Source: Byssovorax sp.
GTDB lineage: Bacteria; Myxococcota_A; Polyangia; Polyangiales; Polyangiaceae
DNA: 60,963 nt
NCBI GenBank assembly: GCA_025362495.1
Contig: JANYGI010000054.1
Location: forward strand, 1-60,963
Reading direction: 5' to 3'
Shown here: piece by piece, positions 1 through 60,963 of the stretch
How positions within the stretch are numbered: position 1 is the stretch's first letter
How the letters are laid out: each line of letters starts with the position of its first letter
Position numbers and translations under genes: made by a program
Notes under the pieces: model-generated
What the model saw: the letters and a program-made list of their open reading frames with translations, nothing else
Databases searched by the model: none
Told to the model about the DNA's origin: nothing

Positions 1-138
1 TCACTTCCGTACGTACGTATACAATCCAGTTTTCAAGGACCGAGCCGAGCCTGCCAAACCAGAAGGTCTGTTCAGTACTCGTGTGCTCCGCTTCGGAAGC
101 GGCACCTTGCGGCGCCCTGCTTCGTCTGCGGGGGCGGA

Positions 139-167
139 AACTTACGCTTCCGTCTTCGTTTCGTCAA
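139..167 (-). promoter_or_regulatory. Sigma-70-like promoter, most downstream of three
   Basis: On the minus strand, -35 TTGACG (162-167) is followed by a 17-base spacer and -10 TAAGTT (139-144). An A/G-rich tract, AAAAAGGG, sits just upstream of the -35 and could act as an UP-like element. It points toward the left edge, like the two promoters at 285-314 and 409-437. Confidence 0.55.
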
Positions 168-284
168 CCCTTTTTCTTGAGTTCGTCACCGGCGCGTACT
201 GCTTGCCGACGAACGAACGGCTCTGTGGCGAGTGCCACTCGGCCCGACTCTGCAACTTCCAGAGCCGTCTTCGGGGAGAGCGGC

Positions 285-314
285 CTTCTACATCAAGGCC
301 GCGGGGACCGTCAA
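285..314 (-). promoter_or_regulatory. Sigma-70-like promoter, middle of three
   Basis: On the minus strand, -35 TTGACG (309-314), an 18-base spacer and -10 TAGAAG (285-290). The -35 is preceded by the A-rich tract AAAAAAGAAG, similar to the tract at the promoter 147 bases further left. The shared design suggests duplicated rRNA-type promoters. Confidence 0.5.
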
Positions 315-408
315 CTTCTTTTTTCGGAGCCCGTCGCGCTTTCGCAGCTTGCTCCGAACCCCTCGGCGGCCCGCTGCTTGGAGGCGGCGGTTCGTCGGGA
401 GGGCGCGC

Positions 409-437
409 TTCTTAAGCTCCGGGCAGGATTCTGTCAA
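409..437 (-). promoter_or_regulatory. Sigma-70-like promoter, most upstream of three
   Basis: On the minus strand, a perfect consensus -35 TTGACA (432-437), a 17-base spacer and -10 TAAGAA (409-414). It lies between the end of the HTTM gene (528) and the other two promoters and reads away from that gene toward the left edge. Confidence 0.5.
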
Positions 438-527
438 ACGGTTTCCGGAGCGTCCGCGACGATGATCTTCAAATGCGCGAAATCGCGGGGAAAATTGCCC
501 GTTGCGGGGGTGCCGAAACGCGCAAAT

Positions 528-2435
528 TCAGCGGTGCGGGCCGGGGAGCCCCGCGGGGGCGACGACAGTGTGGCCGGCGGCGTCGAACGAAAAGAGTTTC
601 GTCCGCTCGAGCCCGTACGATTCGGTGTCGCCCCAGCGCGGGTTCTGGTCCGAGACCCAGAAAACGTCGGCCGAGACGAGGGCGTCCTCCGGATGGCCGG
701 TGCGCCTGGGGAGGGCGAGCAGGTAGTCGCGCATCGCGTCGCGGTAGCCCGCGTACCCCGGGAGCTGGATCCGGTTGAAGTAGTCGCCCCAGAGCTGGTT
801 CGTGCGGAGGCTCCGGGCGTGGATGAGGTCGAAGTCGGGCGATCGCAGGGTGTAGGGCTCGATGTGGAGGCTGAACGGGTCGACGTGGCGGCCGTCGACG
901 GTGAGCGCGTCGACGACGAGGGTGCCGTCGTCCATCGGCGGGCCGGGCGAGAACATGTACCAGCCCTGCTGGAAGCGCATTTTCGCCGTGAGCGGCAGGA
1001 TGGCCAGGGGCTGGTGGACGCGGATCCGCTTGTTGATGACCCAGAGCTGGACCATCCCCTGGTTGACGGAGACGGCGAGCATCACGAACGCGAAGAGCTC
1101 GCCTACCAGGAAGAGGGCGCGACGGCCGCCGCGCTGGAGCGGTGACGGCCCCGCTGCGGTGAAGCTCGGGCGCAGGACGAGGCCGAGGTCGGCCGAAGCG
1201 TTCCGGTGTGAGAGGGCCGCGAGGAGGGCGTCGAAGCCGTCGCGCAGGAGCGGCGCGCGCAGGGGCAGCGCGACGATCGGGCCGAGCGGGAGGGCGGCGA
1301 TCAGGTCGGCGACCGTGGCCGCGCGGGTGAGCTGCGAGCCGCGCGGGCGGCCGGGCTCGACGGCGATCCCGAGCAGGCCGGGCTCGCCCTGGCGAAACGT
1401 GAGGAGCGCGAAGCGGTCGAGGCGCTTGAGGAGGCGGCACACGAGGAGGGAGCCCGGCGAGCGCGGATCGAAAATCACGGTGCGAGCGCGGCCGGCGCGG
1501 CGCATCGTCGCGGAGGCGATCTCCCAGTCTTCGGCGGAGAAGAGGAGGGTGGAGAAGACGCAGCACGCCCAGGCGAACGGGCCGAGGACGAACGTGACCC
1601 CGAAGCCGATGTGGAGCGCGTTGATGAGGATAATCGCGAGGCGGCGCGACCAGGCGCGGGCGAGCGGTGAGAGGAGCGCGACCGGGATGCTCGCTTCCAT
1701 CGCGAGGGCCGCGCGCGTCAGGATCTTGAGGAGCGGCAGCGGGAGGTGATCGCGGACGAGCGCGACAATCGGTGTCGCCATGCGGTCGACGTAGAGAGCG
1801 TAGTGGACCGCGGTGCCGTCCTTCCACTCGCGCCCGGTCTTGTGGACGACGTTGAAGAAGTAGATGACGGCGAGCTGGAGGAGGATGATGGGCCCGAGCG
1901 CCGTGACGAGGGGTGTCTCCTGTTCAGGGAGGAGGACGTCAGCGCGATCGTTGAGCTCGGCCGCCGTGGCTTCGCGCCTGCGCTTCAACGAGGCGAGCAG
2001 GGCGTCGAGCGAGAAGCGGTCCCCGAGCGGGAGGAAGCACGTCCAGAGGACGAGGAGGTTCTGGACGGTGTAGCCGCCGTTCTCGGCGAGGATGAGGCGC
2101 CCGTTCATCCCCGTGACGAGGACGAGGGCGAGGAGCTGCATCAGCCGGGTTTTGTAGCCGATCAGCAGGCAAACGAAGGTGACGAGCATCAGCGCCCAGA
2201 GGACGTGGAGCTCGCCCGGCGACGAGAAGCCGAGGAAGATCGTGAACGCGCCGGGGGATTGCGGGCGCTCGAGGGCGAGCTCGGTCGGGAGGACGCCCTC
2301 GGAGGAGTAGAGCGCTGACCAGGAGCGGCCGCGGTGGAAGAGGTCGGTGATGAGGAAGAAGCCGAGCGTCCACCGGGTGAGCCCCAGCGTTCGGCGATCG
2401 AAGGTGAGGTAGCTCTCGCGGAGGAGCTCGATCAC
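528..2435 (-). CDS. HTTM domain membrane protein with a degenerate DCC1-like domain
   Basis: A 635-residue membrane protein. Residues about 1-310 form an HTTM (horizontally transferred transmembrane) domain with several hydrophobic helices; this family is related to vitamin K-dependent gamma-carboxylase. Residues about 315-420 resemble a DCC1/DUF393 thiol-oxidoreductase domain, but the usual DGxCxxC start reads FDPRSPGSLLVC, so the redox CxxC is missing. The C-terminal 200 residues carry GWYMFSPGPPMDDGT, a motif common after HTTM domains. The start ATG overlaps the stop of the upstream SBBP gene by four bases (ATGA), so the two are probably translated together. The substrate is unknown. Family assignment is good; enzymatic activity is uncertain. 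Confidence 0.85.
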   Translation of the reverse strand: MIELLRESYLTFDRRTLGLTRWTLGFFLITDLFHRGRSWSALYSSEGVLPTELALERPQSPGAFTIFLGFSSPGELHVLWALMLVTFVCLLIGYKTRLMQLLALVLVTGMNGRLILAENGGYTVQNLLVLWTCFLPLGDRFSLDALLASLKRRREATAAELNDRADVLLPEQETPLVTALGPIILLQLAVIYFFNVVHKTGREWKDGTAVHYALYVDRMATPIVALVRDHLPLPLLKILTRAALAMEASIPVALLSPLARAWSRRLAIILINALHIGFGVTFVLGPFAWACCVFSTLLFSAEDWEIASATMRRAGRARTVIFDPRSPGSLLVCRLLKRLDRFALLTFRQGEPGLLGIAVEPGRPRGSQLTRAATVADLIAALPLGPIVALPLRAPLLRDGFDALLAALSHRNASADLGLVLRPSFTAAGPSPLQRGGRRALFLVGELFAFVMLAVSVNQGMVQLWVINKRIRVHQPLAILPLTAKMRFQQGWYMFSPGPPMDDGTLVVDALTVDGRHVDPFSLHIEPYTLRSPDFDLIHARSLRTNQLWGDYFNRIQLPGYAGYRDAMRDYLLALPRRTGHPEDALVSADVFWVSDQNPRWGDTESYGLERTKLFSFDAAGHTVVAPAGLPGPHR

Positions 2436-4006
2436 GGAGCGAACTTCGCGACGAAGACGTCGTCGCCATTGGCCTGCAGCGGCGCGCCGCCCAGGTTCGC
2501 AGTACCAGCGATGCTGCCGGTGATGACGACGTTACCCGCCGCGTCGGCCGATACGGCTGAGGCGCTCTGGAACGAGGCGTCGCCGAAGCCCCTTTGCCAG
2601 ATCCCGCAGCCCTGCGTGTCGAGCTTGGCCACGAAGCCGTCGACCCCGCCGCCGCTCAGGAGCTTGCCCTTGCCGAAGTCGATCGATCCCGAGAAGGTCC
2701 CTGCGACCACGGCGTGGCCTTTCCCGTCCACGCTGAGGCCCTTCGTGTGCTGCGACTGGCTGTCTCCGTAGGTGTGACTCCAGATCTCCTTGCCGGCGGG
2801 ATCGAGCTTGGCGACGAAGACGTTGGGGCCAAAGGTGTTGGCGAGGGCGCCCCCGCCGAAGTCGATCGAGCCCTCGTGGTCGCCGGCGACGAAGACATTG
2901 CCGCTCGGATCGGCGGCGATGCCTTCGCCGGTCGATTTACTGTCGCCGTAGAGCTTGCCCCAGCTGATCGCACCGGTGGCGGTGAGCTTGGCTGCCCAAG
3001 CGTCCTGCGTGCCGACGAGCGGCTGCGCGCCCTGGCCGAAGTCGAGCCCGCCTGCGGTGTCGCCGGTGAGCAGCACATTGCCGGTGGCGTCAAAGGAGAC
3101 GGCGTGCGCCGATTGCGCGGCGACGTCGCCAAAAGCCTTGGCCCACTTGGCGTTGCCGGCAGAGTCGAAGACCGCGACGAAGGCGTCGGTGTCGCCGGAG
3201 CTGTTGATCGCGATGGCGTCGAACGTCATGTTGGTCTGGAAATCACCGACCATGGCGATGTCGCCCGTCGCGCTGACGGCGACGCCGTGCGGCACCTGGG
3301 AGTTGATGTCGCCGAACTTCTTGCTCCAGAGGTGGTTGCCCTGCGGCCCCAGCTTGACGATGAACGCGTCGTCGAAGTTCGGCCCGACGCTGGTGAACGA
3401 GCCGCCGCCGAAGTCGACCGAACCGACGAACTGGCCGACGACGACGACGTTGCCCTGCGCATCGACGGCGACACCGCGAGCCGACTGGTTCTTGCCGTCG
3501 CCGAAGCTCTTGGCCCAGAGCGCAGCGCCGTCGGGCGCGAACTTGGCGACGAAAATATCCACATTGGGCGCCATCGGGTTGCCGGAATCCACGCTGGAAA
3601 TGCTCACCGTGGGGCCGAAGGTGACGGTGCCCGAGAACGCGCCGGCGATGATCACGTTGCCAGTCGCGTCGTGCGTTATCGCGAGGCCATACTGCGCGGC
3701 GGCGTCGCCGTGGATCGAGCTCCACGCGTGGGGGCCAGTCGTGGGCGCGGGATCGCAGGTCATCATCATGCCGCTGCTGGAGCTGCCGCTCGCGCTGGTG
3801 CTGCTCGTGCCGCTGCCGACGCCGACGACGGTGTTGAAGAGGCTGTCGCCGCCGGTGCCCGTCGCGCTCGAGGCCACCCCGCCGCTGCCTCCCGTGCCGG
3901 CGGTGCCCGTCGACGTCGTCTCTTTCGAGCCGCACGCGGCCGCCGTGATGACCGAGAGCGAGAGGACGAGGAGGGAGAGAGTCGCGCGCGAAGATCGCAA
4001 GGTCAT
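2432..4006 (-). CDS. SBBP-repeat (beta-propeller-like) lipoprotein
   Basis: A 524-residue exported lipoprotein. The signal peptide ends in a lipobox-like ITAAAC, cysteine at about residue 25, followed by a Gly/Ser/Thr-rich linker to about residue 85. The rest consists of repeats of about 50 residues with the signatures DATGNVxxxG, GxFxGxxxFG and FVAKxxxxGxxxWxKxFG, typical of SBBP repeats that fold as beta-propellers. Such proteins are abundant on the myxobacterial surface; their function is usually unknown. It ends in a four-base overlap with the HTTM gene downstream and lies 29 bases after a small lipoprotein gene upstream, which suggests one operon of three genes. Confidence 0.85.
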   Translation of the reverse strand: MTLRSSRATLSLLVLSLSVITAAACGSKETTSTGTAGTGGSGGVASSATGTGGDSLFNTVVGVGSGTSSTSASGSSSSGMMMTCDPAPTTGPHAWSSIHGDAAAQYGLAITHDATGNVIIAGAFSGTVTFGPTVSISSVDSGNPMAPNVDIFVAKFAPDGAALWAKSFGDGKNQSARGVAVDAQGNVVVVGQFVGSVDFGGGSFTSVGPNFDDAFIVKLGPQGNHLWSKKFGDINSQVPHGVAVSATGDIAMVGDFQTNMTFDAIAINSSGDTDAFVAVFDSAGNAKWAKAFGDVAAQSAHAVSFDATGNVLLTGDTAGGLDFGQGAQPLVGTQDAWAAKLTATGAISWGKLYGDSKSTGEGIAADPSGNVFVAGDHEGSIDFGGGALANTFGPNVFVAKLDPAGKEIWSHTYGDSQSQHTKGLSVDGKGHAVVAGTFSGSIDFGKGKLLSGGGVDGFVAKLDTQGCGIWQRGFGDASFQSASAVSADAAGNVVITGSIAGTANLGGAPLQANGDDVFVAKFAP

Positions 4007-4034
4007 GAGTTGAAGCTTTCTGATGGAGCGGCGG

Positions 4035-4187
4035 TTACCGGGAGATCTCGGTGCGACCGCTCGTCTGGTGCACTTCGCCGCGCGACGCTGCGCAGTTGCA
4101 CGGCTGATCTGGCGTCGCGACCTTCGGTGTGGGCTCGCACGCCACGAGGGAAACCAGCGCGAGGAGAAGCAAGAGTGCGGGTCGCAT
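4035..4187 (-). CDS. Small putative lipoprotein (50 aa)
   Basis: A 50-residue product starting MRPALLLLLALVSLVACEP, a clear short lipoprotein signal with lipobox LVAC, followed by a Pro/Thr/Cys-containing tail of about 30 residues. The start at 4187 was chosen because it gives the complete signal peptide and is preceded by GGTGGAAGTG; a longer frame starts at 4223. It lies just upstream of the SBBP lipoprotein gene on the same strand. No family is recognised. The gene is divergent from the lipoprotein gene starting at 4250. Confidence 0.5.
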   Translation of the reverse strand: MRPALLLLLALVSLVACEPTPKVATPDQPCNCAASRGEVHQTSGRTEISR

Positions 4188-4249
4188 CACTTCCACCAAA
4201 CACCGCGGCGCGAGGGCCGTCAAGGGCCCGAACCGTGGTAGAAGAAATC

Positions 4250-4807
4250 ATGCGTAAGCCGCTCTCGTTCATCGCGCTCCTGGCCCTGGCTCTCCTCGCT
4301 TGCAAGAAAGGCCCGCCCAGCGGCAGCAGCGGCGCAGGGACGACGACGACGGCCGGGATGACGCAGAGCTTCCCCTCGAAGAACGGGCTGATCACCGCGC
4401 ACTACCCGGCGGAGTTCGCCGCGTCGACGGTGGGGACGAGCTCGATCGTGGTGACGCGGAACCTGCCCGGAGGCCTCGACGAGGCGCTGGCGCTGGTGCC
4501 GATCGAGAAGCCGATCTCCAGCGATTTGAAGGAGTTTGCGCGGGTGATCGGCGCGGCCGAGGTCAAGGAGCTGCACGGCTACGTCGAGTCGTCGTCGCTC
4601 CCCGCGACGTGCGCGGGGAGGCCCGGCATCGAGACCACGGGCACGTGGAAATCGGAGAAGGGATCGCTGACGTACCTGCGGAAGGGCTGCCATTTCCTCG
4701 ACAACGGGCACGGGTATTCGATCTCGTACTCGGTGCCGTCGACGATCGCCGCGACCGAGGAGCCGACCCTCCGCGCCATCCGCGAGGCGACCCAGTTCAA
4801 CCGCTGA
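4250..4807 (+). CDS. Putative lipoprotein, unknown function
   Basis: A 185-residue protein beginning MRKPLSFIALLALALLACKK, a textbook lipoprotein signal with lipobox LLAC. After a Gly/Ser/Thr linker the mature part contains predicted beta segments and two cysteines (in LPATCAGRP and RKGCHF). The ATG at 4250 is preceded by GGTAGAAGAA, a plausible ribosome binding site. It is divergent from the small lipoprotein gene at 4035-4187. I do not recognise the family; the protein is probably anchored in the cell envelope. Confidence 0.75.
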   Translation: MRKPLSFIALLALALLACKKGPPSGSSGAGTTTTAGMTQSFPSKNGLITAHYPAEFAASTVGTSSIVVTRNLPGGLDEALALVPIEKPISSDLKEFARVIGAAEVKELHGYVESSSLPATCAGRPGIETTGTWKSEKGSLTYLRKGCHFLDNGHGYSISYSVPSTIAATEEPTLRAIREATQFNR

Positions 4808-4939
4808 GCGGCGACCCGTTCCGGCTACGATGGCGGCGCACGCGTCGAGCCGGCGGGGCTCGCGCTCGGCGGGCGGCCGGCGCGAGCAGGGCGTGGGCCC
4901 GGGTGTCGTCATCGTGGGCAGGAGCTCAGCGCAGCGCCT

Positions 4940-5635
4940 ATGCTGCGGATCGTGGCTGAAAACGAGATCGAAGAGCGCGCAGGGCGGCTGGCCGCCGCGG
5001 GGGCCGTCGGGGCGAGCGTGGCCCACGAGCTGCGCAATGCGCTGGCCGTCGCCGAGTCGGCGCTGTTCCTCGCGCAGCGGGACATCGACGATCGGCCGCG
5101 GTTGCAGCGTCACCTCGACCAGGTGGCCTCCGAGATCCGCAAAGCGCACAACGTCATTGGCAGCGTGCTCGGGCTCGCTCGCGGGGAGCCGGTGCGGCGC
5201 GAGCCGGCCGCGGTCGGTCGACTCATCGACACGGCCCGGCACGCGCTCGCGCTGCCTGCGGGCGTGAAGTTCGAGATCGCAATCGAGCCGGCGGATCTGT
5301 CGGTGCTCTGCGATCCGATCCTGCTCGAGCGGGTGTTCTCGAACCTGTACCTCAACGCGATCGAGGCGCTGGAGGAGCGCGGGCACGGGACGATCCTCAC
5401 GCGCGCGTGGCTCGGCGATCACCGCACGTACCTCGAGGTGGAAGACGATGGACCCGGGCTCGATCCGGCGATCGTCGACCACGTGTTCGAGCCGATGTTG
5501 TCGGCGAAGTCGAAGGGGACGGGGCTCGGCCTCGCGCTGAGCCGGACGATCATCGAGGCGCACGGCGGAGAGATCACCGAGGCGTCGACGCGCTCCACGG
5601 GGACGGCGTTCCGGATGTGGCTCCCCAACCAGTGA
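4940..5635 (+). CDS. Small cytoplasmic sensor histidine kinase
   Basis: A 231-residue protein with a complete histidine kinase core and almost nothing else. The H-box VAHELRNALAV lies near residue 28, a dimerisation helix follows, and the ATP-binding domain shows the N-box (NLYLNAIEAL), G1 (VEDDGPGL) and G2 (KGTGLGLALS) motifs. There is no transmembrane or obvious input domain, so the signal may come from a partner protein. No response regulator gene is adjacent. An alternative in-frame start is GTG at 4952. The alcohol dehydrogenase gene begins 18 bases after its stop, so they may share a transcript. Confidence 0.85.
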   Translation: MLRIVAENEIEERAGRLAAAGAVGASVAHELRNALAVAESALFLAQRDIDDRPRLQRHLDQVASEIRKAHNVIGSVLGLARGEPVRREPAAVGRLIDTARHALALPAGVKFEIAIEPADLSVLCDPILLERVFSNLYLNAIEALEERGHGTILTRAWLGDHRTYLEVEDDGPGLDPAIVDHVFEPMLSAKSKGTGLGLALSRTIIEAHGGEITEASTRSTGTAFRMWLPNQ

Positions 5636-5653
5636 CACGGTAGGAGTCGACGC

Positions 5654-6691
5654 ATGCAGACCGAAGCGATGGTGTTGGAGCGTCACGGCGGGCCCGAGGT
5701 GCTGGAGCAGCGCACGATCGAGCTCCCGCCGCCTGGCCCGCACGAGGTGCGCCTGCGTGTGCGCGCCGTGGCGATGAACCACATGGATCTGTGGGTCCGA
5801 CGCGGCGGTCCGGCCTTCAAGCTCGAGTACCCGCACCGCCTCGGCTGCGACATCGCGGGCGTCGTCGAAGAGCTCGGCGCGCGGGCGCGGGGCGTGCTCC
5901 CCGGCGATCGAGTGATGGTGCAGCCGGGGCTCTCGTGCGGCATCTGCCGGGCGTGCCTGTCGGGCCACGACAACCTCTGTCGCCGCTATCGCATCCTCGG
6001 CGAGAACGCGCAGGGCGGGTACACGCGGCACCTCAACGTGCCCGACGAGAACGTGATCCGCATCGGCGAGGCGCTCTCGTTCGAGGAGGCCGCGGCGCTG
6101 CCGCTCTGCACGCTGACGGCGTGGCAGATGGTGTTTCGCAAGGCCAGGGTGCTGGCCGGCCAGACGGTCGTCGTGCACGCGGCGGGCAGCGGCGTGTCGT
6201 CGATCGTGATCCAGCTCTGCAAGATGCAGGGCGCGAAGGTGATCGCGACGACGGGCTCGCCCGACAAGGCCGAGCGCGCGCGGGCCATCGGCGCCGACGA
6301 GGTGATCCTCACGAGCGAGCAGGACTACGTGGCCGAGGTGAAGCGGTTGACGGGCAAGGCGGGCGCGGACGCGATCTTCGATCACGTCGGCGGGGAGCTG
6401 TTCGAGCGCGCGCTCACGGCGGTGGCGTGGGGCGGGCGCATCGTCACGTGCGGCGCGACGGCGGCCTTCTCGGCGAAGCTCGATCTGCGGCAGGTGTTCT
6501 TCCGGCAGGTGGAGATCCTCGGCTCGACGATGGGCTCGAAGGGCGATCTGCTCGAGGCGCTGCCGCTGATCCTCGACGGGCGAATCAAGGCCAAGGTCGA
6601 TCGCGTGGTGCCGCTCTGGCAGGCGCGCGAGGCGCACGAGGCCCTCGAAAACCGGACGGTCTTCGGCAAGGTCGTGCTGGGCGTGGATTGA
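5654..6691 (+). CDS. Zinc-type alcohol dehydrogenase-like oxidoreductase
   Basis: A 345-residue medium-chain dehydrogenase/reductase. The structural zinc site is intact (four cysteines in CGICRACLSGHDNLC, about residues 96-110). A nucleotide-binding fold with AAGSGVSS lies near residues 177-184. The usual catalytic-zinc cysteine after the first strand (CGTD-like position) reads MDLWVRR and has no cysteine, so classic alcohol dehydrogenase activity is doubtful and a quinone oxidoreductase or enoyl reductase role is possible. TAGGAG precedes the ATG. The gene lies 18 bases after the histidine kinase gene and is followed by a strong hairpin. Confidence 0.85.
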   Translation: MQTEAMVLERHGGPEVLEQRTIELPPPGPHEVRLRVRAVAMNHMDLWVRRGGPAFKLEYPHRLGCDIAGVVEELGARARGVLPGDRVMVQPGLSCGICRACLSGHDNLCRRYRILGENAQGGYTRHLNVPDENVIRIGEALSFEEAAALPLCTLTAWQMVFRKARVLAGQTVVVHAAGSGVSSIVIQLCKMQGAKVIATTGSPDKAERARAIGADEVILTSEQDYVAEVKRLTGKAGADAIFDHVGGELFERALTAVAWGGRIVTCGATAAFSAKLDLRQVFFRQVEILGSTMGSKGDLLEALPLILDGRIKAKVDRVVPLWQAREAHEALENRTVFGKVVLGVD

Positions 6692-6726
6692 TTGAGGTGA
6701 GCTGAGCGGCGGGATTGAAGCGAGCT

Positions 6727-6751
6727 GGGGGCGGGCGTTGCACCCGCCCCC
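6727..6751. terminator. GC-rich hairpin between convergent genes
   Basis: A perfect nine-base-pair stem, GGGGGCGGG (6727-6735) with CCCGCCCCC (6743-6751), and a seven-base loop. It sits between the dehydrogenase ending at 6691 and the large lipoprotein gene ending at 6763, so it can serve both. No long T tract is present. Confidence 0.55.
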
Positions 6752-6762
6752 GAGGCTTCATT

Positions 6763-9700
6763 TCAAGGCATGTTCGCGACGCCCGGGGTGGGCGTGTTGC
6801 TGAGCGCCCAGTCGGTCGCGGCGTTGTTGGTGTCGTTGCCGTTCGGGAGGCGCGAGAGCGAGGCCGGGACGGTGTTGCTGTCGGCCACCGCGACCGGGAG
6901 CACGGTGCCTTCGACGAGGCTGACCATGCCCGTGATGCCGGTGACGGTGGTCGCCGTCATCGCGCCTTCGTACGAGAGCGCGTCGACGAGGGTGCCCGTC
7001 GCGGTGTTGACGAGGGCGACGCCGTCGGGCGCGCCGTTCTGGATGTTGTTCGTGGCCGCCGCGAAGTTGATCTTCAGCGCCGACGCCGGGACCATCACCG
7101 TGGCGCTGCCGACGACGAGGTAGCCCTTCGCGGGGAGCATGCCGGCCGGCCCGAGGGGCACCGAGAGGTAGCTCGTGTTGTTCGAGCCGTTGACGAGCAC
7201 GAGCGCGTAGCTCGAGAGGTCCACCGGCGCGCCCGTGCCGTTGTAGATCTCGACGAACTCGTCGGTGTCGGCGCCAACGCCGTCGTAGTCAACCTCGTTG
7301 ATCACGAGGCCGCCCATCACCGTGACGACCGAGATCGTCGAGGAGAAGCTGGCGGCGCCGAGCGTGGCCATGACCGAGGCGCTCATCGTCGTCGACCCGT
7401 CGACGTAATCGAACGTCGCCGAGAGCTGCCCCGCGGGGACGGTCACCGTCGCGGGGATCGCGCCGGCGTTGGCGGGCGTGAGCGCCAGCGCGACGGCCGT
7501 GCCCCCGACCGGAGCCGGGATGTCAAGGGTGACGGTGAACGTCGCCGTGCCGCCCGGAGCGACAGTGCTCGCGGTCGGCGTGAGCGACTGCAGCACCGGC
7601 ACCTCCGCGGCGCCGAGGACGCGCACGTTCGCGGTGAGCATCACCGCGTTGTACACGGCCGTGAGCGTGACGCTGCTCGACTGCGCGAGGCCGTTCAAAA
7701 GCACCTGCGCCGAGGTCTGGCCCGCGAGGATCGTGACGCCGCCACCGGCGACCGTGAGGCTCGCCGGATCGCTCGAGGTGATCGCCACGAAGGTGTCGAC
7801 CGCGACCGCCGACGAGAGCTTCACGGTGAGCGCGCTCGGGTACGACGCGACGCCGGTTTGCCCGACGTCGATGTAGCTGAGCGCCGGAGAGAGCGCGCTG
7901 AGCTTGGCCTGCCCAGCGACGAGATCAGCGGCGTTTCGCGGCTCGATCTTCGAGTTCGCGTTGCGGAAATCGAGGACGCCGGTGATCGACGTGAAGGTGT
8001 CGTTGAGCGCCGGGAGCGGCGAGACGAGGAACAGGATGTCGTTGACGCGAACCCCGCCGCTGCCGTCGTCGGCGACGAACTCGTTGGTCGGGGCCGTGTC
8101 GCCGGCGCCGGGCACGGGCGCGATGTCGGTGTCGGTCACGGCCTTCACCTGGACGATGACGCTCTCGAGCTTCGCGGCGCGCGTGCCGCCCGTGCCGACC
8201 TCTTTGGTCGTCACGACGACGGGCGGAGGCGACGCCTCGCCGAGCGAGGTGTCGACGACCACGGTCGGGCCGGTGAGCTGGATCTGCCCGTTGAAGCTGG
8301 CGACCGCCGTCGTCGTGAGCGAGACGCGATCGCCGACCTTCACCATCGCGCCGGGGGCGAACACGTAGACGCCGGAGTTGTCGGCGCCCATGTAGCCCGC
8401 GTCCGCGGGGGCGACCTGGAGATAGAAGCCCTTCGAGAACACGGCCGTCACGAGCTGGTGCGTGAGCGAGACGTTGCTGCCGACGGGGATCGTGCCGTCC
8501 TTGATCGCGTAGATCGTGCCGGGGCACGCGGCGTTGCCGGGGTTCGCGACCATCGGGCAGAGGTCGCAGACGTCGCCCTTGCCATCCATGTCGGTGTCGA
8601 GCTGGTTGGTGTTGGCCTTGTCCGGGCAGTTGTCGGTCGCGTTGGGGATCGTGTCGCCGTCGGTGTCGTTGGGATCGAACGTCGTGCACGTGGTGGTGTT
8701 GGCGTTGAGCGGGCAGACGTCGCAGGCGTCGCCGACGCCGTCACCGTCGCCGTCGGCCTGCTTGCCGGCGTCGAGGGGGCGGATCGGGTTGAAGACGCTG
8801 GGGCAGTTGTCCGTCGCGTCGGGGATGCCGTCGCCATCCATGTCGCCGGCTGAAGCGACGCCGGTGTACGCGTTCGATCCGCTCTTGACCCACATCGGGC
8901 CGCGCTGCGGCACGCAGGTGGGCTCGTTCATCGGCGCTCCGCAGAAGAAGGCCGGGTAGATCGCGCCGACCGACGTCTTCAGCGCGGCGAGGTTCTTGTT
9001 GATCTCGGACTGGAGACAGACCTGCTTCGAGACGCCGCACACGTCGAGCTGATCGCAGGCGCCCGAGGCCGGCACGGCGGTGATGATCGTCTCGTCGCCG
9101 TAGAGCACCTTGCCGCCGCGCATGACGAGGACGACGTCCTGCGCCTGGGCGTCGATCACCGCGCGGTGATCCTTGTGCGTCTTGCCCTCGAAGATCGTGA
9201 TGTCCGCCGTCTTGCCCTTGGCGAGGAGGCCGATGACGTCGTCGGTCGCCGTCGCCGTGGCCGCGTTCGCGGTGGCCATCATCCAGAGCTGCTCGTCGCT
9301 GAAGAACTTGTTGTACGCGTTCTTGTTCATCGAGTCGGCGCACTGCAGCTCGCGGAGCATGTTCATCGAGCCGCTCGGCATCCAGTCGGTGCCGAGCGCG
9401 ATGAGGGCGCCGAGGCGCGAGGCCTCGGTGACGATCGCGGTGTCGCCGTAGAGCGTGATGTTGGAGCGCGGCGACCAGATGAGGGCGGTGCCCTTCTGGG
9501 CCATGTCGGCGTAGTCGGCGGGCTTGAGGCCGACGGCGTGGATGAACGCGCTCTGCGGCTGCACGAGATCCTGACCGCCGTTGGCGGCCGAGCTCATGCA
9601 GAGAAACTCGTTCTCGGCGAAGGCGTCGATGCCCTCGGAGACGTGGGGGAAGAACGCGTCGTCCGCCGCGATCGAGGCGGTGGTGATGATCTTCGGATAC

Positions 9701-10875
9701 CCGCAGCCCGAGGCGAGCTGGGTGCCGTTCGAGTCACCGAGCGGGAACGTCTGGAAGTCGACGGCCTTCTGCCCGAGGCCCTCTTCGGCCGCGGCCTTGT
9801 CGAGGTTGCGGAGCAGGCCCGTCATGCTGCCGGAGCCGACGGTCGACGTCGCGCCGCCCATGAGGAAGCGCAGCTCGCCCCAGGAGATCTCGTCGTTGGT
9901 GGCGCTGCCCGTCGAGGGGATCTTGGTGTGACCGTTCTTGCCGACGCGCCAGTCGTGGCGCTGCTCGTAGCGCTCGCCGGTGTCGGTGTACGGGCTGTTC
10001 TGCGTGAACGTGATGTGATCGTGGGTGTTGATCAGCGCGGGCGAGATGACGCCCGTGGGGCACGAGATCGTCGTCGCGGTCGCGGCCTGCGCGTCGCACG
10101 AGCAGCCGACGCAGGCGATCTGGCCCGTGGCGTCGACGAGGACCTGGCCGTTGCGGTAGATCGTGCCGGGCACGAGGACGGTGCCGAGCAGCAGCTTCGA
10201 CGCGTCGCCGGGCTTCACCTCGCACGTGCCGCTGGTGATCGGCGGGATCGTCTTCGGGCAGACGACCTCGGTGGCCTTCGTCTTGGTGCAGTCGGGCTCG
10301 CAGCCGTCACCCGCCACCATGTTGCCGTCATCGCACTCTTCGGTGCCGTTCACGACGCCGTCGCCGCACACGCCGGGGACCTCGGTCGTGCACGTCGGCG
10401 AGCAGCCGTCGCCGGCCGTCGTGTTGCCGTCATCGCACTGCTCGGCGCCCTCTTTCTTGCCGTTGCCGCAGACCGCGCCGCCCTCCGTCTGGCAGGTCGC
10501 CGAGCAGCCGTCGCCGGCCTTCGTGTTGCCGTCGTCGCACTGCTCGCCGGTGTTGACGGTCCCGTCGCCGCAGACGCCGGCCACCTCGGTCTTGCAGGCC
10601 GCGGAGCAGCCGTCGCCCGACGTGGTGTTGCCGTCGTCGCACTGCTCGCCGGCGTCGGTGTTGACCTTGCCGTCGCCGCAGACGGCGCTGGTCGACTCGG
10701 TGGTGCACGTGGCGGAGCAGCCGTCGCCGGCGACGGTGTTGCCGTCGTCGCACTGCTCGCCGGTGTCGACCGTGCCGTCGCCGCAGAGGGGATTACTCCC
10801 GCCGCAGCCGGCTAAACCGAGGATCGTGATGAGGGACGCCAGGAATGGTAGGCGCCGCAGAGTGGGTTGAAGCAT
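6763..10875 (-). CDS. Multidomain surface lipoprotein with an amidohydrolase core, DUF4215 repeats and lamin-tail domain
   Basis: A 1370-residue protein. The signal peptide ends in the lipobox LAGC near residue 24. Residues about 30-200 hold five DUF4215 cysteine-rich repeats (CGDGxVxxGEQCDDGN type). Residues about 225-640 form a metal-dependent amidohydrolase with NTHDHI, FFPHVSEG, FIHAVGL and LGTDW, the expected metal ligands and catalytic Asp. Thrombospondin type 3 calcium-binding repeats (DMDGDGIPDATDNCP) follow at about 670-790. Then come beta-rich modules, one OB-like and some Ig-like, and a C-terminal lamin-tail domain (GLVINEVDYDGVG) after about residue 1230. It is presumably a cell-surface hydrolase; the substrate is unknown. 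The unusual feature is the enzyme embedded between adhesive and calcium-binding modules. Confidence 0.88.
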   Translation of the reverse strand: MLQPTLRRLPFLASLITILGLAGCGGSNPLCGDGTVDTGEQCDDGNTVAGDGCSATCTTESTSAVCGDGKVNTDAGEQCDDGNTTSGDGCSAACKTEVAGVCGDGTVNTGEQCDDGNTKAGDGCSATCQTEGGAVCGNGKKEGAEQCDDGNTTAGDGCSPTCTTEVPGVCGDGVVNGTEECDDGNMVAGDGCEPDCTKTKATEVVCPKTIPPITSGTCEVKPGDASKLLLGTVLVPGTIYRNGQVLVDATGQIACVGCSCDAQAATATTISCPTGVISPALINTHDHITFTQNSPYTDTGERYEQRHDWRVGKNGHTKIPSTGSATNDEISWGELRFLMGGATSTVGSGSMTGLLRNLDKAAAEEGLGQKAVDFQTFPLGDSNGTQLASGCGYPKIITTASIAADDAFFPHVSEGIDAFAENEFLCMSSAANGGQDLVQPQSAFIHAVGLKPADYADMAQKGTALIWSPRSNITLYGDTAIVTEASRLGALIALGTDWMPSGSMNMLRELQCADSMNKNAYNKFFSDEQLWMMATANAATATATDDVIGLLAKGKTADITIFEGKTHKDHRAVIDAQAQDVVLVMRGGKVLYGDETIITAVPASGACDQLDVCGVSKQVCLQSEINKNLAALKTSVGAIYPAFFCGAPMNEPTCVPQRGPMWVKSGSNAYTGVASAGDMDGDGIPDATDNCPSVFNPIRPLDAGKQADGDGDGVGDACDVCPLNANTTTCTTFDPNDTDGDTIPNATDNCPDKANTNQLDTDMDGKGDVCDLCPMVANPGNAACPGTIYAIKDGTIPVGSNVSLTHQLVTAVFSKGFYLQVAPADAGYMGADNSGVYVFAPGAMVKVGDRVSLTTTAVASFNGQIQLTGPTVVVDTSLGEASPPPVVVTTKEVGTGGTRAAKLESVIVQVKAVTDTDIAPVPGAGDTAPTNEFVADDGSGGVRVNDILFLVSPLPALNDTFTSITGVLDFRNANSKIEPRNAADLVAGQAKLSALSPALSYIDVGQTGVASYPSALTVKLSSAVAVDTFVAITSSDPASLTVAGGGVTILAGQTSAQVLLNGLAQSSSVTLTAVYNAVMLTANVRVLGAAEVPVLQSLTPTASTVAPGGTATFTVTLDIPAPVGGTAVALALTPANAGAIPATVTVPAGQLSATFDYVDGSTTMSASVMATLGAASFSSTISVVTVMGGLVINEVDYDGVGADTDEFVEIYNGTGAPVDLSSYALVLVNGSNNTSYLSVPLGPAGMLPAKGYLVVGSATVMVPASALKINFAAATNNIQNGAPDGVALVNTATGTLVDALSYEGAMTATTVTGITGMVSLVEGTVLPVAVADSNTVPASLSRLPNGNDTNNAATDWALSNTPTPGVANMP
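10275..10785 (-). repeat. Five tandem copies encoding DUF4215 repeats
   Basis: Five direct repeats of about 100 bases inside the large lipoprotein gene, each encoding a CGDGxxxxGEQCDDGN...GDGC unit. On the plus strand each copy contains recognisable blocks such as GTTGCCGTCGTCGCACTGC. The high DNA identity between copies makes this stretch prone to copy-number change. Confidence 0.85.
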
Positions 10876-10981
10876 CGCGGGACTATAGGCGAACGAGGCC
10901 CCGGGCGCGCGCGGATCTACCGAGAAAACGTGGCCAAGTCGTGCTCCTGTCGCTCTCCCGTCACGCGATCACGGCGCGCCG

Positions 10982-11018
10982 CGTCGCGCAGAAAAGCAAG
11001 CGCTCTACCTGCGCGACG
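10982..11018 (-). terminator. Hairpin overlapping the stop codon of the 384-aa gene
   Basis: A perfect ten-base-pair stem, CGTCGCGCAG (10982-10991) and CTGCGCGACG (11009-11018), with a 17-base loop. The stop codon of the upstream minus-strand gene (11005-11007) lies in the loop. There is no T tract, so it may be an attenuating or mRNA-stabilising hairpin ahead of the large lipoprotein gene. Confidence 0.4.
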
Positions 11019-12159
11019 GGCCAGCGTCAGCGCCGGAAGTGCCTTTTTTTGAAGGCTTTCCATCACCATGCAGCACCTCGCCGTCGCCGTCGGGGCGCCC
11101 CGCATCGGATGACGCGCCGGCGTCGGCGCCCTCGTGCGAGGGCATCAGGTCCTCCGGGTTCGGCATCGGGTGGCTCACACCGCGGAGCTTCAGTACGCGG
11201 TCCGCGAGCGTCGCTGCCTGGTCGGCCGCGAGCTCGACGCGGAGGTGAATCAGGTCGCCCGCGGGCTCGATCGTGAGCTGCTCGAGCACCGTCGCGAAGC
11301 CGACGAGGCGCGTGGCGTAGTCGTTCGCCCGGGCGTCGCGCGCCGACTTCAGCACCGTGGCGAAGCGCGCGCAGGCGTCGGCCTGCTCGCAGGCGACGAC
11401 GCCGTGGATCATCACGCGCGGGCCCAGCGTGACCCCGAGCGCGCCGGCCACGACCGAGGCCGCGGGCGAGTCCTTCGCGCCGCCTTCCGCCAGCTCGTCG
11501 ACCAGGCTCTTCCGCTGCTCGGGCGAGAGCACCACGGTCATGCGCACGGAGCCGCCGTCGATCTGCTTGCCGAGCTGCGTGTGCGCCACGCTCGATCGGA
11601 TCGACGGCGCGCGCCCGTCGGCCGCGTCGATCATCGCGCGGAGGTACGAGCCCGCGCCGAGCAAGAGCGGCCCGTTCTTGCGCACCGCGATCTCGCCGCC
11701 GCCGGGGAGCGCGCCGTCGCGCACGGTGCGGAAGCCGCCGATCGGCGTGATGATCGCCTTGCCGCCGCGCGCTTCGATCACCTTCGCCGCGCAGGCCAGG
11801 ATCGCCTCGTCGTCGATCTTGCCGGACGCCACGACGCCGAACTCGCCCGCGTCGCCCGCGGCCGGGATCGCCAGCGCGACCTCGCTCAGCGTGTCCACCG
11901 GATCGAAGCCGCAGACGTCCTTCACCTTGCCGACGCCGGGGATCTCGCGGCCCTCGCGCAGGAACGGGGCGCCGACGGGCGACGCGCGCAGGGCGTCGAG
12001 ATCGGCCGTGGCGACGACCAGCGCGCCGGTCGGGATCGCGTCGAGCGCGTGCGATCCGAGATCGGGCGCGCCCTTCTGCTTCTCGAGGACGACGAGCCCG
12101 GTGCCGAGCGCGGCCGCGGCGACGGCGAGGAGGAGGGCGTTCTTGGTGCGCGTCTGCAA
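11005..12159 (-). CDS. Conserved-looking membrane-anchored protein, unknown function
   Basis: A 384-residue protein with an N-terminal signal anchor (NALLLAVAAAALGTGLVVLE, residues about 7-26) and a large presumably periplasmic domain. The segment LDAIPTGALVVATADLDALR and later repeats of short strand/helix units resemble proteins that bind or mimic substrates in the DUF3352 style, but I cannot assign a family with confidence. Cysteines occur in VCGFDP, ILACAAK and VACEQADACARF. The last 50 residues are Asp/Gly/Ser-rich and low complexity. It lies upstream of the large amidohydrolase lipoprotein gene on the same strand with 129 bases between them. Confidence 0.7.
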   Translation of the reverse strand: MQTRTKNALLLAVAAAALGTGLVVLEKQKGAPDLGSHALDAIPTGALVVATADLDALRASPVGAPFLREGREIPGVGKVKDVCGFDPVDTLSEVALAIPAAGDAGEFGVVASGKIDDEAILACAAKVIEARGGKAIITPIGGFRTVRDGALPGGGEIAVRKNGPLLLGAGSYLRAMIDAADGRAPSIRSSVAHTQLGKQIDGGSVRMTVVLSPEQRKSLVDELAEGGAKDSPAASVVAGALGVTLGPRVMIHGVVACEQADACARFATVLKSARDARANDYATRLVGFATVLEQLTIEPAGDLIHLRVELAADQAATLADRVLKLRGVSHPMPNPEDLMPSHEGADAGASSDAGRPDGDGEVLHGDGKPSKKGTSGADAGPSRR

Positions 12160-12198
12160 GGCGCTCCCGTTAGCACGACCCTCGCGGGTCGGGCACCG

Positions 12199-12915
12199 CT
12201 ACGAGCGCCCCGGGGCAGGCGATCGACCGCGAGAACCCCGCCGCGCAGGCCGCCCCGCCTCGCGCTCGGGGCTCCACGTCGTGCCGTGGATCCAGTCGAA
12301 CACCGGCACCGTCACGTTGAAGTTCCACGCGCGCATCAGCCGCGGCGCGTGGTGCCGCCGGTGGTGCTCGCGCAGCCGCGCCACGAGGCGGATCCGGCCG
12401 ATCGGGTGCGCCTCCGGGAGGTGATACGCGAGGTGCATCCACTCGTACGTCAGGAAGAAGCCCATCGACGTGACCAGGTAAATGTACCCGACGTTCGGCG
12501 CCACGAAGCGCGAGGCGAGGTACGCGAGCGGCGCGTTCACGAGGGCGATCAGCAGCACCGCGTACGCCGGCATCAGGATCAGCTGCAGCTCGCGCGCGCT
12601 GCGCATCGGCATGTCCTCGTCGGTGAAGACGACGTGGTGCTGGAGCTCGTGCCGGTCGTAGATGATCCCGAGGCCGGGGACGCGCCGGTGCAGCACCGAC
12701 CTGTGCACGCGCCACTCGAAGGCGAACGCCACGAGCACCGTGGCGGGGATGGCGAGCAGCTCGATCGGCCGCAGCGCGTGGATCCGCGTCACCGCGAAGA
12801 TCAGCGCCGCGAGGCCGACCAGGGACGGCAGCACGAGGTGCGGCAGAGGCCGGTACCAGCTCGGCACCCTGTCGACGATCGCTCGCCGGTGACGCTCATG
12901 AACCGAGTCCATCAT
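12199..12915 (-). CDS. Sterol desaturase / fatty acid hydroxylase family membrane protein
   Basis: A 238-residue integral membrane protein with the histidine clusters of the di-iron fatty acid hydroxylase superfamily: HRSVLH (about residue 70), HELQHH (about 90), HLAYH (about 157) and REHHRRHH (about 183). Four hydrophobic helices frame them. Members use oxygen to hydroxylate or desaturate lipids such as sterols, sphingolipids or carotenoids; which lipid is modified here cannot be read from the sequence. Two ATG codons stand in tandem at the start. The stop is 39 bases from the start of the 384-aa gene, so they may be cotranscribed. Confidence 0.85.
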   Translation of the reverse strand: MMDSVHERHRRAIVDRVPSWYRPLPHLVLPSLVGLAALIFAVTRIHALRPIELLAIPATVLVAFAFEWRVHRSVLHRRVPGLGIIYDRHELQHHVVFTDEDMPMRSARELQLILMPAYAVLLIALVNAPLAYLASRFVAPNVGYIYLVTSMGFFLTYEWMHLAYHLPEAHPIGRIRLVARLREHHRRHHAPRLMRAWNFNVTVPVFDWIHGTTWSPEREAGRPARRGSRGRSPAPGRS

Positions 12916-12926
12916 CCCGAAGGATA

Positions 12927-12946
12927 CGTTCTATAAAAACAGAACG
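12927..12946. promoter_or_regulatory. Inverted repeat with AT-rich centre upstream of the fatty acid hydroxylase gene
   Basis: CGTTCT (12927-12932) and AGAACG (12941-12946) flank an eight-base AT-rich centre in otherwise GC-rich DNA, 12 bases ahead of the ATG at 12915. On the minus strand the centre contains TATAGA, a possible -10. It could be a promoter with an overlapping operator; no matching -35 is clear. Confidence 0.35.
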
Positions 12947-13028
12947 CAAAGAACTTTCGTGCTCTCGAGGCGTAGCCGAGGCGCGGCACACTCGCCGAAA
13001 TCCGCTGGTTTTCTCGGGGATTCCCGCT

Positions 13029-13157
13029 TCAAGCGCCCTTCTTTTCGAAGAGGCCGCCGAGCTTTTCGCCGATGCGCGGGGCGAGCGGGGCGAGCAGGAC
13101 GAGGACGACGAGGACGACGGTGAAGCCGAGCTCGGAGATGGAGGCGCCGCCGATCAT
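13029..13157 (-). CDS. TatA-like miniature membrane protein (42 aa)
   Basis: A 42-residue protein. A strong ribosome binding site (AAAGGTGATTG) precedes its ATG. It begins MIGGASISELGFTVV, followed by one short hydrophobic helix (VVLVVLVLLAPLAP) and an amphipathic Arg/Lys segment ending in EKKGA. This matches TatA/TatE: a short N-terminal helix starting around S/I-E-L, a hinge where TatA has FGP-x-x-LP and this protein has APLAPRIGEKLG, then the amphipathic helix. The long acidic/basic C-terminal tail of TatA is absent. In the family, TatA forms the pore of the twin-arginine translocase. No tatC is nearby. Confidence 0.65.
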   Translation of the reverse strand: MIGGASISELGFTVVLVVLVLLAPLAPRIGEKLGGLFEKKGA

Positions 13158-13310
13158 CAATCACCTTTACTACGGCCGCGCCGCGAAGGCTCGCCGGCAT
13201 CCGTTGACACGACCGGGCGGACACCGAAAGATCCGGCCTCGAAGGGGCGCGACACCGCGGGCGGGCCGTCGTAATGACGCTCGCAGCGCCGCCTCTGCCG
13301 CTCCGCCAAC

Positions 13311-15545
13311 GTGCCCGACCTCGACGCCCCCGACCTTGACGCGGCGAACGCTCCTTTTCGCGGGGATGCGATCCTGATCGCCGATCCGTCGCCCGAGGGC
13401 GCCGCGATCGCCGACGCGCTGCGCCTGCGCGGCTTCATCGTGATCGAGCTCGCGCCCGAGCACCTCGACGCGCGGGCGATCGCCGAGTCGCCGCGCGCCG
13501 TCGTCGTCGACATCGATCACCTGGGCGCGATCGAGGCCGTGGAGCGGCTGCGCGAGCTCTCGGTGGGCGCCCCGCCGGAGGTGTTCTTCCTCGGCGATCC
13601 GGCCCGCGCTGCCGAGATGGGGGCCACGCGCGCCTCGGGCCGCGCCCACGAAAGGCCGGTCGACATCGATGTGGTGGTCGAGGCCATCGCGCGCATCGCG
13701 CAGATCGGCATGGAAGGCGACGTGTTCGGCACGATCCCGCCGCCGTCGTTCGCGCTGCGCCGGCCGACGTTGCCGCCGCGAGATCACCCGAGCGACGCGC
13801 CGCCTCCGCCCTCGGAGATGCCGAGCGCCGCCGATCCGTTCGACGTCGCGTCGATGCTCGAGGACGGCGGCATGGGGCGCGTGCTGTCGAGCGAGCTCAG
13901 CCCCGAGCTCGCGCAGATCCTCGATGCAGCCGAGCAGCGCGTGCTCGCCAACGGGCATCCGTCGAGCGTCCCCTCGCCCGAAGCCGAGCTCGACATCCTG
14001 CTCTCGCCGGAGCTGCTCGCGATGCTCGACGAGCCGATCGATCCCGAGGACGAGCTCGGCGGGACGGGCTCCGATCTCGGCACGGGATCGCCCGCCGGCG
14101 CCAAGCGCGACGCGACGTCCGGCAGCGCGATCCTGGTCCGCAACTCGACGGACGCGGGGCCGTCGATGAGCACCGCGACGCCGACCACGAACGCCGCGCT
14201 GAGCGCCGGGACGAGCGCGGGCGTGCGCCTCCCGGCGTCGGAGCCCGCGCCTCCGCGGCCGTCGCAGCAGACCCAGATCGCCCAGCCGGCGACGCTGCCG
14301 CCCGGCGCCGTCGACGCCGCGCCCGCTCCGATCGAGAGCGAGCCTCCGCCACCGCGCGCGCGCCCCACCGCGCCGTCGATGCCGATGCCGATGCCGACCC
14401 CTGCGCCCGAGAGCTTCACGCCGAGGCCGCCCGTCGCGGCTCCACTGCCCGCGCCTCCCGTCGCCGCCGCGCCGCCCGCTGCGCCGAGCGCCCGCGCCAC
14501 CGATCTCGCGCCCACCGTGCTGCTGAACGAGGGCGACGCGGTCCGCGCGCTGGCGCGAGCCGTGGCCGCGCGCACCTCGGGATCGATCGCGATCGGCCCG
14601 GAATCCTCGGTCCGTCGCATCGTCCTCCGCGACGGCGATCTGGTCACGGCCGCGTCCTCCGCCGACGACGAGACGCTCGTGGCCTTCCTCACGGCCCGCG
14701 GCGACCTCGATCGCGACGCCGTGGCGCGCCTCGGGCCGAAGCTCCCGCCCTTCGGCCGCCACGCCGGCGCCGCGCTGATCGGCCATGGTTTCCTGGGCCA
14801 AGACGATCTCTGGCCCGTGCTCCGCGCCCACGCCGAGTGGATCATCGGCCGCGCGCTCCAGGAGACGACGGGCGCTTTTGATCTCGAGGACGAGCCCCCC
14901 GGCCGCCTCAAGGCCGAGCCCGGCGTCTTCGGCGGAGCCACGGGCGCCGAGGTCCTCGTCGAGGTGATCCGCCGCGTGGTCCCGCCGGAAAAGGCCCTGG
15001 AGCGCCTCGGCGGCCCGCTCGCGCGCATCGATGAAGGCGCTCGCAGCACCTTGCTCGCGGAGTGCGCGCTGCGCCGCGAGGAAGAAGAAGCCGTCCGCCT
15101 CGCCCCGGGCCGCACGCTCGGCGAGATCCTCGACAACGCCCCACCCGAGCTCGCCGACGTCTTCTATGCGCTGGTGTCGCTGGGCGTCCTCGATGTGCTG
15201 ACGCCGGTCCGGTCCCCCGCCGCCGTGAGCGTCAAGGGCTCTCTCGATCCGCTCGATCAAGAGGCCCTTCGCCTCCGGGTCAAGGCCAGGATGGCTCTCG
15301 TGGAGGACGGCGACTACTTCGCTCTCCTCGGCGTGGCGCGCGGCGCGACCGGCTACGAGATCAAGCGTGCCTATCTGGAGCTGCGGAGAGCGTACGAGCC
15401 GGCGCGCGTGCTCACCGCGCAGACCGTCGATCTGGCCGAGGACGTGAAGACCATCGTCGAGGTGCTCGACGAGGCCTACGAGATCTTGCGAGATCCCAAC
15501 CGGCGAGAGCGGTATCGCAAGGCGATCGAGGCCGGCCCGCCCTGA
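13311..15545 (+). CDS. DUF4388-type (PATAN-like) protein with an N-terminal receiver-like region and a J-like domain lacking HPD
   Basis: A 744-residue protein starting at GTG 13311. Residues about 15-115 resemble a receiver fold (AILIADPSPEGAAIADAL...). Residues about 130-400 are a Pro/Ala-rich low-complexity linker. Residues about 400-630 look like the DUF4388/PATAN region common in myxobacterial gliding and signalling proteins. The last 75 residues are a J-like domain (DYFALLGVARGATGYEIKRA), but the diagnostic HPD reads EPA (YEPAR), so it cannot stimulate Hsp70 in the usual way. It probably acts as a signalling scaffold. A strong hairpin follows the stop. Confidence 0.75.
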   Translation: MPDLDAPDLDAANAPFRGDAILIADPSPEGAAIADALRLRGFIVIELAPEHLDARAIAESPRAVVVDIDHLGAIEAVERLRELSVGAPPEVFFLGDPARAAEMGATRASGRAHERPVDIDVVVEAIARIAQIGMEGDVFGTIPPPSFALRRPTLPPRDHPSDAPPPPSEMPSAADPFDVASMLEDGGMGRVLSSELSPELAQILDAAEQRVLANGHPSSVPSPEAELDILLSPELLAMLDEPIDPEDELGGTGSDLGTGSPAGAKRDATSGSAILVRNSTDAGPSMSTATPTTNAALSAGTSAGVRLPASEPAPPRPSQQTQIAQPATLPPGAVDAAPAPIESEPPPPRARPTAPSMPMPMPTPAPESFTPRPPVAAPLPAPPVAAAPPAAPSARATDLAPTVLLNEGDAVRALARAVAARTSGSIAIGPESSVRRIVLRDGDLVTAASSADDETLVAFLTARGDLDRDAVARLGPKLPPFGRHAGAALIGHGFLGQDDLWPVLRAHAEWIIGRALQETTGAFDLEDEPPGRLKAEPGVFGGATGAEVLVEVIRRVVPPEKALERLGGPLARIDEGARSTLLAECALRREEEEAVRLAPGRTLGEILDNAPPELADVFYALVSLGVLDVLTPVRSPAAVSVKGSLDPLDQEALRLRVKARMALVEDGDYFALLGVARGATGYEIKRAYLELRRAYEPARVLTAQTVDLAEDVKTIVEVLDEAYEILRDPNRRERYRKAIEAGPP

Positions 15546-15566
15546 GCCTCACCGGCCATCGATCAG

Positions 15567-15603
15567 TCGATGAGCGGTGTCCCCCGGGCGGGCCGCTCAT
15601 CGA
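15567..15603. terminator. Bidirectional hairpin between convergent genes
   Basis: A perfect 11-base-pair stem, TCGATGAGCGG (15567-15577) and CCGCTCATCGA (15593-15603), with a 15-base GC-rich loop. It lies between the stop of the DUF4388 gene (15545) and the stop of the convergent 320-residue gene (15624). There is no T tract, but the position and stem strength suit a terminator for both directions. Confidence 0.6.
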
Positions 15604-15623
15604 TCGGGCGCGAGGCTACCCGC

Positions 15624-16586
15624 TCACAGGCAGGTATCGATCGCCTGGCGGAACGTCTTCGCCGAGCCGGGCAGCAGCCGATCGAGGACCGGAGTCGCGC
15701 CCGTCCCGAGGATGACGGTCGTGAGATCGTTGGCAGTCCCCGTCATCGGCAAGGCGCAGCGGTAGCTCTTGAAGTCGACCGCGACAGTGCCCTTGGTGGT
15801 GCTCACCGTGGAGTTGCTGCCCGCGACGATGAACGCGCAGCTCTTGACCTTGTCCGACGCCGTGCCGACCGCGCAGGTGAGGCGAATGGCGTCGAGGTTC
15901 TTGTAGGTGCCCTGGCAGAACGACGAGGCGCAGTCGGCGGCGAAGGCCGATTGCAGGGCTTCCGCGCCGCTGAACCAGTTGCCGTCGGTGGACGGCGCGT
16001 CGCCCGCGAGGCTGTAGCTCGGCGTCTGGCTGGAGGTGTTCGTCAGCGGCGAGGCGCCGATCGGGTGCTGGAAGCAGGTGCCGAGGGCGTCGTAGATCGA
16101 CGTCGTCTCGCCGGGGAGCACCATCTGGAGCGCGCTGTTCTCGCCGACGGCGTCGGTGAGCGCGGTGGCGAGGCTCAGCGCGCGCGCCGTGGTCGCGAAA
16201 TGGCACTGGAAGCTGGGCTTGCTCACCTGCAGAGTGCCGAGCTTCGGATCGACGAGCTCGGACGAGCCGGCGAACGTCCACAGACAGTCGTGAATCTGAC
16301 CGATCTTGCTCGACACCGCACAGGTGAGGCCCATCGAGGTGAGGTTGGAGTAGTCGCCGCCGCAGAACGTGTCGCCGCAGACCTGGTTGAACTCGCTGTC
16401 GAGGCGGACCTTCATCGCGGCCCATGCGTCCTTGTCGGCCTGCTTCGTCAGGAACGCCGTGGCCTCGACGTACTGGGTGGCCGTGGTGTCTTGCTCATCG
16501 GCGACGGAGGCATCGGCTACACAGCCGGCCGCGACGAGACCAAAGGGGGCGAGGACGAGGAGCGACCACGAGACGAGACTAGCCAT
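15624..16586 (-). CDS. Putative lipoprotein with two tandem cysteine-containing domains
   Basis: A 320-residue protein; the ATG at 16586 gives the signal MASLVSWSLLVLAPFGLVAAGC with lipobox VAAGC. The mature protein contains the same domain twice. The first (about residues 38-175) carries VCGDTFCGGDYSNL, LTCAV, DCLWTFAGS and FQCHF. The second (about 190-320) carries DCASSFCQGTYKNL, LTCAV, SCAFIVAGS and YRCAL. The cysteines match in position and probably form disulfides outside the cytoplasm. I do not recognise a named family. It is upstream of nothing on its own strand within 1 kb and converges with the DUF4388 gene. Confidence 0.75.
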   Translation of the reverse strand: MASLVSWSLLVLAPFGLVAAGCVADASVADEQDTTATQYVEATAFLTKQADKDAWAAMKVRLDSEFNQVCGDTFCGGDYSNLTSMGLTCAVSSKIGQIHDCLWTFAGSSELVDPKLGTLQVSKPSFQCHFATTARALSLATALTDAVGENSALQMVLPGETTSIYDALGTCFQHPIGASPLTNTSSQTPSYSLAGDAPSTDGNWFSGAEALQSAFAADCASSFCQGTYKNLDAIRLTCAVGTASDKVKSCAFIVAGSNSTVSTTKGTVAVDFKSYRCALPMTGTANDLTTVILGTGATPVLDRLLPGSAKTFRQAIDTCL

Positions 16587-16648
16587 GACGCCACGCTTAC
16601 TCAGGTGCCCCGCCGGCCACAAGTGGACTTTCCGTGACGGCGACGATC

Positions 16649-16677
16649 GCCCCGCCCCGCCCCGCCCCGCCCCGCCC
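16649..16677 (-). repeat. Tandem GGGGC repeat, potential G-quadruplex
   Basis: The plus strand reads GCCCC five times in a row followed by GCCC. The minus strand is therefore a run of G4 tracts separated by single C bases, an ideal G-quadruplex sequence. It touches the TAG stop of the LysR gene (16677-16679) and lies between that gene and the start of the 320-residue lipoprotein gene (16586). Confidence 0.8.
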
Positions 16678-17603
16678 TACCCGCGCCTACTGGCCACGAG
16701 ATCGGCGGCGATCCCCGTGATCAGCCCCTGCACGAAGCGGATCGCCTCGTCGTCGTCGAGCGCGCTCTGCCACAGCATCTCCAGCGCCGAGCCCGCGAGC
16801 GAGAAGGGCAGCGCCTTCGCGCGCAGGTGGGGGCGCAAAGCCATGATCTCCCGCGCCTCGATCTCGGGCACCGTCGCCAGGAGCGCCGAGCCGTCCAGCA
16901 GGGCGCCGATACTCTGGAAGCTCGGTACCGAGACGCGGACCGTGCGGTGGATATCCAGCGCGTCCTCGACGACGCCACGGAGATCTCCGTTGTACGAGAC
17001 GATCACGTGCTCGTGCGCGAGGTAGCTTTGCACCGTGAGCTTCTGCGGCAGGCGCGCGTGACGCGGATCGTGGAGGCAGACGAAGCCGCCCAGGAACAGG
17101 GCCTTCCGTCGCGTGGCGGCGGGCATCTCGTCGGCGACGGTGATGGCGATATCGACGTTGCCCGACGCCAGTGCCTCTCCCACCGTGCGGAACTGCACCG
17201 GCAACACCACGAGGCGCATCCGCGGCGCCCCCGCCGCGAGAGCGCGGAGGAGCGGTGGCAAGAGCCATGTCTCGCTGGTGTCGGAGAGCCCGAGACGCAC
17301 CGTGCGCTCGCTGGTGCGAGCGTCGAACTCCGCGGGCGACAGGGCCGCATCGATCAGCGCGTCGAGGTGCGGCCGCGCTGTCCGGAGGAGCTTTTGCCCG
17401 CGCGCCGTGAGCGTGACGCCGCGCCCCGACCGCGCGAAGAGCGGCGCCCCGACGGCCTCGGCGAGGCGCTTCAGCGCGGCGCTGACCGCCGATTGGGTGA
17501 GGTAGAGCCGCCCCGCCGCGGCCGTCACGCTCCCTGCCTCGGCGGTGACGACGAAGGCCCGCAGCAGGTTGAGGTCGAGATCCCTTCCATGAACAGGGTT
17601 CAT
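16677..17603 (-). CDS. LysR-family transcriptional regulator
   Basis: A 308-residue protein. The N-terminal winged helix-turn-helix reads LNLLRAFVVTAEAGSVTAAA...LTQSAVSAALKRLAEAVGAPLF, the LysR consensus. Residues about 95-300 form the substrate-binding-like effector domain. The start is ATG 17603; longer frames upstream lack the family consensus. A nine-base-pair palindrome spans this start codon and could mediate autorepression. Upstream on the same strand lie a thioesterase and a quinone oxidoreductase-like gene, plausible targets. The effector cannot be inferred. Confidence 0.88.
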   Translation of the reverse strand: MNPVHGRDLDLNLLRAFVVTAEAGSVTAAAGRLYLTQSAVSAALKRLAEAVGAPLFARSGRGVTLTARGQKLLRTARPHLDALIDAALSPAEFDARTSERTVRLGLSDTSETWLLPPLLRALAAGAPRMRLVVLPVQFRTVGEALASGNVDIAITVADEMPAATRRKALFLGGFVCLHDPRHARLPQKLTVQSYLAHEHVIVSYNGDLRGVVEDALDIHRTVRVSVPSFQSIGALLDGSALLATVPEIEAREIMALRPHLRAKALPFSLAGSALEMLWQSALDDDEAIRFVQGLITGIAADLVASRRG

Positions 17604-17606
17604 GGA
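17586..17606. promoter_or_regulatory. Palindrome spanning the LysR start codon
   Basis: A perfect inverted repeat TCCATGAAC-AGG-GTTCATGGA at 17586-17606 overlaps the LysR start codon (17601-17603). A nine-base-pair arm with a three-base spacer is typical of a dimer binding site. It would place a bound regulator directly over the start of its own gene; alternatively it forms an mRNA hairpin that hides the start. Confidence 0.5.
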
Positions 17607-17782
17607 TAGCGTGTAGCCTGTTCGTTCGACGTGGGGGTCCTGATCGACGAGCCTCCGGGCCGAAAAGCCGCTCCGAGGTCGGCGTCGAGACCGTCCGCGA
17701 GGCGCAGCCACCGCATCCCCTGGGCGGTCTGCAGATCGCGTGTAGGCTCATCTGCGATGGAGCAGAGTGGCGGCCGTCGCCG

Positions 17783-18298
17783 TCACTTCACTACTTGCAC
17801 GATCAAGCACGAGGTGGTGGCCGTCGCGTAGAGCTTGCCATCCACCTTCCCGAAGAGCCGCGCCTCCGCGGTGGCCACGCGCCTGCCGGAGCTCACCACC
17901 TTACCCTCGGCGCGCACGACACCCGACTCCACCGTCAGAGCGCGGAGGAAGCGCACCTGGAGATCCATCGTGGTATAGCCGATGTCGGCCGCGAGGCCTG
18001 AATGCACGGCGCAGCCGAGCGCCGAGTCGAGCACCGTCGCGATCCAGCCACCGTGAACGGTGCCGAGCGGATTGTACTGCCACTCTGCCGGCGTGCCCTC
18101 GAACAGGGCGCGGCCAGGCTCGATCTCCACCAGCGCGAAGCCCAGGGTGTCGGCGATCGGCGGCGGCGGCAGCTCGCCCGTGACCAGGCGCTGCATGCCG
18201 GCGATGCCGCCGTACACCGCTCCTCCGCGCGCGTCGGACGACATGCTGGCGTAATCGTAGGTGCGGGTGCGGCGCTCGTACTTGATCTCATTGCTCAT
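17783..18298 (-). CDS. PaaI-family thioesterase (hotdog fold)
   Basis: A 171-residue hotdog-fold protein. The central motif YNPLGTVHGGWIATVLDSALG matches the PaaI/YbgC-type signature, with the HGG and the Asp in the following helix that act in thioester hydrolysis. The strand segment GYTTMDLQVRFLRAL is also typical. ATG 18298 was chosen because CAGGAGA precedes it and the frame upstream has no family match. It probably hydrolyses aryl- or acyl-CoA thioesters in the cytoplasm. The LysR gene follows 180 bases downstream and the quinone oxidoreductase-like gene lies upstream. Confidence 0.85.
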   Translation of the reverse strand: MSNEIKYERRTRTYDYASMSSDARGGAVYGGIAGMQRLVTGELPPPPIADTLGFALVEIEPGRALFEGTPAEWQYNPLGTVHGGWIATVLDSALGCAVHSGLAADIGYTTMDLQVRFLRALTVESGVVRAEGKVVSSGRRVATAEARLFGKVDGKLYATATTSCLIVQVVK

Positions 18299-18530
18299 CG
18301 AGGTCGGGTCTCCTGGGGCGATCGTAGAGGTACGACGTGGGGGCCCGGCTGGCATCCGAACAGGGCGCATGGTGGCGATTCATCCATGATCGCCCGGGGC
18401 TCTTGCCCGCCTTCCCCGGGGCTTCGCCGCGTGGCTGGCCCCGGAGCCCGCGTCGCTGGCCTTCGCGATCGCCGGAGCATCGCTGTGGCGCGCCCTGCTC
18501 TAGCCGCTCTACGAGCGGCGGATCGTGTCC

Positions 18531-19682
18531 TCACGGTGTGACGCCCAGGCTCGGGTTGATCACGTATTTCCCACCGGTGCTACGGCTGCTGTACGCAGCG
18601 ATGCTCTCCGGCGAGAGCGCCTCCGCCAGCGACACCTCCCTGGAGTAGCGGGTCGCGAACGTGGTCGTCAGCTCCGCCGCGACGCGCTGCTTCAGCGCCT
18701 GCACCGTCGCCGGGGCGCTCTTCTGGAGGAACGGAGTCAGCAGCCAGCCGCCCACGCCCCAGGCCATCCCGAAGCTCCGCTTGAGCACCGTCGGGCTCGT
18801 GTCGAGCCCACCGTAGATGTACACCTGCTTGTGCGTCGCGGAGCCGTAGCGACTGTAGCTCTTCGCGCTGCGGTTCAACGCGGCTTCCATGGCCGTCAAG
18901 ATCTGCCCGGCGAGCTCGCCGCCGCCGATGGCGTCGAAGGCGAGAGTGGCGCCGGTCGCCGCGAGCGCCGCGGTGAGATCGTCGACGAACGTGGGCGACT
19001 CGGTGTTGCACACGTGCGTCGCGCCCTGCTCGCGGAGGAGCGCCGCCTGCTCGTCCCTGCGGACGATGTTGACGAGGCTGACCCCGTCCTGGAGGCAGAC
19101 GCGGTTGAGCATCTGACCGAGGCTGGAGGCCGCGGCCGTGTGCGCGAGCGCGGTGTGCCCCTCGCTGCGCATCGTCGCGATCATGCCGAGCGCCGTGAGC
19201 GGGTTGATGAACGCCGAGGCCCCGTCGCGGGGCGTCGTACCGTCGGGGAGGACCAGGCATTGAGCCACCGCGACGACACGGAATTGCGAGTACATCGCGC
19301 CGCCGAGGACAGCCACCGTCTTGCCCAGGAGGGCTTGCGACGCCGCGGAGGAGCCGGCCTGAACGACCACGCCTGCACCCTCGTTGCCGACAGGCATCGA
19401 CTGCCCTACCCGACCGGCCATACCCTTCATCGCGGCCTCCGGTATCCGCGCCGTCACGATCGGACGCTCGGCCGTTCCAGAGCGGATCGCCGTGCTCAGG
19501 TCGGCGGGGCCGACCAGCAGCCAGAGATCAGAAGGGTTGATGGGCGAGGCTTCGATCCGCACGACCACCTCGTCAGGTCCGGGGCTCGGCGTGGGGATAC
19601 TGACGAGCGATAGCTCGAGCTCGCCTCCCTCCTTGACGAGAGAGCGCAGTTGAAGGGCGGTGGCTTCGGGGGCAGCGGTCAT
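18531..19682 (-). CDS. Quinone oxidoreductase-like medium-chain dehydrogenase (zinc-free)
   Basis: A 383-residue medium-chain dehydrogenase/reductase family protein. The N-terminal GroES-like domain contains VVVRIEASPINPSDL and GNEGAGVVVQAG, and the cofactor domain contains TAAASSLGQ, an NADPH-binding loop of the quinone oxidoreductase / enoyl reductase branch. No zinc-binding cysteine cluster is present. AGGAG precedes the ATG. The C-terminal part contains YGGLDTSPTVL and a hydrophobic stretch (GMAWGVGGWLLTPFL), seen in this sub-branch. It lies upstream of the thioesterase and LysR genes on the same strand, which may regulate it. Confidence 0.85.
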   Translation of the reverse strand: MTAAPEATALQLRSLVKEGGELELSLVSIPTPSPGPDEVVVRIEASPINPSDLWLLVGPADLSTAIRSGTAERPIVTARIPEAAMKGMAGRVGQSMPVGNEGAGVVVQAGSSAASQALLGKTVAVLGGAMYSQFRVVAVAQCLVLPDGTTPRDGASAFINPLTALGMIATMRSEGHTALAHTAAASSLGQMLNRVCLQDGVSLVNIVRRDEQAALLREQGATHVCNTESPTFVDDLTAALAATGATLAFDAIGGGELAGQILTAMEAALNRSAKSYSRYGSATHKQVYIYGGLDTSPTVLKRSFGMAWGVGGWLLTPFLQKSAPATVQALKQRVAAELTTTFATRYSREVSLAEALSPESIAAYSSRSTGGKYVINPSLGVTP

Positions 19683-19774
19683 GAAAAGCTCCTGGGGTCG
19701 AGATCGGGAGGGCGGCAGTCGGGCCGGCGTGAGGGTTCGTTCGATCGCGAACGATTCGTCGATTTCAGCGGCAA

Positions 19775-20812
19775 TCAAGGGCCCGGCGGCGGGTGAAGGC
19801 GCCGCCCGGTCACGGCCGCCATCACCCGCGCTTCGGCCACCAGGCGCGCAAACTCGCCAGGTAGCAGCGCTTGAAGCGCGTCGCTCCGCGCCACGCTCGG
19901 ATCCGGGTGGACCTCGACGGCCACGCCGTCGGCGCCGGCGGCGATCGACGCGCGCGAGAGCGGCGGGATGATCCGCGCGATGCCCGCGGCGTGGGCGGGA
20001 TCGACCAAAAGCGGCAGGTGCGTCCACTCGCGCATCAGCGGCAGCACGGTGAGATCGAGCGTGTTGCGCGTGGCCTTCTCGTAGGTGCGGATACCCCGCT
20101 CGCACAGCATGATCTCCCGCGCCCCGAAGGCGGCGAGGTACTCCGCCGCAAACAGCCACTCTTCCACCGTCGCGGCCAGACCACGCTTGAGCAGCACCGG
20201 CAGCCCCGAGCCAGCGACGGCCTTGAGCAGCGAGAAGTTCTGCATGTTGCGCGCGCCGATCTGGAGGCAATCGATGGAGTGATCGAGGAACGCCGGCAGA
20301 TCGGCGGCGTCCATGATCTCGCTGACGACGGGGAGCCCCACGGCCTCTCCAGCGGCCTTGAGCTGACTCAGGCCCTCGACGCCGAAGCCCTGGAACGCAT
20401 AGGGGCTCGTGCGCGGCTTGTACGCGCCGCCGCGGAGGATGTGAGCGCCCGCGTCGCGCACCGCGTGGGCGACCTCGAGCACGGCCTCGCGCCCCTCGAC
20501 GCTGCACGGGCCGGCGATGATCACCACGTCGTCGCCGCCGACGCGCACGCTGCCGACCCGCGCGATGGTGGGCCCCTCGCGGAAGGCGCGGTTGACGAGC
20601 ACCAGATCGGGGATGTCGGATTTGACGCGCGCTTCGATCGCCGGATCGCGCTCCAGCTCGACGAAAATGGCCGGTTTTATCTTGCCGATCACCGCGAGGA
20701 TCGGGCGCTCGCGCTCGGGTGATCGCACGGTGCGGTGGCCCTCGCGCTCGAGGCGCGCGCGCACCCCCTGCACCACGTCTTCCGGGGTGCCGCGGACGAA
20801 GCGGAGGATCAC
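19775..20812 (-). CDS. aroF: 3-deoxy-7-phosphoheptulonate (DAHP) synthase, type I-beta
   Basis: A 345-residue DAHP synthase that condenses phosphoenolpyruvate and erythrose 4-phosphate, the first step of aromatic synthesis. The start is GTG 20812, which overlaps the stop of the chorismate mutase-like gene in GTGA. Residues about 1-75 are a ferredoxin-like regulatory domain, as in Thermotoga-type enzymes. The catalytic barrel shows IIAGPCSVEG, LRGGAYKPRTSPYAFQG, ARNMQNF, LLKRG, LCERGIRT and DPAHAAG. It is the last gene of the tryptophan operon, which ties entry into the pathway to tryptophan supply. Confidence 0.92.
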   Translation of the reverse strand: MILRFVRGTPEDVVQGVRARLEREGHRTVRSPERERPILAVIGKIKPAIFVELERDPAIEARVKSDIPDLVLVNRAFREGPTIARVGSVRVGGDDVVIIAGPCSVEGREAVLEVAHAVRDAGAHILRGGAYKPRTSPYAFQGFGVEGLSQLKAAGEAVGLPVVSEIMDAADLPAFLDHSIDCLQIGARNMQNFSLLKAVAGSGLPVLLKRGLAATVEEWLFAAEYLAAFGAREIMLCERGIRTYEKATRNTLDLTVLPLMREWTHLPLLVDPAHAAGIARIIPPLSRASIAAGADGVAVEVHPDPSVARSDALQALLPGEFARLVAEARVMAAVTGRRLHPPPGP

Positions 20813-21039
20813 GAGCCGCTCCCGGTCGCCGGCGGCGTCGCGCGATCGATGACCGCGAAGACCTCGCGGAGCAGCTCGGGCGAGCACGGGCCGTCGTGGC
20901 GGCGGAGGAGATCGTCAATCGAGGGGGCCCGCGCCGGGTCGCCGGCGGGCGTCGTGGCAAGGAGGCGCGCCCGCTCGTCGAGGAGCTGCACGAGGGCCCA
21001 ATCGAGGTGGCGGAGCTGGTTTTTCAGGGCCGGCGTCAT
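20809..21039 (-). CDS. Small chorismate mutase-like (AroQ-type) protein, divergent
   Basis: A 76-residue protein with an AroQ-like first helix (LRHLDWALVQLLDERARL), matching the L-x-x-x-D-x-x-L-x-x-L-L-x-x-R pattern. Some residues that bind chorismate in the family, such as the Lys in the second helix, are not evident, so activity is uncertain. Its start overlaps the trpA stop (ATGA) and its stop overlaps the DAHP synthase start (GTGA). In Bacillus-type DAHP synthases an AroQ domain is fused to the enzyme as an allosteric sensor; here the two would be separate but cotranslated. Confidence 0.65.
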   Translation of the reverse strand: MTPALKNQLRHLDWALVQLLDERARLLATTPAGDPARAPSIDDLLRRHDGPCSPELLREVFAVIDRATPPATGSGS

Positions 21040-21866
21040 GACGTCTCCAATCCTTTCGAGAGCTCGCGGGCGAAGTCTTCGGCGGCGCGCGCGGCAGACT
21101 CACTGTCTCCGCCCGGCGCGGTGAAGGCGCGGTGAATGCGGTCGACCATCGCGCTCCCGACGATGGCGAGATCGGCGTGGGCGGCGACGGCGCGCACCTG
21201 CTCGGCCGTCGAGAGGCCGAAGCCGACGGCGACGGGGAGCTCGCCCGCGGCGGCGCGGACGCGGTCGAGGAAGCCCTCCTGCGCGGGATCGACCGAGGCG
21301 CGCGCGCCGGTGACGCCGAGGCGGCCGATGGCGTAGAGGAAGCCGCGGCTGAGGCGCACCGCGGCGGCGAGGCGCTCGTCGGCCGTGGTGGGCGCGGCGA
21401 AGAATATCGCGGCGATCCCGGCCTTTTCTGCGGCCGCGGCGAGCGGCGCGCCCTCCTCGACCGGGAGATCGGCGATGAGCACGCCGTCGGCGCCGGCCTC
21501 GGCGAGCGCGTTGCACGAGGCTCCCCAGCCGCGCCGCAGCAGCGGGTTGGCGTAGCCCATCACCACGATCGGCACCTCGCCCTCCGGCGCCTCGCGGCGG
21601 AAGCGCGCGATCAGATCGAGGACGCGATCGAAGCTCGCGCCCGCGGCGATCGCGCGCTCGGCCGCGGCCTGGAGCACCGGTCCATCGGCGACCGGATCGC
21701 TGAACGGGAGCCCGAGCTCGACGCAGGCGACGCCGGCGCGGTCGAGCCCGCGCAGCACCGCGAGCGTGGTGTCGAGCCCGCCGTCGCCGGCGGTGACGTA
21801 CGGCGCGAGGCCGCAGCGCTTCTGCGCGCGGAGCGCAGAGAGCCTGATTTGCAGGCGATCGATCAC
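21036..21866 (-). CDS. trpA: Tryptophan synthase alpha chain
   Basis: A 276-residue alpha subunit that cleaves indole-3-glycerol phosphate to indole and glyceraldehyde 3-phosphate. The catalytic Glu and Asp are in [16 protein letters not shown]. The phosphate-binding and loop regions are seen in [12 protein letters not shown] (the tyrosine position is YAIGR), [10 protein letters not shown] and VGSAMV. The normal length is about 265-275. It overlaps trpB by four bases upstream and the chorismate mutase-like gene by four bases downstream. It works in a complex with TrpB, tunnelling indole. Confidence 0.96.
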
Positions 21867-23059
21867 GTCGCACCTCCGGGATTTTGCTGGCCGAGCGCGG
21901 CGCGCAGCGTGTCGAGATCCTTGTCGCCGCGGCCCGAGACGTTGATGAGCACGCGCTTGCGGCGGAGCTTGTCTTTCTCTTTCAGCACCCAGCCGACGGC
22001 GTGCGCGCTCTCGAGGGCGGGCAAGATCCCTTCGAGCTTCGCGAGCGCCTGGAAGCCGAGGAGCGCCTCGGCGTCGGTGGCGTACGGGTAGGTCGCGCGA
22101 CCGCGATCGTGGAGCTCGGCGTGCTCCGGTCCGACGGCGGGATAGTCGAGGCCCGCCGAGACGCTGTGGGTCTCGCGCACCTGGCCGTCCGCGTCTTGCA
22201 GCAGGTAGGTGTAAGCGCCGTGGAGCACGCCCGGCGATCCGCCGGCGAAGCGCGCCGCGTGACGACCTCCGGCGATGCCCTCACCGCCGGCCTCGACGCC
22301 GACGAGCTCCACGTCGACATCGTTGGCGAAGCCGCGAAACAAGCCGATCGCGTTGCTCCCGCCGCCCACGCAGGCGACGGCGATGTCAGGGAGCGCGCCC
22401 GCCTGCGCGAGGATCTGCGCGCGCGCTTCCTGCCCGATCACCTGCTGGAACTCCGCCACGATCGACGGGAACGGGTGCGGCCCGAGCGCGCTGCCGAGGA
22501 GATAATGGCTCTCGTGCGGATCGGCGACCCAGGCGCGCATCGCCTCGTTGATGGCGTCTTTCAGCGTCTTCTGGCCGTGCTCGACCTCGATCACGCGCGC
22601 GCCGAGCAGCTCCATCCGCAGCAGGTTGGGGCGCTGCCGCGCGGCGTCGACGGCGCCCATGTACACCGTGCACTCGAGGCCGAGGAGCGCGCACGCCGTC
22701 GCCGTGGCCACGCCGTGCTGGCCCGCGCCGGTCTCGGCGAGGATCTTGGTCTTGCCCATGCGCTTCGCGAGCAGCGCCTGGCCGAGCGTGTTGTTGAGCT
22801 TGTGCGCGCCGGTGTGGAGCAAGTCTTCGCGCTTCAGCCACACCTCGGCGCCGATCGCCGCGGAGAGCCGCCGCGCCGGCGTGAGCGGCGTCGGGCGCCC
22901 CGCGTAGTCGCGGAGCAGCGCGGCGAGCTCGCTCATGAACGCGGGATCGCCGCGGAAGGCGAGCCAGGCGCGCTCCAGCGCTTCGAGGGGAGCCATCAGC
23001 GTCTCGGGGGCAAACACGCCGCCGTAGTCGCCGAAGCGGGTCGGTGCAGAAAGGCTCAT
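21863..23059 (-). CDS. trpB: Tryptophan synthase beta chain
   Basis: A 398-residue pyridoxal-phosphate enzyme that joins indole and serine to make tryptophan. The start is [14 protein letters not shown]-like, standard for TrpB1. The PLP lysine is in [13 protein letters not shown], followed by [13 protein letters not shown] and the phosphate-binding [19 protein letters not shown] near the C-terminus is also conserved. ATG 23059 overlaps the trpF stop (ATGA), and the stop overlaps the trpA start. The length is normal. Confidence 0.97.
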
Positions 23060-23700
23060 GATCCGATCTCCTCCAGCGTTCCCCGAGCGGCGCGCACGAA
23101 GGCGGCGACGCGCACGGGATCCTTGATTCCAGGGCTGATTTCGAGGCGCGACGAGGCGTCGACCCCACGCGGGCGCGCTGCGCGGACGCGCTCCGCGACG
23201 TTGGTCTCGTCGAGCCCACCCGCGAGCAGGCTGGGCGCGAGGCGGGCGAGGATCGCGGCGCGCGCACCATCGACGCCGAGCCCCGTTCCACCGGGCGCCG
23301 AGGGGTGGTCGAGCACGAAGGCCGCGGCGATCCCCTGCCAGGCGGCGATCTCCGCCTCGGCCGTCTCGTCGGCGGCGACGCGCCGGAAGATGGGGAAATC
23401 GAAGCCTCTCCAGGCCTCGGGGCGCTCGCGCCCGCAGAGCTGCACCACGGTCGCGCCGCTCGCGCGCATCCACGCCGCGGCGAAATCGGGATCGCGATCG
23501 ACGAGCACGGCGACGGCGGGAACGCGACCGGCGATGACGTCGATGAGCCCGCGCGCGCGCTCGCGCGTGACAGCGCGCGGCGAGGCGGGGTACTCGACGA
23601 AGCCAATCGCCGAGGCGCCCGCGTCGATCGCGGCGAGGAGATCTTCCTCGCGCGTGATGCCGCAGACCTTCACCCGCGGGATGGTGATTTCAGCCCTCAC
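23056..23700 (-). CDS. trpF: Phosphoribosylanthranilate isomerase
   Basis: A 214-residue TIM-barrel enzyme that converts phosphoribosylanthranilate into CdRP. The catalytic Cys lies in VKVCGIT and the catalytic Asp in [29 protein letters not shown] and [11 protein letters not shown] are family motifs. Its start lies 11 bases inside the end of trpC, and its stop overlaps the trpB start. It is a separate gene here, not fused to trpC as in enteric bacteria. Confidence 0.95.
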
Positions 23701-24490
23701 GCAAGGCCTCCTTCCACGCGCGCAGTGTCGCTTCCGGGTCGCCGGAGCGCATCAATGCTTCGCCCACGAGCGCGGCGTCGGCCCCGGCTGCGCGTACTCG
23801 GCGCAGATCGTCGACGGTCGCGATACCGCTCTCGGCGACGCGGACGAAGCGCGCGGGCACCTGCGGCAACAGGCGCTCGATGGTCGCGAGATCGATGGTG
23901 AACGTCGTCAAATCGCGGGCGTTGATCCCCACGAGATCTGGCTCGACGGCGAGCGCGCGTTCCAGCTCTTCGTCGTCGTGGACCTCGACCAGCGCGGCGA
24001 GCCCGAGCTCTCTCGCCACCGCGCGCAGCTCGCCGAGGCGCGGCCCTTCGAGCACGCACGCGAGCAAGAGCACCGCGTCCGCGCCCCAGAGCAGGCCCTC
24101 GATCACCATGCTCTCGTCGAGGAGAAAATCCTTGCGTAGCCGCGGCAAATTCGCCGGTTTCACCCGCTCCAGATCCGCGGGCAGGCCGCGAAAATGATCC
24201 TCCTCGGTGAGCACCGAGAGCGCCGCCGCGCCGCCGCGCGCGTAGCGCTGCGCCTGCTCCAGCGGATCGGCGGCGAGGGCCAGATCGCCCCTGGCAGGGG
24301 AGCGGCGCTTGATCTCGGCGATGATCTCCAGCGCGCTGGTCCGGAGGGCGGCCGTGAAGCGAGCGCGGCGCGCGGGATCGGGCACCGCGTCGCGCCGCAG
24401 CTCGGCGAGAGGCCGCTCGCGGCGGCGCGCGTCGAGGCGCGCCTGCACGCTCGTGAGGATCGGCTCGAGCCTGGTTCCAGCGGCCTTCAT
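23690..24490 (-). CDS. trpC: Indole-3-glycerol phosphate synthase
   Basis: A 266-residue TIM-barrel enzyme that closes the indole ring. Family motifs are IIAEIKRRSPARGDL (catalytic Glu and Lys), LSVLTEEDHFRG, LRKDFLLDESMVIEG, EVHDDEELERAL, VGINARDLTTF and VAESGIATVDDL. ATG 24490 overlaps the trpD stop (ATGA), and the C-terminus overlaps trpF by 11 bases. The length is normal. Confidence 0.96.
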   Translation of the reverse strand: MKAAGTRLEPILTSVQARLDARRRERPLAELRRDAVPDPARRARFTAALRTSALEIIAEIKRRSPARGDLALAADPLEQAQRYARGGAAALSVLTEEDHFRGLPADLERVKPANLPRLRKDFLLDESMVIEGLLWGADAVLLLACVLEGPRLGELRAVARELGLAALVEVHDDEELERALAVEPDLVGINARDLTTFTIDLATIERLLPQVPARFVRVAESGIATVDDLRRVRAAGADAALVGEALMRSGDPEATLRAWKEALREG

Positions 24491-25515
24491 CGCGCCTCCG
24501 CGGCCGCGCGGGCCGTGGTGATCCAGAGAGAAAACTTCGCCTTCGCGCGGCCCGAGTCGAGCGCCTCGCGCGCGAGATCGCAGCCCTCGCGCGCCGTGGC
24601 CGCGAGCGACGCGACGACGAGCGCCGCGCCCGCGTTGAGCACCACGGCGTCGAAGAGCGGCCCCTTCTCGCCGCCGAGGACGCGATGGAGCAGCGCGAGG
24701 TTGTGCTCGGCGTCGCCGCCGGCGAGCGCCGACGTGGGCGCGCTCGTGAGGCCGAGCGCCGACGCATGGAAGCCCTCGGCGGACGCGGCTCCGGCGCCCG
24801 AGCTCCACACCTGGTTGTCGCCGGCCAGCGTCAGCTCGTCGGCGCCGCCCGCGCCGTGGACGACGAACGCCCGCTCGTGGCCGAGCGCCGCGAGCACCGC
24901 CGCGAGGTCGGGGCCGCGGCGCACGTCGCCGACCCCGACGAGCTGCGCGCGCACCCGACCCGGGTTGCAGAGCGGGCCGAGGAAGTTGAAAATCGTCCTG
25001 ATTTCAAGCGCTTTTCGCACCGGAGACGCCGCGCGCAGCGACGGGTGGTACGCGGGCGCGAACAGGAAGGTGATGCCCACGTCTTCCAGCACCGAGAGCG
25101 CCGCGCGCGGCGAGAGCTCGAGCGGCAAGCCCGCCGCTTCGAGCAGATCGGCGCTGCCGGATCGCGACGAGATGGCGCGGTTGCCGTGCTTGATCACCCG
25201 CGCGCCGGCGGCCGCCGCGACGATGGCCGCGGCCGTCGAGAGGTTGAACGTCGCGAGCCCGTCGCCGCCTGTTCCACAGGTGTCGATCGCCCCGGGGAAC
25301 GGGTGATCGAAGGGGATCATCGCGGCCTGGAGCGCGTCGGCAGCGCCGGCGATCTCGTTCACGTCCTCGCCGCGCGTCGCCATCGACGCCAGCAGCGCGC
25401 CGAGCTGGATCGGATCCGCGCCCGCGGAGAGCGCCTCGCCGAAGACCGATCGCGCTTGCTCCCGCGACAGACGCGCGCCGCGAGCGCTGGCGTGGAGGGC
25501 CTCGGCGACGTTCAT
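24487..25515 (-). CDS. trpD: Anthranilate phosphoribosyltransferase
   Basis: A 342-residue enzyme that transfers phosphoribosyl from PRPP to anthranilate. The glycine-rich PRPP motif DTCGTGGDGLATFN, the anthranilate-binding KHGNRAISSRSGSADLLEA and the later FNFLGPLCNPGR and VVHGAGGADELT are all intact. It overlaps trpG (ATGA) at its start and trpC at its stop. The length is normal for the family. Confidence 0.97.
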   Translation of the reverse strand: MNVAEALHASARGARLSREQARSVFGEALSAGADPIQLGALLASMATRGEDVNEIAGAADALQAAMIPFDHPFPGAIDTCGTGGDGLATFNLSTAAAIVAAAAGARVIKHGNRAISSRSGSADLLEAAGLPLELSPRAALSVLEDVGITFLFAPAYHPSLRAASPVRKALEIRTIFNFLGPLCNPGRVRAQLVGVGDVRRGPDLAAVLAALGHERAFVVHGAGGADELTLAGDNQVWSSGAGAASAEGFHASALGLTSAPTSALAGGDAEHNLALLHRVLGGEKGPLFDAVVLNAGAALVVASLAATAREGCDLAREALDSGRAKAKFSLWITTARAAAEAR

Positions 25516-26099
25516 CGCCGCACCACGGCCTCGCCCGCGCGCTCGAGGAAGCGCGCGAGCAGCCGCTCGCCCTGCGGCGTCAGGATCGACTCGGGGTGAA
25601 ACTGCACGCCGTAGCGCGGGAGCTTCACATGCTTCACCGCCATCACCAGGCCGTCGCCGGTCCACGCCGTGAGGGCGAGCTCGGCCGGCAGCGTCGATCG
25701 CTTCGCGCGCAGCGAGTGATAGCGCCCCGCGGGGAACGGGTTCGGCAGATCGGCGAAGAGATCCGACTTGTCGTGGTGCACGAGCGACGCCTTGCCGTGG
25801 GTCGGCACGGGATCGATCTCCAGCTCGCCGCCGTAGCTCTCGACGAGGCCCTGGTGGCCGAGGCACACGCCGAGCAGCGGCATCGCGTCGGGCAAACGCT
25901 TCAACAAATCCGGGCAAATTCCAGCGTTTTCCGGGCGTCCCGGGCCAGGGCTGAGCACCACGGCCGAGGGCTGCCGGGCGATCACCTGCTCGACGGTGAT
26001 CGCGTCGTTGCGCACCACGTCGACCTCGGCGCCGAGGCCCGCCATCGCCTGGTAGAGGTTCCACGTGAACGAGTCGTAGTTGTCGATGAGGAGGATCAT
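25512..26099 (-). CDS. trpG: Anthranilate synthase glutamine amidotransferase subunit
   Basis: A 195-residue class I amidotransferase that supplies ammonia to TrpE. It starts MILLIDNYDSFTWNLYQ. The nucleophile is the Cys in PLLGVCLGHQGL, and the His and Glu partners are in YGVQFHPES. SPGPGRPENAGI is the usual early motif. It overlaps trpE and trpD by four bases at each end. In many bacteria the same subunit also serves p-aminobenzoate synthesis; no pabB is in the window. Confidence 0.96.
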   Translation of the reverse strand: MILLIDNYDSFTWNLYQAMAGLGAEVDVVRNDAITVEQVIARQPSAVVLSPGPGRPENAGICPDLLKRLPDAMPLLGVCLGHQGLVESYGGELEIDPVPTHGKASLVHHDKSDLFADLPNPFPAGRYHSLRAKRSTLPAELALTAWTGDGLVMAVKHVKLPRYGVQFHPESILTPQGERLLARFLERAGEAVVRR

Positions 26100-27583
26100 C
26101 GCGCGTCTCCCTTCGCGCCTTTGGCGCTGCGAAATGCGGGCGTTCCGGTGAGCTTCGCGGCCTCGAAGAGGGCCTCGGCCTTGTGCAGCGTCTCCAGGCG
26201 CTCGGCCTCGGGATCGGAGTCGAAGACCACCCCCGCGCCGGCCTGCACGCTGACGACGCCGTCGCGCACCGCGAAGCTGCGGATGATCAGCGCGACGTCG
26301 AGGTTGCCCGCGCCGTCGAGGTAGCCGAACGCGCCGGAGTACGGGCCGCGCGTCTCGCGTTCGAGCGAGGCGATCAGCTCCTGGGCGCGGACCTTCGGGG
26401 CGCCCGTCACGGTACCGGCGGGGAACGAGGCGACGAGCGCGTCGAGCGCGTCTTTTCCGGCCGCCAGATCGCACTCCACGCGCGAGACGAGGTGCTGCAC
26501 GCGGGCGAAGCGCTCGAGGGCGCGGTGCTCGCGCACGCGCACCGTGCCGATGCGCGCCACGCGCCCGAGATCGTTGCGCGCGAGATCGACGAGCATGTCG
26601 TGCTCGGCGCACTCCTTGGCGCTGCCGACCAGCTCTTCGGCGAGGCGCTCGTCCTCGTCGGGCGTGGCGCCGCGCGGCCGCGTCCCGGCGATGGGGCGAT
26701 TCTCGACCTTCCCGTCGCGCACGGCGACGAGGCGCTCGGGCGACGATCCGACGAGGGTGAGCCCGTCGGCCTCGAAGAAGAACATGTGCGGTGACGGGTT
26801 GGCGAGCCGGAGAACCCGGTAGAGCGTGAACACATCGCCCGAGAAACGCTGGTCGAAGCGCTGCGACGGGACACCCTGGAAGATCTCGCCCTGAGCGATG
26901 GCGCCGCGCATCGACATGACCGCAGCGCGGTAGTCGGCGGGCGCGGTGCGACCGACGGGCTCGCCGTCGAGCACCAGATCGCCGGAGTCCTCGTGGTGGG
27001 AGAACGCGTCGCGCGCGATGGCGTCGATCCGGGCCTGCGCCGCTGCAAAATCGGCCGCTCCGCCCGGCGCCGCGGCCATGACGTAGAGCTTCTGCGCGGC
27101 GTGATCGAGGGCCAGCACGTCGTCGTAGCGATCGAGCGTGGCGTCGGGGACCTTCCACGGATCGAGCTTCGCGCGTGGCACTCTGGGCTCGAGCTCGCTC
27201 GACCACTCGTAGGCGAAGAAGCCGACCCAGCCGCCGCAGAACGGGGGCAGCTCGCGCGGCGGCGTCGGCGCGGGCGCCAGCGCGAGGGCCTGGCGGAGCG
27301 CGTCGATCAAGGCTCCTTCGATCACCCGCTCTTCTCCCCGAACGGAGAGTCGGTGTTGGCGCCCCTTGCCGCGAAAGGAAGCGCTGGGGTCGACGCCGAG
27401 GAAGGAATATCGCGCCAGGCGGGCCTCGCCGGGCGCGGACTCGAGCAGGCACACCCGCCGCCCCTGGGCGCGGAGCGCGAGGAAGAGGCGCACCGGCGTC
27501 GCGAGATCGGCGGCGAACGTGGCCCAGGCGAGGCGATGGCGGGTGGCGTCGTCGGGCGTCGATCGATGAAGAGATGCGTTCAT
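26096..27583 (-). CDS. trpE: Anthranilate synthase component I
   Basis: A 495-residue chorismate-using enzyme and first committed step of tryptophan synthesis. CLLESAPGEARLARYSFLG contains the LLES motif of the tryptophan feedback site. The catalytic domain shows QGEIFQGVPSQRF, RPIAGTRPRGAT, DMLVDLARNDLGRV, FPAGTVTGAPK and RGPYSGAFGYLDG. ATG 27583 is preceded by GCGAGGACC and lies 17 bases after the attenuator hairpin. Its stop overlaps the trpG start. Control is thus expected at two levels, feedback inhibition and attenuation. Confidence 0.97.
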   Translation of the reverse strand: MNASLHRSTPDDATRHRLAWATFAADLATPVRLFLALRAQGRRVCLLESAPGEARLARYSFLGVDPSASFRGKGRQHRLSVRGEERVIEGALIDALRQALALAPAPTPPRELPPFCGGWVGFFAYEWSSELEPRVPRAKLDPWKVPDATLDRYDDVLALDHAAQKLYVMAAAPGGAADFAAAQARIDAIARDAFSHHEDSGDLVLDGEPVGRTAPADYRAAVMSMRGAIAQGEIFQGVPSQRFDQRFSGDVFTLYRVLRLANPSPHMFFFEADGLTLVGSSPERLVAVRDGKVENRPIAGTRPRGATPDEDERLAEELVGSAKECAEHDMLVDLARNDLGRVARIGTVRVREHRALERFARVQHLVSRVECDLAAGKDALDALVASFPAGTVTGAPKVRAQELIASLERETRGPYSGAFGYLDGAGNLDVALIIRSFAVRDGVVSVQAGAGVVFDSDPEAERLETLHKAEALFEAAKLTGTPAFRSAKGAKGDAR

Positions 27584-27600
27584 GAGGTCCTCGCGGGAGA

Positions 27601-27634
27601 AACGAAAAGGGCCTCCGAAGTGTTTCGGAAGCCC
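27601..27634 (-). terminator. trp operon attenuator (intrinsic terminator)
   Basis: On the minus strand, GGGCTTCCGAA (27634-27624) pairs with TTCGGAGGCCC (27619-27609) across a four-base loop: an 11-base-pair stem with one G-U pair. TTTTCGTTT follows, ending 17 bases before the trpE start. With the Trp-rich leader peptide at 27666-27743 this is the classical layout of ribosome-mediated attenuation. Confidence 0.85.
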
Positions 27635-27665
27635 TGGTGCTCGACTCGGGGGGATGCGGTTGCGC

Positions 27666-27743
27666 TCAGTGGAGCGTACCGGATCCCGAGCTGAGCTCGG
27701 GGCCGCTACGCCACCACCAACGACGCACGCTTCGCATATCCAT
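27666..27743 (-). CDS. trpL: trp leader peptide with three consecutive Trp codons
   Basis: A 25-codon frame, MDMRSVRRWWWRSGPEL..., ending about 30 bases before the attenuator hairpin. Three adjacent TGG codons (27711-27719) follow codon 8. Starts are possible at 27743 or 27737 in the same frame; GAGGT lies about ten bases upstream of the first. Stalling at the Trp codons when charged tRNA-Trp is scarce would let an alternative structure form and prevent termination upstream of trpE. Tandem Trp codons are the hallmark of such leaders, and chance occurrence at this place is unlikely. Confidence 0.85.
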   Translation of the reverse strand: MDMRSVRRWWWRSGPELSSGSGTLH

Positions 27744-28046
27744 TTACATACCGACCTCGCGCGCGTTTGGGAAGCGGAATCTTCCCCGGCGAGATCCGTC
27801 ACGTTTCAAGGGGCCTTTCTTCTCTTCCGGGGCGCGAGTCGCAAGGCGCCTATCGAGATCACGCGCCTTCCGCGGGGGCCCGGAGCAGCAGGCGATGGTG
27901 GCACAAGGGATCTTCCCGGCCAGGCCTGGTCACGGCACGTCGAGAGTCGGCTCGGTCGGTCGGCGCCCCGGCGGCGCGCCTCTGCGCGTCCGCGTCGTTG
28001 CAGTGGAACGCCGCTTCCTCTAGTGTTTTCTGGTTACCCAGGCACG
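27744..28046. other. Divergent intergenic region between the trp leader and the kinase gene
   Basis: These 303 bases must hold the trp operon promoter (minus strand) and the promoter of the kinase gene (plus strand). On the minus strand TTGAAA occurs near 27803-27808, but no well-spaced -10 is evident. No other gene or repeat is seen here. Confidence 0.5.
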
Positions 28047-29471
28047 ATGTCCGACGCCGACCCTCCCCTGCCCGGTCCCCCGCTTGGTCTCCCGCCCGAG
28101 GCGTCCCCGCGCGTGCTGCGCGAGCGGTATCGCCTCGACGCGAAGATCGGCGAAGGGGGCATGGGCCTCGTGTATCGCGGCGTCGATCTGCTGCTCGAGC
28201 GCGACGTCGCGGTCAAGCTCACGCGCGCCGAGCCCGGCGTGGATCCGGCCACGGCGGCGCGCTTTCTCCGCGAGGTGAAGAGCGCCGCGAAGATCCAGCA
28301 CGCGCACGTGGTCGAGGTCTTCGACGTCGGCGAGACCGCCTCCGGCGATCTCTTCTACGTGATGGAATTGCTCCCCGGCGAGTCGCTGAGCCGGCGCCTC
28401 CAGCGCGAAGGGCGGCTCTCGCCCGCGGCCGCGGTCCACGTCGCCGCGCAGGTCTGCGAGGCCCTCACGGCGTCGCATCGAGGCGGCGTGATTCACCGCG
28501 ATCTCAAGCCCGGGAACGTCATGCTCCTCCGCCGCGACGGCGACGACGCCTACGTGAAGCTCATCGATTTCGGGATCTCGAAGACGGCCGAGCTGCCCAC
28601 GATCCCCACGCGGACCGGCGAGATCATCGGCACCATCGGGTACATGGCGCCCGAGCAGATCCGGGGCGACAGCGTCGACGCGCGCACCGATCTCTACGCC
28701 CTCGGGGTGATGCTCTATCGCGCGCTCACGGGCTGCGACGTATTCGAGGATCGCGGCCTCCCCGCGGCCGTCCACGATCACCTGGAGACGACGCCGGAGC
28801 GGCTGCGCGAGCGGGCGCCCGACGCCGGCATCTCACCCGCTCTCGACGCGGCGGTGCTGCGCTGTCTGGCGAAGCGGCCGGAAGATCGCTTCGCGTCGGC
28901 GGCGAGCGCCGCCGAGGCGCTCCGCGACGCGGTCGCGAGCGACGCGCGCGCGCCGCTCGAGGTGCTCGTGAAGAACGAGCACGTGCCGCCCGACGCGCCG
29001 CCCGGACTCGAGCTCGAGAGCGCGCCCGACACCGACGCTGCCATGGAGTTCGAGCTGGCCGAGGTGGCCGCCGCGCAGACGCCGCGCGCGCCGCTCGGGC
29101 CGCGCGTCTGCCAGCAATGCGGCACCGAGAACCAGCGCTACGCGCAGTTCTGCAGCGTGTGCAGCGATCCGCTCGACTCGCCCGAGCAGGTTGAATTCCG
29201 CGCTCGCGCCCCGCTGGCGCTGGCTCCCGATCTCGTGCCGCTCGGGGCCCGCGGCGGCCCGAGCGCGTCACTCGCCGAGCGCGTGATTGACAGCCTCGCC
29301 GCGCAGCCTGGCCGCTCGAAGGCGCGCCTCGCGCTGCATGGCGTGGTCGTGATGATGCTCCTCAACGGCCTGATCTTCGGCTTCGGCTCCGGCGCGATAG
29401 CGCTGCTCGTGCTCTCGCTCCTGGTGTGGGTCAGCGTGTTCCTGGGGCCGATTCGCCACCGACGGCGCTGA
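28047..29471 (+). CDS. Ser/Thr protein kinase with C-terminal zinc ribbon and membrane helices
   Basis: A 474-residue Hanks-type kinase. Residues about 28-285 form the kinase domain: P-loop IGEGGMGLVYRG, VAVK lysine, catalytic loop IHRDLKPGN, DFGISK and YMAPEQ, all intact. Residues about 352-372 are a zinc-ribbon (CQQCG...CSVCS). The last 45 residues contain two hydrophobic segments (VVVMMLLNGLIFGFGSG and IALLVLSLLVWVSVFLG), which should anchor the kinase at the membrane with the catalytic domain in the cytoplasm. Myxobacteria have many such kinases. The 3' end overlaps the convergent NTAQ1 gene by 41 bases. Confidence 0.92.
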   Translation: MSDADPPLPGPPLGLPPEASPRVLRERYRLDAKIGEGGMGLVYRGVDLLLERDVAVKLTRAEPGVDPATAARFLREVKSAAKIQHAHVVEVFDVGETASGDLFYVMELLPGESLSRRLQREGRLSPAAAVHVAAQVCEALTASHRGGVIHRDLKPGNVMLLRRDGDDAYVKLIDFGISKTAELPTIPTRTGEIIGTIGYMAPEQIRGDSVDARTDLYALGVMLYRALTGCDVFEDRGLPAAVHDHLETTPERLRERAPDAGISPALDAAVLRCLAKRPEDRFASAASAAEALRDAVASDARAPLEVLVKNEHVPPDAPPGLELESAPDTDAAMEFELAEVAAAQTPRAPLGPRVCQQCGTENQRYAQFCSVCSDPLDSPEQVEFRARAPLALAPDLVPLGARGGPSASLAERVIDSLAAQPGRSKARLALHGVVVMMLLNGLIFGFGSGAIALLVLSLLVWVSVFLGPIRHRRR

Positions 29472-30006
29472 CCTTCGCGAGGAGCGCCGCGAGATCCAGC
29501 ACCTCACCGGCGATGGGATCGCTCATGTCGAGGAAGCGGCGAAGGGTGGAAGTCGCGCCGAGGCCCGCGATCGGCTCCCAGGGCGGAGGAGGCTTGACGT
29601 AGCGCCCATCGAGCCGGCGCATGTGGGAGCGATCCGACGCGAACGTGGCCTGGAGCTCGGCGGCGCCGACGAGGCGGAACACCGGAGTCAGCTCGGGGGG
29701 GAGATCGACCTCGGGCCGAAAGCTCCGCCGCAGGTAGCCTTCGGCCGGGACGGGACAGCCAAGCACGGTATCGAAATCCCAGATCTCCCAGGGATCGCGG
29801 GCCAGGACGAAGACGTGATAGTCCCAGGACAGCGGGGCTCCGGGCCGCCGAGCCGCCTTCTGGTGCCACATCACGCACTCGCCCGCTCCGCCGGTGACGA
29901 AGAGGGCCGAGGCGTGGCGGCCGGCGAAATGCGGGTGCTGGGAGAGATGGAAGGCGTTCTCTTCGCAGTAGAAGGCCTGGTAGCGAAGAGTCGCGAGATC
30001 GAGCAC
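29431..30006 (-). CDS. Protein N-terminal glutamine amidohydrolase (NTAQ1-type)
   Basis: A 191-residue protein closely matching the NTAQ1 family, which converts N-terminal Gln of proteins to Glu, a step of the eukaryotic N-degron pathway. The catalytic Cys is in FYCEEN (Cys14), the His in WDYHV (His64) and the Asp in DFDT. The later motifs FASDRSHM and KPPPPW also match the human enzyme. The start is GTG 30006; a longer N-terminus is not evident. The tail overlaps the kinase gene on the opposite strand. What the enzyme does in a bacterium is unclear. Confidence 0.9.
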   Translation of the reverse strand: MLDLATLRYQAFYCEENAFHLSQHPHFAGRHASALFVTGGAGECVMWHQKAARRPGAPLSWDYHVFVLARDPWEIWDFDTVLGCPVPAEGYLRRSFRPEVDLPPELTPVFRLVGAAELQATFASDRSHMRRLDGRYVKPPPPWEPIAGLGATSTLRRFLDMSDPIAGEVLDLAALLAKVSAVGGESAPGTR

Positions 30007-30499
30007 GTGGTCGCCGAGCGTAGCACGCGTGGCAAGCGCGCGGTCGCGCAGATACCGGCCGTGCAGTCGCTGGCGTCGTCGGGGGCAGCGGTGTCGACCG
30101 CGCCCGCGATGACTGCGCCCTGGTCATCGCAGATGGAGATCTGGAGTTCGCCGGCGCGCCGCGCCACGAGCAACGTTCCCAGCGGCAATAACGCGCTCTG
30201 CCACTGACGTCAATTGGTGCTGGCCGACACGATATGGCGAGCACGTGCGGTTGCCTGCGCTCCCATGGCACCGGGAACAAAGATCTTGCCACTGGGCGCG
30301 GGCGAGCTATCGAACGAGCGACGTCGGTCACGCCCGGCGATAGGCAGGCTCGACCCGTCCGAATTGCTACGTCGCAATTGATGATCTGCCGCCGTGACAA
30401 TCACGAGCACACGCAGCAAGCCCGTCCGCTTCCGTTTCGCACGCTATCTCGTGGTCCAACCCTCGCACTGCTCCGCCGCGGAGGTCACCCACGCGAGCG
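30007..30499. other. Intergenic region without a convincing gene
   Basis: About 490 bases between two divergent genes. Several open frames exist, but none has a good start, family match or clear codon bias. An inverted repeat AATTGC-TACGTC-GCAATT (30362-30379) lies about 120 bases before the lipoprotein gene at 30500 and could be an operator. Composition is less GC-rich than the flanking genes in places. Confidence 0.5.
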
Positions 30500-30955
30500 A
30501 TGGCGATTCTGGGGATGGCGGCGATCGCGTGCTCCGGCTGCGCGCTCACGAGCGACGAGAGCACCGACGGGGCAGGAGGAGACGAAGCGAGCGGGGAGGC
30601 CGAGGAGACGACCAAGGAGCAGGACACTCCAGTGACGCTGCCGTACTCGAGGGATCTCGCGATCGAGCACGAGACGGGCTTGCTCGGGCATCCGTTCCAC
30701 GTCGCCGCCGGCGCGCTCGTCAGCGTCGCCATCGATGCGCACTGGAGTAAGGGGTGTCGCTGGCCCTACCGCGTGACGCTTCGTGACGCCGGGATGCTCG
30801 GTGGCAAGCTCAAGGAGTATCCCTACCCGGCGGACACGATTCACACCGAGCACTGGAAGGTCCCGAGCGCGGGTATGTACCGCCTCGAGATCATACTCCC
30901 ACCCTACCTGGGCTGCCTGCCCTTCAAGGGCAGAGCCACGATCACCTTGCCATAG
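30500..30955 (+). CDS. Small exported protein, unknown function
   Basis: A 151-residue protein starting MAILGMAAIACSGCALTSDE, a short signal with a lipobox-like CSGC, followed by an acidic Glu/Asp-rich linker and a beta-rich domain (about residues 48-151) with YSRDLAIEHETGLLGH and two cysteines (GCRWPYR, LGCLPF). GGAGG occurs 14 bases before the ATG, a longer spacing than usual. No family recognised. Its last 52 bases overlap the convergent membrane protein gene. Confidence 0.55.
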   Translation: MAILGMAAIACSGCALTSDESTDGAGGDEASGEAEETTKEQDTPVTLPYSRDLAIEHETGLLGHPFHVAAGALVSVAIDAHWSKGCRWPYRVTLRDAGMLGGKLKEYPYPADTIHTEHWKVPSAGMYRLEIILPPYLGCLPFKGRATITLP

Positions 30956-31488
30956 CGGGCCACCAGGAGCAGGACGGCCACCGCGGTGAGGCCGAGGACG
31001 CCTACCCTCGACTCCCGCAAGAAGCTCATCGTCGCGTGGTTGAGCCCGATCACCGGCACGGCGGCGAGCAGAGCGAGCCCGCCTCCCGAACGCGCCCAGG
31101 CGTCGCGAACGCGCCCGACCGCGAGCAGGGCGAGGACGACGCGCGGACGCTCGGCGCGCCATGCGACCAGAGGAAGCATACCGAGGCAGAGCGCGATCCC
31201 GGAGTGCAAGAGCGCGGCTCGCACGATGTACGACGTCGGAAGCTGGGATATGTCGCCCGGCGTCAGGTACTTCACGGCCTCGAACGCTCCATGCGCGAGC
31301 TGCGCGAGGATCGCCACGGCGACCGCCCCGCGCGCCCACGGCGATCCGGCAGCGAGGAGGGCGCATGCGAGCATCCACGCGAAGACCATCGGGCACGAGC
31401 CGAGGCGCGCTGTCTGAACGGCGACGTACCCGAGCCACGCCAGCGCCCCCCACTGGAGAGCGAGCCTGAACCTCTCCTGCGCATCCAT
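30904..31488 (-). CDS. Small integral membrane protein, unknown function
   Basis: A 194-residue hydrophobic protein with about five transmembrane segments, for example MVFAWMLACALLAAG, GAVAVAILAQLAHGAF, SGIALCLGMLPLVAW and VGVLGLTAVAVLLLVARYG. No catalytic motif or family is recognised. Regular codon use and clear membrane segments support it as a gene; the ribosome binding site is weak. It overlaps the convergent gene by 52 bases. Confidence 0.6.
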   Translation of the reverse strand: MDAQERFRLALQWGALAWLGYVAVQTARLGSCPMVFAWMLACALLAAGSPWARGAVAVAILAQLAHGAFEAVKYLTPGDISQLPTSYIVRAALLHSGIALCLGMLPLVAWRAERPRVVLALLAVGRVRDAWARSGGGLALLAAVPVIGLNHATMSFLRESRVGVLGLTAVAVLLLVARYGKVIVALPLKGRQPR

Positions 31489-31648
31489 GCCGAGCGGCGT
31501 ACCGCGCCGCGAGCGAGCGCGTCAATCGAGCTCGACCGAAGCCGTGGGGGCCAGCACCGTGACGGCGCCGAGTACCTGTTCACGGCGAGCCACAGACCAG
31601 GGATTCGTCCGGCCGGAAGTCACCCTGTGGAACCTGACGTCGAGCGCG

Positions 31649-31816
31649 ACGTGGAGGACCTTCACCTACCTCGGAAGCTGGTCGACTCGGCTCCCTGGAG
31701 GCTCAACCTACCTCCGAGGTGACTTCACCCGCCTCGACGGGGAGTTGAATCACATCGAAGGTGAGTTGATCCTCCTCGGAGGTAGCTCATCTCGGCTCCG
31801 AAGTGCGTCGACGCCA
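31649..31816 (+). repeat. Degenerate 21-base tandem repeat encoding seven-residue L-x-G units
   Basis: Eight units of exactly 21 bases, the first one poorly conserved. Units start at 31670, 31691, 31712, 31733, 31754, 31775 and 31796 and most begin CTCxxxGG. Translated in plus frame they give seven-residue units such as LRGDFTR, LDGELNH, IEGELIL and LGGSSSR. The frame is open from 31487 to 31831 (ATG at 31487), but a ribosome binding site is lacking, so coding is unproven. Confidence 0.6.
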
Positions 31817-31870
31817 CTTGCGTCGATTTGATTCACATCAAAGCAATAAAATAATTCCAATCCTGGCGAC

Positions 31871-31899
31871 TTGACCAGTTTCGTGACGGTGGATACTTC
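31871..31899 (+). promoter_or_regulatory. Candidate sigma-70 promoter for the 175-aa gene
   Basis: TTGACC (31871-31876), a 17-base spacer and TACTTC (31894-31899), inside an unusually AT-rich stretch (31825-31925) about 65 bases ahead of the ATG at 31964. The spacing is ideal; the -10 is weak. Confidence 0.4.
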
Positions 31900-31963
31900 C
31901 CTTCCTGGAAGCAAATCCTTGCATCCGAGCGCACCAACAGCTCACACCGTCAGGTAAAATCAC

Positions 31964-32491
31964 ATGAAGAAGCACGACGACGCTGTCACCGCGGCCGCCT
32001 CGATGGTCCTCACGTCCGGCGCCCTGGCGCATCCCGCGGCCATCGCGGCGGTGCCCGAGGGGTTCAAGCTCATGGCCGGGACGGCGAAGAATACGCTGCT
32101 CAAGGTGGCCTCCGCGCAGCGCGCCGAGGTCGATCAAGCGATGGAGCAGCTCTGGGACAAGCGCGAGCCGATCGCGGTCGATCTCGGCACGCTCGCTCCC
32201 GATGCCGAGAAGGGCAAAGCTCTCCACGACCGGATGCTCGCCGCGCGGGAGAGCAACCGCAAAGCGCAGGCACTGGCCGCGTACTCCGAGGAGCAAGAGG
32301 CCCTCGCCAATCACGCGGTGATGGCCTATCTCAACTCAGCCGCGGGCGACTTCGAGCACATGCTCGAGCGGATCCCGCAAATCGCCGAGCGGTATCCGAA
32401 GGTGCTCGCCGTCAGCACCCAGCGCGGCGAGGCAATCGCGAACGGGATCGCGCGCGCGAAGGCGAACAAGGCAGAGACGAAGAAGGCCTGA
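31964..32491 (+). CDS. Alanine-rich helical protein, unknown function
   Basis: A 175-residue, largely helical protein beginning MKKHDDAVTAAASMVLTSGAL, without a convincing signal peptide. The central part (residues about 40-130) is rich in Ala, Glu, Lys and Arg with heptad-like spacing. No family recognised. It is preceded by an AT-rich promoter region and followed by a hairpin shared with the convergent gene. The single-gene layout suggests an independent transcript. Confidence 0.65.
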   Translation: MKKHDDAVTAAASMVLTSGALAHPAAIAAVPEGFKLMAGTAKNTLLKVASAQRAEVDQAMEQLWDKREPIAVDLGTLAPDAEKGKALHDRMLAARESNRKAQALAAYSEEQEALANHAVMAYLNSAAGDFEHMLERIPQIAERYPKVLAVSTQRGEAIANGIARAKANKAETKKA

Positions 32492-32514
32492 GCGTCCCGC
32501 GCTCGAACAGGCGA

Positions 32515-32542
32515 TCCGGTGCGCCCTGTGCAGCGCGCCGGA
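32515..32542. terminator. Hairpin between convergent genes
   Basis: TCCGGTGCGC (32515-32524) pairs with GCGCGCCGGA (32533-32542) across an eight-base loop; ten pairs with one G-U. It sits between the stops at 32491 (plus) and 32569 (minus), so it can end both transcripts. No T tract. Confidence 0.5.
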
Positions 32543-32568
32543 CACTGACCCTCACCCCACCCGCTTCG

Positions 32569-33438
32569 TCACGTACCGGAAGCCCCGACGGCGCCCGGCG
32601 TCGTCCCCACGGCCCCCGGGAAGAGCAGCAGCAGATCGTCAATCTTCAAGCTGTTGACGGGGAACGACCACACCTCCCCTTCCGGCGCGACGCCCCGGCG
32701 CGAGACCACTCCGGTGCTCGGGTTCACCGCGATTCCATCCACGAAATCGAGCCGTTTTCCCTCCTTGAACGGCAACGTCGAGAGCTGGATTTGCCACGGC
32801 ACGCGGCCCCCGCGGACGAGGCCATGGGACACCTCGCAATCGAGGTACGCGAGGATCTGCTCGCGGCCGGCGCCGGTGGACGCGATCAGCGCCTTCAGCG
32901 ACTTCGCGACGGGCAAATCGGCGGGGCGATTCCTCGCGTACGCGAAGTGATCGCCGGCCACCGCGAGGATCTCGTGCATCCGCGGCGCGCCATTCGTGGT
33001 CCGGGTGACCTGGACTCCGAAGAAGGCCTGATCGCCGCTCGACAGAGACCACCAGTGCTCGACGTAGGCGCCGTCGAGGGCGTGCTCGAGCATGGTGCGC
33101 CCGCCGGGGAGCTCGATCCGGCCGGAGTCGGTCGATCCGTCGGGCGGCTGATAGTCAATCTGGTGATGCCAGGTGGAGATCTGCCCGTCGACCGAGGTGA
33201 AGCCGGCGAAGCCCTGCTGCGAATAGAGCGTCGCGAGCTCGGCGTCGCTCAGATCGCAAAGCGCGCTGGCCTCCGGGAAGCGCGGGCGGGCGTCGGGGAT
33301 GCGCACGTCACCGAACAGCGTGGGAGTCTGGATGCTGCGGACCGCGGTGGTGCCGTCGGGCGGCGCTCCGCGGCGTTGCATCGACTCGCGCTTCCAGGCA
33401 CCGGACAGCCACGGCGGGACGGGCTCGAGATCGTGCAT
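32569..33438 (-). CDS. Beta-rich protein of unknown function
   Basis: A 289-residue protein without signal peptide. It begins MHDLEPVPPWLSGAWKRES and continues with VRSIQTPTLFGDVRIPDARP, features reminiscent of a lipocalin-like barrel (the Hri1-type start W-x-x-G-x-W-x-R), but I cannot assign a family firmly. Motifs STWHHQIDYQP, YVEHWWSLSSGD and FFGVQVTR recur in regular spacing. It starts three bases after the stop of the truncated VOC gene and is the third gene of the sigma-factor operon. Confidence 0.65.
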   Translation of the reverse strand: MHDLEPVPPWLSGAWKRESMQRRGAPPDGTTAVRSIQTPTLFGDVRIPDARPRFPEASALCDLSDAELATLYSQQGFAGFTSVDGQISTWHHQIDYQPPDGSTDSGRIELPGGRTMLEHALDGAYVEHWWSLSSGDQAFFGVQVTRTTNGAPRMHEILAVAGDHFAYARNRPADLPVAKSLKALIASTGAGREQILAYLDCEVSHGLVRGGRVPWQIQLSTLPFKEGKRLDFVDGIAVNPSTGVVSRRGVAPEGEVWSFPVNSLKIDDLLLLFPGAVGTTPGAVGASGT

Positions 33439-33441
33439 GCA

Positions 33442-33705
33442 TCACCCCTGCGCGGCGGCGGGATCCATCCACATCGGCTCCCGGTGGTGGCCGTCGAGAT
33501 CGTGGAAGCTCCAGCCGTACATGAAGCCATGATCCTGGGCGGGCATCGCGTGCTTGCCGCCGCCGGCGATGGCCTTCGCGACCATCTCGTCGACCTCGGC
33601 GCGGCTGCCGCAGGAGAGCGCGAAGAGGGCCTCGGTGTGGGTGCTGGTATCGCAGATCTGCTGCCTGGTGAACTGCTTGAAGAAGGGAGTGGCGATGAGC
33701 ATCAC
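33442..33705 (-). pseudogene. C-terminal remnant of a VOC (glyoxalase-like) protein
   Basis: The 87-residue product matches the C-terminal two thirds of a VOC/glyoxalase-family protein (FFKQFTRQQICDTSTHTE, then DHGFMYGWSFHDLDGH and MWMDPAAAQ). Family members are about 125-135 residues; the first 40-45 residues, with the first beta-alpha-beta unit and a metal ligand, are missing. The open frame starts at GTG 33705 or ATG 33702, overlapping the sigma-factor stop (GTGA). The upstream DNA codes for the sigma factor, so the missing part is not present in another frame. Confidence 0.65.
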
Positions 33706-34337
33706 ACAGGCCTTGTCGCGAAGGCGTCGTAGTAGCTGTCCACCAGCGCGGTTTGCGCGCGGGTGAGCACCGCCGGGGCGTCGCCGAGCGGGCGTGTCGC
33801 GAGCGCCGCGCGGGCGCGCTGGAGGGCGCTGTTCACGCCGGCGATCGAGGTGTCGAGCGTCGTCGCGACCTCGGCCGCCGACCAGCCCAGCACCTCGGTG
33901 AGGATCGACGCCGCGCGCTGCTTCGGCGGCAAATGCTGCAGCGCCGCGACGAACGCGAGGCGAATGCTCGGCCGGAGCATCAAGCGCTCGGCCGGATCGC
34001 CGTCTGCGGGGATCGCCTTTTCGTCGGGGCTCGGCTCGAGCCAGTGGGCGCGCGGGCGCTCTTCGAGGACGTCATCCACGGTGCCGTGCGGGCCGCCTTC
34101 GATCGGCCGCTCGCGGCGCTTTCGATCGGAGAGCGCGTCGAGGCACGCATGCGTGGCGATCCGGTACAGCCACGTGCGGAGCGAGGAGCGCCCGTCGAAG
34201 CCGTCGAGGCTCTTCCAGGCGCGCACCATCGTCTCTTGAACGGCGTCGTCCGCGTCAATCGCCGAGCCGAGCATGCGATAGCAATGCCCGGTGAGCGCGG
34301 CGCGGTGCTGGTCGAGGTGACTGACATTCTGGACCAT
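33702..34337 (-). CDS. SigX5-like sigma-70 family factor, C-terminally shortened
   Basis: A 211-residue sigma factor. Region 2 reads [35 protein letters not shown], and region 4 has [23 protein letters not shown]. The start is ATG 34337 ([16 protein letters not shown]). Relatives of the TIGR02960/SigX5 type are about 320-340 residues because a SnoaL-like regulatory domain follows region 4; here the protein stops after [15 protein letters not shown], just where that domain begins. Loss of that domain is expected to alter regulation. The stop overlaps the truncated VOC gene. Confidence 0.82.
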
Positions 34338-34414
34338 CGAGGCCGACGCTAGCAAGCGAGGGAAAGAGCGTCAACGACCGGCCGATCTCGACGATCGGTC
34401 GGAACGCCAACAAT

Positions 34415-36988
34415 CTAACCCGCGGCAGCCTGCCGCTCGGGCACCGCATCGACGACGATTTCGCCCTTCTCGACGCCCACGAGGGCGACGGCGCCGTCCT
34501 CGAGATCGCCGCGCAGGATCAGCTCGGCGAGGGGGTTCTCGATCAGCCGCGCGATGGTGCGCTTCATCGGCCTCGCGCCCATCTCGGCGTCGAATCCGCC
34601 TGCCGCCATGAGCACGTCAATCGCGGCGGGATCGACGTCGAGGCGAACGCCGCGCGCGAGCAAGCCATCGGCGAGGCCGCCGAGCAGGCGCCTGGCGATC
34701 TCCGCGACCTCGGGCCGCGTCAACGCGCCGAAGCACAGCACCTCGTCGATGCGGTTGTAGAGCTCGGGCGGGAGGTGCGCTTTCGCCGCGCCGATCATCG
34801 TGTCGCTCATGCGATCCGGCGAGACCGCCGCGACCGCGCGCGAGAAGCCCACCGAGCGCTCGGCCTTCATCGCCCCGGCCTCGGCCGCGCCGAGGTTCGA
34901 GGTCATGACGATCACCGCGTTGGTGAAGTCGACGCGTCGTCCGCGACCGTCGGTCAGCCGGCCTTCGTCGAAGACCTGGAGGAACGCTTCGAGCACGTCG
35001 CGGTGCGCCTTCTCGATCTCGTCGAGCAAGATCACCTGGTAAGGGCGGCGTCGCACCGCCTCGGTGAGCTGTCCGCCGGCCTCGTGACCGACGTAGCCCG
35101 GGGGCGCGCCGACGAGCCGCGCGACCGAGTGCGCCTCGGCGTACTCCGAGAAATCGAGGCGCGTCATCGCGTCGGGCGAGTGGAACAGCGCCTCGGCGAT
35201 CGCCTTGGCCGTCTCGGTCTTCCCGACGCCGGTCGGGCCGAGCAGCAGGAACGATCCGATTGGCCGTCGACCGCGCAGACCGGCGGCGTTTCGCCGCAAA
35301 ACACGGGCGATCCGCGCCATCGCCGGCGTGTGGCCGACGACGCGCTCGGCGAGCAGCGCCTCCATCCCGAGCATGCGATCGCGATCGGTCTCGAGGAGCC
35401 GCTCGATCGGCAGATCGGCGAGCTCGGCGACGACGTCGGCGACCTCGGGCGGGCCGATCTTCGTCGACACGGCGGCCTTGCGATCGCCGCTCGCGACCCT
35501 ACGGCGGGTGCGCGCGCCGGCGAGATCGAGGATCGAGATCGCCTTGTCGGGCAGCGCGCGGCCCGGCAAGTAACGCATCGACCACGAGATGGCCGAGGCC
35601 AGCGCCTCGTCGGTGTACGCGAGGCCGTGGTGCTCGCCGAGGTTGACGGCGACGCTCTGGAGCAAGAGAAACGCGTCTTCCTCGCAGGGCTCTTCGATCT
35701 CGAGCAGGCTGAAGCGCCGCGCGAGGCCGGCGTCGGGCTCGATCGATCGGCGGTACTCCTCGGTCGTCGTCGCGCCGATGATCCTGAGCTCGCCGCGCGC
35801 GAGGGCGATCTTGATCTCGGCCACTGCCTCGTCGAGGCCGCTCGACCCGAGCAGCTCGTGGACCTCGTCAATGAAGAGGATCACGGCGCCACCTGCGTCG
35901 CGGACCTCGGCGCGGATCGCCGCGATCTTCTCGGCGAGCGCGCCGCGCGTGCCGGTGCCCGCGATCAGCTCGGAGACGACGAGCTCGATCAGGATCCGCG
36001 GCGTCCCGGCCTCGGCGATCGAGACGAAGCGCTGCGCGAGGCCGCGCACGATCGACGTCTTGCCCACGCCCGACGGTCCGACGAGGCAGGCGCTGTTGGC
36101 GCTGCGCTTGGCCAGCACGTCGAGGATCTGATCGATCTCGGCGTCGCGCCCGACGACCTCGTCGAGCTTTCCTTCGGCCGCGGCGAGCGTGAGGTTGTGG
36201 CCGATCGACGAGAGCGCCGGGAAGAGCGCGCGGTCGAGGGCGAAGCGCGAGACGGCGGCCTCGGTGACGCGCGGGCGGCTCGGCGGCGGCGACGTGGGTC
36301 GCGAGGCGGCGTCGCGCTTCGTTTGAGGTGCAACGATCTTCGCGGGCGCGACGAACGGCGTCGGCGCGGGCGCGGATGTGGACGCGACGGGGCGCAGCGG
36401 CTCGCGTCGCGGCGCGCTCGGCGGCGGGTAGAGCGAGACGGTGACGCCGGGCTGCATCGAGCTCGGCGGCGACGATTTGCTCGGCAGAAGCGGCGTCGGC
36501 GTCGATCGCGTTGGCCCGGCGCGGAGAGGCGTCCGCTCGATCTCGGCGCGGCGCGCCGTCCCGAGCGCGGGGCGCCGCGCGGCGACCACCCCGAGCGCGA
36601 GCTGCATCGCTCCGGCGCGCAGCCTCGCCAGATCGACGCCCGCGTGGAGCAGCGATCGATGCGCGGCGGCGCTGCGATCGGCGAGCAGCGCCAGCAGGAG
36701 ATGCAGCGCCCCCGGCTCCGGCGAAGGCGCCCGCGTGGCCACCTGCCGCGCCGCGGCCAGCAGCCGCCCGATCGGGTCCGGTCCTTCATCATCGAACGAT
36801 CGGCTGGCCTTGAGGAGCACGTCCTCGTCCAGCTTGCGCGAGCGCAGCAGCTCGGCCGCGGGGCCCTCGCCGGCCGCGATGGCGGCGAGCAAATGGACGC
36901 TCGTCACCCGCTCCTTGCGGGCGACTGCGATATCCTGAGCGTGCTTGCGCAGCGTGACGAGCTCGGCTTGCGAGCGGGCGTTTCTCAT
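34415..36988 (-). CDS. Clp-type ATPase (ClpA/ClpC-like) with a long Pro-rich linker
   Basis: An 857-residue AAA+ unfoldase. An N-terminal Clp repeat domain (about 1-150) is followed by a Pro/Ser/Thr-rich linker (about 155-265), unusual for the family. The first ATPase module (about 275-540) has GPSGVGKTS and VILFIDEVH; the second (about 580-850) has GPTGVGKTE, LDEIEKAH and TSNLGAAEAG. The ClpB middle coiled coil is missing. A VGF tripeptide (ERSVGFSR) at the position of the ClpP-binding loop suggests it can dock to ClpP. No clpP is in the window. The start is ATG 36988. Confidence 0.88.
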   Translation of the reverse strand: MRNARSQAELVTLRKHAQDIAVARKERVTSVHLLAAIAAGEGPAAELLRSRKLDEDVLLKASRSFDDEGPDPIGRLLAAARQVATRAPSPEPGALHLLLALLADRSAAAHRSLLHAGVDLARLRAGAMQLALGVVAARRPALGTARRAEIERTPLRAGPTRSTPTPLLPSKSSPPSSMQPGVTVSLYPPPSAPRREPLRPVASTSAPAPTPFVAPAKIVAPQTKRDAASRPTSPPPSRPRVTEAAVSRFALDRALFPALSSIGHNLTLAAAEGKLDEVVGRDAEIDQILDVLAKRSANSACLVGPSGVGKTSIVRGLAQRFVSIAEAGTPRILIELVVSELIAGTGTRGALAEKIAAIRAEVRDAGGAVILFIDEVHELLGSSGLDEAVAEIKIALARGELRIIGATTTEEYRRSIEPDAGLARRFSLLEIEEPCEEDAFLLLQSVAVNLGEHHGLAYTDEALASAISWSMRYLPGRALPDKAISILDLAGARTRRRVASGDRKAAVSTKIGPPEVADVVAELADLPIERLLETDRDRMLGMEALLAERVVGHTPAMARIARVLRRNAAGLRGRRPIGSFLLLGPTGVGKTETAKAIAEALFHSPDAMTRLDFSEYAEAHSVARLVGAPPGYVGHEAGGQLTEAVRRRPYQVILLDEIEKAHRDVLEAFLQVFDEGRLTDGRGRRVDFTNAVIVMTSNLGAAEAGAMKAERSVGFSRAVAAVSPDRMSDTMIGAAKAHLPPELYNRIDEVLCFGALTRPEVAEIARRLLGGLADGLLARGVRLDVDPAAIDVLMAAGGFDAEMGARPMKRTIARLIENPLAELILRGDLEDGAVALVGVEKGEIVVDAVPERQAAAG

Positions 36989-37075
36989 CCGTCGGGCTCT
37001 CCAGACTCGGGGTTCGCACGCCCAGCGAGGGGGGGCCAAGTTCACGCCGCCCATGAATAGCTTTAAAGTGTCTCC

Positions 37076-37324
37076 ATGAGCCCCACCGAGAAGAGCCCCG
37101 CAGAGCCAAAGGCAGATCCCGCAGCCTCGCCGCCGAGCGGGCTCGGCATCCTGTTCCTCGCGGCGGCGCTGGCGCTGATGCTCGTGCTCTCGTTCGTCGC
37201 GTTGATCGCGTACATGGCGTTCTCTCCGCAGAAGACCGTCAATCCGCCGTCGCTGCCCTCCGCTCGACCGGCGCACGAGGGGCAGTGGCTAGCCCCGGGC
37301 ATGGCGATCGATCGGCGCACGTGA
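37076..37324 (+). CDS. Small single-pass membrane protein
   Basis: An 82-residue protein with a Pro/Ser/Lys-rich N-terminus, one transmembrane helix (about residues 23-48, ILFLAAALALMLVLSFVALI) and a short Pro-rich tail. Its stop overlaps the GTG start of the GGDEF-EAL gene by four bases (GTGA), so the two are translationally coupled and probably work together. No family recognised. Confidence 0.65.
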   Translation: MSPTEKSPAEPKADPAASPPSGLGILFLAAALALMLVLSFVALIAYMAFSPQKTVNPPSLPSARPAHEGQWLAPGMAIDRRT

Positions 37325-39129
37325 GCGTATTGCTGGCGTGCGCGGTGCTCTACGATGCCGCGGTGGCAAGGAGTGACGACAGTCCAGGTCTCGAGCTCGA
37401 CGATCTCGACGCGCTCGACGAGGCCCCGCGGGCGTCGACCACCCCGACGCCGCGCGCGCCCGAGGGCCTCGCCGCGTGCCTCTCGGAGGTCGGCATCGCG
37501 GTGATCGAGACCGACGCCACGTCGGCCGTGCGGACGCTCAACGCCGCAGCAGAGCGCCTGACGGGCTGGGCCCAGGCTCGGGCCCTGGGGCAGCCGCTCG
37601 ACAGCGTTTTCCGCGTTATCGCGCCCAGCAGCGGTGGGCCGGACTCGGTCCGATCGCAGGATCTCGGCGCGGCGCCGCAGGAGCACACGGCCCTGATCGA
37701 GCGCCCCGATGGCCAGGTGATCCCCGTCCGCCACGTGCTCGGCAAGAACGACGCTGGCACGGGCAGCCTCGTCGTCTTTCGCGACGTCAACGCCCAGCAG
37801 TTCCTCGCGCTCCAGCTCGCCCGCCAGGCCCGCTACGACGTGCTCACTGGCCTGCTCAACCGCCAGGCCTTCGGCGAGCGCCTGGAGGGCGTGCTCGCCG
37901 AGCACCGGCGGAGCGGCGGCCGGAGCGCGCTGATTCACTTCGATCTCGATCGCTTCCGCCTCGTCAACGCCACCTGCGGCCACGAGGCGGGCGACGATCT
38001 CCTGCAGTGGGTGGCGACTCGACTCCACGAGTTCGTCGGCCCGTCCGATTCGGCAGGCCGGATCGGAGGCGACGAGTTCGCGCTCCTGCTCGTCGGCCGC
38101 GAGCTGGGCGAGGCCGAGCGCCTCGCGCGCGACGTGCAGCGCCGCTTGCTGGAGTTTCGCTTCGGCTTCGAAGAAAAGACGTTCTCCGTCGGAGCGAGCT
38201 TTGGCCTGGTCTCGTTCGACGCCGAGATGCGCCGCTCGGCCGACGTGTCGAGCGCCGCGGACCACGCCTGTCGTCAGGCCAAGGACGCCGGGCGCGGCCG
38301 GATCTCGGTCTACGTCGAGGACGCGGCGATGGCCCAGACCCGGAGCTCGATTCAATGGGTCGCCTCGATTCAAAGGCACCTCGAAGACGGCGGGCTCCGC
38401 CTCTTCGGCCAGAGCATCCACGCGCTCTCGCCCGGCGCCGGCGTCGGCGCGCACTTCGAGGTGCTCTGTCGCCTGGTCGGTGAGGACGGCCAGCTCCACT
38501 CCCCGGTCGGCATCATCCAGGCGGCCGAGAACGCCGGCCTGATGGACGCCATCGATCGCTTCGTCGTGCGTCACGCCCTCCGCGCCGTGGGCTCGTTGCC
38601 CCAGCGTGCCTTGCGGCGGCTCGAGACCTGCGCGATCAACCTCTCGGGGATATCGCTCCTCCGCGAGGGGCTGCTCGACTACATCGTCGACGAGATGCAG
38701 CGCGCCAGCGTGCCTCCGAGCAAGATCTGCTTCGAGATCACCGAGACGTCGGCGCTGGCAAACCTCGGTGAGGTCCTGTGGCTGATGCAGGAGCTCGGCG
38801 GCATGGGCTGCCGCTTCGCCATCGACGATTTCGGGAGCGGCCATGCGTCGTACGGTTACCTGGAGACGCTGCCGGTCGACTACCTGAAGATCGACGGCGT
38901 GTTCATCCGCGACCTCACCGACAACGCCCTTCACCGCGCCATCGTCGAGTCGGTCCACCGCATCGGCTGCACCCTCGGGATCAAGACGGTGGCCGAGTCG
39001 GTGGAGACGCAGCCCGTCGCCGACATGCTCGCCGGGATGGGCGTCCACTACGCGCAAGGGTGGCTGTACGGCCGCCCCAAACCGATCAGCGAGATCTGCG
39101 CCGAGCTCGACGCGGATCCGAGCGTTTAG
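37321..39129 (+). CDS. PAS-GGDEF-EAL cyclic di-GMP protein
   Basis: A 602-residue protein starting at GTG 37321. Residues about 45-160 form a PAS domain. The GGDEF domain (about 175-340) has the intact signature RIGGDEFALLL, with DVLTGLLNR and HFDLDRFRLVN, so synthesis of cyclic di-GMP is possible. The EAL domain (about 350-595) has EVL instead of EAL (FEVLCRL), NLSG, FEITET, IDDFGSG and LKIDGVF, all close to consensus, so phosphodiesterase activity is also plausible. It is soluble and coupled to the small membrane protein gene upstream, which may tether it. Confidence 0.92.
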   Translation: MSVLLACAVLYDAAVARSDDSPGLELDDLDALDEAPRASTTPTPRAPEGLAACLSEVGIAVIETDATSAVRTLNAAAERLTGWAQARALGQPLDSVFRVIAPSSGGPDSVRSQDLGAAPQEHTALIERPDGQVIPVRHVLGKNDAGTGSLVVFRDVNAQQFLALQLARQARYDVLTGLLNRQAFGERLEGVLAEHRRSGGRSALIHFDLDRFRLVNATCGHEAGDDLLQWVATRLHEFVGPSDSAGRIGGDEFALLLVGRELGEAERLARDVQRRLLEFRFGFEEKTFSVGASFGLVSFDAEMRRSADVSSAADHACRQAKDAGRGRISVYVEDAAMAQTRSSIQWVASIQRHLEDGGLRLFGQSIHALSPGAGVGAHFEVLCRLVGEDGQLHSPVGIIQAAENAGLMDAIDRFVVRHALRAVGSLPQRALRRLETCAINLSGISLLREGLLDYIVDEMQRASVPPSKICFEITETSALANLGEVLWLMQELGGMGCRFAIDDFGSGHASYGYLETLPVDYLKIDGVFIRDLTDNALHRAIVESVHRIGCTLGIKTVAESVETQPVADMLAGMGVHYAQGWLYGRPKPISEICAELDADPSV

Positions 39130-39297
39130 AGTGCCTGACGAAGCGGACCGAGCGGGCCAAGGAGACGCAAGCTCGTCAAGGCGCGAGGGTGAAGGCGTGC
39201 GATAGCACGCCGAACCCGAGCAACGCAGGCGAGCGCCGCGTATCCGCAGGCCCGCGACAGGAGCATTTGTCAGGCAATCTAAACTCTCGCTGACTCT

Positions 39298-39948
39298 TCA
39301 GGCCAGGCGCGAGCGGATCGCCTCCACGACCTCGAGCCGATCGAAGAGCCGCTCGATGTAGTCGAGGCGGTCGGTCTCGATCACCAGCGAGGGGGAGAGA
39401 TCGTACCGAGCATACCAGTCCTCATAGAGCCTCTCCAGCGAGGCCAGGTAGCTCCGGGGGATCTTCTTCTCGAAGGCCCGCCCGCGGCCCTGGATGCGCT
39501 TCGTCAGCGTCTTCAGCGGGCAGCGCAGGTAAATCATCAGATCCGGCGGGCGGATCTCCTCGCGGAAGGTGCGGTAGAGATCCTGGTACATGGCCCAGTC
39601 GCGGTCGTCGAGATACCCCTTCTCGTGGAGGTGCGCGGCGAAGACCTCGGCGTCCTCGTAGATGGTGCGGTCCTGCACGACGGGGCGCGGATCCTCGGCC
39701 GCGCGGCGCACGACGTCGCGGGAGATCTGGAATCGTCGAACCAGAAAGAAGAGCTGCGAGCTCATCGCCCAGCGGCCCATGTCGCCGTAGAAGTCGGACA
39801 GATACGGGTTCTCCTCGTTGGGCTCGAAGAACGGGATCATGTCGAACTGATGGCGCAGCCACTCGACCAGGCTCGATTTACCCGAGCCCATGTTGCCCGC
39901 GACGGCGACGACGCGAGGGCGCTTGACCAGGGGTGCTTCAGGGCTCAT
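39298..39948 (-). CDS. Deoxynucleoside kinase family protein
   Basis: A 216-residue kinase of the dNK/dGK/dCK superfamily, which phosphorylates deoxynucleosides for salvage. The P-loop is VAVAGNMGSGKSSL, the DRS-type motif is VQDRTIYEDAEVFA, and the lid region is RGRAFEKKIPRSYL. Length is normal (about 210). The substrate base is not evident. The ATG overlaps the stop of the Cys-rich protein gene upstream (ATGA), an odd partnership for a nucleotide salvage enzyme. Confidence 0.88.
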   Translation of the reverse strand: MSPEAPLVKRPRVVAVAGNMGSGKSSLVEWLRHQFDMIPFFEPNEENPYLSDFYGDMGRWAMSSQLFFLVRRFQISRDVVRRAAEDPRPVVQDRTIYEDAEVFAAHLHEKGYLDDRDWAMYQDLYRTFREEIRPPDLMIYLRCPLKTLTKRIQGRGRAFEKKIPRSYLASLERLYEDWYARYDLSPSLVIETDRLDYIERLFDRLEVVEAIRSRLA

Positions 39949-40403
39949 CGCCGCGCTCCAGCGTCCGGGCATTCGTGGACGGTCATCGTGCAGATGTTGG
40001 TGCGTTCGCAGGTGGTCGCGATCGCAAAATCCCGGCAAACGCGGCCTCGTTCGTGGGGATGGTCGGTGTCGGAGGCGACGGGGTGCGGGCGCGGAGAGGG
40101 GTTGACGGCGCACGAGGCGTCCCCCTCGCAGGGCACGGGGGGAACGCGCAGCGTGGCGCAGCGACGGGCGCCGTCGTCGCAGTAGCAGAGCACGCCCTGG
40201 TCGCGGAGAGGCGGTTGCCGGTTGGACCGAGGATCGCTGTCGCAGGCGTCGCTCGCGGGATCGTAGCCGCAGTCGCGATCGGCGCTGCAAGCCACCTCGC
40301 GAGGGCCGCCGACGGCGAGCGGCGGCGCGGCGGCGCCGGCGAGCGCCACCGCCGAGGCCGCGCCGAAGAGGCCGAGGAGAGCCCGCGCGACCACGGCGAT
40401 CAC
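39945..40403 (-). CDS. Exported cysteine-rich protein
   Basis: A 152-residue protein starting at GTG 40403, which overlaps the stop of the outer-membrane gene (GTGA). The N-terminal hydrophobic signal (ARALLGLFGAASAVALAGAAAPP) is followed by a domain with about ten cysteines: VACSADRDCGYDP, DACDSD, VLCYCDDGARRCAT, CEGDASC, VCRDF, TTCERTNIC and ECPD. These probably form disulfides outside the cytoplasm. No family recognised, although CSADRDCG-like spacing occurs in many myxobacterial secreted proteins. Confidence 0.7.
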   Translation of the reverse strand: MIAVVARALLGLFGAASAVALAGAAAPPLAVGGPREVACSADRDCGYDPASDACDSDPRSNRQPPLRDQGVLCYCDDGARRCATLRVPPVPCEGDASCAVNPSPRPHPVASDTDHPHERGRVCRDFAIATTCERTNICTMTVHECPDAGARR

Positions 40404-41176
40404 AGGAGGAGCGAGAGCCCGAGGGACTGCACGATCGAGGCGTCGAGCACCGGGAGAGGGCCAATCGTGCGCTTCTTCCCCGCGGCGTCGATGGCCTGTG
40501 CGGTGGCGATGGCGGTGCCCACCTGACCGATGAGCGGCGCCGCGGTGAGCTCGGCCCGGAGGCTGAGCCAGCGCGGGATGAGATCGAACGAGAGGCCGAG
40601 TCCCATCGGGATCTCGACGGCGTAGGCCGATCGCTCCGGCAGCGTGAAGGCCGCTTGCCCGGGATCCTGCGCCGTCATGCGCGGGTACTCGAAGCGCCCC
40701 CAGCCGAAGCCCGCGGTGATCCACGCGCGGAGGCGCGGAGTGAAGGCGATCGACGGCGAGAAGCGCACGCCGAACATGTACGAGTTGACGGGATCGCTCG
40801 TGACGAGGGTGCCCTGCGGCTGCGCGAGCGCGCCGTGCGACATGTGCACCGGGTGCCGCGCGCCCTCGAGGTAGAACGTGAAGCGCAGGTGCGTGACGAG
40901 CTGCCAGTCGAGGTGCGCGCCGTAGCCGAGCGTCGCGCCGAGGCGCACGGTGGAGCTCGTCGGACGCGCCAGGTAGAGCAGATCGGGCCCGATCTCGAGG
41001 TGGCGTTCCCACGGGAGCAGCGGCGATGGAGGCTCGGGCGGGAGCGGCGGACGCGGCGCTTTCTCCGGCGATGGCGTGACCGTCGTGGCCGCGACCGGCG
41101 TCGTGTCGGCCTGCGCTGTCCCGATCGATCCGAGCGTGATCGCAACGAACACCGCCCACGCCTTGCCGACCCGCAT
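40400..41176 (-). CDS. Putative outer-membrane beta-barrel protein
   Basis: A 258-residue protein. The signal peptide (about 1-23, GKAWAVFVAITLGSIGTAQA) and a Pro-rich segment are followed by about 180 residues of alternating polar/nonpolar strands (for example LGATLGYGAHLDWQL, HLRFTFYLEG, RAWITAGFGWGRFEY and VEIPMGLGLSFDL) ending in LGLSLLL, a hydrophobic terminal strand. This is the usual pattern of small outer-membrane barrels. ATG 41176 was preferred to 41236 because it gives a proper signal. First gene of a three-gene overlapping operon. Confidence 0.7.
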   Translation of the reverse strand: MRVGKAWAVFVAITLGSIGTAQADTTPVAATTVTPSPEKAPRPPLPPEPPSPLLPWERHLEIGPDLLYLARPTSSTVRLGATLGYGAHLDWQLVTHLRFTFYLEGARHPVHMSHGALAQPQGTLVTSDPVNSYMFGVRFSPSIAFTPRLRAWITAGFGWGRFEYPRMTAQDPGQAAFTLPERSAYAVEIPMGLGLSFDLIPRWLSLRAELTAAPLIGQVGTAIATAQAIDAAGKKRTIGPLPVLDASIVQSLGLSLLL

Positions 41177-41289
41177 GACGACCCGTGTAGCAGGGATCGC
41201 GCGCCGCCCGAAGCATCCGACGCGGTCCGTTCTCATCTTCGTGCAGGCGGCGCTGGCCGCGCGGCGGAAGGTTTGGCAGACTCGCGCCC

Positions 41290-41829
41290 ATGCGTTGCGC
41301 TGCCTTGCTCTCCGTCGCTCTCTTCGCCACGTTCGCCGCCCTCGGCTGCGCCCGGGCGCCCGCGCCCGACATGGCCCCGACGCCCCCCGCGGCCACCGGC
41401 GAGGGGCGCGGCCCCGCCGGCGGCGTGAAGCAGGCGACGGTCAGCGCGCTGCGCCCGCTCACGCAGAAGAAGTTCGGCTCGGCGATCACCGAGGCGAACA
41501 CCACGACCCTCGCGTCGCTGATGTCGGAGCCGTCGCGCTTCGCCGCGAAGACGGTCCGCACCGAGGGCACCGTCTCCGCGGTCTGCCAGTCGATGGGCTG
41601 CTGGATGGAGATCGTCGACGAGTCCGGTCAAGCGCACATCAAGATGGCCGGCCACGCCTTCTTCATCCCGAAGGACGCGAGCGGTCACCACGCCGTCGTG
41701 CAAGGCCGCCTCCTCAACGCGGCTGGTCCCGCCTGCGCCGCGAACGATTGCAACGCCGGGAACACGCCCAACGCCGGCCGCGGCGAGCAAGCGCAGATCG
41801 AAGCCACGGGCGTCGAGCTCATGGACTGA
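41290..41829 (+). CDS. DUF4920 domain lipoprotein
   Basis: A 179-residue lipoprotein (signal with ATFAALGCARAP). Residues about 70-150 match DUF4920: VCQSMGCWMEIVDE, HIKMAGHAFFIPKDASGH and AVVQGRL. The CxxxxC pair is typical of the family and may bind a metal or be redox active. The C-terminal third contains a second cysteine pair (ACAANDC). It is divergent from the outer-membrane operon and precedes the SBP-VWA operon by 205 bases. Confidence 0.85.
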   Translation: MRCAALLSVALFATFAALGCARAPAPDMAPTPPAATGEGRGPAGGVKQATVSALRPLTQKKFGSAITEANTTTLASLMSEPSRFAAKTVRTEGTVSAVCQSMGCWMEIVDESGQAHIKMAGHAFFIPKDASGHHAVVQGRLLNAAGPACAANDCNAGNTPNAGRGEQAQIEATGVELMD

Positions 41830-42034
41830 GCCTCGCAGTCGGCGCCGCGTGGCGCTGACCGTCGCCTAGTTCGCCCGCGCCGCGCGCCTCGGTGTACCGT
41901 GCGCGGGTGTTCGTCTGTACACGCCGTCAGCATACGCCGGAAGGGCGCGGTCCCGCCGCACCCGCGAGCGATCGTCGTCACCGCGCTGTCACACGATATG
42001 GACACGATCGCCGCGAACTGGAGGGTTTCCATCG

Positions 42035-43765
42035 ATGAGCCGACGTGCATTCTCGCTGTTCTGGCTCTTTGTCGCGCTCCTCTCGGGCTGCGATAAGCCC
42101 ACGAGCGACTCGGCTCCCGCCGCGTCGGGCTCGAGCGCCCCGCCGAGGGCGAGCGCCTCGGCCTCCACCGCGCCGGCGCTCGCGAGCGCGCTCACCATCA
42201 TTGTCGCTTACGGGAGCGAGAAGAAGACCTGGCTCGAAGAGCAGGCCGCCGCCTTCAAGGCCTCGGGCGCAAAGACGAAATCGGGGCGCCCGATCGTGGT
42301 GCAAACCCAGGCCATGGGCTCGGGCGAAGCGGTGCAAGGCATCGTCTCTGGCACGCTCAGACCCACCGTGTTCAGCCCCGCTTCGGCGCTCTACGTGACG
42401 ATGCTCAACAACGCGTGGGCCGCGAAGACCGCGACGGCCAAGCCCATCTCCCCCGCGGGTGAGCCGCTCGTGCTCTCGCCGATCGTGGTCGCGATGTGGA
42501 AGCCGATGGCCGAGGCGCTGGGCTGGCCCGGCAAATCGATCGGCTGGAATGATCTGCTCAAGGTCAACGGCAACCCGAAGGGCTGGGGCGCTCTCGGTCA
42601 CCCGGAGTGGGGCCGCTTCAAGCTGGGCCACACCCACCCCGAGTACTCGAACTCGGGGCTCCAGGCGATCCTGGCCGAGGCCTACGCCGGCGCGAAGAAG
42701 ACGCGCGGCCTCACCGCCGCCGATCTCGACAAGAAAGACACCGTCGCCAAGCTGACCGAGATCGAGCAAACGATCGTTCACTACGGCAAATCCACGGGCT
42801 TTTTCTCGGACAAGATGCTCGCGCGCGGCCCGTCGTACCTCTCGGCCGCGGTGCTCTACGAGAACCTGGTGATCGAGTCGTACGCGAAGCCTGCGAGCAC
42901 GTTCCCCATCGTCGCGGTGTACCCGACCGAGGGGACGTTCTGGTCCGATCACCCGTACGCCGTGCTCGACGCGGACTGGGTCGGCGCCGAGGAGCGCGAA
43001 GGCGCCAAGGCGTTTCTCGATTTCCTCAAGGCGCGGCCCGCGCAGGAGCGAGCCCTCGCGCTCGGGTTTCGCCCTGCCGATCCGACGATCGCCATCGGCG
43101 CGCCCGTCGACGCGGCCCACGGCGTCGACCCGAAGCAGCCGCAAACGCTGCTCGAGGTCCCGAGCGGCGCGGTGCTCGAGAAGCTCATCGCCGTGTGGCA
43201 AACGGCGAAGAAGACCAGCGACGTGATCATGGTCTTCGACATCTCGGGGAGCATGAGCGGCAAGCCGCTCGCCGAGGCCAAGCAGGGCGCGAAGGCCTTC
43301 CTCGGCACGCTGCACGAGCGCGACGACGTGAGCTTGATCTTCTTCAACGGCAACGTGTTCCCGACGATCGGCCCGAAGAAGCTCGGCCCGAGCCGCGCCG
43401 AGCTCGAGGCCAAGATCGACTCGCAGATCGCCGATGGAAACACCGCGCTCTACGACGCCGTCGCGCAGGCGTACGACACCGCGAAGAAGCGCGCCGCGAA
43501 GTCCTCCGCGGCGATCCACGCGGTGATGGTGATGACTGACGGCCGCGACGAGGGCAGCACGCTCAAGCTTCCCGAGCTGACGCAGCGCTTCGCCAGCACC
43601 GACGGCGAGAGCGCGAGCGAGGTGAAGATCTTCACGATCGCCTACGGGGATCAGGCCGATCCGACGATCCTCGCCCAGATCGCCGAGGCCGCGAAGGGCA
43701 CGAGCGCGAAGGGCAGCACGGCGACGATCGTCGAGGTGTACCGCGACATGGCGGCCTTCTTCTGA
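42035..43765 (+). CDS. Lipoprotein with solute-binding-like and VWA domains
   Basis: A 576-residue lipoprotein (lipobox LLSGC, Cys19). Residues about 50-350 resemble a periplasmic solute-binding protein: YGSEKKTWLEEQ, RPTVFSPASALY, FKLGHTHPEYSNSGLQ, TFWSDHPYAVLDADWV and ALGFRPADPTIA. Residues about 390-570 are a von Willebrand factor A domain with an intact MIDAS (VFDISGSMSG, then DGNTALYDAV and MTDGRDEG). It shares long matching segments with the SBP at 44590-45783, so the two arose by duplication. It would display a ligand-binding and an adhesion module on the membrane. The gene is the first of a three-gene operon without ABC permease or ATPase. Confidence 0.85.
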   Translation: MSRRAFSLFWLFVALLSGCDKPTSDSAPAASGSSAPPRASASASTAPALASALTIIVAYGSEKKTWLEEQAAAFKASGAKTKSGRPIVVQTQAMGSGEAVQGIVSGTLRPTVFSPASALYVTMLNNAWAAKTATAKPISPAGEPLVLSPIVVAMWKPMAEALGWPGKSIGWNDLLKVNGNPKGWGALGHPEWGRFKLGHTHPEYSNSGLQAILAEAYAGAKKTRGLTAADLDKKDTVAKLTEIEQTIVHYGKSTGFFSDKMLARGPSYLSAAVLYENLVIESYAKPASTFPIVAVYPTEGTFWSDHPYAVLDADWVGAEEREGAKAFLDFLKARPAQERALALGFRPADPTIAIGAPVDAAHGVDPKQPQTLLEVPSGAVLEKLIAVWQTAKKTSDVIMVFDISGSMSGKPLAEAKQGAKAFLGTLHERDDVSLIFFNGNVFPTIGPKKLGPSRAELEAKIDSQIADGNTALYDAVAQAYDTAKKRAAKSSAAIHAVMVMTDGRDEGSTLKLPELTQRFASTDGESASEVKIFTIAYGDQADPTILAQIAEAAKGTSAKGSTATIVEVYRDMAAFF

Positions 43766-43798
43766 GCGCGGCGCAAGGCACGAGGAGCGAGGCGTAGC

Positions 43799-44593
43799 GT
43801 GGCGAAAGACGACGACAGCGGAGCGAAGAATCCCCTCGGGCGCGTCCTCACGAAGTCGATCCTGAACACCGTGAACCTGGTGGTCGCGGGGTCGGCCGCC
43901 GTCGGCGCGGCGGCGCTGCACTCGATCCCGCTCCTGGCGATCGGCGGCGTGGCGTACGGCGCGCTGGTGGCGTGGGATCTCGCGAGCCCCGCGTTCTGGA
44001 AGAAGGCGCGCAAGAGCGACGCCGAGTCGCTGCCGAGCGCGTCGGACCTCACCGATCAAGGCCTGCGCGAGGTGGTGCGCAACCTCGACGCGGGCCGCGA
44101 GAAGCTCGAGAAGGTGCTCGCCGAGACGCCCGACGCGGTGAAGGGCCACCTCGCGGGCGTGCTCGGATCGATCGAGGAGATGGAGGCCGGCGCCGCGCGC
44201 CTCGTGAAGCGCGCCGAGGATCTCACCCGCTACCTCGCGACGACCGATCTGAACGCCGTGCGCGTCGAGATCCAGAGCCTGATGCACAAGGCGTCGACGT
44301 CGCGCGACGCTGTGACCCGCCAGCAGTACGAGAGCGCCAGGGCCATGCGAGAAGAGCAATTGCGCGCCGTCGACGACATCGCGGGGGCGCGGGATCGCGT
44401 GATGGCCAACCTCTCGCGCATGGTGGCGACGCTCGAAGGCCTCTCGCCCAAGGTGGTGCGGATGCGGGCCCTCGATGCTCAGGCGATGGACGCCCTGTCG
44501 GGGACGATGAACGACGAGCTCGAGCGCATCAATGGCGACATGAAAGAGTTCGAGGAGACGCTCCAGAGCCTCGGAGAGACGATCAACGTATGA
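43799..44593 (+). CDS. Membrane-anchored coiled-coil protein (XpaC-like layout)
   Basis: A 264-residue protein starting at GTG 43799. Two hydrophobic segments near the N-terminus (residues about 22-38 and 41-60) form a membrane hairpin; the remaining 200 residues are nearly all helical and charged, with long heptad stretches (RNLDAGREKLEKVLAETP, LGSIEEMEAGAARLVKRAED, LERINGDMKEFEETLQSL). This layout recalls XpaC/TelA-linked proteins of bacterial stress loci, an inference rather than a clear match. Its stop overlaps the SBP start (ATGA), so stoichiometric production is likely. Confidence 0.75.
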   Translation: MAKDDDSGAKNPLGRVLTKSILNTVNLVVAGSAAVGAAALHSIPLLAIGGVAYGALVAWDLASPAFWKKARKSDAESLPSASDLTDQGLREVVRNLDAGREKLEKVLAETPDAVKGHLAGVLGSIEEMEAGAARLVKRAEDLTRYLATTDLNAVRVEIQSLMHKASTSRDAVTRQQYESARAMREEQLRAVDDIAGARDRVMANLSRMVATLEGLSPKVVRMRALDAQAMDALSGTMNDELERINGDMKEFEETLQSLGETINV

Positions 44594-45783
44594 AGACCAA
44601 GATCATCATCATCGTGGGTTTCCTGGTCGCGGTCGGGGTCATCCTCTTCGTGACGATGAAGCCCGACGGGAGCGGCCCGATGGCCGCCGGCAGCGCCTCG
44701 GCCGCGGCGCTGGGCTCGGCGGTGCCGCCCGCGGGTCAGACCGAGATCTCGATGCTCTACAGCTCCGAGAAGAAAGACTTCATCGAGGCCGCGGCGCAGC
44801 TGTTCCAGAAGGATCACCCCGAGATCAAGCTCACCCTGAACCCCAAAGGCTCCATCGCCGCGGCGCAGGCCATCGTCGATGGCAAAGAGAAGCCCACGGT
44901 GTTCAGCCCCGCCGACACGCTGGTGCAGAACCTGCTCGCGTCGGACTGGCAGACCAAGAATCGCTCTGACCTCTTCGCCACCAGCGGTGACGACGCGCCG
45001 CAGCCGCTGGTGATAACGCCCCTCGTCTTCGTGGCCTGGGAAGACCGCGCCGAGGTGCTGCTCAAGGCCGCCGGCGGGACGATCACCTGGAAATCGATCC
45101 ACAAGGCAGTGACGTCGAACGAGGGCTGGCCGGCGATCAAGGGCAAGGCCGAGTGGGGCTTCGTCAAGCTCGGCCACACCGATCCTACCCAGTCGAACTC
45201 GGGCCTGCAAACGCTGCTCTCGATGACGCTGGAGTTCCACGGCAAGACCACCGGCCTCGAGGTCGGCGACATCCTCAAGCCGAAATACCAGGACTTCATC
45301 AAGGAGCTCGAGAAGGGCGTGCCGAAGTTCGAGGTCTCGACGGGCCAGTTCATGACGGACATGATCCGCTTCGGCCCCTCGAAATACGATATCGCCGTGG
45401 TGTACGAGAACCTCGCGATATCGCAGATCGAGAACGCCCAGGGCCGCTGGGGCAACCTCAAGATCTACTATCCCAGCACCACGCTGTGGAGCGATCACCC
45501 CATCGCCGTCGTCAAGGCCGACTGGGTGACGCCGGCGCAGAAGGCCGCCGCCAAGGTGTGGATCGACTACCTGAAGAGCCGCCCGATGCAGGAGCTGGCG
45601 CTGAGCTTCGGCTTCCGCCCGGCCGATCCGACGGTGCCGATCAAGACCGCCGACGCCAGGAACCCCTTCACCCGCCTGGCCTCGCAGGGCGTGAAGCTCC
45701 AGATCAACCCGATGGCCACGCCGCCCGACGGACAGGTCATTCGCAACCTGATGATGATGTGGTCGCGCGTCGTGCAGAAGTAG
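44590..45783 (+). CDS. Membrane-anchored solute-binding-like protein
   Basis: A 397-residue protein with an N-terminal membrane anchor (IIIIVGFLVAVGVILFV) and no lipobox cysteine, then a solute-binding domain. The same motifs as in the upstream SBP-VWA protein recur: YSSEKKDFIEAAA, KPTVFSPADTLV, FVKLGHTDPTQSNSGLQ, IRFGPSKYDIAVVYENLA, TLWSDHPIAVVKADWV and FGFRPADPTVPI. The VWA domain is absent. Paralogous origin is clear. No ABC transporter genes are near, so it is more likely a sensor or scaffold than a transport protein. Confidence 0.85.
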   Translation: MKTKIIIIVGFLVAVGVILFVTMKPDGSGPMAAGSASAAALGSAVPPAGQTEISMLYSSEKKDFIEAAAQLFQKDHPEIKLTLNPKGSIAAAQAIVDGKEKPTVFSPADTLVQNLLASDWQTKNRSDLFATSGDDAPQPLVITPLVFVAWEDRAEVLLKAAGGTITWKSIHKAVTSNEGWPAIKGKAEWGFVKLGHTDPTQSNSGLQTLLSMTLEFHGKTTGLEVGDILKPKYQDFIKELEKGVPKFEVSTGQFMTDMIRFGPSKYDIAVVYENLAISQIENAQGRWGNLKIYYPSTTLWSDHPIAVVKADWVTPAQKAAAKVWIDYLKSRPMQELALSFGFRPADPTVPIKTADARNPFTRLASQGVKLQINPMATPPDGQVIRNLMMMWSRVVQK

Positions 45784-45797
45784 GCTGACGCCGCGAC

Positions 45798-45817
45798 AGG
45801 CAGCCTGAAGACTGCCT
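45798..45817. terminator. Hairpin between convergent genes
   Basis: AGGCAG (45798-45803) pairs with CTGCCT (45812-45817) across an eight-base loop, followed by ATTT on the plus strand. It overlaps the stop codon of the enoyl-CoA hydratase-family gene and lies 15 bases after the stop of the solute-binding gene. Confidence 0.45.
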
Positions 45818-46589
45818 ATTTGCGGGTCGCGAAGGCCCGGATCGCCGCGCGGTGGTCCGGGCTTCCCCATCTCGCCGCAAAGGCCTCTCGCTCGCGATCG
45901 ATCGCGGCGCCGCGGCGGGCTTCGCGGACGTCGGTCAAGGCACGCTTCAAGGCCCCCACCGAGTCGCGCGGGTTCTCGGCGATGCGGGCGATGCGGGCGA
46001 GCGCGCGGGTGCGGGCGGCGCCGCGCGCGACGACCTCGCCGGCGAGGCCGATGCGGAGCGCCTCGGCGGCGTCGACCTTCTCGGCCGTGAAGAGCAGGCG
46101 CGCGGCCTCGATCGGGCCGACGCGCTCCACGAGGCGCGTGAGGCCGCCCCAGGCCGGCGAGAGGCCCATCCTGGCGTGGCGAAACGCGAACGCCGCGTGC
46201 TCCTCGACGATCACCAGATCGCAGAGCAACACGATCTCGCAGCCGCCGCCGAAGACGTCGCCGCTCACGGCCGCGATCACCGGGAGCGGGCTCTGCTCGA
46301 TGGCCGCGAGCTCGGCGCCGAGCGCGACGATCGCGTCGCCGCCGCGAGGATCGTCGACGAGCGCCGCGAGCAAGTTGAGGTCGCCGCCGGAGAGGTACGT
46401 GGGGCCCGCGCCGGCGAGGACGACGCCACGGATCGCTTCGTTCTCCGAGGCGCGCGCGATCGCCGAGGCGATGCCGCGCGCCGTGATCTCGTCGATGGCG
46501 TTCCGCGTGGCGGGGCGATCGACGGTGATCACCACCGCCGCGCCGACGGTCTCGATCTGCAGCGAGGCGCGCGGGGCCTCGGCGCTCAC
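45816..46589 (-). CDS. Enoyl-CoA hydratase/isomerase family protein
   Basis: A 257-residue crotonase-family protein. The oxyanion-hole regions are AGAGPTYLSGGDLNL and GDVFGGGCEIVLLCD. The Glu in GCEI is the first catalytic Glu of enoyl-CoA hydratase, but the second (in PEI-x-LG) reads HARMGLSPAWGG with no Glu, so classic hydratase activity is doubtful and an isomerase, decarboxylase or hydrolase role is possible. The ATG overlaps the stop of the RimK-like gene (ATGA). Confidence 0.88.
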   Translation of the reverse strand: MSAEAPRASLQIETVGAAVVITVDRPATRNAIDEITARGIASAIARASENEAIRGVVLAGAGPTYLSGGDLNLLAALVDDPRGGDAIVALGAELAAIEQSPLPVIAAVSGDVFGGGCEIVLLCDLVIVEEHAAFAFRHARMGLSPAWGGLTRLVERVGPIEAARLLFTAEKVDAAEALRIGLAGEVVARGAARTRALARIARIAENPRDSVGALKRALTDVREARRGAAIDREREAFAARWGSPDHRAAIRAFATRK

Positions 46590-47590
46590 GAGGCGGCTTT
46601 CCTCGCGGGGCGCGTCGATCGCGCGGGCTCGGTGCGGGCGAGCGGGCGGGTGCGCTCGTGCTGGATCGCCCCGAAGATCCGCTCGTCGAGGGCCTTGCGC
46701 GAGACCTTCCCGTGCTCCTCGGCGTAGCGCTCGGCGTGGCTCACGAGCGCGCCGGCGACGTCGATCCCGGTCGACGTCTCGATGCCTTCGAGCCCCGGCG
46801 AGCTGTTGATCTCCAGCACCTTGGGGCCGTGGCGCCCTTCGAGGAGATCGACGCCCGCGACCTCGAGCCCCATGGCCTTGGTCGCGCGGATGGCGACGCT
46901 GCTGTAGCTGCGCGGGATGCGCACCGCCGCGCCCTTGCCGCCGCGGTGGAGGTTGGAGCGGAACTCGCCGGCCTTCGCGGTGCGACGCATCGCCGCGATC
47001 ACCCGGCCGCCGACGACGATGACGCGGATGTCGCGCCCCTTCGACTCGCGGATGTACTCCTGCAGCACGATGTCCTGGCCCATGGCCCAGAAGGTCTCGA
47101 GCAGCGAGTGAACGGCCTGCGGCGTCTCGGCGATCATGGTGCCGATCCCCTGCGTTCCCTGCTGCAATTTCACGATCGCCGGGCAGCCGCCGACGAGCAC
47201 GAGGGCGGCGTCGACGCCGGCGGGGCTGCGCGCGCAGACCGTGGTGGGCACGTCGACGTTGCGCCGCGTGAGGAGCTGGAGCGCGCGGAGCTTGTCGCGG
47301 CTGCGCGCGATCGAGACGGCGCCGTTGAGCACGGGGACGCCCATCAGATCGAACTGGCGCACGACCGCGAGGCCGTAGTTGGTGATGCTCGCGCCGATGC
47401 GCGGGATCACGATGTCGTAGCGAGGGACGGCAGCGCCGCCGACGAGGAGCGATCGCTTGCCGCGCGAGACAACGATCTGGAACTCGAGCGGATCGATGAC
47501 GCTGACCTGGTGCCCACGGGCACGCGCAGCGAGCACGATGCGGCTCGTCGAGTAGAGCGAAGCGTTGCGGGAAAGCACGAGGAGCCGCAT
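46586..47590 (-). CDS. RimK-like ATP-grasp ligase
   Basis: A 334-residue ATP-grasp protein close to RimK, which adds glutamate residues to a protein or small-molecule acceptor. The start is MRLLVLSRNASLYSTSR. DIVIPRIGASITNYGL, NGAVSIARSRDKLRAL, KLQQGTQGIG, LQEYIRESKGRDIRV, RSNLHRGGKGA and KVLEINSSPGLEG match the family, including the metal ligands ExN. The last 50 residues are an Arg-rich extension (HERTRPLARTEPARSTRPAR). It overlaps the crotonase-family gene by four bases. The acceptor is unknown; no rpsF or coenzyme F420 gene is near. Confidence 0.88.
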   Translation of the reverse strand: MRLLVLSRNASLYSTSRIVLAARARGHQVSVIDPLEFQIVVSRGKRSLLVGGAAVPRYDIVIPRIGASITNYGLAVVRQFDLMGVPVLNGAVSIARSRDKLRALQLLTRRNVDVPTTVCARSPAGVDAALVLVGGCPAIVKLQQGTQGIGTMIAETPQAVHSLLETFWAMGQDIVLQEYIRESKGRDIRVIVVGGRVIAAMRRTAKAGEFRSNLHRGGKGAAVRIPRSYSSVAIRATKAMGLEVAGVDLLEGRHGPKVLEINSSPGLEGIETSTGIDVAGALVSHAERYAEEHGKVSRKALDERIFGAIQHERTRPLARTEPARSTRPARKAAS

Positions 47591-47761
47591 GCGGCGCCGG
47601 AGGCTAGCAGCATCCGTCGCGAGCCGTTCTCCTTCGTTCACCTTCCATGATCCGGCGCGCGATCCGACGCGCGCCACGCGAGCCTTGCAACGAGAATCAT
47701 TTAGTGTACGAATCATTCGTCCGCCGACGACACCCGGGCGAGACCTGAGGAGAAAGCGCGC

Positions 47762-48931
47762 ATGTGGCAGCCGTTCACCGAGGACCATCAGCAGTTCCGC
47801 AAGACCGTCCGCGCCTTCGCGGAGAAGGAGCTCGCGCCCCACGTCGAGGAGTGGGAGGCCGACGAGCTCTTTCCGAACTGGGTCTTCAAGCGCGCGGGTG
47901 AGCTCGGCATCCTCGGCGCGCACTTCCCCGAAGAGCACGGCGGCGCGGGCCTCGACTACTGGTTCTCCGCCGCGAAGGCCGAGGAGCTCCCGCACAGCCA
48001 CATGGCCGGCGTGAACATGGGCCTGCTCGTGCAGAGCGACATGGCGACGCCGGTCATCAGCGACATCGGCACGAAGGAGCAGATCGAAGAGTTCCTCAAG
48101 CCCGCGCTCGCCGGCGACAAGATCGCTTCGCTCGGCGTCTCCGAGCCCGCCGCGGGCAGCGACGTCGCCGGCATCCTCACGACCGCCAAGCAAGACGGCG
48201 ACGACTTCGTGATCAACGGCTCGAAGACGTTCATCACCAACGGCACGCGCGCGGACTTCGTGACGATGCTCGTGAAGACGGCGCCGGATCGCGGCGCGCA
48301 CGGCTGCTCGTTCTTCCTCGTCCCGACCAACCTGCCCGGGTTCAACGTCGCCAAGAAGCTGAAGAAGATCGGCAACAAATCGAGCGACACGGCCGAGCTC
48401 TTCCTCGACGACGTGCGCGTACCGAAGCGCTACCTGCTAGGCGAGGCCAACATGGGCTTCATGTACCTGATGCAGAACTTCCAGACGGAGCGCCTCATCG
48501 CGGCCGTCGGCGCGGTGGCGTCAGCGTTCCTCATCCTGGAGAGCACCATCCAGTACGGCCGCGATCGCAAGGCGTTCGGCAAGCCGATCATCAAGCGCGA
48601 GGTCTGGCAGCACAAGTTCGTCGACCACTACACGAAGCTCGAGGCCGCCCGCGCCTTCGTCTACAAGTGCGTCGATCACTACAACGATGAGAAGTACGTG
48701 AAGAAGGTCCCGCTCTCGATGGAGACGGTGAAGCTCATCTCGATGGCGAAGATCCTCGCCGGCGATCTGATCTCGGTCATCGTCGACGACTGCCTCCAGT
48801 TCCACGGCGGCTGGGGCTACATCGAGGACTTCCCCATCGCCCGGTCGTGGCGCGATCAGCGCCTGCTCCGCATCGGCGGCGGGACGAGCGAGACGATGAA
48901 GTACTACGTCGCCAAGCTGATGGGCTTCTAG
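47762..48931 (+). CDS. Acyl-CoA dehydrogenase
   Basis: A 389-residue flavoenzyme of the acyl-CoA dehydrogenase family, first step of fatty acid or amino acid beta-oxidation. FAD/substrate motifs include SLGVSEPAAGSDVAG, VINGSKTFITNG and QFHGGWGYIEDFPIAR. The IYEGTSE motif of short-chain enzymes reads IGGGTSE, so the catalytic Glu must be at the long-chain/isovaleryl position. The gene is divergent from the RimK-like gene. A nested hairpin follows its stop. Confidence 0.93.
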   Translation: MWQPFTEDHQQFRKTVRAFAEKELAPHVEEWEADELFPNWVFKRAGELGILGAHFPEEHGGAGLDYWFSAAKAEELPHSHMAGVNMGLLVQSDMATPVISDIGTKEQIEEFLKPALAGDKIASLGVSEPAAGSDVAGILTTAKQDGDDFVINGSKTFITNGTRADFVTMLVKTAPDRGAHGCSFFLVPTNLPGFNVAKKLKKIGNKSSDTAELFLDDVRVPKRYLLGEANMGFMYLMQNFQTERLIAAVGAVASAFLILESTIQYGRDRKAFGKPIIKREVWQHKFVDHYTKLEAARAFVYKCVDHYNDEKYVKKVPLSMETVKLISMAKILAGDLISVIVDDCLQFHGGWGYIEDFPIARSWRDQRLLRIGGGTSETMKYYVAKLMGF

Positions 48932-48951
48932 GGCGCCGATCGCGCTCGATC

Positions 48952-48983
48952 GACCGCGCCTTGAAGGCCTTCCCGGCGCGGTC
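48952..48983 (+). terminator. Nested hairpin after the acyl-CoA dehydrogenase gene
   Basis: GACCGCGCC (48952-48960) pairs perfectly with GGCGCGGTC (48975-48983); the 14-base loop itself contains the palindrome GAAGGCCTTC. It begins 21 bases after the dehydrogenase stop. There is no T tract. Confidence 0.5.
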
Positions 48984-49017
48984 AGATCACGTTCGTCATC
49001 GACGACGAAAAAATCCC

Positions 49018-49046
49018 GAGACAAATGCGACGGGCTGAAGTACATG
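49018..49046 (+). promoter_or_regulatory. Candidate promoter of the tRNA-Ala gene
   Basis: GAGACA (49018-49023), a 17-base spacer and TACATG (49041-49046). A start around 49053 would lie about ten bases before the tRNA. An A tract (GACGAAAAAATCCC) lies just upstream. Confidence 0.4.
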
Positions 49047-49063
49047 TCGCGTCTCGATTCACC

Positions 49064-49136
49064 GGGGCTGTAGCTCAACTGGGAGAGCGCCTGACTGGCA
49101 GTCAGGAGGTAAGGGGTTCGACCCCCCTCAGCTCCA
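49064..49136 (+). tRNA. tRNA-Ala (anticodon GGC)
   Basis: A 73-base cloverleaf. The acceptor stem pairs GGGGCTG with CAGCTCC (one G-U), the D arm is GCTC-AACTGGGA-GAGC, and the anticodon stem CCTGA/TCAGG encloses the loop CTGGCAG, giving anticodon GGC. The T arm is AGGGG-TTCGACC-CCCCT. The discriminator is A, and the CCA end is not encoded (the next bases are CGAAG). It is a single gene, not part of an rRNA operon. Confidence 0.97.
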
Positions 49137-49151
49137 CGAAGTTCTTCGTGG
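49134..49151 (+). terminator. Palindrome at the tRNA 3' end
   Basis: CCACGAAG-TT-CTTCGTGG begins at the last three tRNA bases and extends to 49151. It could form a hairpin just after the tRNA and serve as a terminator or processing signal. No T tract follows, so the role is uncertain. Confidence 0.35.
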
Positions 49152-49175
49152 ATACCGACGGCACCCGCCGTCCAT

Positions 49176-49201
49176 CGAAAAAGCCTTGAAACAGAGGCTT
49201 T
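49176..49201 (-). terminator. Intrinsic terminator of the sulfurtransferase gene
   Basis: On the minus strand AAAGCCT (49201-49195) pairs with AGGCTTT (49086+100 region, 49186-49180) across an eight-base loop and runs into a T tract (TTTTTCG). The stem starts inside the stop codon region of the sulfurtransferase (stop 49201-49203). It is the most typical intrinsic terminator in this part of the window. Confidence 0.6.
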
Positions 49202-50058
49202 CACGGGCCGACGGCGGCGGGTAGCGCAGAGTCCGCGGCCCAGTCGCTCCACGATCCCTCGTAGAGCAGCGTGTCGTCGCGCCCCGCGATCGCCAGCGCC
49301 AGCACGTCGTGACAAGCCGTCACGCCCGAGCCGCAGTAGCAGACGATCTGCTCGGCCTGGAGCGCGCCCAGCGATCGATAGCGATCGATCAGCGCCTGCG
49401 CGCCGAGGAAGACGCCGCCGGGCGCGACGAGGTTCTCGACGAACGGCGCGGCGACGGCGCCGGGGATGTGGCCGGGCCGCGCGTCGACAGGCTCGCTGCG
49501 GCCCTCGAAGCGCTCGCGCGCGCGGGCGTCGAGGACCTTCGCCCGCGGATCGATGCGGAGACGATCGACCGCGACCTTGTCGATGAGGCCGATCCCGCGC
49601 GGCTTGAGCTCGAGCTGCGGCGCCATCGTGAGGGCCGGCGACGCGGCCGTGAGCGGGTAGCCCGCGGCGGTCCACGCGGGGAGGCCGCCGTCGAGCACCC
49701 GCCCGCCCGGGTGGCCGAACCAGCGGAGGAGCCACCACATCCGCGCGGCGATCGCCCCGCCGGCGTCGTCGTAGGCGACGATGATCGAGCTGCGCGTGAC
49801 GCCGATCCGCGCGAGCACCCGCGCGAAATCGGCCGCCGATGGCAGCGGATGACGACCGGGTCCGCGGCCCTGCGGCGCCGCGAGATCGAGGTCGAGATCG
49901 ACGTACGCCGCGCCGGGCAAGTGCCCGCGCAGGTACTCGTCCGGGCCGCGCTTGCCCGCGAGATACCAGCGGACATCGACGACGCGGACGCGGGGATCGT
50001 CGAGGTTCTTCGCGAGCCACGCGACATCGACGAGCGGAGTGGGGGTGACGGGGTTCAC
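49201..50058 (-). CDS. Two-domain rhodanese-like sulfurtransferase
   Basis: A 285-residue protein of the thiosulfate/3-mercaptopyruvate sulfurtransferase family. The N-terminal rhodanese domain (about 5-135) lacks a catalytic Cys, as usual. The C-terminal domain carries the active-site loop VCYCGSGVTACHD with the catalytic Cys. Typical motifs are VRVVDVRWYL, HLPGAAYVDLDLDL, GHIPGAVAAPF and SWSDWA. The loop CGSGVTA is the form found in mercaptopyruvate-type enzymes. The start is GTG 50058, divergent from the phosphofructokinase gene 97 bases away. Confidence 0.92.
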   Translation of the reverse strand: MNPVTPTPLVDVAWLAKNLDDPRVRVVDVRWYLAGKRGPDEYLRGHLPGAAYVDLDLDLAAPQGRGPGRHPLPSAADFARVLARIGVTRSSIIVAYDDAGGAIAARMWWLLRWFGHPGGRVLDGGLPAWTAAGYPLTAASPALTMAPQLELKPRGIGLIDKVAVDRLRIDPRAKVLDARARERFEGRSEPVDARPGHIPGAVAAPFVENLVAPGGVFLGAQALIDRYRSLGALQAEQIVCYCGSGVTACHDVLALAIAGRDDTLLYEGSWSDWAADSALPAAVGP

Positions 50059-50154
50059 GCCGCCATCGTACCCCTTCGCCGGCCTCGCGGATAAGATGGG
50101 CTCCCCCGCTCGCGACGAAGGCCGCCAAGCTCGGGAGAGAGACGAGAAGATCCG

Positions 50155-51213
50155 ATGCGCATGGCCGTGCTGACGTCGGGCGGCGACGCCCCGGGGATGA
50201 ACGCCGCGATCCGCACGATCGCCGTCGCGGGGATCAACCGAGGTCACACGATCTTCGGGATCCGCAGGGGATATCAGGGCCTCCTCGAGGGCGACGTCAC
50301 CGAGCTGCGGCTGGCCGACATCGAGGGCATCACCCACGTGGGCGGGACGATCCTCGGCTCGTCGCGCTCGGCCGAGTTCCCCACGCCCGAGGGTCAAGCT
50401 CGCGCCAAGGCCCGGCTGCGCGACCTCGACGTCCAGGCGCTGCTGGTGATCGGCGGTAACGGTTCGCTCGCGGGCGCGCACCTGCTCGGCGAGGACCGAT
50501 CGATCCAGGTGATCGGGCTGCCCGCGTCGATCGACAACGACATCGGCCACTCGGGCCTGTCGATCGGCGTCGACACCGCCTGCAACACGATCGTCGAGGC
50601 CTGCGATCGGATCTCCGATACGGCGCGCGCGCATCGTCGCGCCTTCGTCGTCGAGGTGATGGGCCGACGCTGCGGCTTCCTCGCGATGCGCGCGGGCCTC
50701 GCCGCAGAGGCCGACGCGATCCTGTACGGCGAGAGCGGCCTCGACGAAGACGCGCTCGTCGCGCAATTGCGCGAGGTGCTGCGCCGCGCCTTCGCGCCGG
50801 GGAGCCACAAGCGCCGCGTGCTGATCGTGAAATCGGAGGGCGTCACCGTCCCCGCGGCGCGCCTGGTGAAGCGCCTCAGCGAACATTTGGTGACAGATGC
50901 CCCTGGCGTGGATGTGCGAGAGACGGTGCTCGGCCACGTGGTCCGCGGCGGCAATCCGAGCGCGCTCGATCGCGTGATCGGCCAGCGTCTCGCGTACGCC
51001 TCGGTGATCGCCGCCGAGGCGGGCGCGCATGACATCATGCTCGGCTGGGAGGTGCAGGGAGGCTTCGGCGCAGAGACGGCCGATCCGTCGGTGCGCGTGA
51101 TCCCCCTCGCCGAGGTGCTCGCCGAGACGGAGCGTCAGCTCGACGGCACGAGCCCGATCGTGAAGAAGCGAATGGAGCTGCTGCGCCAGGTGGAGCACCT
51201 GCTCGCGCTGTGA
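50155..51213 (+). CDS. 6-phosphofructokinase family protein
   Basis: A 352-residue glycolytic phosphofructokinase. The nucleotide-binding start LTSGGDAPGMNAAIRT, the substrate motif PASIDNDIGHSGLSIGVDTA (catalytic Asp in DND) and VEVMGRRCG are present. At the Mg/phosphate site, where bacterial enzymes have GGDGS, this one reads IGGNGSLAGA: the Asp is replaced by Asn. The following Gly and the Ala in PASID are as in ATP-using, not pyrophosphate-using, enzymes. Length is slightly above the bacterial norm of 320. Activity may be reduced or altered; this needs testing. Confidence 0.9.
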   Translation: MRMAVLTSGGDAPGMNAAIRTIAVAGINRGHTIFGIRRGYQGLLEGDVTELRLADIEGITHVGGTILGSSRSAEFPTPEGQARAKARLRDLDVQALLVIGGNGSLAGAHLLGEDRSIQVIGLPASIDNDIGHSGLSIGVDTACNTIVEACDRISDTARAHRRAFVVEVMGRRCGFLAMRAGLAAEADAILYGESGLDEDALVAQLREVLRRAFAPGSHKRRVLIVKSEGVTVPAARLVKRLSEHLVTDAPGVDVRETVLGHVVRGGNPSALDRVIGQRLAYASVIAAEAGAHDIMLGWEVQGGFGAETADPSVRVIPLAEVLAETERQLDGTSPIVKKRMELLRQVEHLLAL

Positions 51214-51222
51214 GCTCGACCG

Positions 51223-51894
51223 TCAGCGCGGCGTGATGAAGTCGCCCTTGTCGGGGATCGTCGTCGTGAGCTGACCGTTGCGATCGTAGGGCAAGTAGCG
51301 CGGCTGAACGGCGGCGGCCTGCGAGGCGTAGGCGCTGTTCATGATCTGCCAGTGCACGTGCGGGTTGGTGGTGTGCCCCGAGTTGCCGCAGCGGCCGAGC
51401 TCGGTCCCGGTGCCGACGATCTGGCCGGGGTGCACGCGAATCGTGCTGGGGATCATGTGCGCCATCAGCGAGAACTCGCCGTTCTGATGGTCGATCACGA
51501 CGTAATTGCCGTGCTGATCGTAGCCGTTGACGACACCCGGCGTGTTGTCGGGGATGCCGTCGACGGCGATGACGACGACGCCCTGCGCGTCCGCGAGGAT
51601 CGGCTGCCCGTACGCGGGATAATCGGTGTTCTTCTTGCCGTCGGCGTTCGCGACTTTGCCTTCCGCCGTCGGGAGCACGATGTCGATCGCGAAAGCTTGG
51701 TCGTGCGGGTTGCCGTAATGCGTGCGCTGGATCAGCCAGCGTCCGTTGAACGGCAGGCGATACCCCGCGATGATCCCGGGCGGCCCGATCTGGGTGACGA
51801 CCGGCACCCCGGGAGGAAACGCCGGGCCGGACGGCGCGCAGGCAACGGCGAGGAGCGGAGCGAGGAGAGCGAAGGCAAAGCGAGCTCGGGGCAT
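51223..51894 (-). CDS. M23-family peptidase lipoprotein
   Basis: A 223-residue protein with a lipoprotein signal (FALLAPLLAVACAPS; start ATG 51894) and an M23 domain. Zinc ligands are in NPHDQAFAIDI (H-x-x-x-x-x-D pattern) and NPHVHWQI (HxH), and GYDQHGNYVVIDHQNG with GRCGNSGHT are typical of the fold. Active members cleave peptidoglycan cross-links; the intact metal site suggests activity. It is the last gene of the sigma-factor / HtrA cluster, separated from the previous gene by 65 bases. Confidence 0.85.
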   Translation of the reverse strand: MPRARFAFALLAPLLAVACAPSGPAFPPGVPVVTQIGPPGIIAGYRLPFNGRWLIQRTHYGNPHDQAFAIDIVLPTAEGKVANADGKKNTDYPAYGQPILADAQGVVVIAVDGIPDNTPGVVNGYDQHGNYVVIDHQNGEFSLMAHMIPSTIRVHPGQIVGTGTELGRCGNSGHTTNPHVHWQIMNSAYASQAAAVQPRYLPYDRNGQLTTTIPDKGDFITPR

Positions 51895-51959
51895 GATCGA
51901 GAGGCTCGCGCGGGTGACGCCCCGGCGTCCAGCGGATCGCGAACGATCCGCGGACGACA

Positions 51960-52472
51960 CTACGGATTCACCTTGATGCCGATGACGAGGGTGCCGCCTT
52001 TGTACGTCTGCCCGGCGACGAAGAACGGCTCGCCCGGCTTGGCGTTGACCTCGAGCAGCGGGAGGAAGGTGTTGCCATCCGGCTTCTGAATGCTCGCGGT
52101 GACGACGAACTTGCGCGGCTCGCCCTTCTTCTTGGAGTCGATGACGTCTTTCAGCGTCACCATCAGCTCGCGGCCGGTGGGGAGCTTGGTGGTCGTCGAT
52201 TTGCCCTTCTGGAGCGGGAGCTTGACGCGCTCGAGGAGCTTGTAGCTGTTGTAGGAGGAGAACGGCGGCTGCGCGAGCGCGGGCATCTTTCCGATCTTCG
52301 GATCGATACCGCTGCCGTCGTTGGTCGCGTGAAGAATCACGATCTCGACCGCCACCTCGGCGGGAGCGGCCTCGGCGGGCTTGCCCGACTCGTCAGCGAG
52401 CGCGCCGCCGCTGCCCGCGGCCAGGGTGACGCTCAGTGCGGCGGTCATCGCGAGAAACAAGCGCGTCATCAT
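51960..52472 (-). CDS. Exported protein downstream of the putative anti-sigma factor
   Basis: A 170-residue protein with a signal peptide (MTRLFLAMTAALSVTLAAGSGGALA) and a beta-rich mature domain containing VEIVILHATNDGSGIDP, LPLQKGKSTTTKLPTG and FFVAGQTYKGGTLVIGIKV. No enzyme motif is seen; similar short exported domains are common in myxobacteria. ATG 52472 overlaps the stop of the anti-sigma gene by four bases, so it is made together with the sigma factor pair and may report on envelope state. Confidence 0.75.
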   Translation of the reverse strand: MMTRLFLAMTAALSVTLAAGSGGALADESGKPAEAAPAEVAVEIVILHATNDGSGIDPKIGKMPALAQPPFSSYNSYKLLERVKLPLQKGKSTTTKLPTGRELMVTLKDVIDSKKKGEPRKFVVTASIQKPDGNTFLPLLEVNAKPGEPFFVAGQTYKGGTLVIGIKVNP

Positions 52473-53152
52473 CGTTCTCCAGCGGCGTCGTCGTTGAGCC
52501 AAACCACAGTGGTGGTGGCGTTTGACGCGGCCGACCCCGTGGGCACGTAAAAAATCGACCCCATCCGCGTGCCAAAATCGACGGCGGCGATTTCGACCCC
52601 ATGCTCGCCGTCCGCTTCGACGACAGCTTCGGCGATCTTCGCCGGCGCAGGCGGTGCGACGACGACGACCGGTCGAGCCTCCGTCTGCACGGTGGGCTGG
52701 GTCGAGGCGAGGTCCGGCTGGACGGCAGCGCGGCCCCAGATCATCAGCGCTGCGGCCGCGGCGATGGCCGCCGCTGCGAGAGCGAAGATCCCGCGTGAGT
52801 TGTCGTTGGCGGCCCTGGCGGCCCGCGGAGCGACCGGCGTGAGCGCGATCGGCGCGGCTGCCGCGCGCACCGGCGTCGGCGCGGCGTGAACGACGCCGTT
52901 CGAGCGCGATTCGGCCGCGATCTGGGCCATCAGCGCGTCGGCGATGCCGTCGGCCGGCGAGGCCGAAGCGGTGGCCCGCTCGCGAACGATCCCGGACACG
53001 AGGCCGAGCGACGACAGCTTGCGACGCGCACCGGACTCACGCGCGAGGAAGGCTTCCACCGCGGTGATCCGATCGGCGTCGAGCTCGCCGTCGGCGTAGA
53101 GCATCAGCTCGAGATCCGACGGAATGGCTGCTTTTGTCGGGTTTTCGCTCAT
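52469..53152 (-). CDS. Putative anti-sigma factor (single-pass membrane protein)
   Basis: A 227-residue protein. The N-terminal 75 residues (LELMLYADGELDADRITAVEAFLARES...) have the small helical layout of an anti-sigma domain, starting with the Y-x-D-G-E-L pattern typical of RseA/ChrR-type partners, but without the zinc HxxxCxxC. One transmembrane helix (about 121-140, GIFALAAAAIAAAAALMIWG) is followed by a Pro/Val/Ala-rich periplasmic tail. Its start overlaps the sigma-factor stop (ATGA). It probably binds the adjacent sigma factor at the membrane. Confidence 0.78.
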   Translation of the reverse strand: MSENPTKAAIPSDLELMLYADGELDADRITAVEAFLARESGARRKLSSLGLVSGIVRERATASASPADGIADALMAQIAAESRSNGVVHAAPTPVRAAAAPIALTPVAPRAARAANDNSRGIFALAAAAIAAAAALMIWGRAAVQPDLASTQPTVQTEARPVVVVAPPAPAKIAEAVVEADGEHGVEIAAVDFGTRMGSIFYVPTGSAASNATTTVVWLNDDAAGER

Positions 53153-53979
53153 GCTACATCCTCCGGCTCGTCGGCGTTCGGTTCGCGCATTCGAGCGCCA
53201 CCCTCTTCAGCGTAACAATCGGCGAGGGCGCGCTGGAGCTTCTGCCGGGCGTGGAAGAGGCGACTCATGATCGTTCCCTTCGAGACGCCCATGGATTGCG
53301 CCATCTCTTCGTAAGACATCCCTTCCACCTCTCGCATCAGGATGACGCCTCGGTGGTAGGGAGGGAGAGCGTCGAGCGCGGCCTGGATGCGGCCGGCGAT
53401 TTCCTGCCGGCGCAGGACGTCGAGTGGGTCGGCCCCGTCGATGCGCGACACCAGTGCGAAATCACTCTCTTCTTCGGGGATGGGCTGAGCATCTTGAAGC
53501 TCGGCGTCCTTGCGGCCGGGCTTGCGCATGAGGTCGATCGCCAGATTGGTGACGATCCGGTAAAGCCACGTGAAGAACGATGAGCCGCCCTGGAAGGCGC
53601 CAAGGCCGCGATAGACGCGGAGGAAGGCCTCCTGGACCAGCTCGCGCGCGTCGTTTTCGTCGTGGACGAGGCCCATCGCGATCGCGAAGGCGCGCCGCTG
53701 ATGGCGCTCGACGAGGCTGCGAAACGCGGCCTTGTCGCCTTTCTGTGCGAGAACGATGAGCCCACGATCTTCCTCCGCCTCTCGACGCCTGGCCTCCTTG
53801 GACGCTTGGGCCGAGGGGGTATTCACGCGTCGCGGGATCGGCTCGAAGACCGACGGAAAGCCGTTCGACACCGCGTCGTGGGCGAGATCGTCGTCGCCCA
53901 TCAGGTCGGGCTCTTCCCCGGAGCCGACACGAGGCTCGGGACGAGGAGTCGCGTCCGGGTGACTGGGCGTGGTGGACAC
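53149..53979 (-). CDS. ECF (RpoE-like) sigma factor
   Basis: A 276-residue sigma factor with a long N-terminal extension (about 70 residues). Region 2 is seen in HQRRAFAIAMGLVHDENDARELVQEAF and FFTWLYRIVTNLAID, region 4 in LPPYHRGVILMREVEGMSYEEMAQSMGVSKGTIMSRLFHAR. GTG 53979 gives the longest product; an ATG at about residue 27 is an alternative. Downstream lies the anti-sigma gene (four-base overlap) and upstream the HtrA protease gene, an arrangement like rpoE-rseA-degP/mucD loci. It probably responds to envelope stress. Confidence 0.88.
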   Translation of the reverse strand: MSTTPSHPDATPRPEPRVGSGEEPDLMGDDDLAHDAVSNGFPSVFEPIPRRVNTPSAQASKEARRREAEEDRGLIVLAQKGDKAAFRSLVERHQRRAFAIAMGLVHDENDARELVQEAFLRVYRGLGAFQGGSSFFTWLYRIVTNLAIDLMRKPGRKDAELQDAQPIPEEESDFALVSRIDGADPLDVLRRQEIAGRIQAALDALPPYHRGVILMREVEGMSYEEMAQSMGVSKGTIMSRLFHARQKLQRALADCYAEEGGARMREPNADEPEDVA

Positions 53980-54035
53980 GGGCGTCAGCTTACTTCACAG
54001 CGCAGGTTTGGGGCAGCGGACGCGCGCGCCGCCGG

Positions 54036-55205
54036 TCAGTGATCGTCATCGCCCTCGCCCTGGTCGGCGAGCTCGCCCAGCGTGACGCGGAGATCGAAGG
54101 TGCGCTCTGCTCGCGCGACCCGGACGGTGGCGACCTTGTTCACGCCGGCGATGCTCGCGAGCCAGCGGAGCTCGTTCGGGCCTTCGATCGGCTTGCCGTC
54201 GAAGGCCACGATCACGTCGTCCGCGGCGAGGCCCGCGCGCTCGGCCGGGCCGCCCGCGAGCACCCGCGTGACCCAGGCGCCCTTGCGATCAGGGCGATGG
54301 AGCCGCGTGGCATCGGTCGGGTTCAGCGGATCGACCTCGACGCCGATGGCGCTGCGCCGCAGCTTCCCGTCGCGCAGCAGCGTCGGCAGGAGCTGCTTCA
54401 CCATGTTGATCGGGATGGCGAAGCCGATGCTGTTGGCGTTGGCGCGCACCGCGGCGTTGATGCCCACGACCTCGCCGCGCGCGTTGAGCAGCGGGCCGCC
54501 CGAGTTGCCCGGGTTGATGCTCGCGTCCGTCTGCAAAAAGTTGAAATAGCCGCTGGGATCGAGGCCTTTCACGTCGTCGCGGGTGCGGCCCTTGGCCGAG
54601 AGGATGCCCGCGGACACCGTGTGCGAGAGGCCGAACGGGTTGCCGATCGCCACGACCCAATCGCCGACGTCGATCACGTCGGAGTCGCCGAGCGGGACCG
54701 AGGCGAGGCCGGTCTTGTCGACCTTCAGCACCGCGATGTCGGTGTGCTTGTCGCGACCGACGACCGTGCCCTTGAGCTCGAGGCCGCTCGAGAAGCTGAC
54801 CATCACGTCGGTCGCGTCCTCGATCACGTGGTTGTTCGTGAGCAAGTAGCCGTCGGGATCGTAGACGAACGCCGTGCCGAGGCCCTCGGCGACGACGCGC
54901 TTGCGGCCGCTCTGCGTCGTGCGTTCGACGCGGGATTTCACGGTCGCCACGGCGGGATCGGCCCGGCGCGCCAGCGGCGCGAACGAGACCGGCATGCCCT
55001 CGCCGCTCAAGATGGCAGGCGGCGGCACCGGCGGCGCGACCGCGACGAGCGCCGTCGCCGTCGGGATCGCGAGCGCGCCCGCCGGGAGCCCCGGGCCGGG
55101 CGCCCCCGTGGTGCCGCTCGCGGACGAGCCATTGCCACAGCCCGCGGCCGCCGCGAGCAACGCGGCCGAGAGCACGATCGCAGTTGCCCGCAGCGGGTTG
55201 CTCAC
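54036..55205 (-). CDS. HtrA/DegP-type serine protease with one PDZ domain
   Basis: A 389-residue periplasmic protease with a lipobox-like signal (ALLAAAAGCGNG). The trypsin-like domain (about 75-270) has the catalytic His in LLTNNHVIEDA, Asp in DKHTDIAVLKV and Ser in NPGNSGGPLLN. One PDZ domain follows at about 285-375 (AWVTRVLAGGPAERAGL, DDVIVAFDGKPI). The tail is acidic (DQGEGDDDH). Such proteases cleave misfolded periplasmic proteins and can activate an RpoE system. It overlaps the DUF1844 gene upstream (ATGA) and precedes the ECF sigma-factor gene by 56 bases. Confidence 0.93.
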   Translation of the reverse strand: MSNPLRATAIVLSAALLAAAAGCGNGSSASGTTGAPGPGLPAGALAIPTATALVAVAPPVPPPAILSGEGMPVSFAPLARRADPAVATVKSRVERTTQSGRKRVVAEGLGTAFVYDPDGYLLTNNHVIEDATDVMVSFSSGLELKGTVVGRDKHTDIAVLKVDKTGLASVPLGDSDVIDVGDWVVAIGNPFGLSHTVSAGILSAKGRTRDDVKGLDPSGYFNFLQTDASINPGNSGGPLLNARGEVVGINAAVRANANSIGFAIPINMVKQLLPTLLRDGKLRRSAIGVEVDPLNPTDATRLHRPDRKGAWVTRVLAGGPAERAGLAADDVIVAFDGKPIEGPNELRWLASIAGVNKVATVRVARAERTFDLRVTLGELADQGEGDDDH

Positions 55206-55477
55206 GTTCCCTTCGCGACCTCGACAAACCGCATTCGCAGATCGTAGAGGGCCTGATCGAGCAAGCGTTCCTCTTCGCCCGTCAGGTTACCGCGGGTCTT
55301 TTCCTGCAGGAGACCGAGGAGATCGATGTCCTGGCGCGCGAGCTCCGGGTTGCGCTCCGGTTGACCGTCGAGGTTCGGCGCGTCGCCAAGGTGGACGTAC
55401 GCCGAGCCGATGATCGAGAGGACGAACGTGGAGAAGTCGAGGGTCGGCAGATCCGGCCCCCCCTCGCTCCCTTTCAC
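55202..55477 (-). CDS. DUF1844 family protein
   Basis: A 91-residue protein with the DUF1844 core LDFSTFVLSIIGSAYVHLGD followed by ARQDIDLLGLLQEKTRGNL and LLDQALYDLRMRF. The family is common in Deltaproteobacteria and Acidobacteria; its function is unknown. The start is GTG 55477, overlapping the stop of the 63-residue gene (GTGA); its stop overlaps the HtrA start (ATGA). Confidence 0.88.
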   Translation of the reverse strand: MKGSEGGPDLPTLDFSTFVLSIIGSAYVHLGDAPNLDGQPERNPELARQDIDLLGLLQEKTRGNLTGEEERLLDQALYDLRMRFVEVAKGT

Positions 55478-55665
55478 TCGTCGCCCCCGTTGCCCGAGAG
55501 CGCGGGCTGCTCGTAGTTGAGCGACTCGGACTGCGACTCGAGATCGGGGAGCTCGGAGAGGTGACGCTCGATCGCCTTGGCGTCGAGCTGGCCCGCGCCG
55601 ATGAGGCGGGCGCGCACCCGGAGGTCGAGATCCCACGCGCTCAGCTTGCCCTTGTCTGCTTTCAT
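55474..55665 (-). CDS. Small acidic protein (63 aa), unknown function
   Basis: A 63-residue protein (MKADKGKLSAWDLDLRVRAR...) with a basic N-terminal half and an acidic C-terminal end. GAGGAGA lies upstream of the ATG, a good ribosome binding site. It is the first gene of the DUF1844-HtrA-sigma cluster and overlaps DUF1844 by four bases. No family recognised. Confidence 0.7.
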   Translation of the reverse strand: MKADKGKLSAWDLDLRVRARLIGAGQLDAKAIERHLSELPDLESQSESLNYEQPALSGNGGDE

Positions 55666-55747
55666 ATCGTGCCGTTCTCCTCGTCGTACTGTGGCGGCTC
55701 GCGGCGCTCGGGCGCCCGGCCTTCATCGTTCTGCTGTCAGCGCGCGA

Positions 55748-56371
55748 TCAGCTCGGCTGGCTCTTCTTCGTGAGCTGCACGAGCTCGGTCGGGGCCGCGT
55801 GATCGTGATCGTGGCCCGCGTGATCGTGGCCGTCGCCATCGTGGCTGTGATCGTGGCCGCAGCCCTCGTGATCGTGATCGTGATCCGCGCGCTGCTCGAG
55901 GTCGGACTGGGCCTCGGCGATCTCTTCCTCGGTCGCGGCGCGCACCGTGGCGACCTCGACCTCGAAGCGGACCTTCTGCCCGGCGAGCGGGTGGTTCGTG
56001 TCAACCACGAACGCGTCGTCGTGGACCTCGAGCACGCGCATGGCGATCGGATCGCCGTCGGGGCCGTGGGCCATGAACTCGTCGCCGGCGGCGACCTTGT
56101 CGGAGTCGGGGAAGTCGGCCTTGTCGACCTCGAGCAGGCCCTCTTCGTCGCGCTCACCGAAAGCGTCCTCGGGATCAAGGGTGAACACGCGCTTGTCGCC
56201 GGCGTGGAGGCCGGTGAGGTTCTTCTCCAGACCGGGGACGATCTGCGCGTAACCATGAACGTATTCGAGCGGCTCGCCCGAGGTCGCGTGGTCTACCTCC
56301 TCGCCCTTCTCATCGAAGAGCACGTAGGAGACGGTGACGACAGTATCCGGGGCGATGGCGATGGCAGTCAT
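55748..56371 (-). CDS. SlyD-like FKBP-type peptidyl-prolyl isomerase with His-rich tail
   Basis: A 207-residue isomerase with the FKBP/insert-in-flap layout of SlyD: VSYVLFDEKGEEVDHATSG, YVHGYAQIVPGLEKNLTGL, GDKRVFTLDPEDAFGE, then a flap domain and NHPLAGQKVRFEVEV. The C-terminal 50 residues are His/Asp-rich (DHDHDHEGCGHDHSHDG), a metal-binding tail as in nickel-handling SlyD proteins. ATG 56371 was chosen because MTAIAIAPDTVV is the usual start; a longer frame begins at 56392. It accelerates proline isomerisation and probably binds divalent metals. Confidence 0.93.
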   Translation of the reverse strand: MTAIAIAPDTVVTVSYVLFDEKGEEVDHATSGEPLEYVHGYAQIVPGLEKNLTGLHAGDKRVFTLDPEDAFGERDEEGLLEVDKADFPDSDKVAAGDEFMAHGPDGDPIAMRVLEVHDDAFVVDTNHPLAGQKVRFEVEVATVRAATEEEIAEAQSDLEQRADHDHDHEGCGHDHSHDGDGHDHAGHDHDHAAPTELVQLTKKSQPS

Positions 56372-56526
56372 GGCTCGGCGGGGGTTTGCCACGGGGGTAC
56401 GGCGCTTTCAAGCAGAGCGGCAATGCATCACCTGTTCAGGCTGGCGGACCTGCCCCTCATCGCCCGTTGATTTGTGAAGTTTCGTGAAAGCGCTCCGGCT
56501 TCCAGCAGGGGTCAGAAATACGCCGA

Positions 56527-56541
56527 GGTCATGCTATGACC
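56527..56541. promoter_or_regulatory. Palindrome just upstream of the macA-like gene
   Basis: A perfect 15-base palindrome GGTCAT-GCT-ATGACC, eight bases before the ATG at 56550. It could be an operator for a repressor of the exporter operon, or affect translation by covering the ribosome binding site. No regulator gene is adjacent. Confidence 0.45.
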
Positions 56542-56549
56542 GCTCCCCG

Positions 56550-57872
56550 ATGGCCCAGCAGAGCGCTCCGGCGAACGTCACCGCAAGGGAACCCGCCTCG
56601 ACCGAGGGCGTGAAGTCGCCTTACCGCGAGCCCGCGAAGAGCGATCTCGAGCGTGATCTCTCGAAGGTCGATGGACGCAAATGGTTGCGTCGGCTCGGCG
56701 TCCTCCTGGCGATCCTCGCGGTCGTCGGCGGCGTCATGGGCTACCTCGCGAGCACCAAGCCGAAGCCGCCCCCGCGCTACGTGCTCGGGCAGACTTCGAA
56801 GGGCGACGTCTTCGAAACCGTGCAGTCGACAGGGCAAGTCCAGCCCCTCACCCAGGTCCAGGTCGGCGCGCAGGTGTCGGGCCGCATCACCAACGTGATG
56901 GTCGACTTCAACAGCCAGGTGAAGAAGGGCGACGTGCTCGCCGAGATCGATCCCACGCTGTTCGGCGCGCAGATCGACTCGGGCCGCGCGCAGATCTCCT
57001 CCGCGGCGGCGGCGGTGACCAAGGCCGACGCCAACGTGATCGCCGTGCGATCACGGCTCGAGCGCGCGAAGAAGCTGGTGGCCGAGGGCATCGGGACCCA
57101 GGCCGATCTCGAGCAGGCGCAGGGCGCCTACGACGTCGCCGTCGCCGACGTCGCCGCGACCAAGGCCAACGTCAACGCGCTCCAGGCGCAGCTCCGATCG
57201 TCGCGCACCAACCTCGAGTACACGCGGATCTTCTCGCCCATCGACGGCGTGGTGATCAGCCGCGCGATCGATCCCGGGCAGACGGTCGCGGCCAGCTTCC
57301 AGGCGCCCGTGCTCTTCGTGATCGCCCAGGATCTGCGGAAGATGCGCGTCCTCGCCGACATCGACGAGGCCGACGTCGGGCGCCTGAAAGAAGGCATCAC
57401 GGCCGAGGTCAGCGTCGACGCGTTCCCCGGCGAGAAGTTCAAGGGCACCGTCAGCCAGGTGCGCTTCAGCCCCACGAGCAACGCCGGCGTCGTCACGTAC
57501 GCCGCGGTGATCGAGGTCGACAACCCCGACGTGAAGCTGCGCCCCGGGATGACGGCGACGGTGTCGATCCGCACCGCCGAGATGCGCGACGCGCTGAGGC
57601 TCCCCAACGCCGCGCTGCGCTTCAAGCCCACGCCGCCTACCGACAAGGACGGGAAGAAGATCCCCCAGGATCCGCTGCCGCCGCTCGCCGCGCACAAGGG
57701 CCGCATCTACGTGCTCAGCGACGAGACGCCGGGCGCGGAGAAGGTCGTCATGAAGGAGATCGACATCGGCATCACCGACGGGATCACCACCGACCTCAAG
57801 ACCGACCTCACCGGGCTGAAGATCGTCGTCGACGAGACCGACGATCCGAGCAAGAAATCGAAGGTGTTCTGA
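56550..57872 (+). CDS. MacA-like periplasmic adaptor (HlyD family) of an ABC exporter
   Basis: A 440-residue protein. A cytoplasmic tail and one transmembrane helix (about 48-68, LGVLLAILAVVGGVMGYLAS) precede the adaptor regions: lipoyl/barrel-sandwich (QVGAQVSGRITNVMVDFNSQVKKGDVL), a coiled-coil hairpin (about 130-210, GRAQISSAAAAVTKADAN) and beta-barrel/membrane-proximal domains (VLADIDEADVGRLKEG, VTYAAVIEVDNPD, LRPGMTATVSI). It links the ABC exporter to an outer-membrane channel. The ATPase gene starts three bases after its stop, giving one operon. Confidence 0.93.
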   Translation: MAQQSAPANVTAREPASTEGVKSPYREPAKSDLERDLSKVDGRKWLRRLGVLLAILAVVGGVMGYLASTKPKPPPRYVLGQTSKGDVFETVQSTGQVQPLTQVQVGAQVSGRITNVMVDFNSQVKKGDVLAEIDPTLFGAQIDSGRAQISSAAAAVTKADANVIAVRSRLERAKKLVAEGIGTQADLEQAQGAYDVAVADVAATKANVNALQAQLRSSRTNLEYTRIFSPIDGVVISRAIDPGQTVAASFQAPVLFVIAQDLRKMRVLADIDEADVGRLKEGITAEVSVDAFPGEKFKGTVSQVRFSPTSNAGVVTYAAVIEVDNPDVKLRPGMTATVSIRTAEMRDALRLPNAALRFKPTPPTDKDGKKIPQDPLPPLAAHKGRIYVLSDETPGAEKVVMKEIDIGITDGITTDLKTDLTGLKIVVDETDDPSKKSKVF

Positions 57873-57874
57873 GC

Positions 57875-58654
57875 ATGGTCGCTGCAAGCACCGAGGCGGC
57901 GAGCGCCGTGTCCCCCGACGACATCATGTTCCTCGACGGGATCACCAAGGATTACGTCACGGAGGCCGTCACCGTGCACGCGCTCCGCCGCGTCGACATC
58001 ACGATCAAGCGCGGCGAGTTCGTGGCGATGGTCGGGCAGAGCGGCTCAGGCAAGAGCACGATGATGAACATCATCGGCTGCCTCGATCGCCCCACCGAAG
58101 GGCGCTACCTGCTCGACGGGATCGACGTCACCCACCGCAGCAACGACGCCCGCGCCGTCGTGCGCAACCGCCTCATCGGCTTCGTCTTCCAGGGGTTCAA
58201 CCTGCTGCCGCGCACCACGGCGCTCGAGAACGTGGAGCTGCCGCTCGTGTACCGCGGCGTCTCCGCGGGCGAGCGCGCCAAGCGGGCCCTCGAGGCGCTC
58301 GAGTCGGTCGGCCTCGCCGATCGGCTTCATCACACGCCGAACCAGCTCTCCGGCGGCCAGCAGCAGCGCGTCGCCATCGCGCGCGCCCTCGTCACCGAGC
58401 CGCCGCTCCTCCTCGCCGACGAGCCCACCGGCAACCTCGACACGCGCACCAGCTACGAGGTCCTCGGCCTGCTCCAGGAGCTCAACCGCAAAAACAAAAT
58501 CACCATCGTGCTCGTCACGCACGAGCCCGACATCGCCGCCTGCGCCAGCCGCGTGATCAACATGCGCGACGGCCGCGTCCGCAGCGACACGTACAACGAG
58601 GCCCCGGTCGACGCGCACCAGGCCCTCGCCGATCTGCCGCCGGTCGAAGAGTAG
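57875..58654 (+). CDS. MacB-like ABC transporter ATPase
   Basis: A 259-residue ABC ATPase with Walker [13 protein letters not shown]-loop FQGFNLL, signature [16 protein letters not shown], Walker [13 protein letters not shown] and H-loop THEP, all intact. The long [12 protein letters not shown] and [18 protein letters not shown] segments match the LolD/MacB group. It drives the permeases encoded downstream. A soluble separate ATPase, not fused to the permease, is the LolD-like form. Confidence 0.94.
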
Positions 58655-58672
58655 CGGCGGGGGATCGTCCCA

Positions 58673-59893
58673 ATGAAGGGCTTCTTCAACGCCGTTCGCC
58701 TCGCCTTGCGGGCCATCGCGCGCGCCAAGCTCCGGGCGGCGCTCACGGTGCTCGGCATCCTCATCGGCGTCGCGGCGGTGGTGATCGTCGTCGCCCTCGG
58801 CACCGGCACGCGCGACATCATCACCGGGAAGTTCGCCACGCTCGGCGCCAACATCATCTTTATTTTCCCGCAGTCGACGCAGTCTTCCGGCGCCAAGCAG
58901 GGCACCCAGAACCGGATGACGGAGGCCGACGGCGAGGCCATCGCCAAGGAGGCGCTGAGCATCTCGGCCGTCGTGCCGTGGAACGTCGCCGGTGGTCAGG
59001 TCGTGTTCAGCGACAAGAACTGGCCGACGCAGATCATGGGCACGACGCGCGGCTACTGGGACGTCCGCGGCTTCACCTTCGCCAAGGGCCAGAGCTGGAC
59101 GGAGAGCGACGAACAGCTCAAATCCAAGGTCTGCGTGATCGGCGAGGCCGTGCACGAGGCCCTCTTCGGCACCCAGGACGCCGTCGGCCAGTACGTGCGC
59201 ATCGGCCACTACCCGTACCGGATCGTCGGCGTGCTGGCGAAGAAGGGCAACTCGCCCTTCGGTGAAGATCAGGACGATCGCCTGCTCATGCCGATCGGGA
59301 GCTTCCGCGCGCGCGTGCTGCCCATGCCGCCCGGTCGCGTGATGACGCTGATGGCCTCGGCCTCGAGCGAGCTCACCGCCGATCGCGCCGTGCAGCAGAT
59401 CACCGACATCCTGCGGCAAAGGCACCACATGCAGGGCGAGGAAGACAGCGACTTCGTGGTGCGCAACCCGCTCGAGCTGCGGCGCTCCGCCGAGAAGCTC
59501 GCCAACGGGCTCACCGCGTTTCTCATCGTCGTCGCGGCGATCTCGCTCCTCGTCGGCGGCGTCGGCGTGATGAACATCATGCTCGTGAGCGTGACGGAGC
59601 GGACGCGCGAGATCGGGATCCGCATGGCCATCGGCGCCACCGAGACCGACATCATGGTGCAGTTCCTCGTCGAGGCGGTGACGCTCTGCATGTTCGGCGG
59701 CCTCGCCGGCACGGTGCTCGGCCTGGGCTTCATCGCGGCCGTCAACGTCGTCGCCGATCTGAAGATGGCCGTGCCCGTCCCGGCGATCATCGCGGCCGTG
59801 GGGACCAGCGCCGTCATCGGCGTCCTCTTCGGGTTCCTGCCCGCGCGCCGGGCCGCGCTGATGGATCCGATCGACGCGCTGCGGAACGAATAG
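58673..59893 (+). CDS. MacB/FtsX-type ABC transporter permease
   Basis: A 406-residue permease: one transmembrane helix near the N-terminus (about 20-40), a large periplasmic domain (about 50-265), then three helices. Motifs: LRAALTVLGILIGVAAVVIV, TLGANIIFIFP, LFGTQDAVGQYVRIG, LVGGVGVMNIMLVSVTERTREIGIRMAIGA. The family is the MacB/LolC-like permease domain. It is followed two bases later by a second, related permease gene. Confidence 0.93.
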   Translation: MKGFFNAVRLALRAIARAKLRAALTVLGILIGVAAVVIVVALGTGTRDIITGKFATLGANIIFIFPQSTQSSGAKQGTQNRMTEADGEAIAKEALSISAVVPWNVAGGQVVFSDKNWPTQIMGTTRGYWDVRGFTFAKGQSWTESDEQLKSKVCVIGEAVHEALFGTQDAVGQYVRIGHYPYRIVGVLAKKGNSPFGEDQDDRLLMPIGSFRARVLPMPPGRVMTLMASASSELTADRAVQQITDILRQRHHMQGEEDSDFVVRNPLELRRSAEKLANGLTAFLIVVAAISLLVGGVGVMNIMLVSVTERTREIGIRMAIGATETDIMVQFLVEAVTLCMFGGLAGTVLGLGFIAAVNVVADLKMAVPVPAIIAAVGTSAVIGVLFGFLPARRAALMDPIDALRNE

Positions 59894-59895
59894 CC

Positions 59896-60963
59896 ATGTT
59901 TTACCGCGTCCTCGCGTCGATCATGATCGCCATGCGCATGGTGCGGCGGAACAAGCTCCGCGCCGGCCTCACGGTCATCGGGATCACCATCGGCATCGCC
60001 GCGGTGGTGACCACAACGGCGCTCGGGCGCGGCGTGAAGACCTCGGTCGCGGCCACGGTGTCGAGCCTCGGGTCGAACATGCTGATCGTGTTCCCGCACT
60101 CGGGCCGCTCGTCGGGCGCGAAGAACAACGCCGCCGGCTCGCGCCTCTCCGAGCTCGACTGCGACGCGCTGGTCCGCGAGTCGACGAGCATCCGCCTCGC
60201 CGCGCCGTTCATGCAGGCGATGGCGCAGGCCGTCTACGAGGGCCAGAACACCAAGACCGCCGTGATCGGCAGCCGCCTCAGCTACTTCGAGGTCAGGAAT
60301 CTCAAGGTCGAGAAGGGCGAGATGTGGTCGGTCACGGCCGAGTCCGTCGGCGAGAAGGTCGTGCTCATCGGCAAGACGACGGCGCACGATCTCTTCGGCA
60401 CCACCGATCCCATCGGGCGCTCGATCCGCGTCGGCAAGTATCCCTATCAGGTGATTGGCCTGCTCGAAGAGAAGGGCAACTCGCCCTTTGGCCAGGATCA
60501 GGACCAGATCGTGTTGATGCCGATCACCACGCTGCGCACCCACGTGCTCCCCACGTCGCGCCCCGGCGACGTGCAAGGCATCATGCTCAGCGCCACGTCC
60601 GAGGAGACCACCGGCCGCGCGCTCAAGCAGGTGACCGAGATCCTCCGCCAGCGTCACCACATCGCCGAGAACGACGAGGCCGACTTCGACGTGCGCACCC
60701 AGGCCGAGCTCCAGAGCTTGCAGGAGTCAATCCTCGGCGTGCTCTCGGGCCTGCTCATCGCCATCGCCGGGATATCGCTCCTCGTCGGCGGCATCGGCGT
60801 CATGAACATCATGCTGGTGAGTGTGACGGAGCGGACGCGCGAGATTGGCATTCGCATGGCCATCGGGGCGCGCGAGGCCGATATCCTGATCCAGTTCCTC
60901 GTCGAGGCGGTGGCGCTCGCCGTGGCCGGCGGCCTCGTGGGGACGCTGATTGGCTATGGAGCG
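59896..60963 (+). CDS. Second MacB/FtsX-type permease, partial (cut by window edge)
   Basis: The frame begins MFYRVLASIMIAMRM and continues open to the last base, 356 codons. It matches the permease upstream closely: KLRAGLTVIGITIGIAAVV, SLGSNMLIVFPHSG, LFGTTDPIGRSIRVGKYPY, GNSPFGQDQDQ, LVGGIGVMNIMLVSVTERTR and REIGIRMAIGAR. The final helix is missing only because the window ends. The two permeases could form a heterodimer with the ATPase. The ATG lies two bases after the TAG of the upstream gene. Confidence 0.9.
   Translation, partial: MFYRVLASIMIAMRMVRRNKLRAGLTVIGITIGIAAVVTTTALGRGVKTSVAATVSSLGSNMLIVFPHSGRSSGAKNNAAGSRLSELDCDALVRESTSIRLAAPFMQAMAQAVYEGQNTKTAVIGSRLSYFEVRNLKVEKGEMWSVTAESVGEKVVLIGKTTAHDLFGTTDPIGRSIRVGKYPYQVIGLLEEKGNSPFGQDQDQIVLMPITTLRTHVLPTSRPGDVQGIMLSATSEETTGRALKQVTEILRQRHHIAENDEADFDVRTQAELQSLQESILGVLSGLLIAIAGISLLVGGIGVMNIMLVSVTERTREIGIRMAIGAREADILIQFLVEAVALAVAGGLVGTLIGYGA

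Follow-up and report, generated by a model that had tools for sequence, protein, structure and literature searches.

The three genes at positions 42035-45783 of the window (the whole 60,963-nucleotide stretch of DNA that was analysed) may encode an envelope sensor or scaffold that works without an importer, a reading to which we give about an even chance. They are plus-strand open reading frames (ORFs) in the order SV, CC and SBP. All are present where the earlier note had placed them, and the ORF coordinates confirm the four-base overlap of CC and SBP that it had described. For each gene, dN is lower than dS in comparisons with two relatives. Support from the codon-score gene caller is partly circular, as the caller was first trained on genes that included SV, CC and SBP. 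The features are as follows.

42035..43765, plus strand: SV, 576 aa, lipoprotein with an SBP_bac_11 domain and a VWA domain (ORF, Pfam, lipobox)
42200..43072, plus strand: solute-binding domain of SV, residues 56-346 (PF13531, 8.5e-18)
43220..43696, plus strand: VWA domain of SV, residues 396-554 (PF00092, 1.1e-15; structure model and Foldseek)
43238..43252, plus strand: MIDAS motif DxSxS of SV, D402-S406; further MIDAS residues are T470 and D502
43799..44593, plus strand: CC, 264 aa, GTG start, membrane hairpin and helical C-terminal part (ORF, hydropathy, structure model)
43859..43981, plus strand: hydrophobic hairpin of CC, residues 21-61 (hydropathy windows, net positive charge on both sides)
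44590..44593, plus strand: ATGA, 4 bases shared by the stop of CC and the start of SBP
44590..45783, plus strand: SBP, 397 aa, membrane-anchored solute-binding paralog without VWA (ORF; PF13531, 1.5e-18; hydrophobic segment, residues 5-23)

The SBP_bac_11 matches in SV and SBP and the VWA match in SV are all above the curated Pfam cut-offs. The lipobox of SV, LSGC, ends with Cys 19, and Asp is found at +2. In the VWA domain, a 12-row alignment shows no variation at the MIDAS residues D402, S404, S406, T470 and D502, and DxSxS is present in 17/17 SV proteins. Hence, the description of SV as a lipoprotein with a solute-binding domain and an intact VWA MIDAS is borne out by Pfam, the invariant residues and the lipobox. 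The AlphaFold model of SV (4-row alignment) has a mean pLDDT of 54.8 and is reliable in the VWA domain only, where most ten-residue blocks reach 75-93 and one block 53; the solute-binding domain is modelled poorly. Foldseek matches the VWA model to VWA domains, matrix- and receptor-type among them, as is typical of the fold. Against solved structures, SV gave matches in the VWA region only.

The solute-binding regions of SV and SBP share 36% identity over 349 columns (E = 7e-62), and the motifs that had been noted as common to both are present in this alignment. The alignment, the PF13531 match and the hydrophobic segment at residues 5-23 support the view of SBP as a membrane-anchored paralog of the SV domain. 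The candidate pocket is well kept: Glu 276/273 and Arg 346/343 (E276 and R346 in SV) are identical in 35/35 aligned solute-binding domains, and conservation at the GS, SxSG and Tyr positions ranges from 29 to 34 of the 35. Among solved structures, SBP matches mostly sulfate-type binders, at weak E-values, and the NCBIfam matches are likewise weak (sulfate SBP, 8.8e-6; tungstate WtpA, 1.8e-4). From these matches, the ligand may perhaps be an oxyanion.

The earlier note had proposed that one binding domain was duplicated. The paralogy holds, as seen from the identity and the shared motifs, but a local duplication does not agree with the tree. SV domains and standalone solute-binding domains form separate clades, and the same main subclades appear on both sides across phyla. 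Thus, the SV/SBP duplication is, by its tree, an ancient split. Support for the split was 94/98 in the first tree, in which 7/17 SV rows ended at residue 370. The later trees were built with clean cuts and gave 85/88, or 95/92 once four long rows were removed.

CC has a hydrophobic hairpin by hydropathy, and its helical tail is predicted to be cytoplasmic from the charge pattern. Its structure model is all-helical with low confidence (mean pLDDT 55.9). Pfam gave nothing above the curated cut-off for CC, the anti-phage defence models of PADLOC gave only ZorA coiled-coil matches for CC (E = 0.016 and 0.069) and no match for SV or SBP, and no CC match was found in plasmids at E 0.1. Homology of the window's CC to XpaC or TelA was not supported: Pfam searches with five orthologs found no such match at E up to 10. 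With hhalign, the comparisons of the window's CC with XpaC or TelA-type CC gave 4.1%, 2.4% and 30% and no secure homology. As a yardstick, the window's CC group and a distant CC group (G061, Miltoncostaea and G311) reached 98.1% (E = 8.7e-14). TelA-type CC against XpaC reached only 44.9% (E = 2.2e-4). The middle protein of the trio in genome G108 matched PF10112 at 2.6e-6 and 28.0 bits, just below the cut-off of 29.8. The same model had no match to the window's CC; it matched in only 1/14 control genomes, and not in B. subtilis, so it may miss distant XpaC proteins.

We searched 377 Myxococcota genomes for the trio, and 12 had a match. Nine of these carry all three genes in the same order and on the same strand, with the 4-base CC-SBP overlap in 7/9 loci, which answers the proposed check of whether the trio is conserved as a unit in relatives. 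The other three hold SV with CC, an SV truncated at a contig end, and a lone SBP. SV and SBP are inherited jointly: the correlation of their distances is r = 0.97 for 91 pairs and 0.94 for 28 pairs from myxobacteria, although the pairs are not independent of each other. Beyond the myxobacteria, SV homologs at 24.6-40.5% identity occur in Miltoncostaea, Thiodictyon, Streptomyces and Variovorax. Neighbours were examined in 9/13 plasmid records with an SV-like match. Two of them, from cyanobacteria, have SV-like genes and no match to CC or a separate SBP, and in the one that was scanned, Pfam recognised the VWA only. Two scans of a viral collection found no relative.

SBPs of this kind are also found without SV. 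Lone SBPs occur in G066, G216 and G221, the last next to a divergent gene whose product has an ABC ATPase domain. Streptomyces NBC_01483 and NBC_01450 have a TelA-type SBP, and neither SV nor TelA gave a match within 7 kb of it.

The absence of an ABC permease, as had been noted, was confirmed: PF00528 had no match on the contig, all of which lies in the window. Nor were permeases regular neighbours elsewhere, the finding that would have spoken against the earlier reading. No PF00528 match lies within 10 kb or up to the contig end in the nine genomes searched, eight of them with the trio (G164 was left out); one flank was short in G196, G304, G108 and G061. A scan of 10 flanking proteins likewise gave no permease and no ABC ATPase. 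As the trio is kept in distant bacteria without an adjoining importer, we suggest a sensor for an outside molecule. Two other loci strengthen the sensor idea. In G219, a kinase is joined to an SBP via a hydrophobic segment; the contig is 5.4 kb long, and contamination of the genome is 5%. In G061, a hybrid histidine kinase and a response regulator lie upstream of an SV and CC pair, and the regulator ORF ends 28 bases ahead of that of SV.

The gene order is SBP-TelA-SV-CC in Variovorax, Sphaerotilus and Nonomuraea and SBP-SV-CC in Deinococcus. TelA-type and window-type SBPs are homologous (hhalign 99.5%, E = 1.8e-22). The earlier note had stated that VWA with solute-binding domains and TelA/XpaC-like proteins occur near bacterial stress loci; a link to TelA/XpaC stands for the three genera with TelA and for the XpaC-like middle gene of G108, but is not supported for the window's CC or by TelA in the trio genomes (0/9). 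TelA (PF05816) was found in 0/10 SV genomes, which include all nine trio genomes, and in 0/30 for the window's genome and its relatives. XpaC (PF10112) was absent from 9/10 SV genomes, the exception being the match under the cut-off in G108. In the stretches examined around seven myxobacterial TelA loci, four of them with XpaC, neither SV nor SBP gave a match; for L096, L098 and L099, codon-score calls were poor, and the loci were rechecked by tblastn. Hence, the SV/SBP and TelA modules are separable.

We infer complex formation, signalling and the direction of the signal as follows. SV, as a lipoprotein, and SBP, as a membrane-anchored protein, would place their related solute-binding domains on the outer side of the cytoplasmic membrane. 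Depending on the ligand state, the VWA domain of SV would dock with its predicted metal-binding MIDAS onto a partner, which may be SBP, CC or the envelope. CC, whose helical tail is predicted to face the cytoplasm, could then either pass this state to the inside or act as a membrane scaffold. The inner partner would be TelA in other lineages, where an XpaC-like protein can take the middle position. Because of these partners, the module seems to be an arm that faces outward and is related to the TelA/XpaC envelope-stress loci. Tentatively, we go one step further: the trio is possibly the TelA-free form of a widespread and undescribed two-receptor envelope system with kinase- and TelA-linked versions elsewhere. 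Its two ancient paralogous solute-binding domains, one of which carries the VWA/MIDAS module for docking, would use the hairpin protein to compare or to relay a signal that is oxyanion-like.

The trio could instead protect the membrane directly: as has been suggested for TelA of the Ter systems, SV, SBP and CC would form a scaffold at the membrane that reinforces the envelope, and ligand binding would be structural or vestigial. The TelA neighbours in three genera fit this idea, and PMC7824862 counts TelA among the components that form sub-membrane structures. We consider it unlikely, as the Glu, Arg, GS, SxSG and Tyr positions are so well kept in the binding domains, although such residues may have a structural role. 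Quite unlikely is an adhesion complex that would contact a partner on a surface or in the cell wall through the VWA MIDAS and bind polymers with its solute-binding domains. From Bdellovibrio, an adhesin of the MIDAS family has been published (PMC11003981). The MIDAS of all 17 SV proteins and the matrix- and receptor-type Foldseek matches, typical as they are of the fold, agree with such a role, but pocket signatures are kept in both paralogs and the two kinase contexts favour signalling. Also against adhesion, TelA is not known as a usual adhesin partner. Least probable are orphan solute-binding proteins that supply an ABC permease encoded far away, VWA and CC being accessory parts: both domains are SBP_bac_11 with sulfate-type relatives and the genomes searched hold 11 to 24 PF00528 matches elsewhere, but the closest on a trio contig is ~14 kb off (G087), and all 8 trio SBPs of the window kind have a membrane anchor by hydropathy.

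No paper was found in literature searches for the protein name "substrate-binding and VWA domain-containing protein" or for TelA together with the two domains, nor was the trio described in the literature searched, the coverage of which was incomplete. SV homologs are among the proteins with this or a similar name, which is a database name only, and SV-like proteins in several phyla carry such annotation without a function. Their placement in a conserved module, together with a receptor paralog, a hairpin protein and, in some lineages, TelA, offers a testable route to the stimulus of TelA/XpaC-type systems. For the sensor or scaffold that we favour, the trio would be a putative example of importer proteins reused as receptors.

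Like an ABC uptake system, the trio has a solute-binding protein of a known family; a linked permease was not found in the nine genomes searched. SV and SBP resemble the sulfate-type ABC binders (1sbp, 5um2, 6ddn and 3cfz, the last named UPF0100) in their Pfam family, SBP_bac_11, and in HMMER alignments, the GS loop and the W/Y-E-N and R-P segments are in register with at least one of the four chains. Unlike them, SV and SBP have no nearby permease, are membrane-anchored, include a VWA fusion and match at weak E-values. In Listeria, mutation of the TelA-like lmo1967 raised the sensitivity to nisin and tellurite, according to PMC12791056. Judged by its genes, the trio resembles the TelA/XpaC stress loci in content. 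It differs from the toxic anion resistance and Ter loci in that the SV genomes searched lack TelA and have XpaC just in G108, below the cut-off, and it is like them in that the G108 middle protein approaches PF10112 and in that SV/SBP relatives and a hairpin protein flank TelA in three genera.

The three genes form a real, conserved module without an adjoining importer. Their features are as follows:

42035-43765, + strand: SV, a lipoprotein (lipobox present) that combines a solute-binding (SBP_bac_11) domain with a VWA domain whose MIDAS is intact
43799-44593, + strand: CC, a membrane protein with a hydrophobic hairpin and a predicted helical remainder
44590-45783, + strand: SBP, a solute-binding (SBP_bac_11) protein with a hydrophobic anchor at its N-terminus

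The intact MIDAS of SV agrees with the earlier note, as does the paralogy of the two solute-binding domains, which share 36% identity over 349 columns in a pairwise alignment. This alignment stops at SV residue 388 (SBP residue 391) and the VWA match starts at SV residue 396. Hence, SBP resembles SV minus the VWA domain. CC has no family match above the curated cut-off. For each of the three genes, dN is lower than dS (window against two relatives). The gene upstream of the trio encodes a DUF4920 protein. Read by eye, the downstream gene on the opposite strand encodes an enoyl-CoA hydratase, and the gene at window:37285-39129, some 3 kb upstream of the trio, a GGDEF-EAL signalling protein.

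The trio is conserved as a unit in relatives. An SV profile matched 12 of 377 Myxococcota genomes, and nine of these 12 carry the trio in identical order and strand (G000, which is the window, G240, G196, G228, G087, G164, G304, G311, and G108); a search with SBP itself matched 11 of 235 genomes. The SV match of G240 has a contig number and coordinates identical to those of G254, the genome of the MAG locus L005. G061 carries SV and CC without an SBP match, its contig ending 0.8 kb further on; in G096, the contig end cuts inside SV, and G066 has SBP alone. In seven of the nine trio loci, the end of CC and the beginning of SBP overlap by four bases, and the flanking proteins scanned around the trios belong to differing families. 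The distribution is patchy across Myxococcota. SBP identity to the window is 62% in G087 and G228, whose kinship with the window is only phylum-level, versus 43% in G311 of the same order; for SV, the values are 54-55% versus 48%. This closer similarity in the more distant relatives would fit joint transfer. The gene directly downstream of the G087 trio, on the opposite strand, encodes NuiA (nuclease A inhibitor-like), and its product also matches a helix-hairpin-helix model below threshold (L032:13127-14194).

ABC permeases, whose regular presence nearby the earlier note set as a test against its own reading, are not regular neighbours. The permease model PF00528 was searched in nine genomes, namely eight with the trio (G164 was left out) and G061, and gave 11 to 24 matches per genome. 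The 10 kb on each side of the locus, or the stretch up to the contig end, held none; one flank was short in G196, G304, and G108 and both in G061. The nearest matches on trio contigs were about 14 kb (G087) and 213 kb (G304) away, and the locus contigs of the other seven genomes had none.

In an unrooted tree of 35 solute-binding domains, one branch separates the 17 SV domains from the 18 standalone ones (support 94/98; 85/88 once the trimming was cleaner; 95/92 when four long-branched rows were dropped). On either side, the proteins of Deinococcus, Variovorax, Sphaerotilus, Nonomuraea, and G108 group together with full support, and the pairings of the window with G196 and of G228 with G087 are likewise repeated. 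The finer branching differs between the sides with weak support, and the placement of the Thiodictyon SBP is unsure. Because subclades match on both sides, the duplication had already happened when the myxobacterial and TelA-linked kinds diverged. The duplication proposed in the earlier note is an ancient one, and gain and loss of the VWA domain are indistinguishable as the tree is unrooted. Distances between SV proteins follow those between SBPs, with correlations of 0.97 (91 pairs, 14 loci) and, among myxobacteria only, 0.94 (28 pairs, 8 loci); in both cases the pairs are non-independent and common descent contributes.

In the predicted binding pocket, Glu 276/273 and Arg 346/343 (SV/SBP numbering) are invariant in 35 of 35 domains, of which 29 to 34 retain the GS, SxSG, and Tyr positions. 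The GS loop, the W/Y-E-N segment, and the R-P segment align in register with solved sulfate-type binders (HMMER; weak E-values), in which we take the equivalent positions to contact the oxyanion; 3cfz is presumably of the tungstate-binding kind. With SV as query, matches to solved structures were confined to the VWA region. Six positions are fixed differently between SV and SBP, e.g., S117 versus D109 (16 domains from eight window-type trios). Thus, the two proteins may differ in binding.

Two single cases touch on signalling. In G219, a hydrophobic segment links a Ser/Thr kinase to an SBP_bac_11 domain of the present kind (L037:76-1911, contig C26); the kinase N-terminus is cut by the end of a short contig, and genome contamination is 5%. 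In G061, hybrid histidine kinase and response regulator genes lie immediately upstream of SV-CC, all on one strand (L036:609-6612, contig C320). A sensor mechanism is our best reading of the trio, and we would give it about an even chance.

Outside the phylum, relatives occur in plasmid records. The order is SBP-TelA-SV-CC in Variovorax, Sphaerotilus, and Nonomuraea (the last read from tblastn without annotation), SBP-SV-CC in Deinococcus, and SV-CC in Miltoncostaea. Thiodictyon has SV-SBP and a protein without similarity to SV, CC, or SBP, and Streptomyces NBC_00564 has SV and a hypothetical protein whose N-terminus is hydrophobic. A comparison by hhalign identifies the standalone SBPs of the myxobacterial and TelA-linked kinds as homologs (99.5%, E 1.8e-22). 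Some 3 kb downstream of its TelA-SV locus, the Variovorax sp. SRS16 plasmid carries Wadjet-annotated genes (L026:13286-19236). On cyanobacterial plasmids, SV-like VWA proteins are encoded downstream of CHAT-domain- or caspase-family-annotated genes (L024:4686-12323 and L029:1-10452), and a Pseudanabaena plasmid has two such proteins in tandem.

Literature searches on the domain pair, its database name, and TelA/Ter links gave no account of the module among the matches listed. In related work, TelA is named among components forming sub-membrane structures (PMC7824862); the lmo1966-lmo1967 operon is described as similar to XpaC and TelA, with nisin and tellurite susceptibility raised in the lmo1967 mutant (PMC12791056); and transmembrane helices with a downstream periplasmic-binding domain are described in a different conflict system (PMC7159879).

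The link to TelA/XpaC-like proteins mentioned in the earlier note holds for TelA in Variovorax, Sphaerotilus, and Nonomuraea. A direct search of the nine trio genomes and G061 found TelA in 0 of 10. The middle gene of G108 matched XpaC (PF10112) at 2.6e-6, slightly below the curated cut-off, and the same search gave no other XpaC; as PF10112 matched only one of 14 control genomes and did not match B. subtilis, a distant XpaC could escape it. Across 235 Myxococcota genomes, 8 carry TelA and 5 carry XpaC. Seven fetched TelA-bearing stretches (3.3 to 16 kb; four also with XpaC) held no SV or SBP by tblastn at 1e-3. Compared with TelA/XpaC loci, the trio is akin in gene content, yet by the tests made it stands outside their membership.
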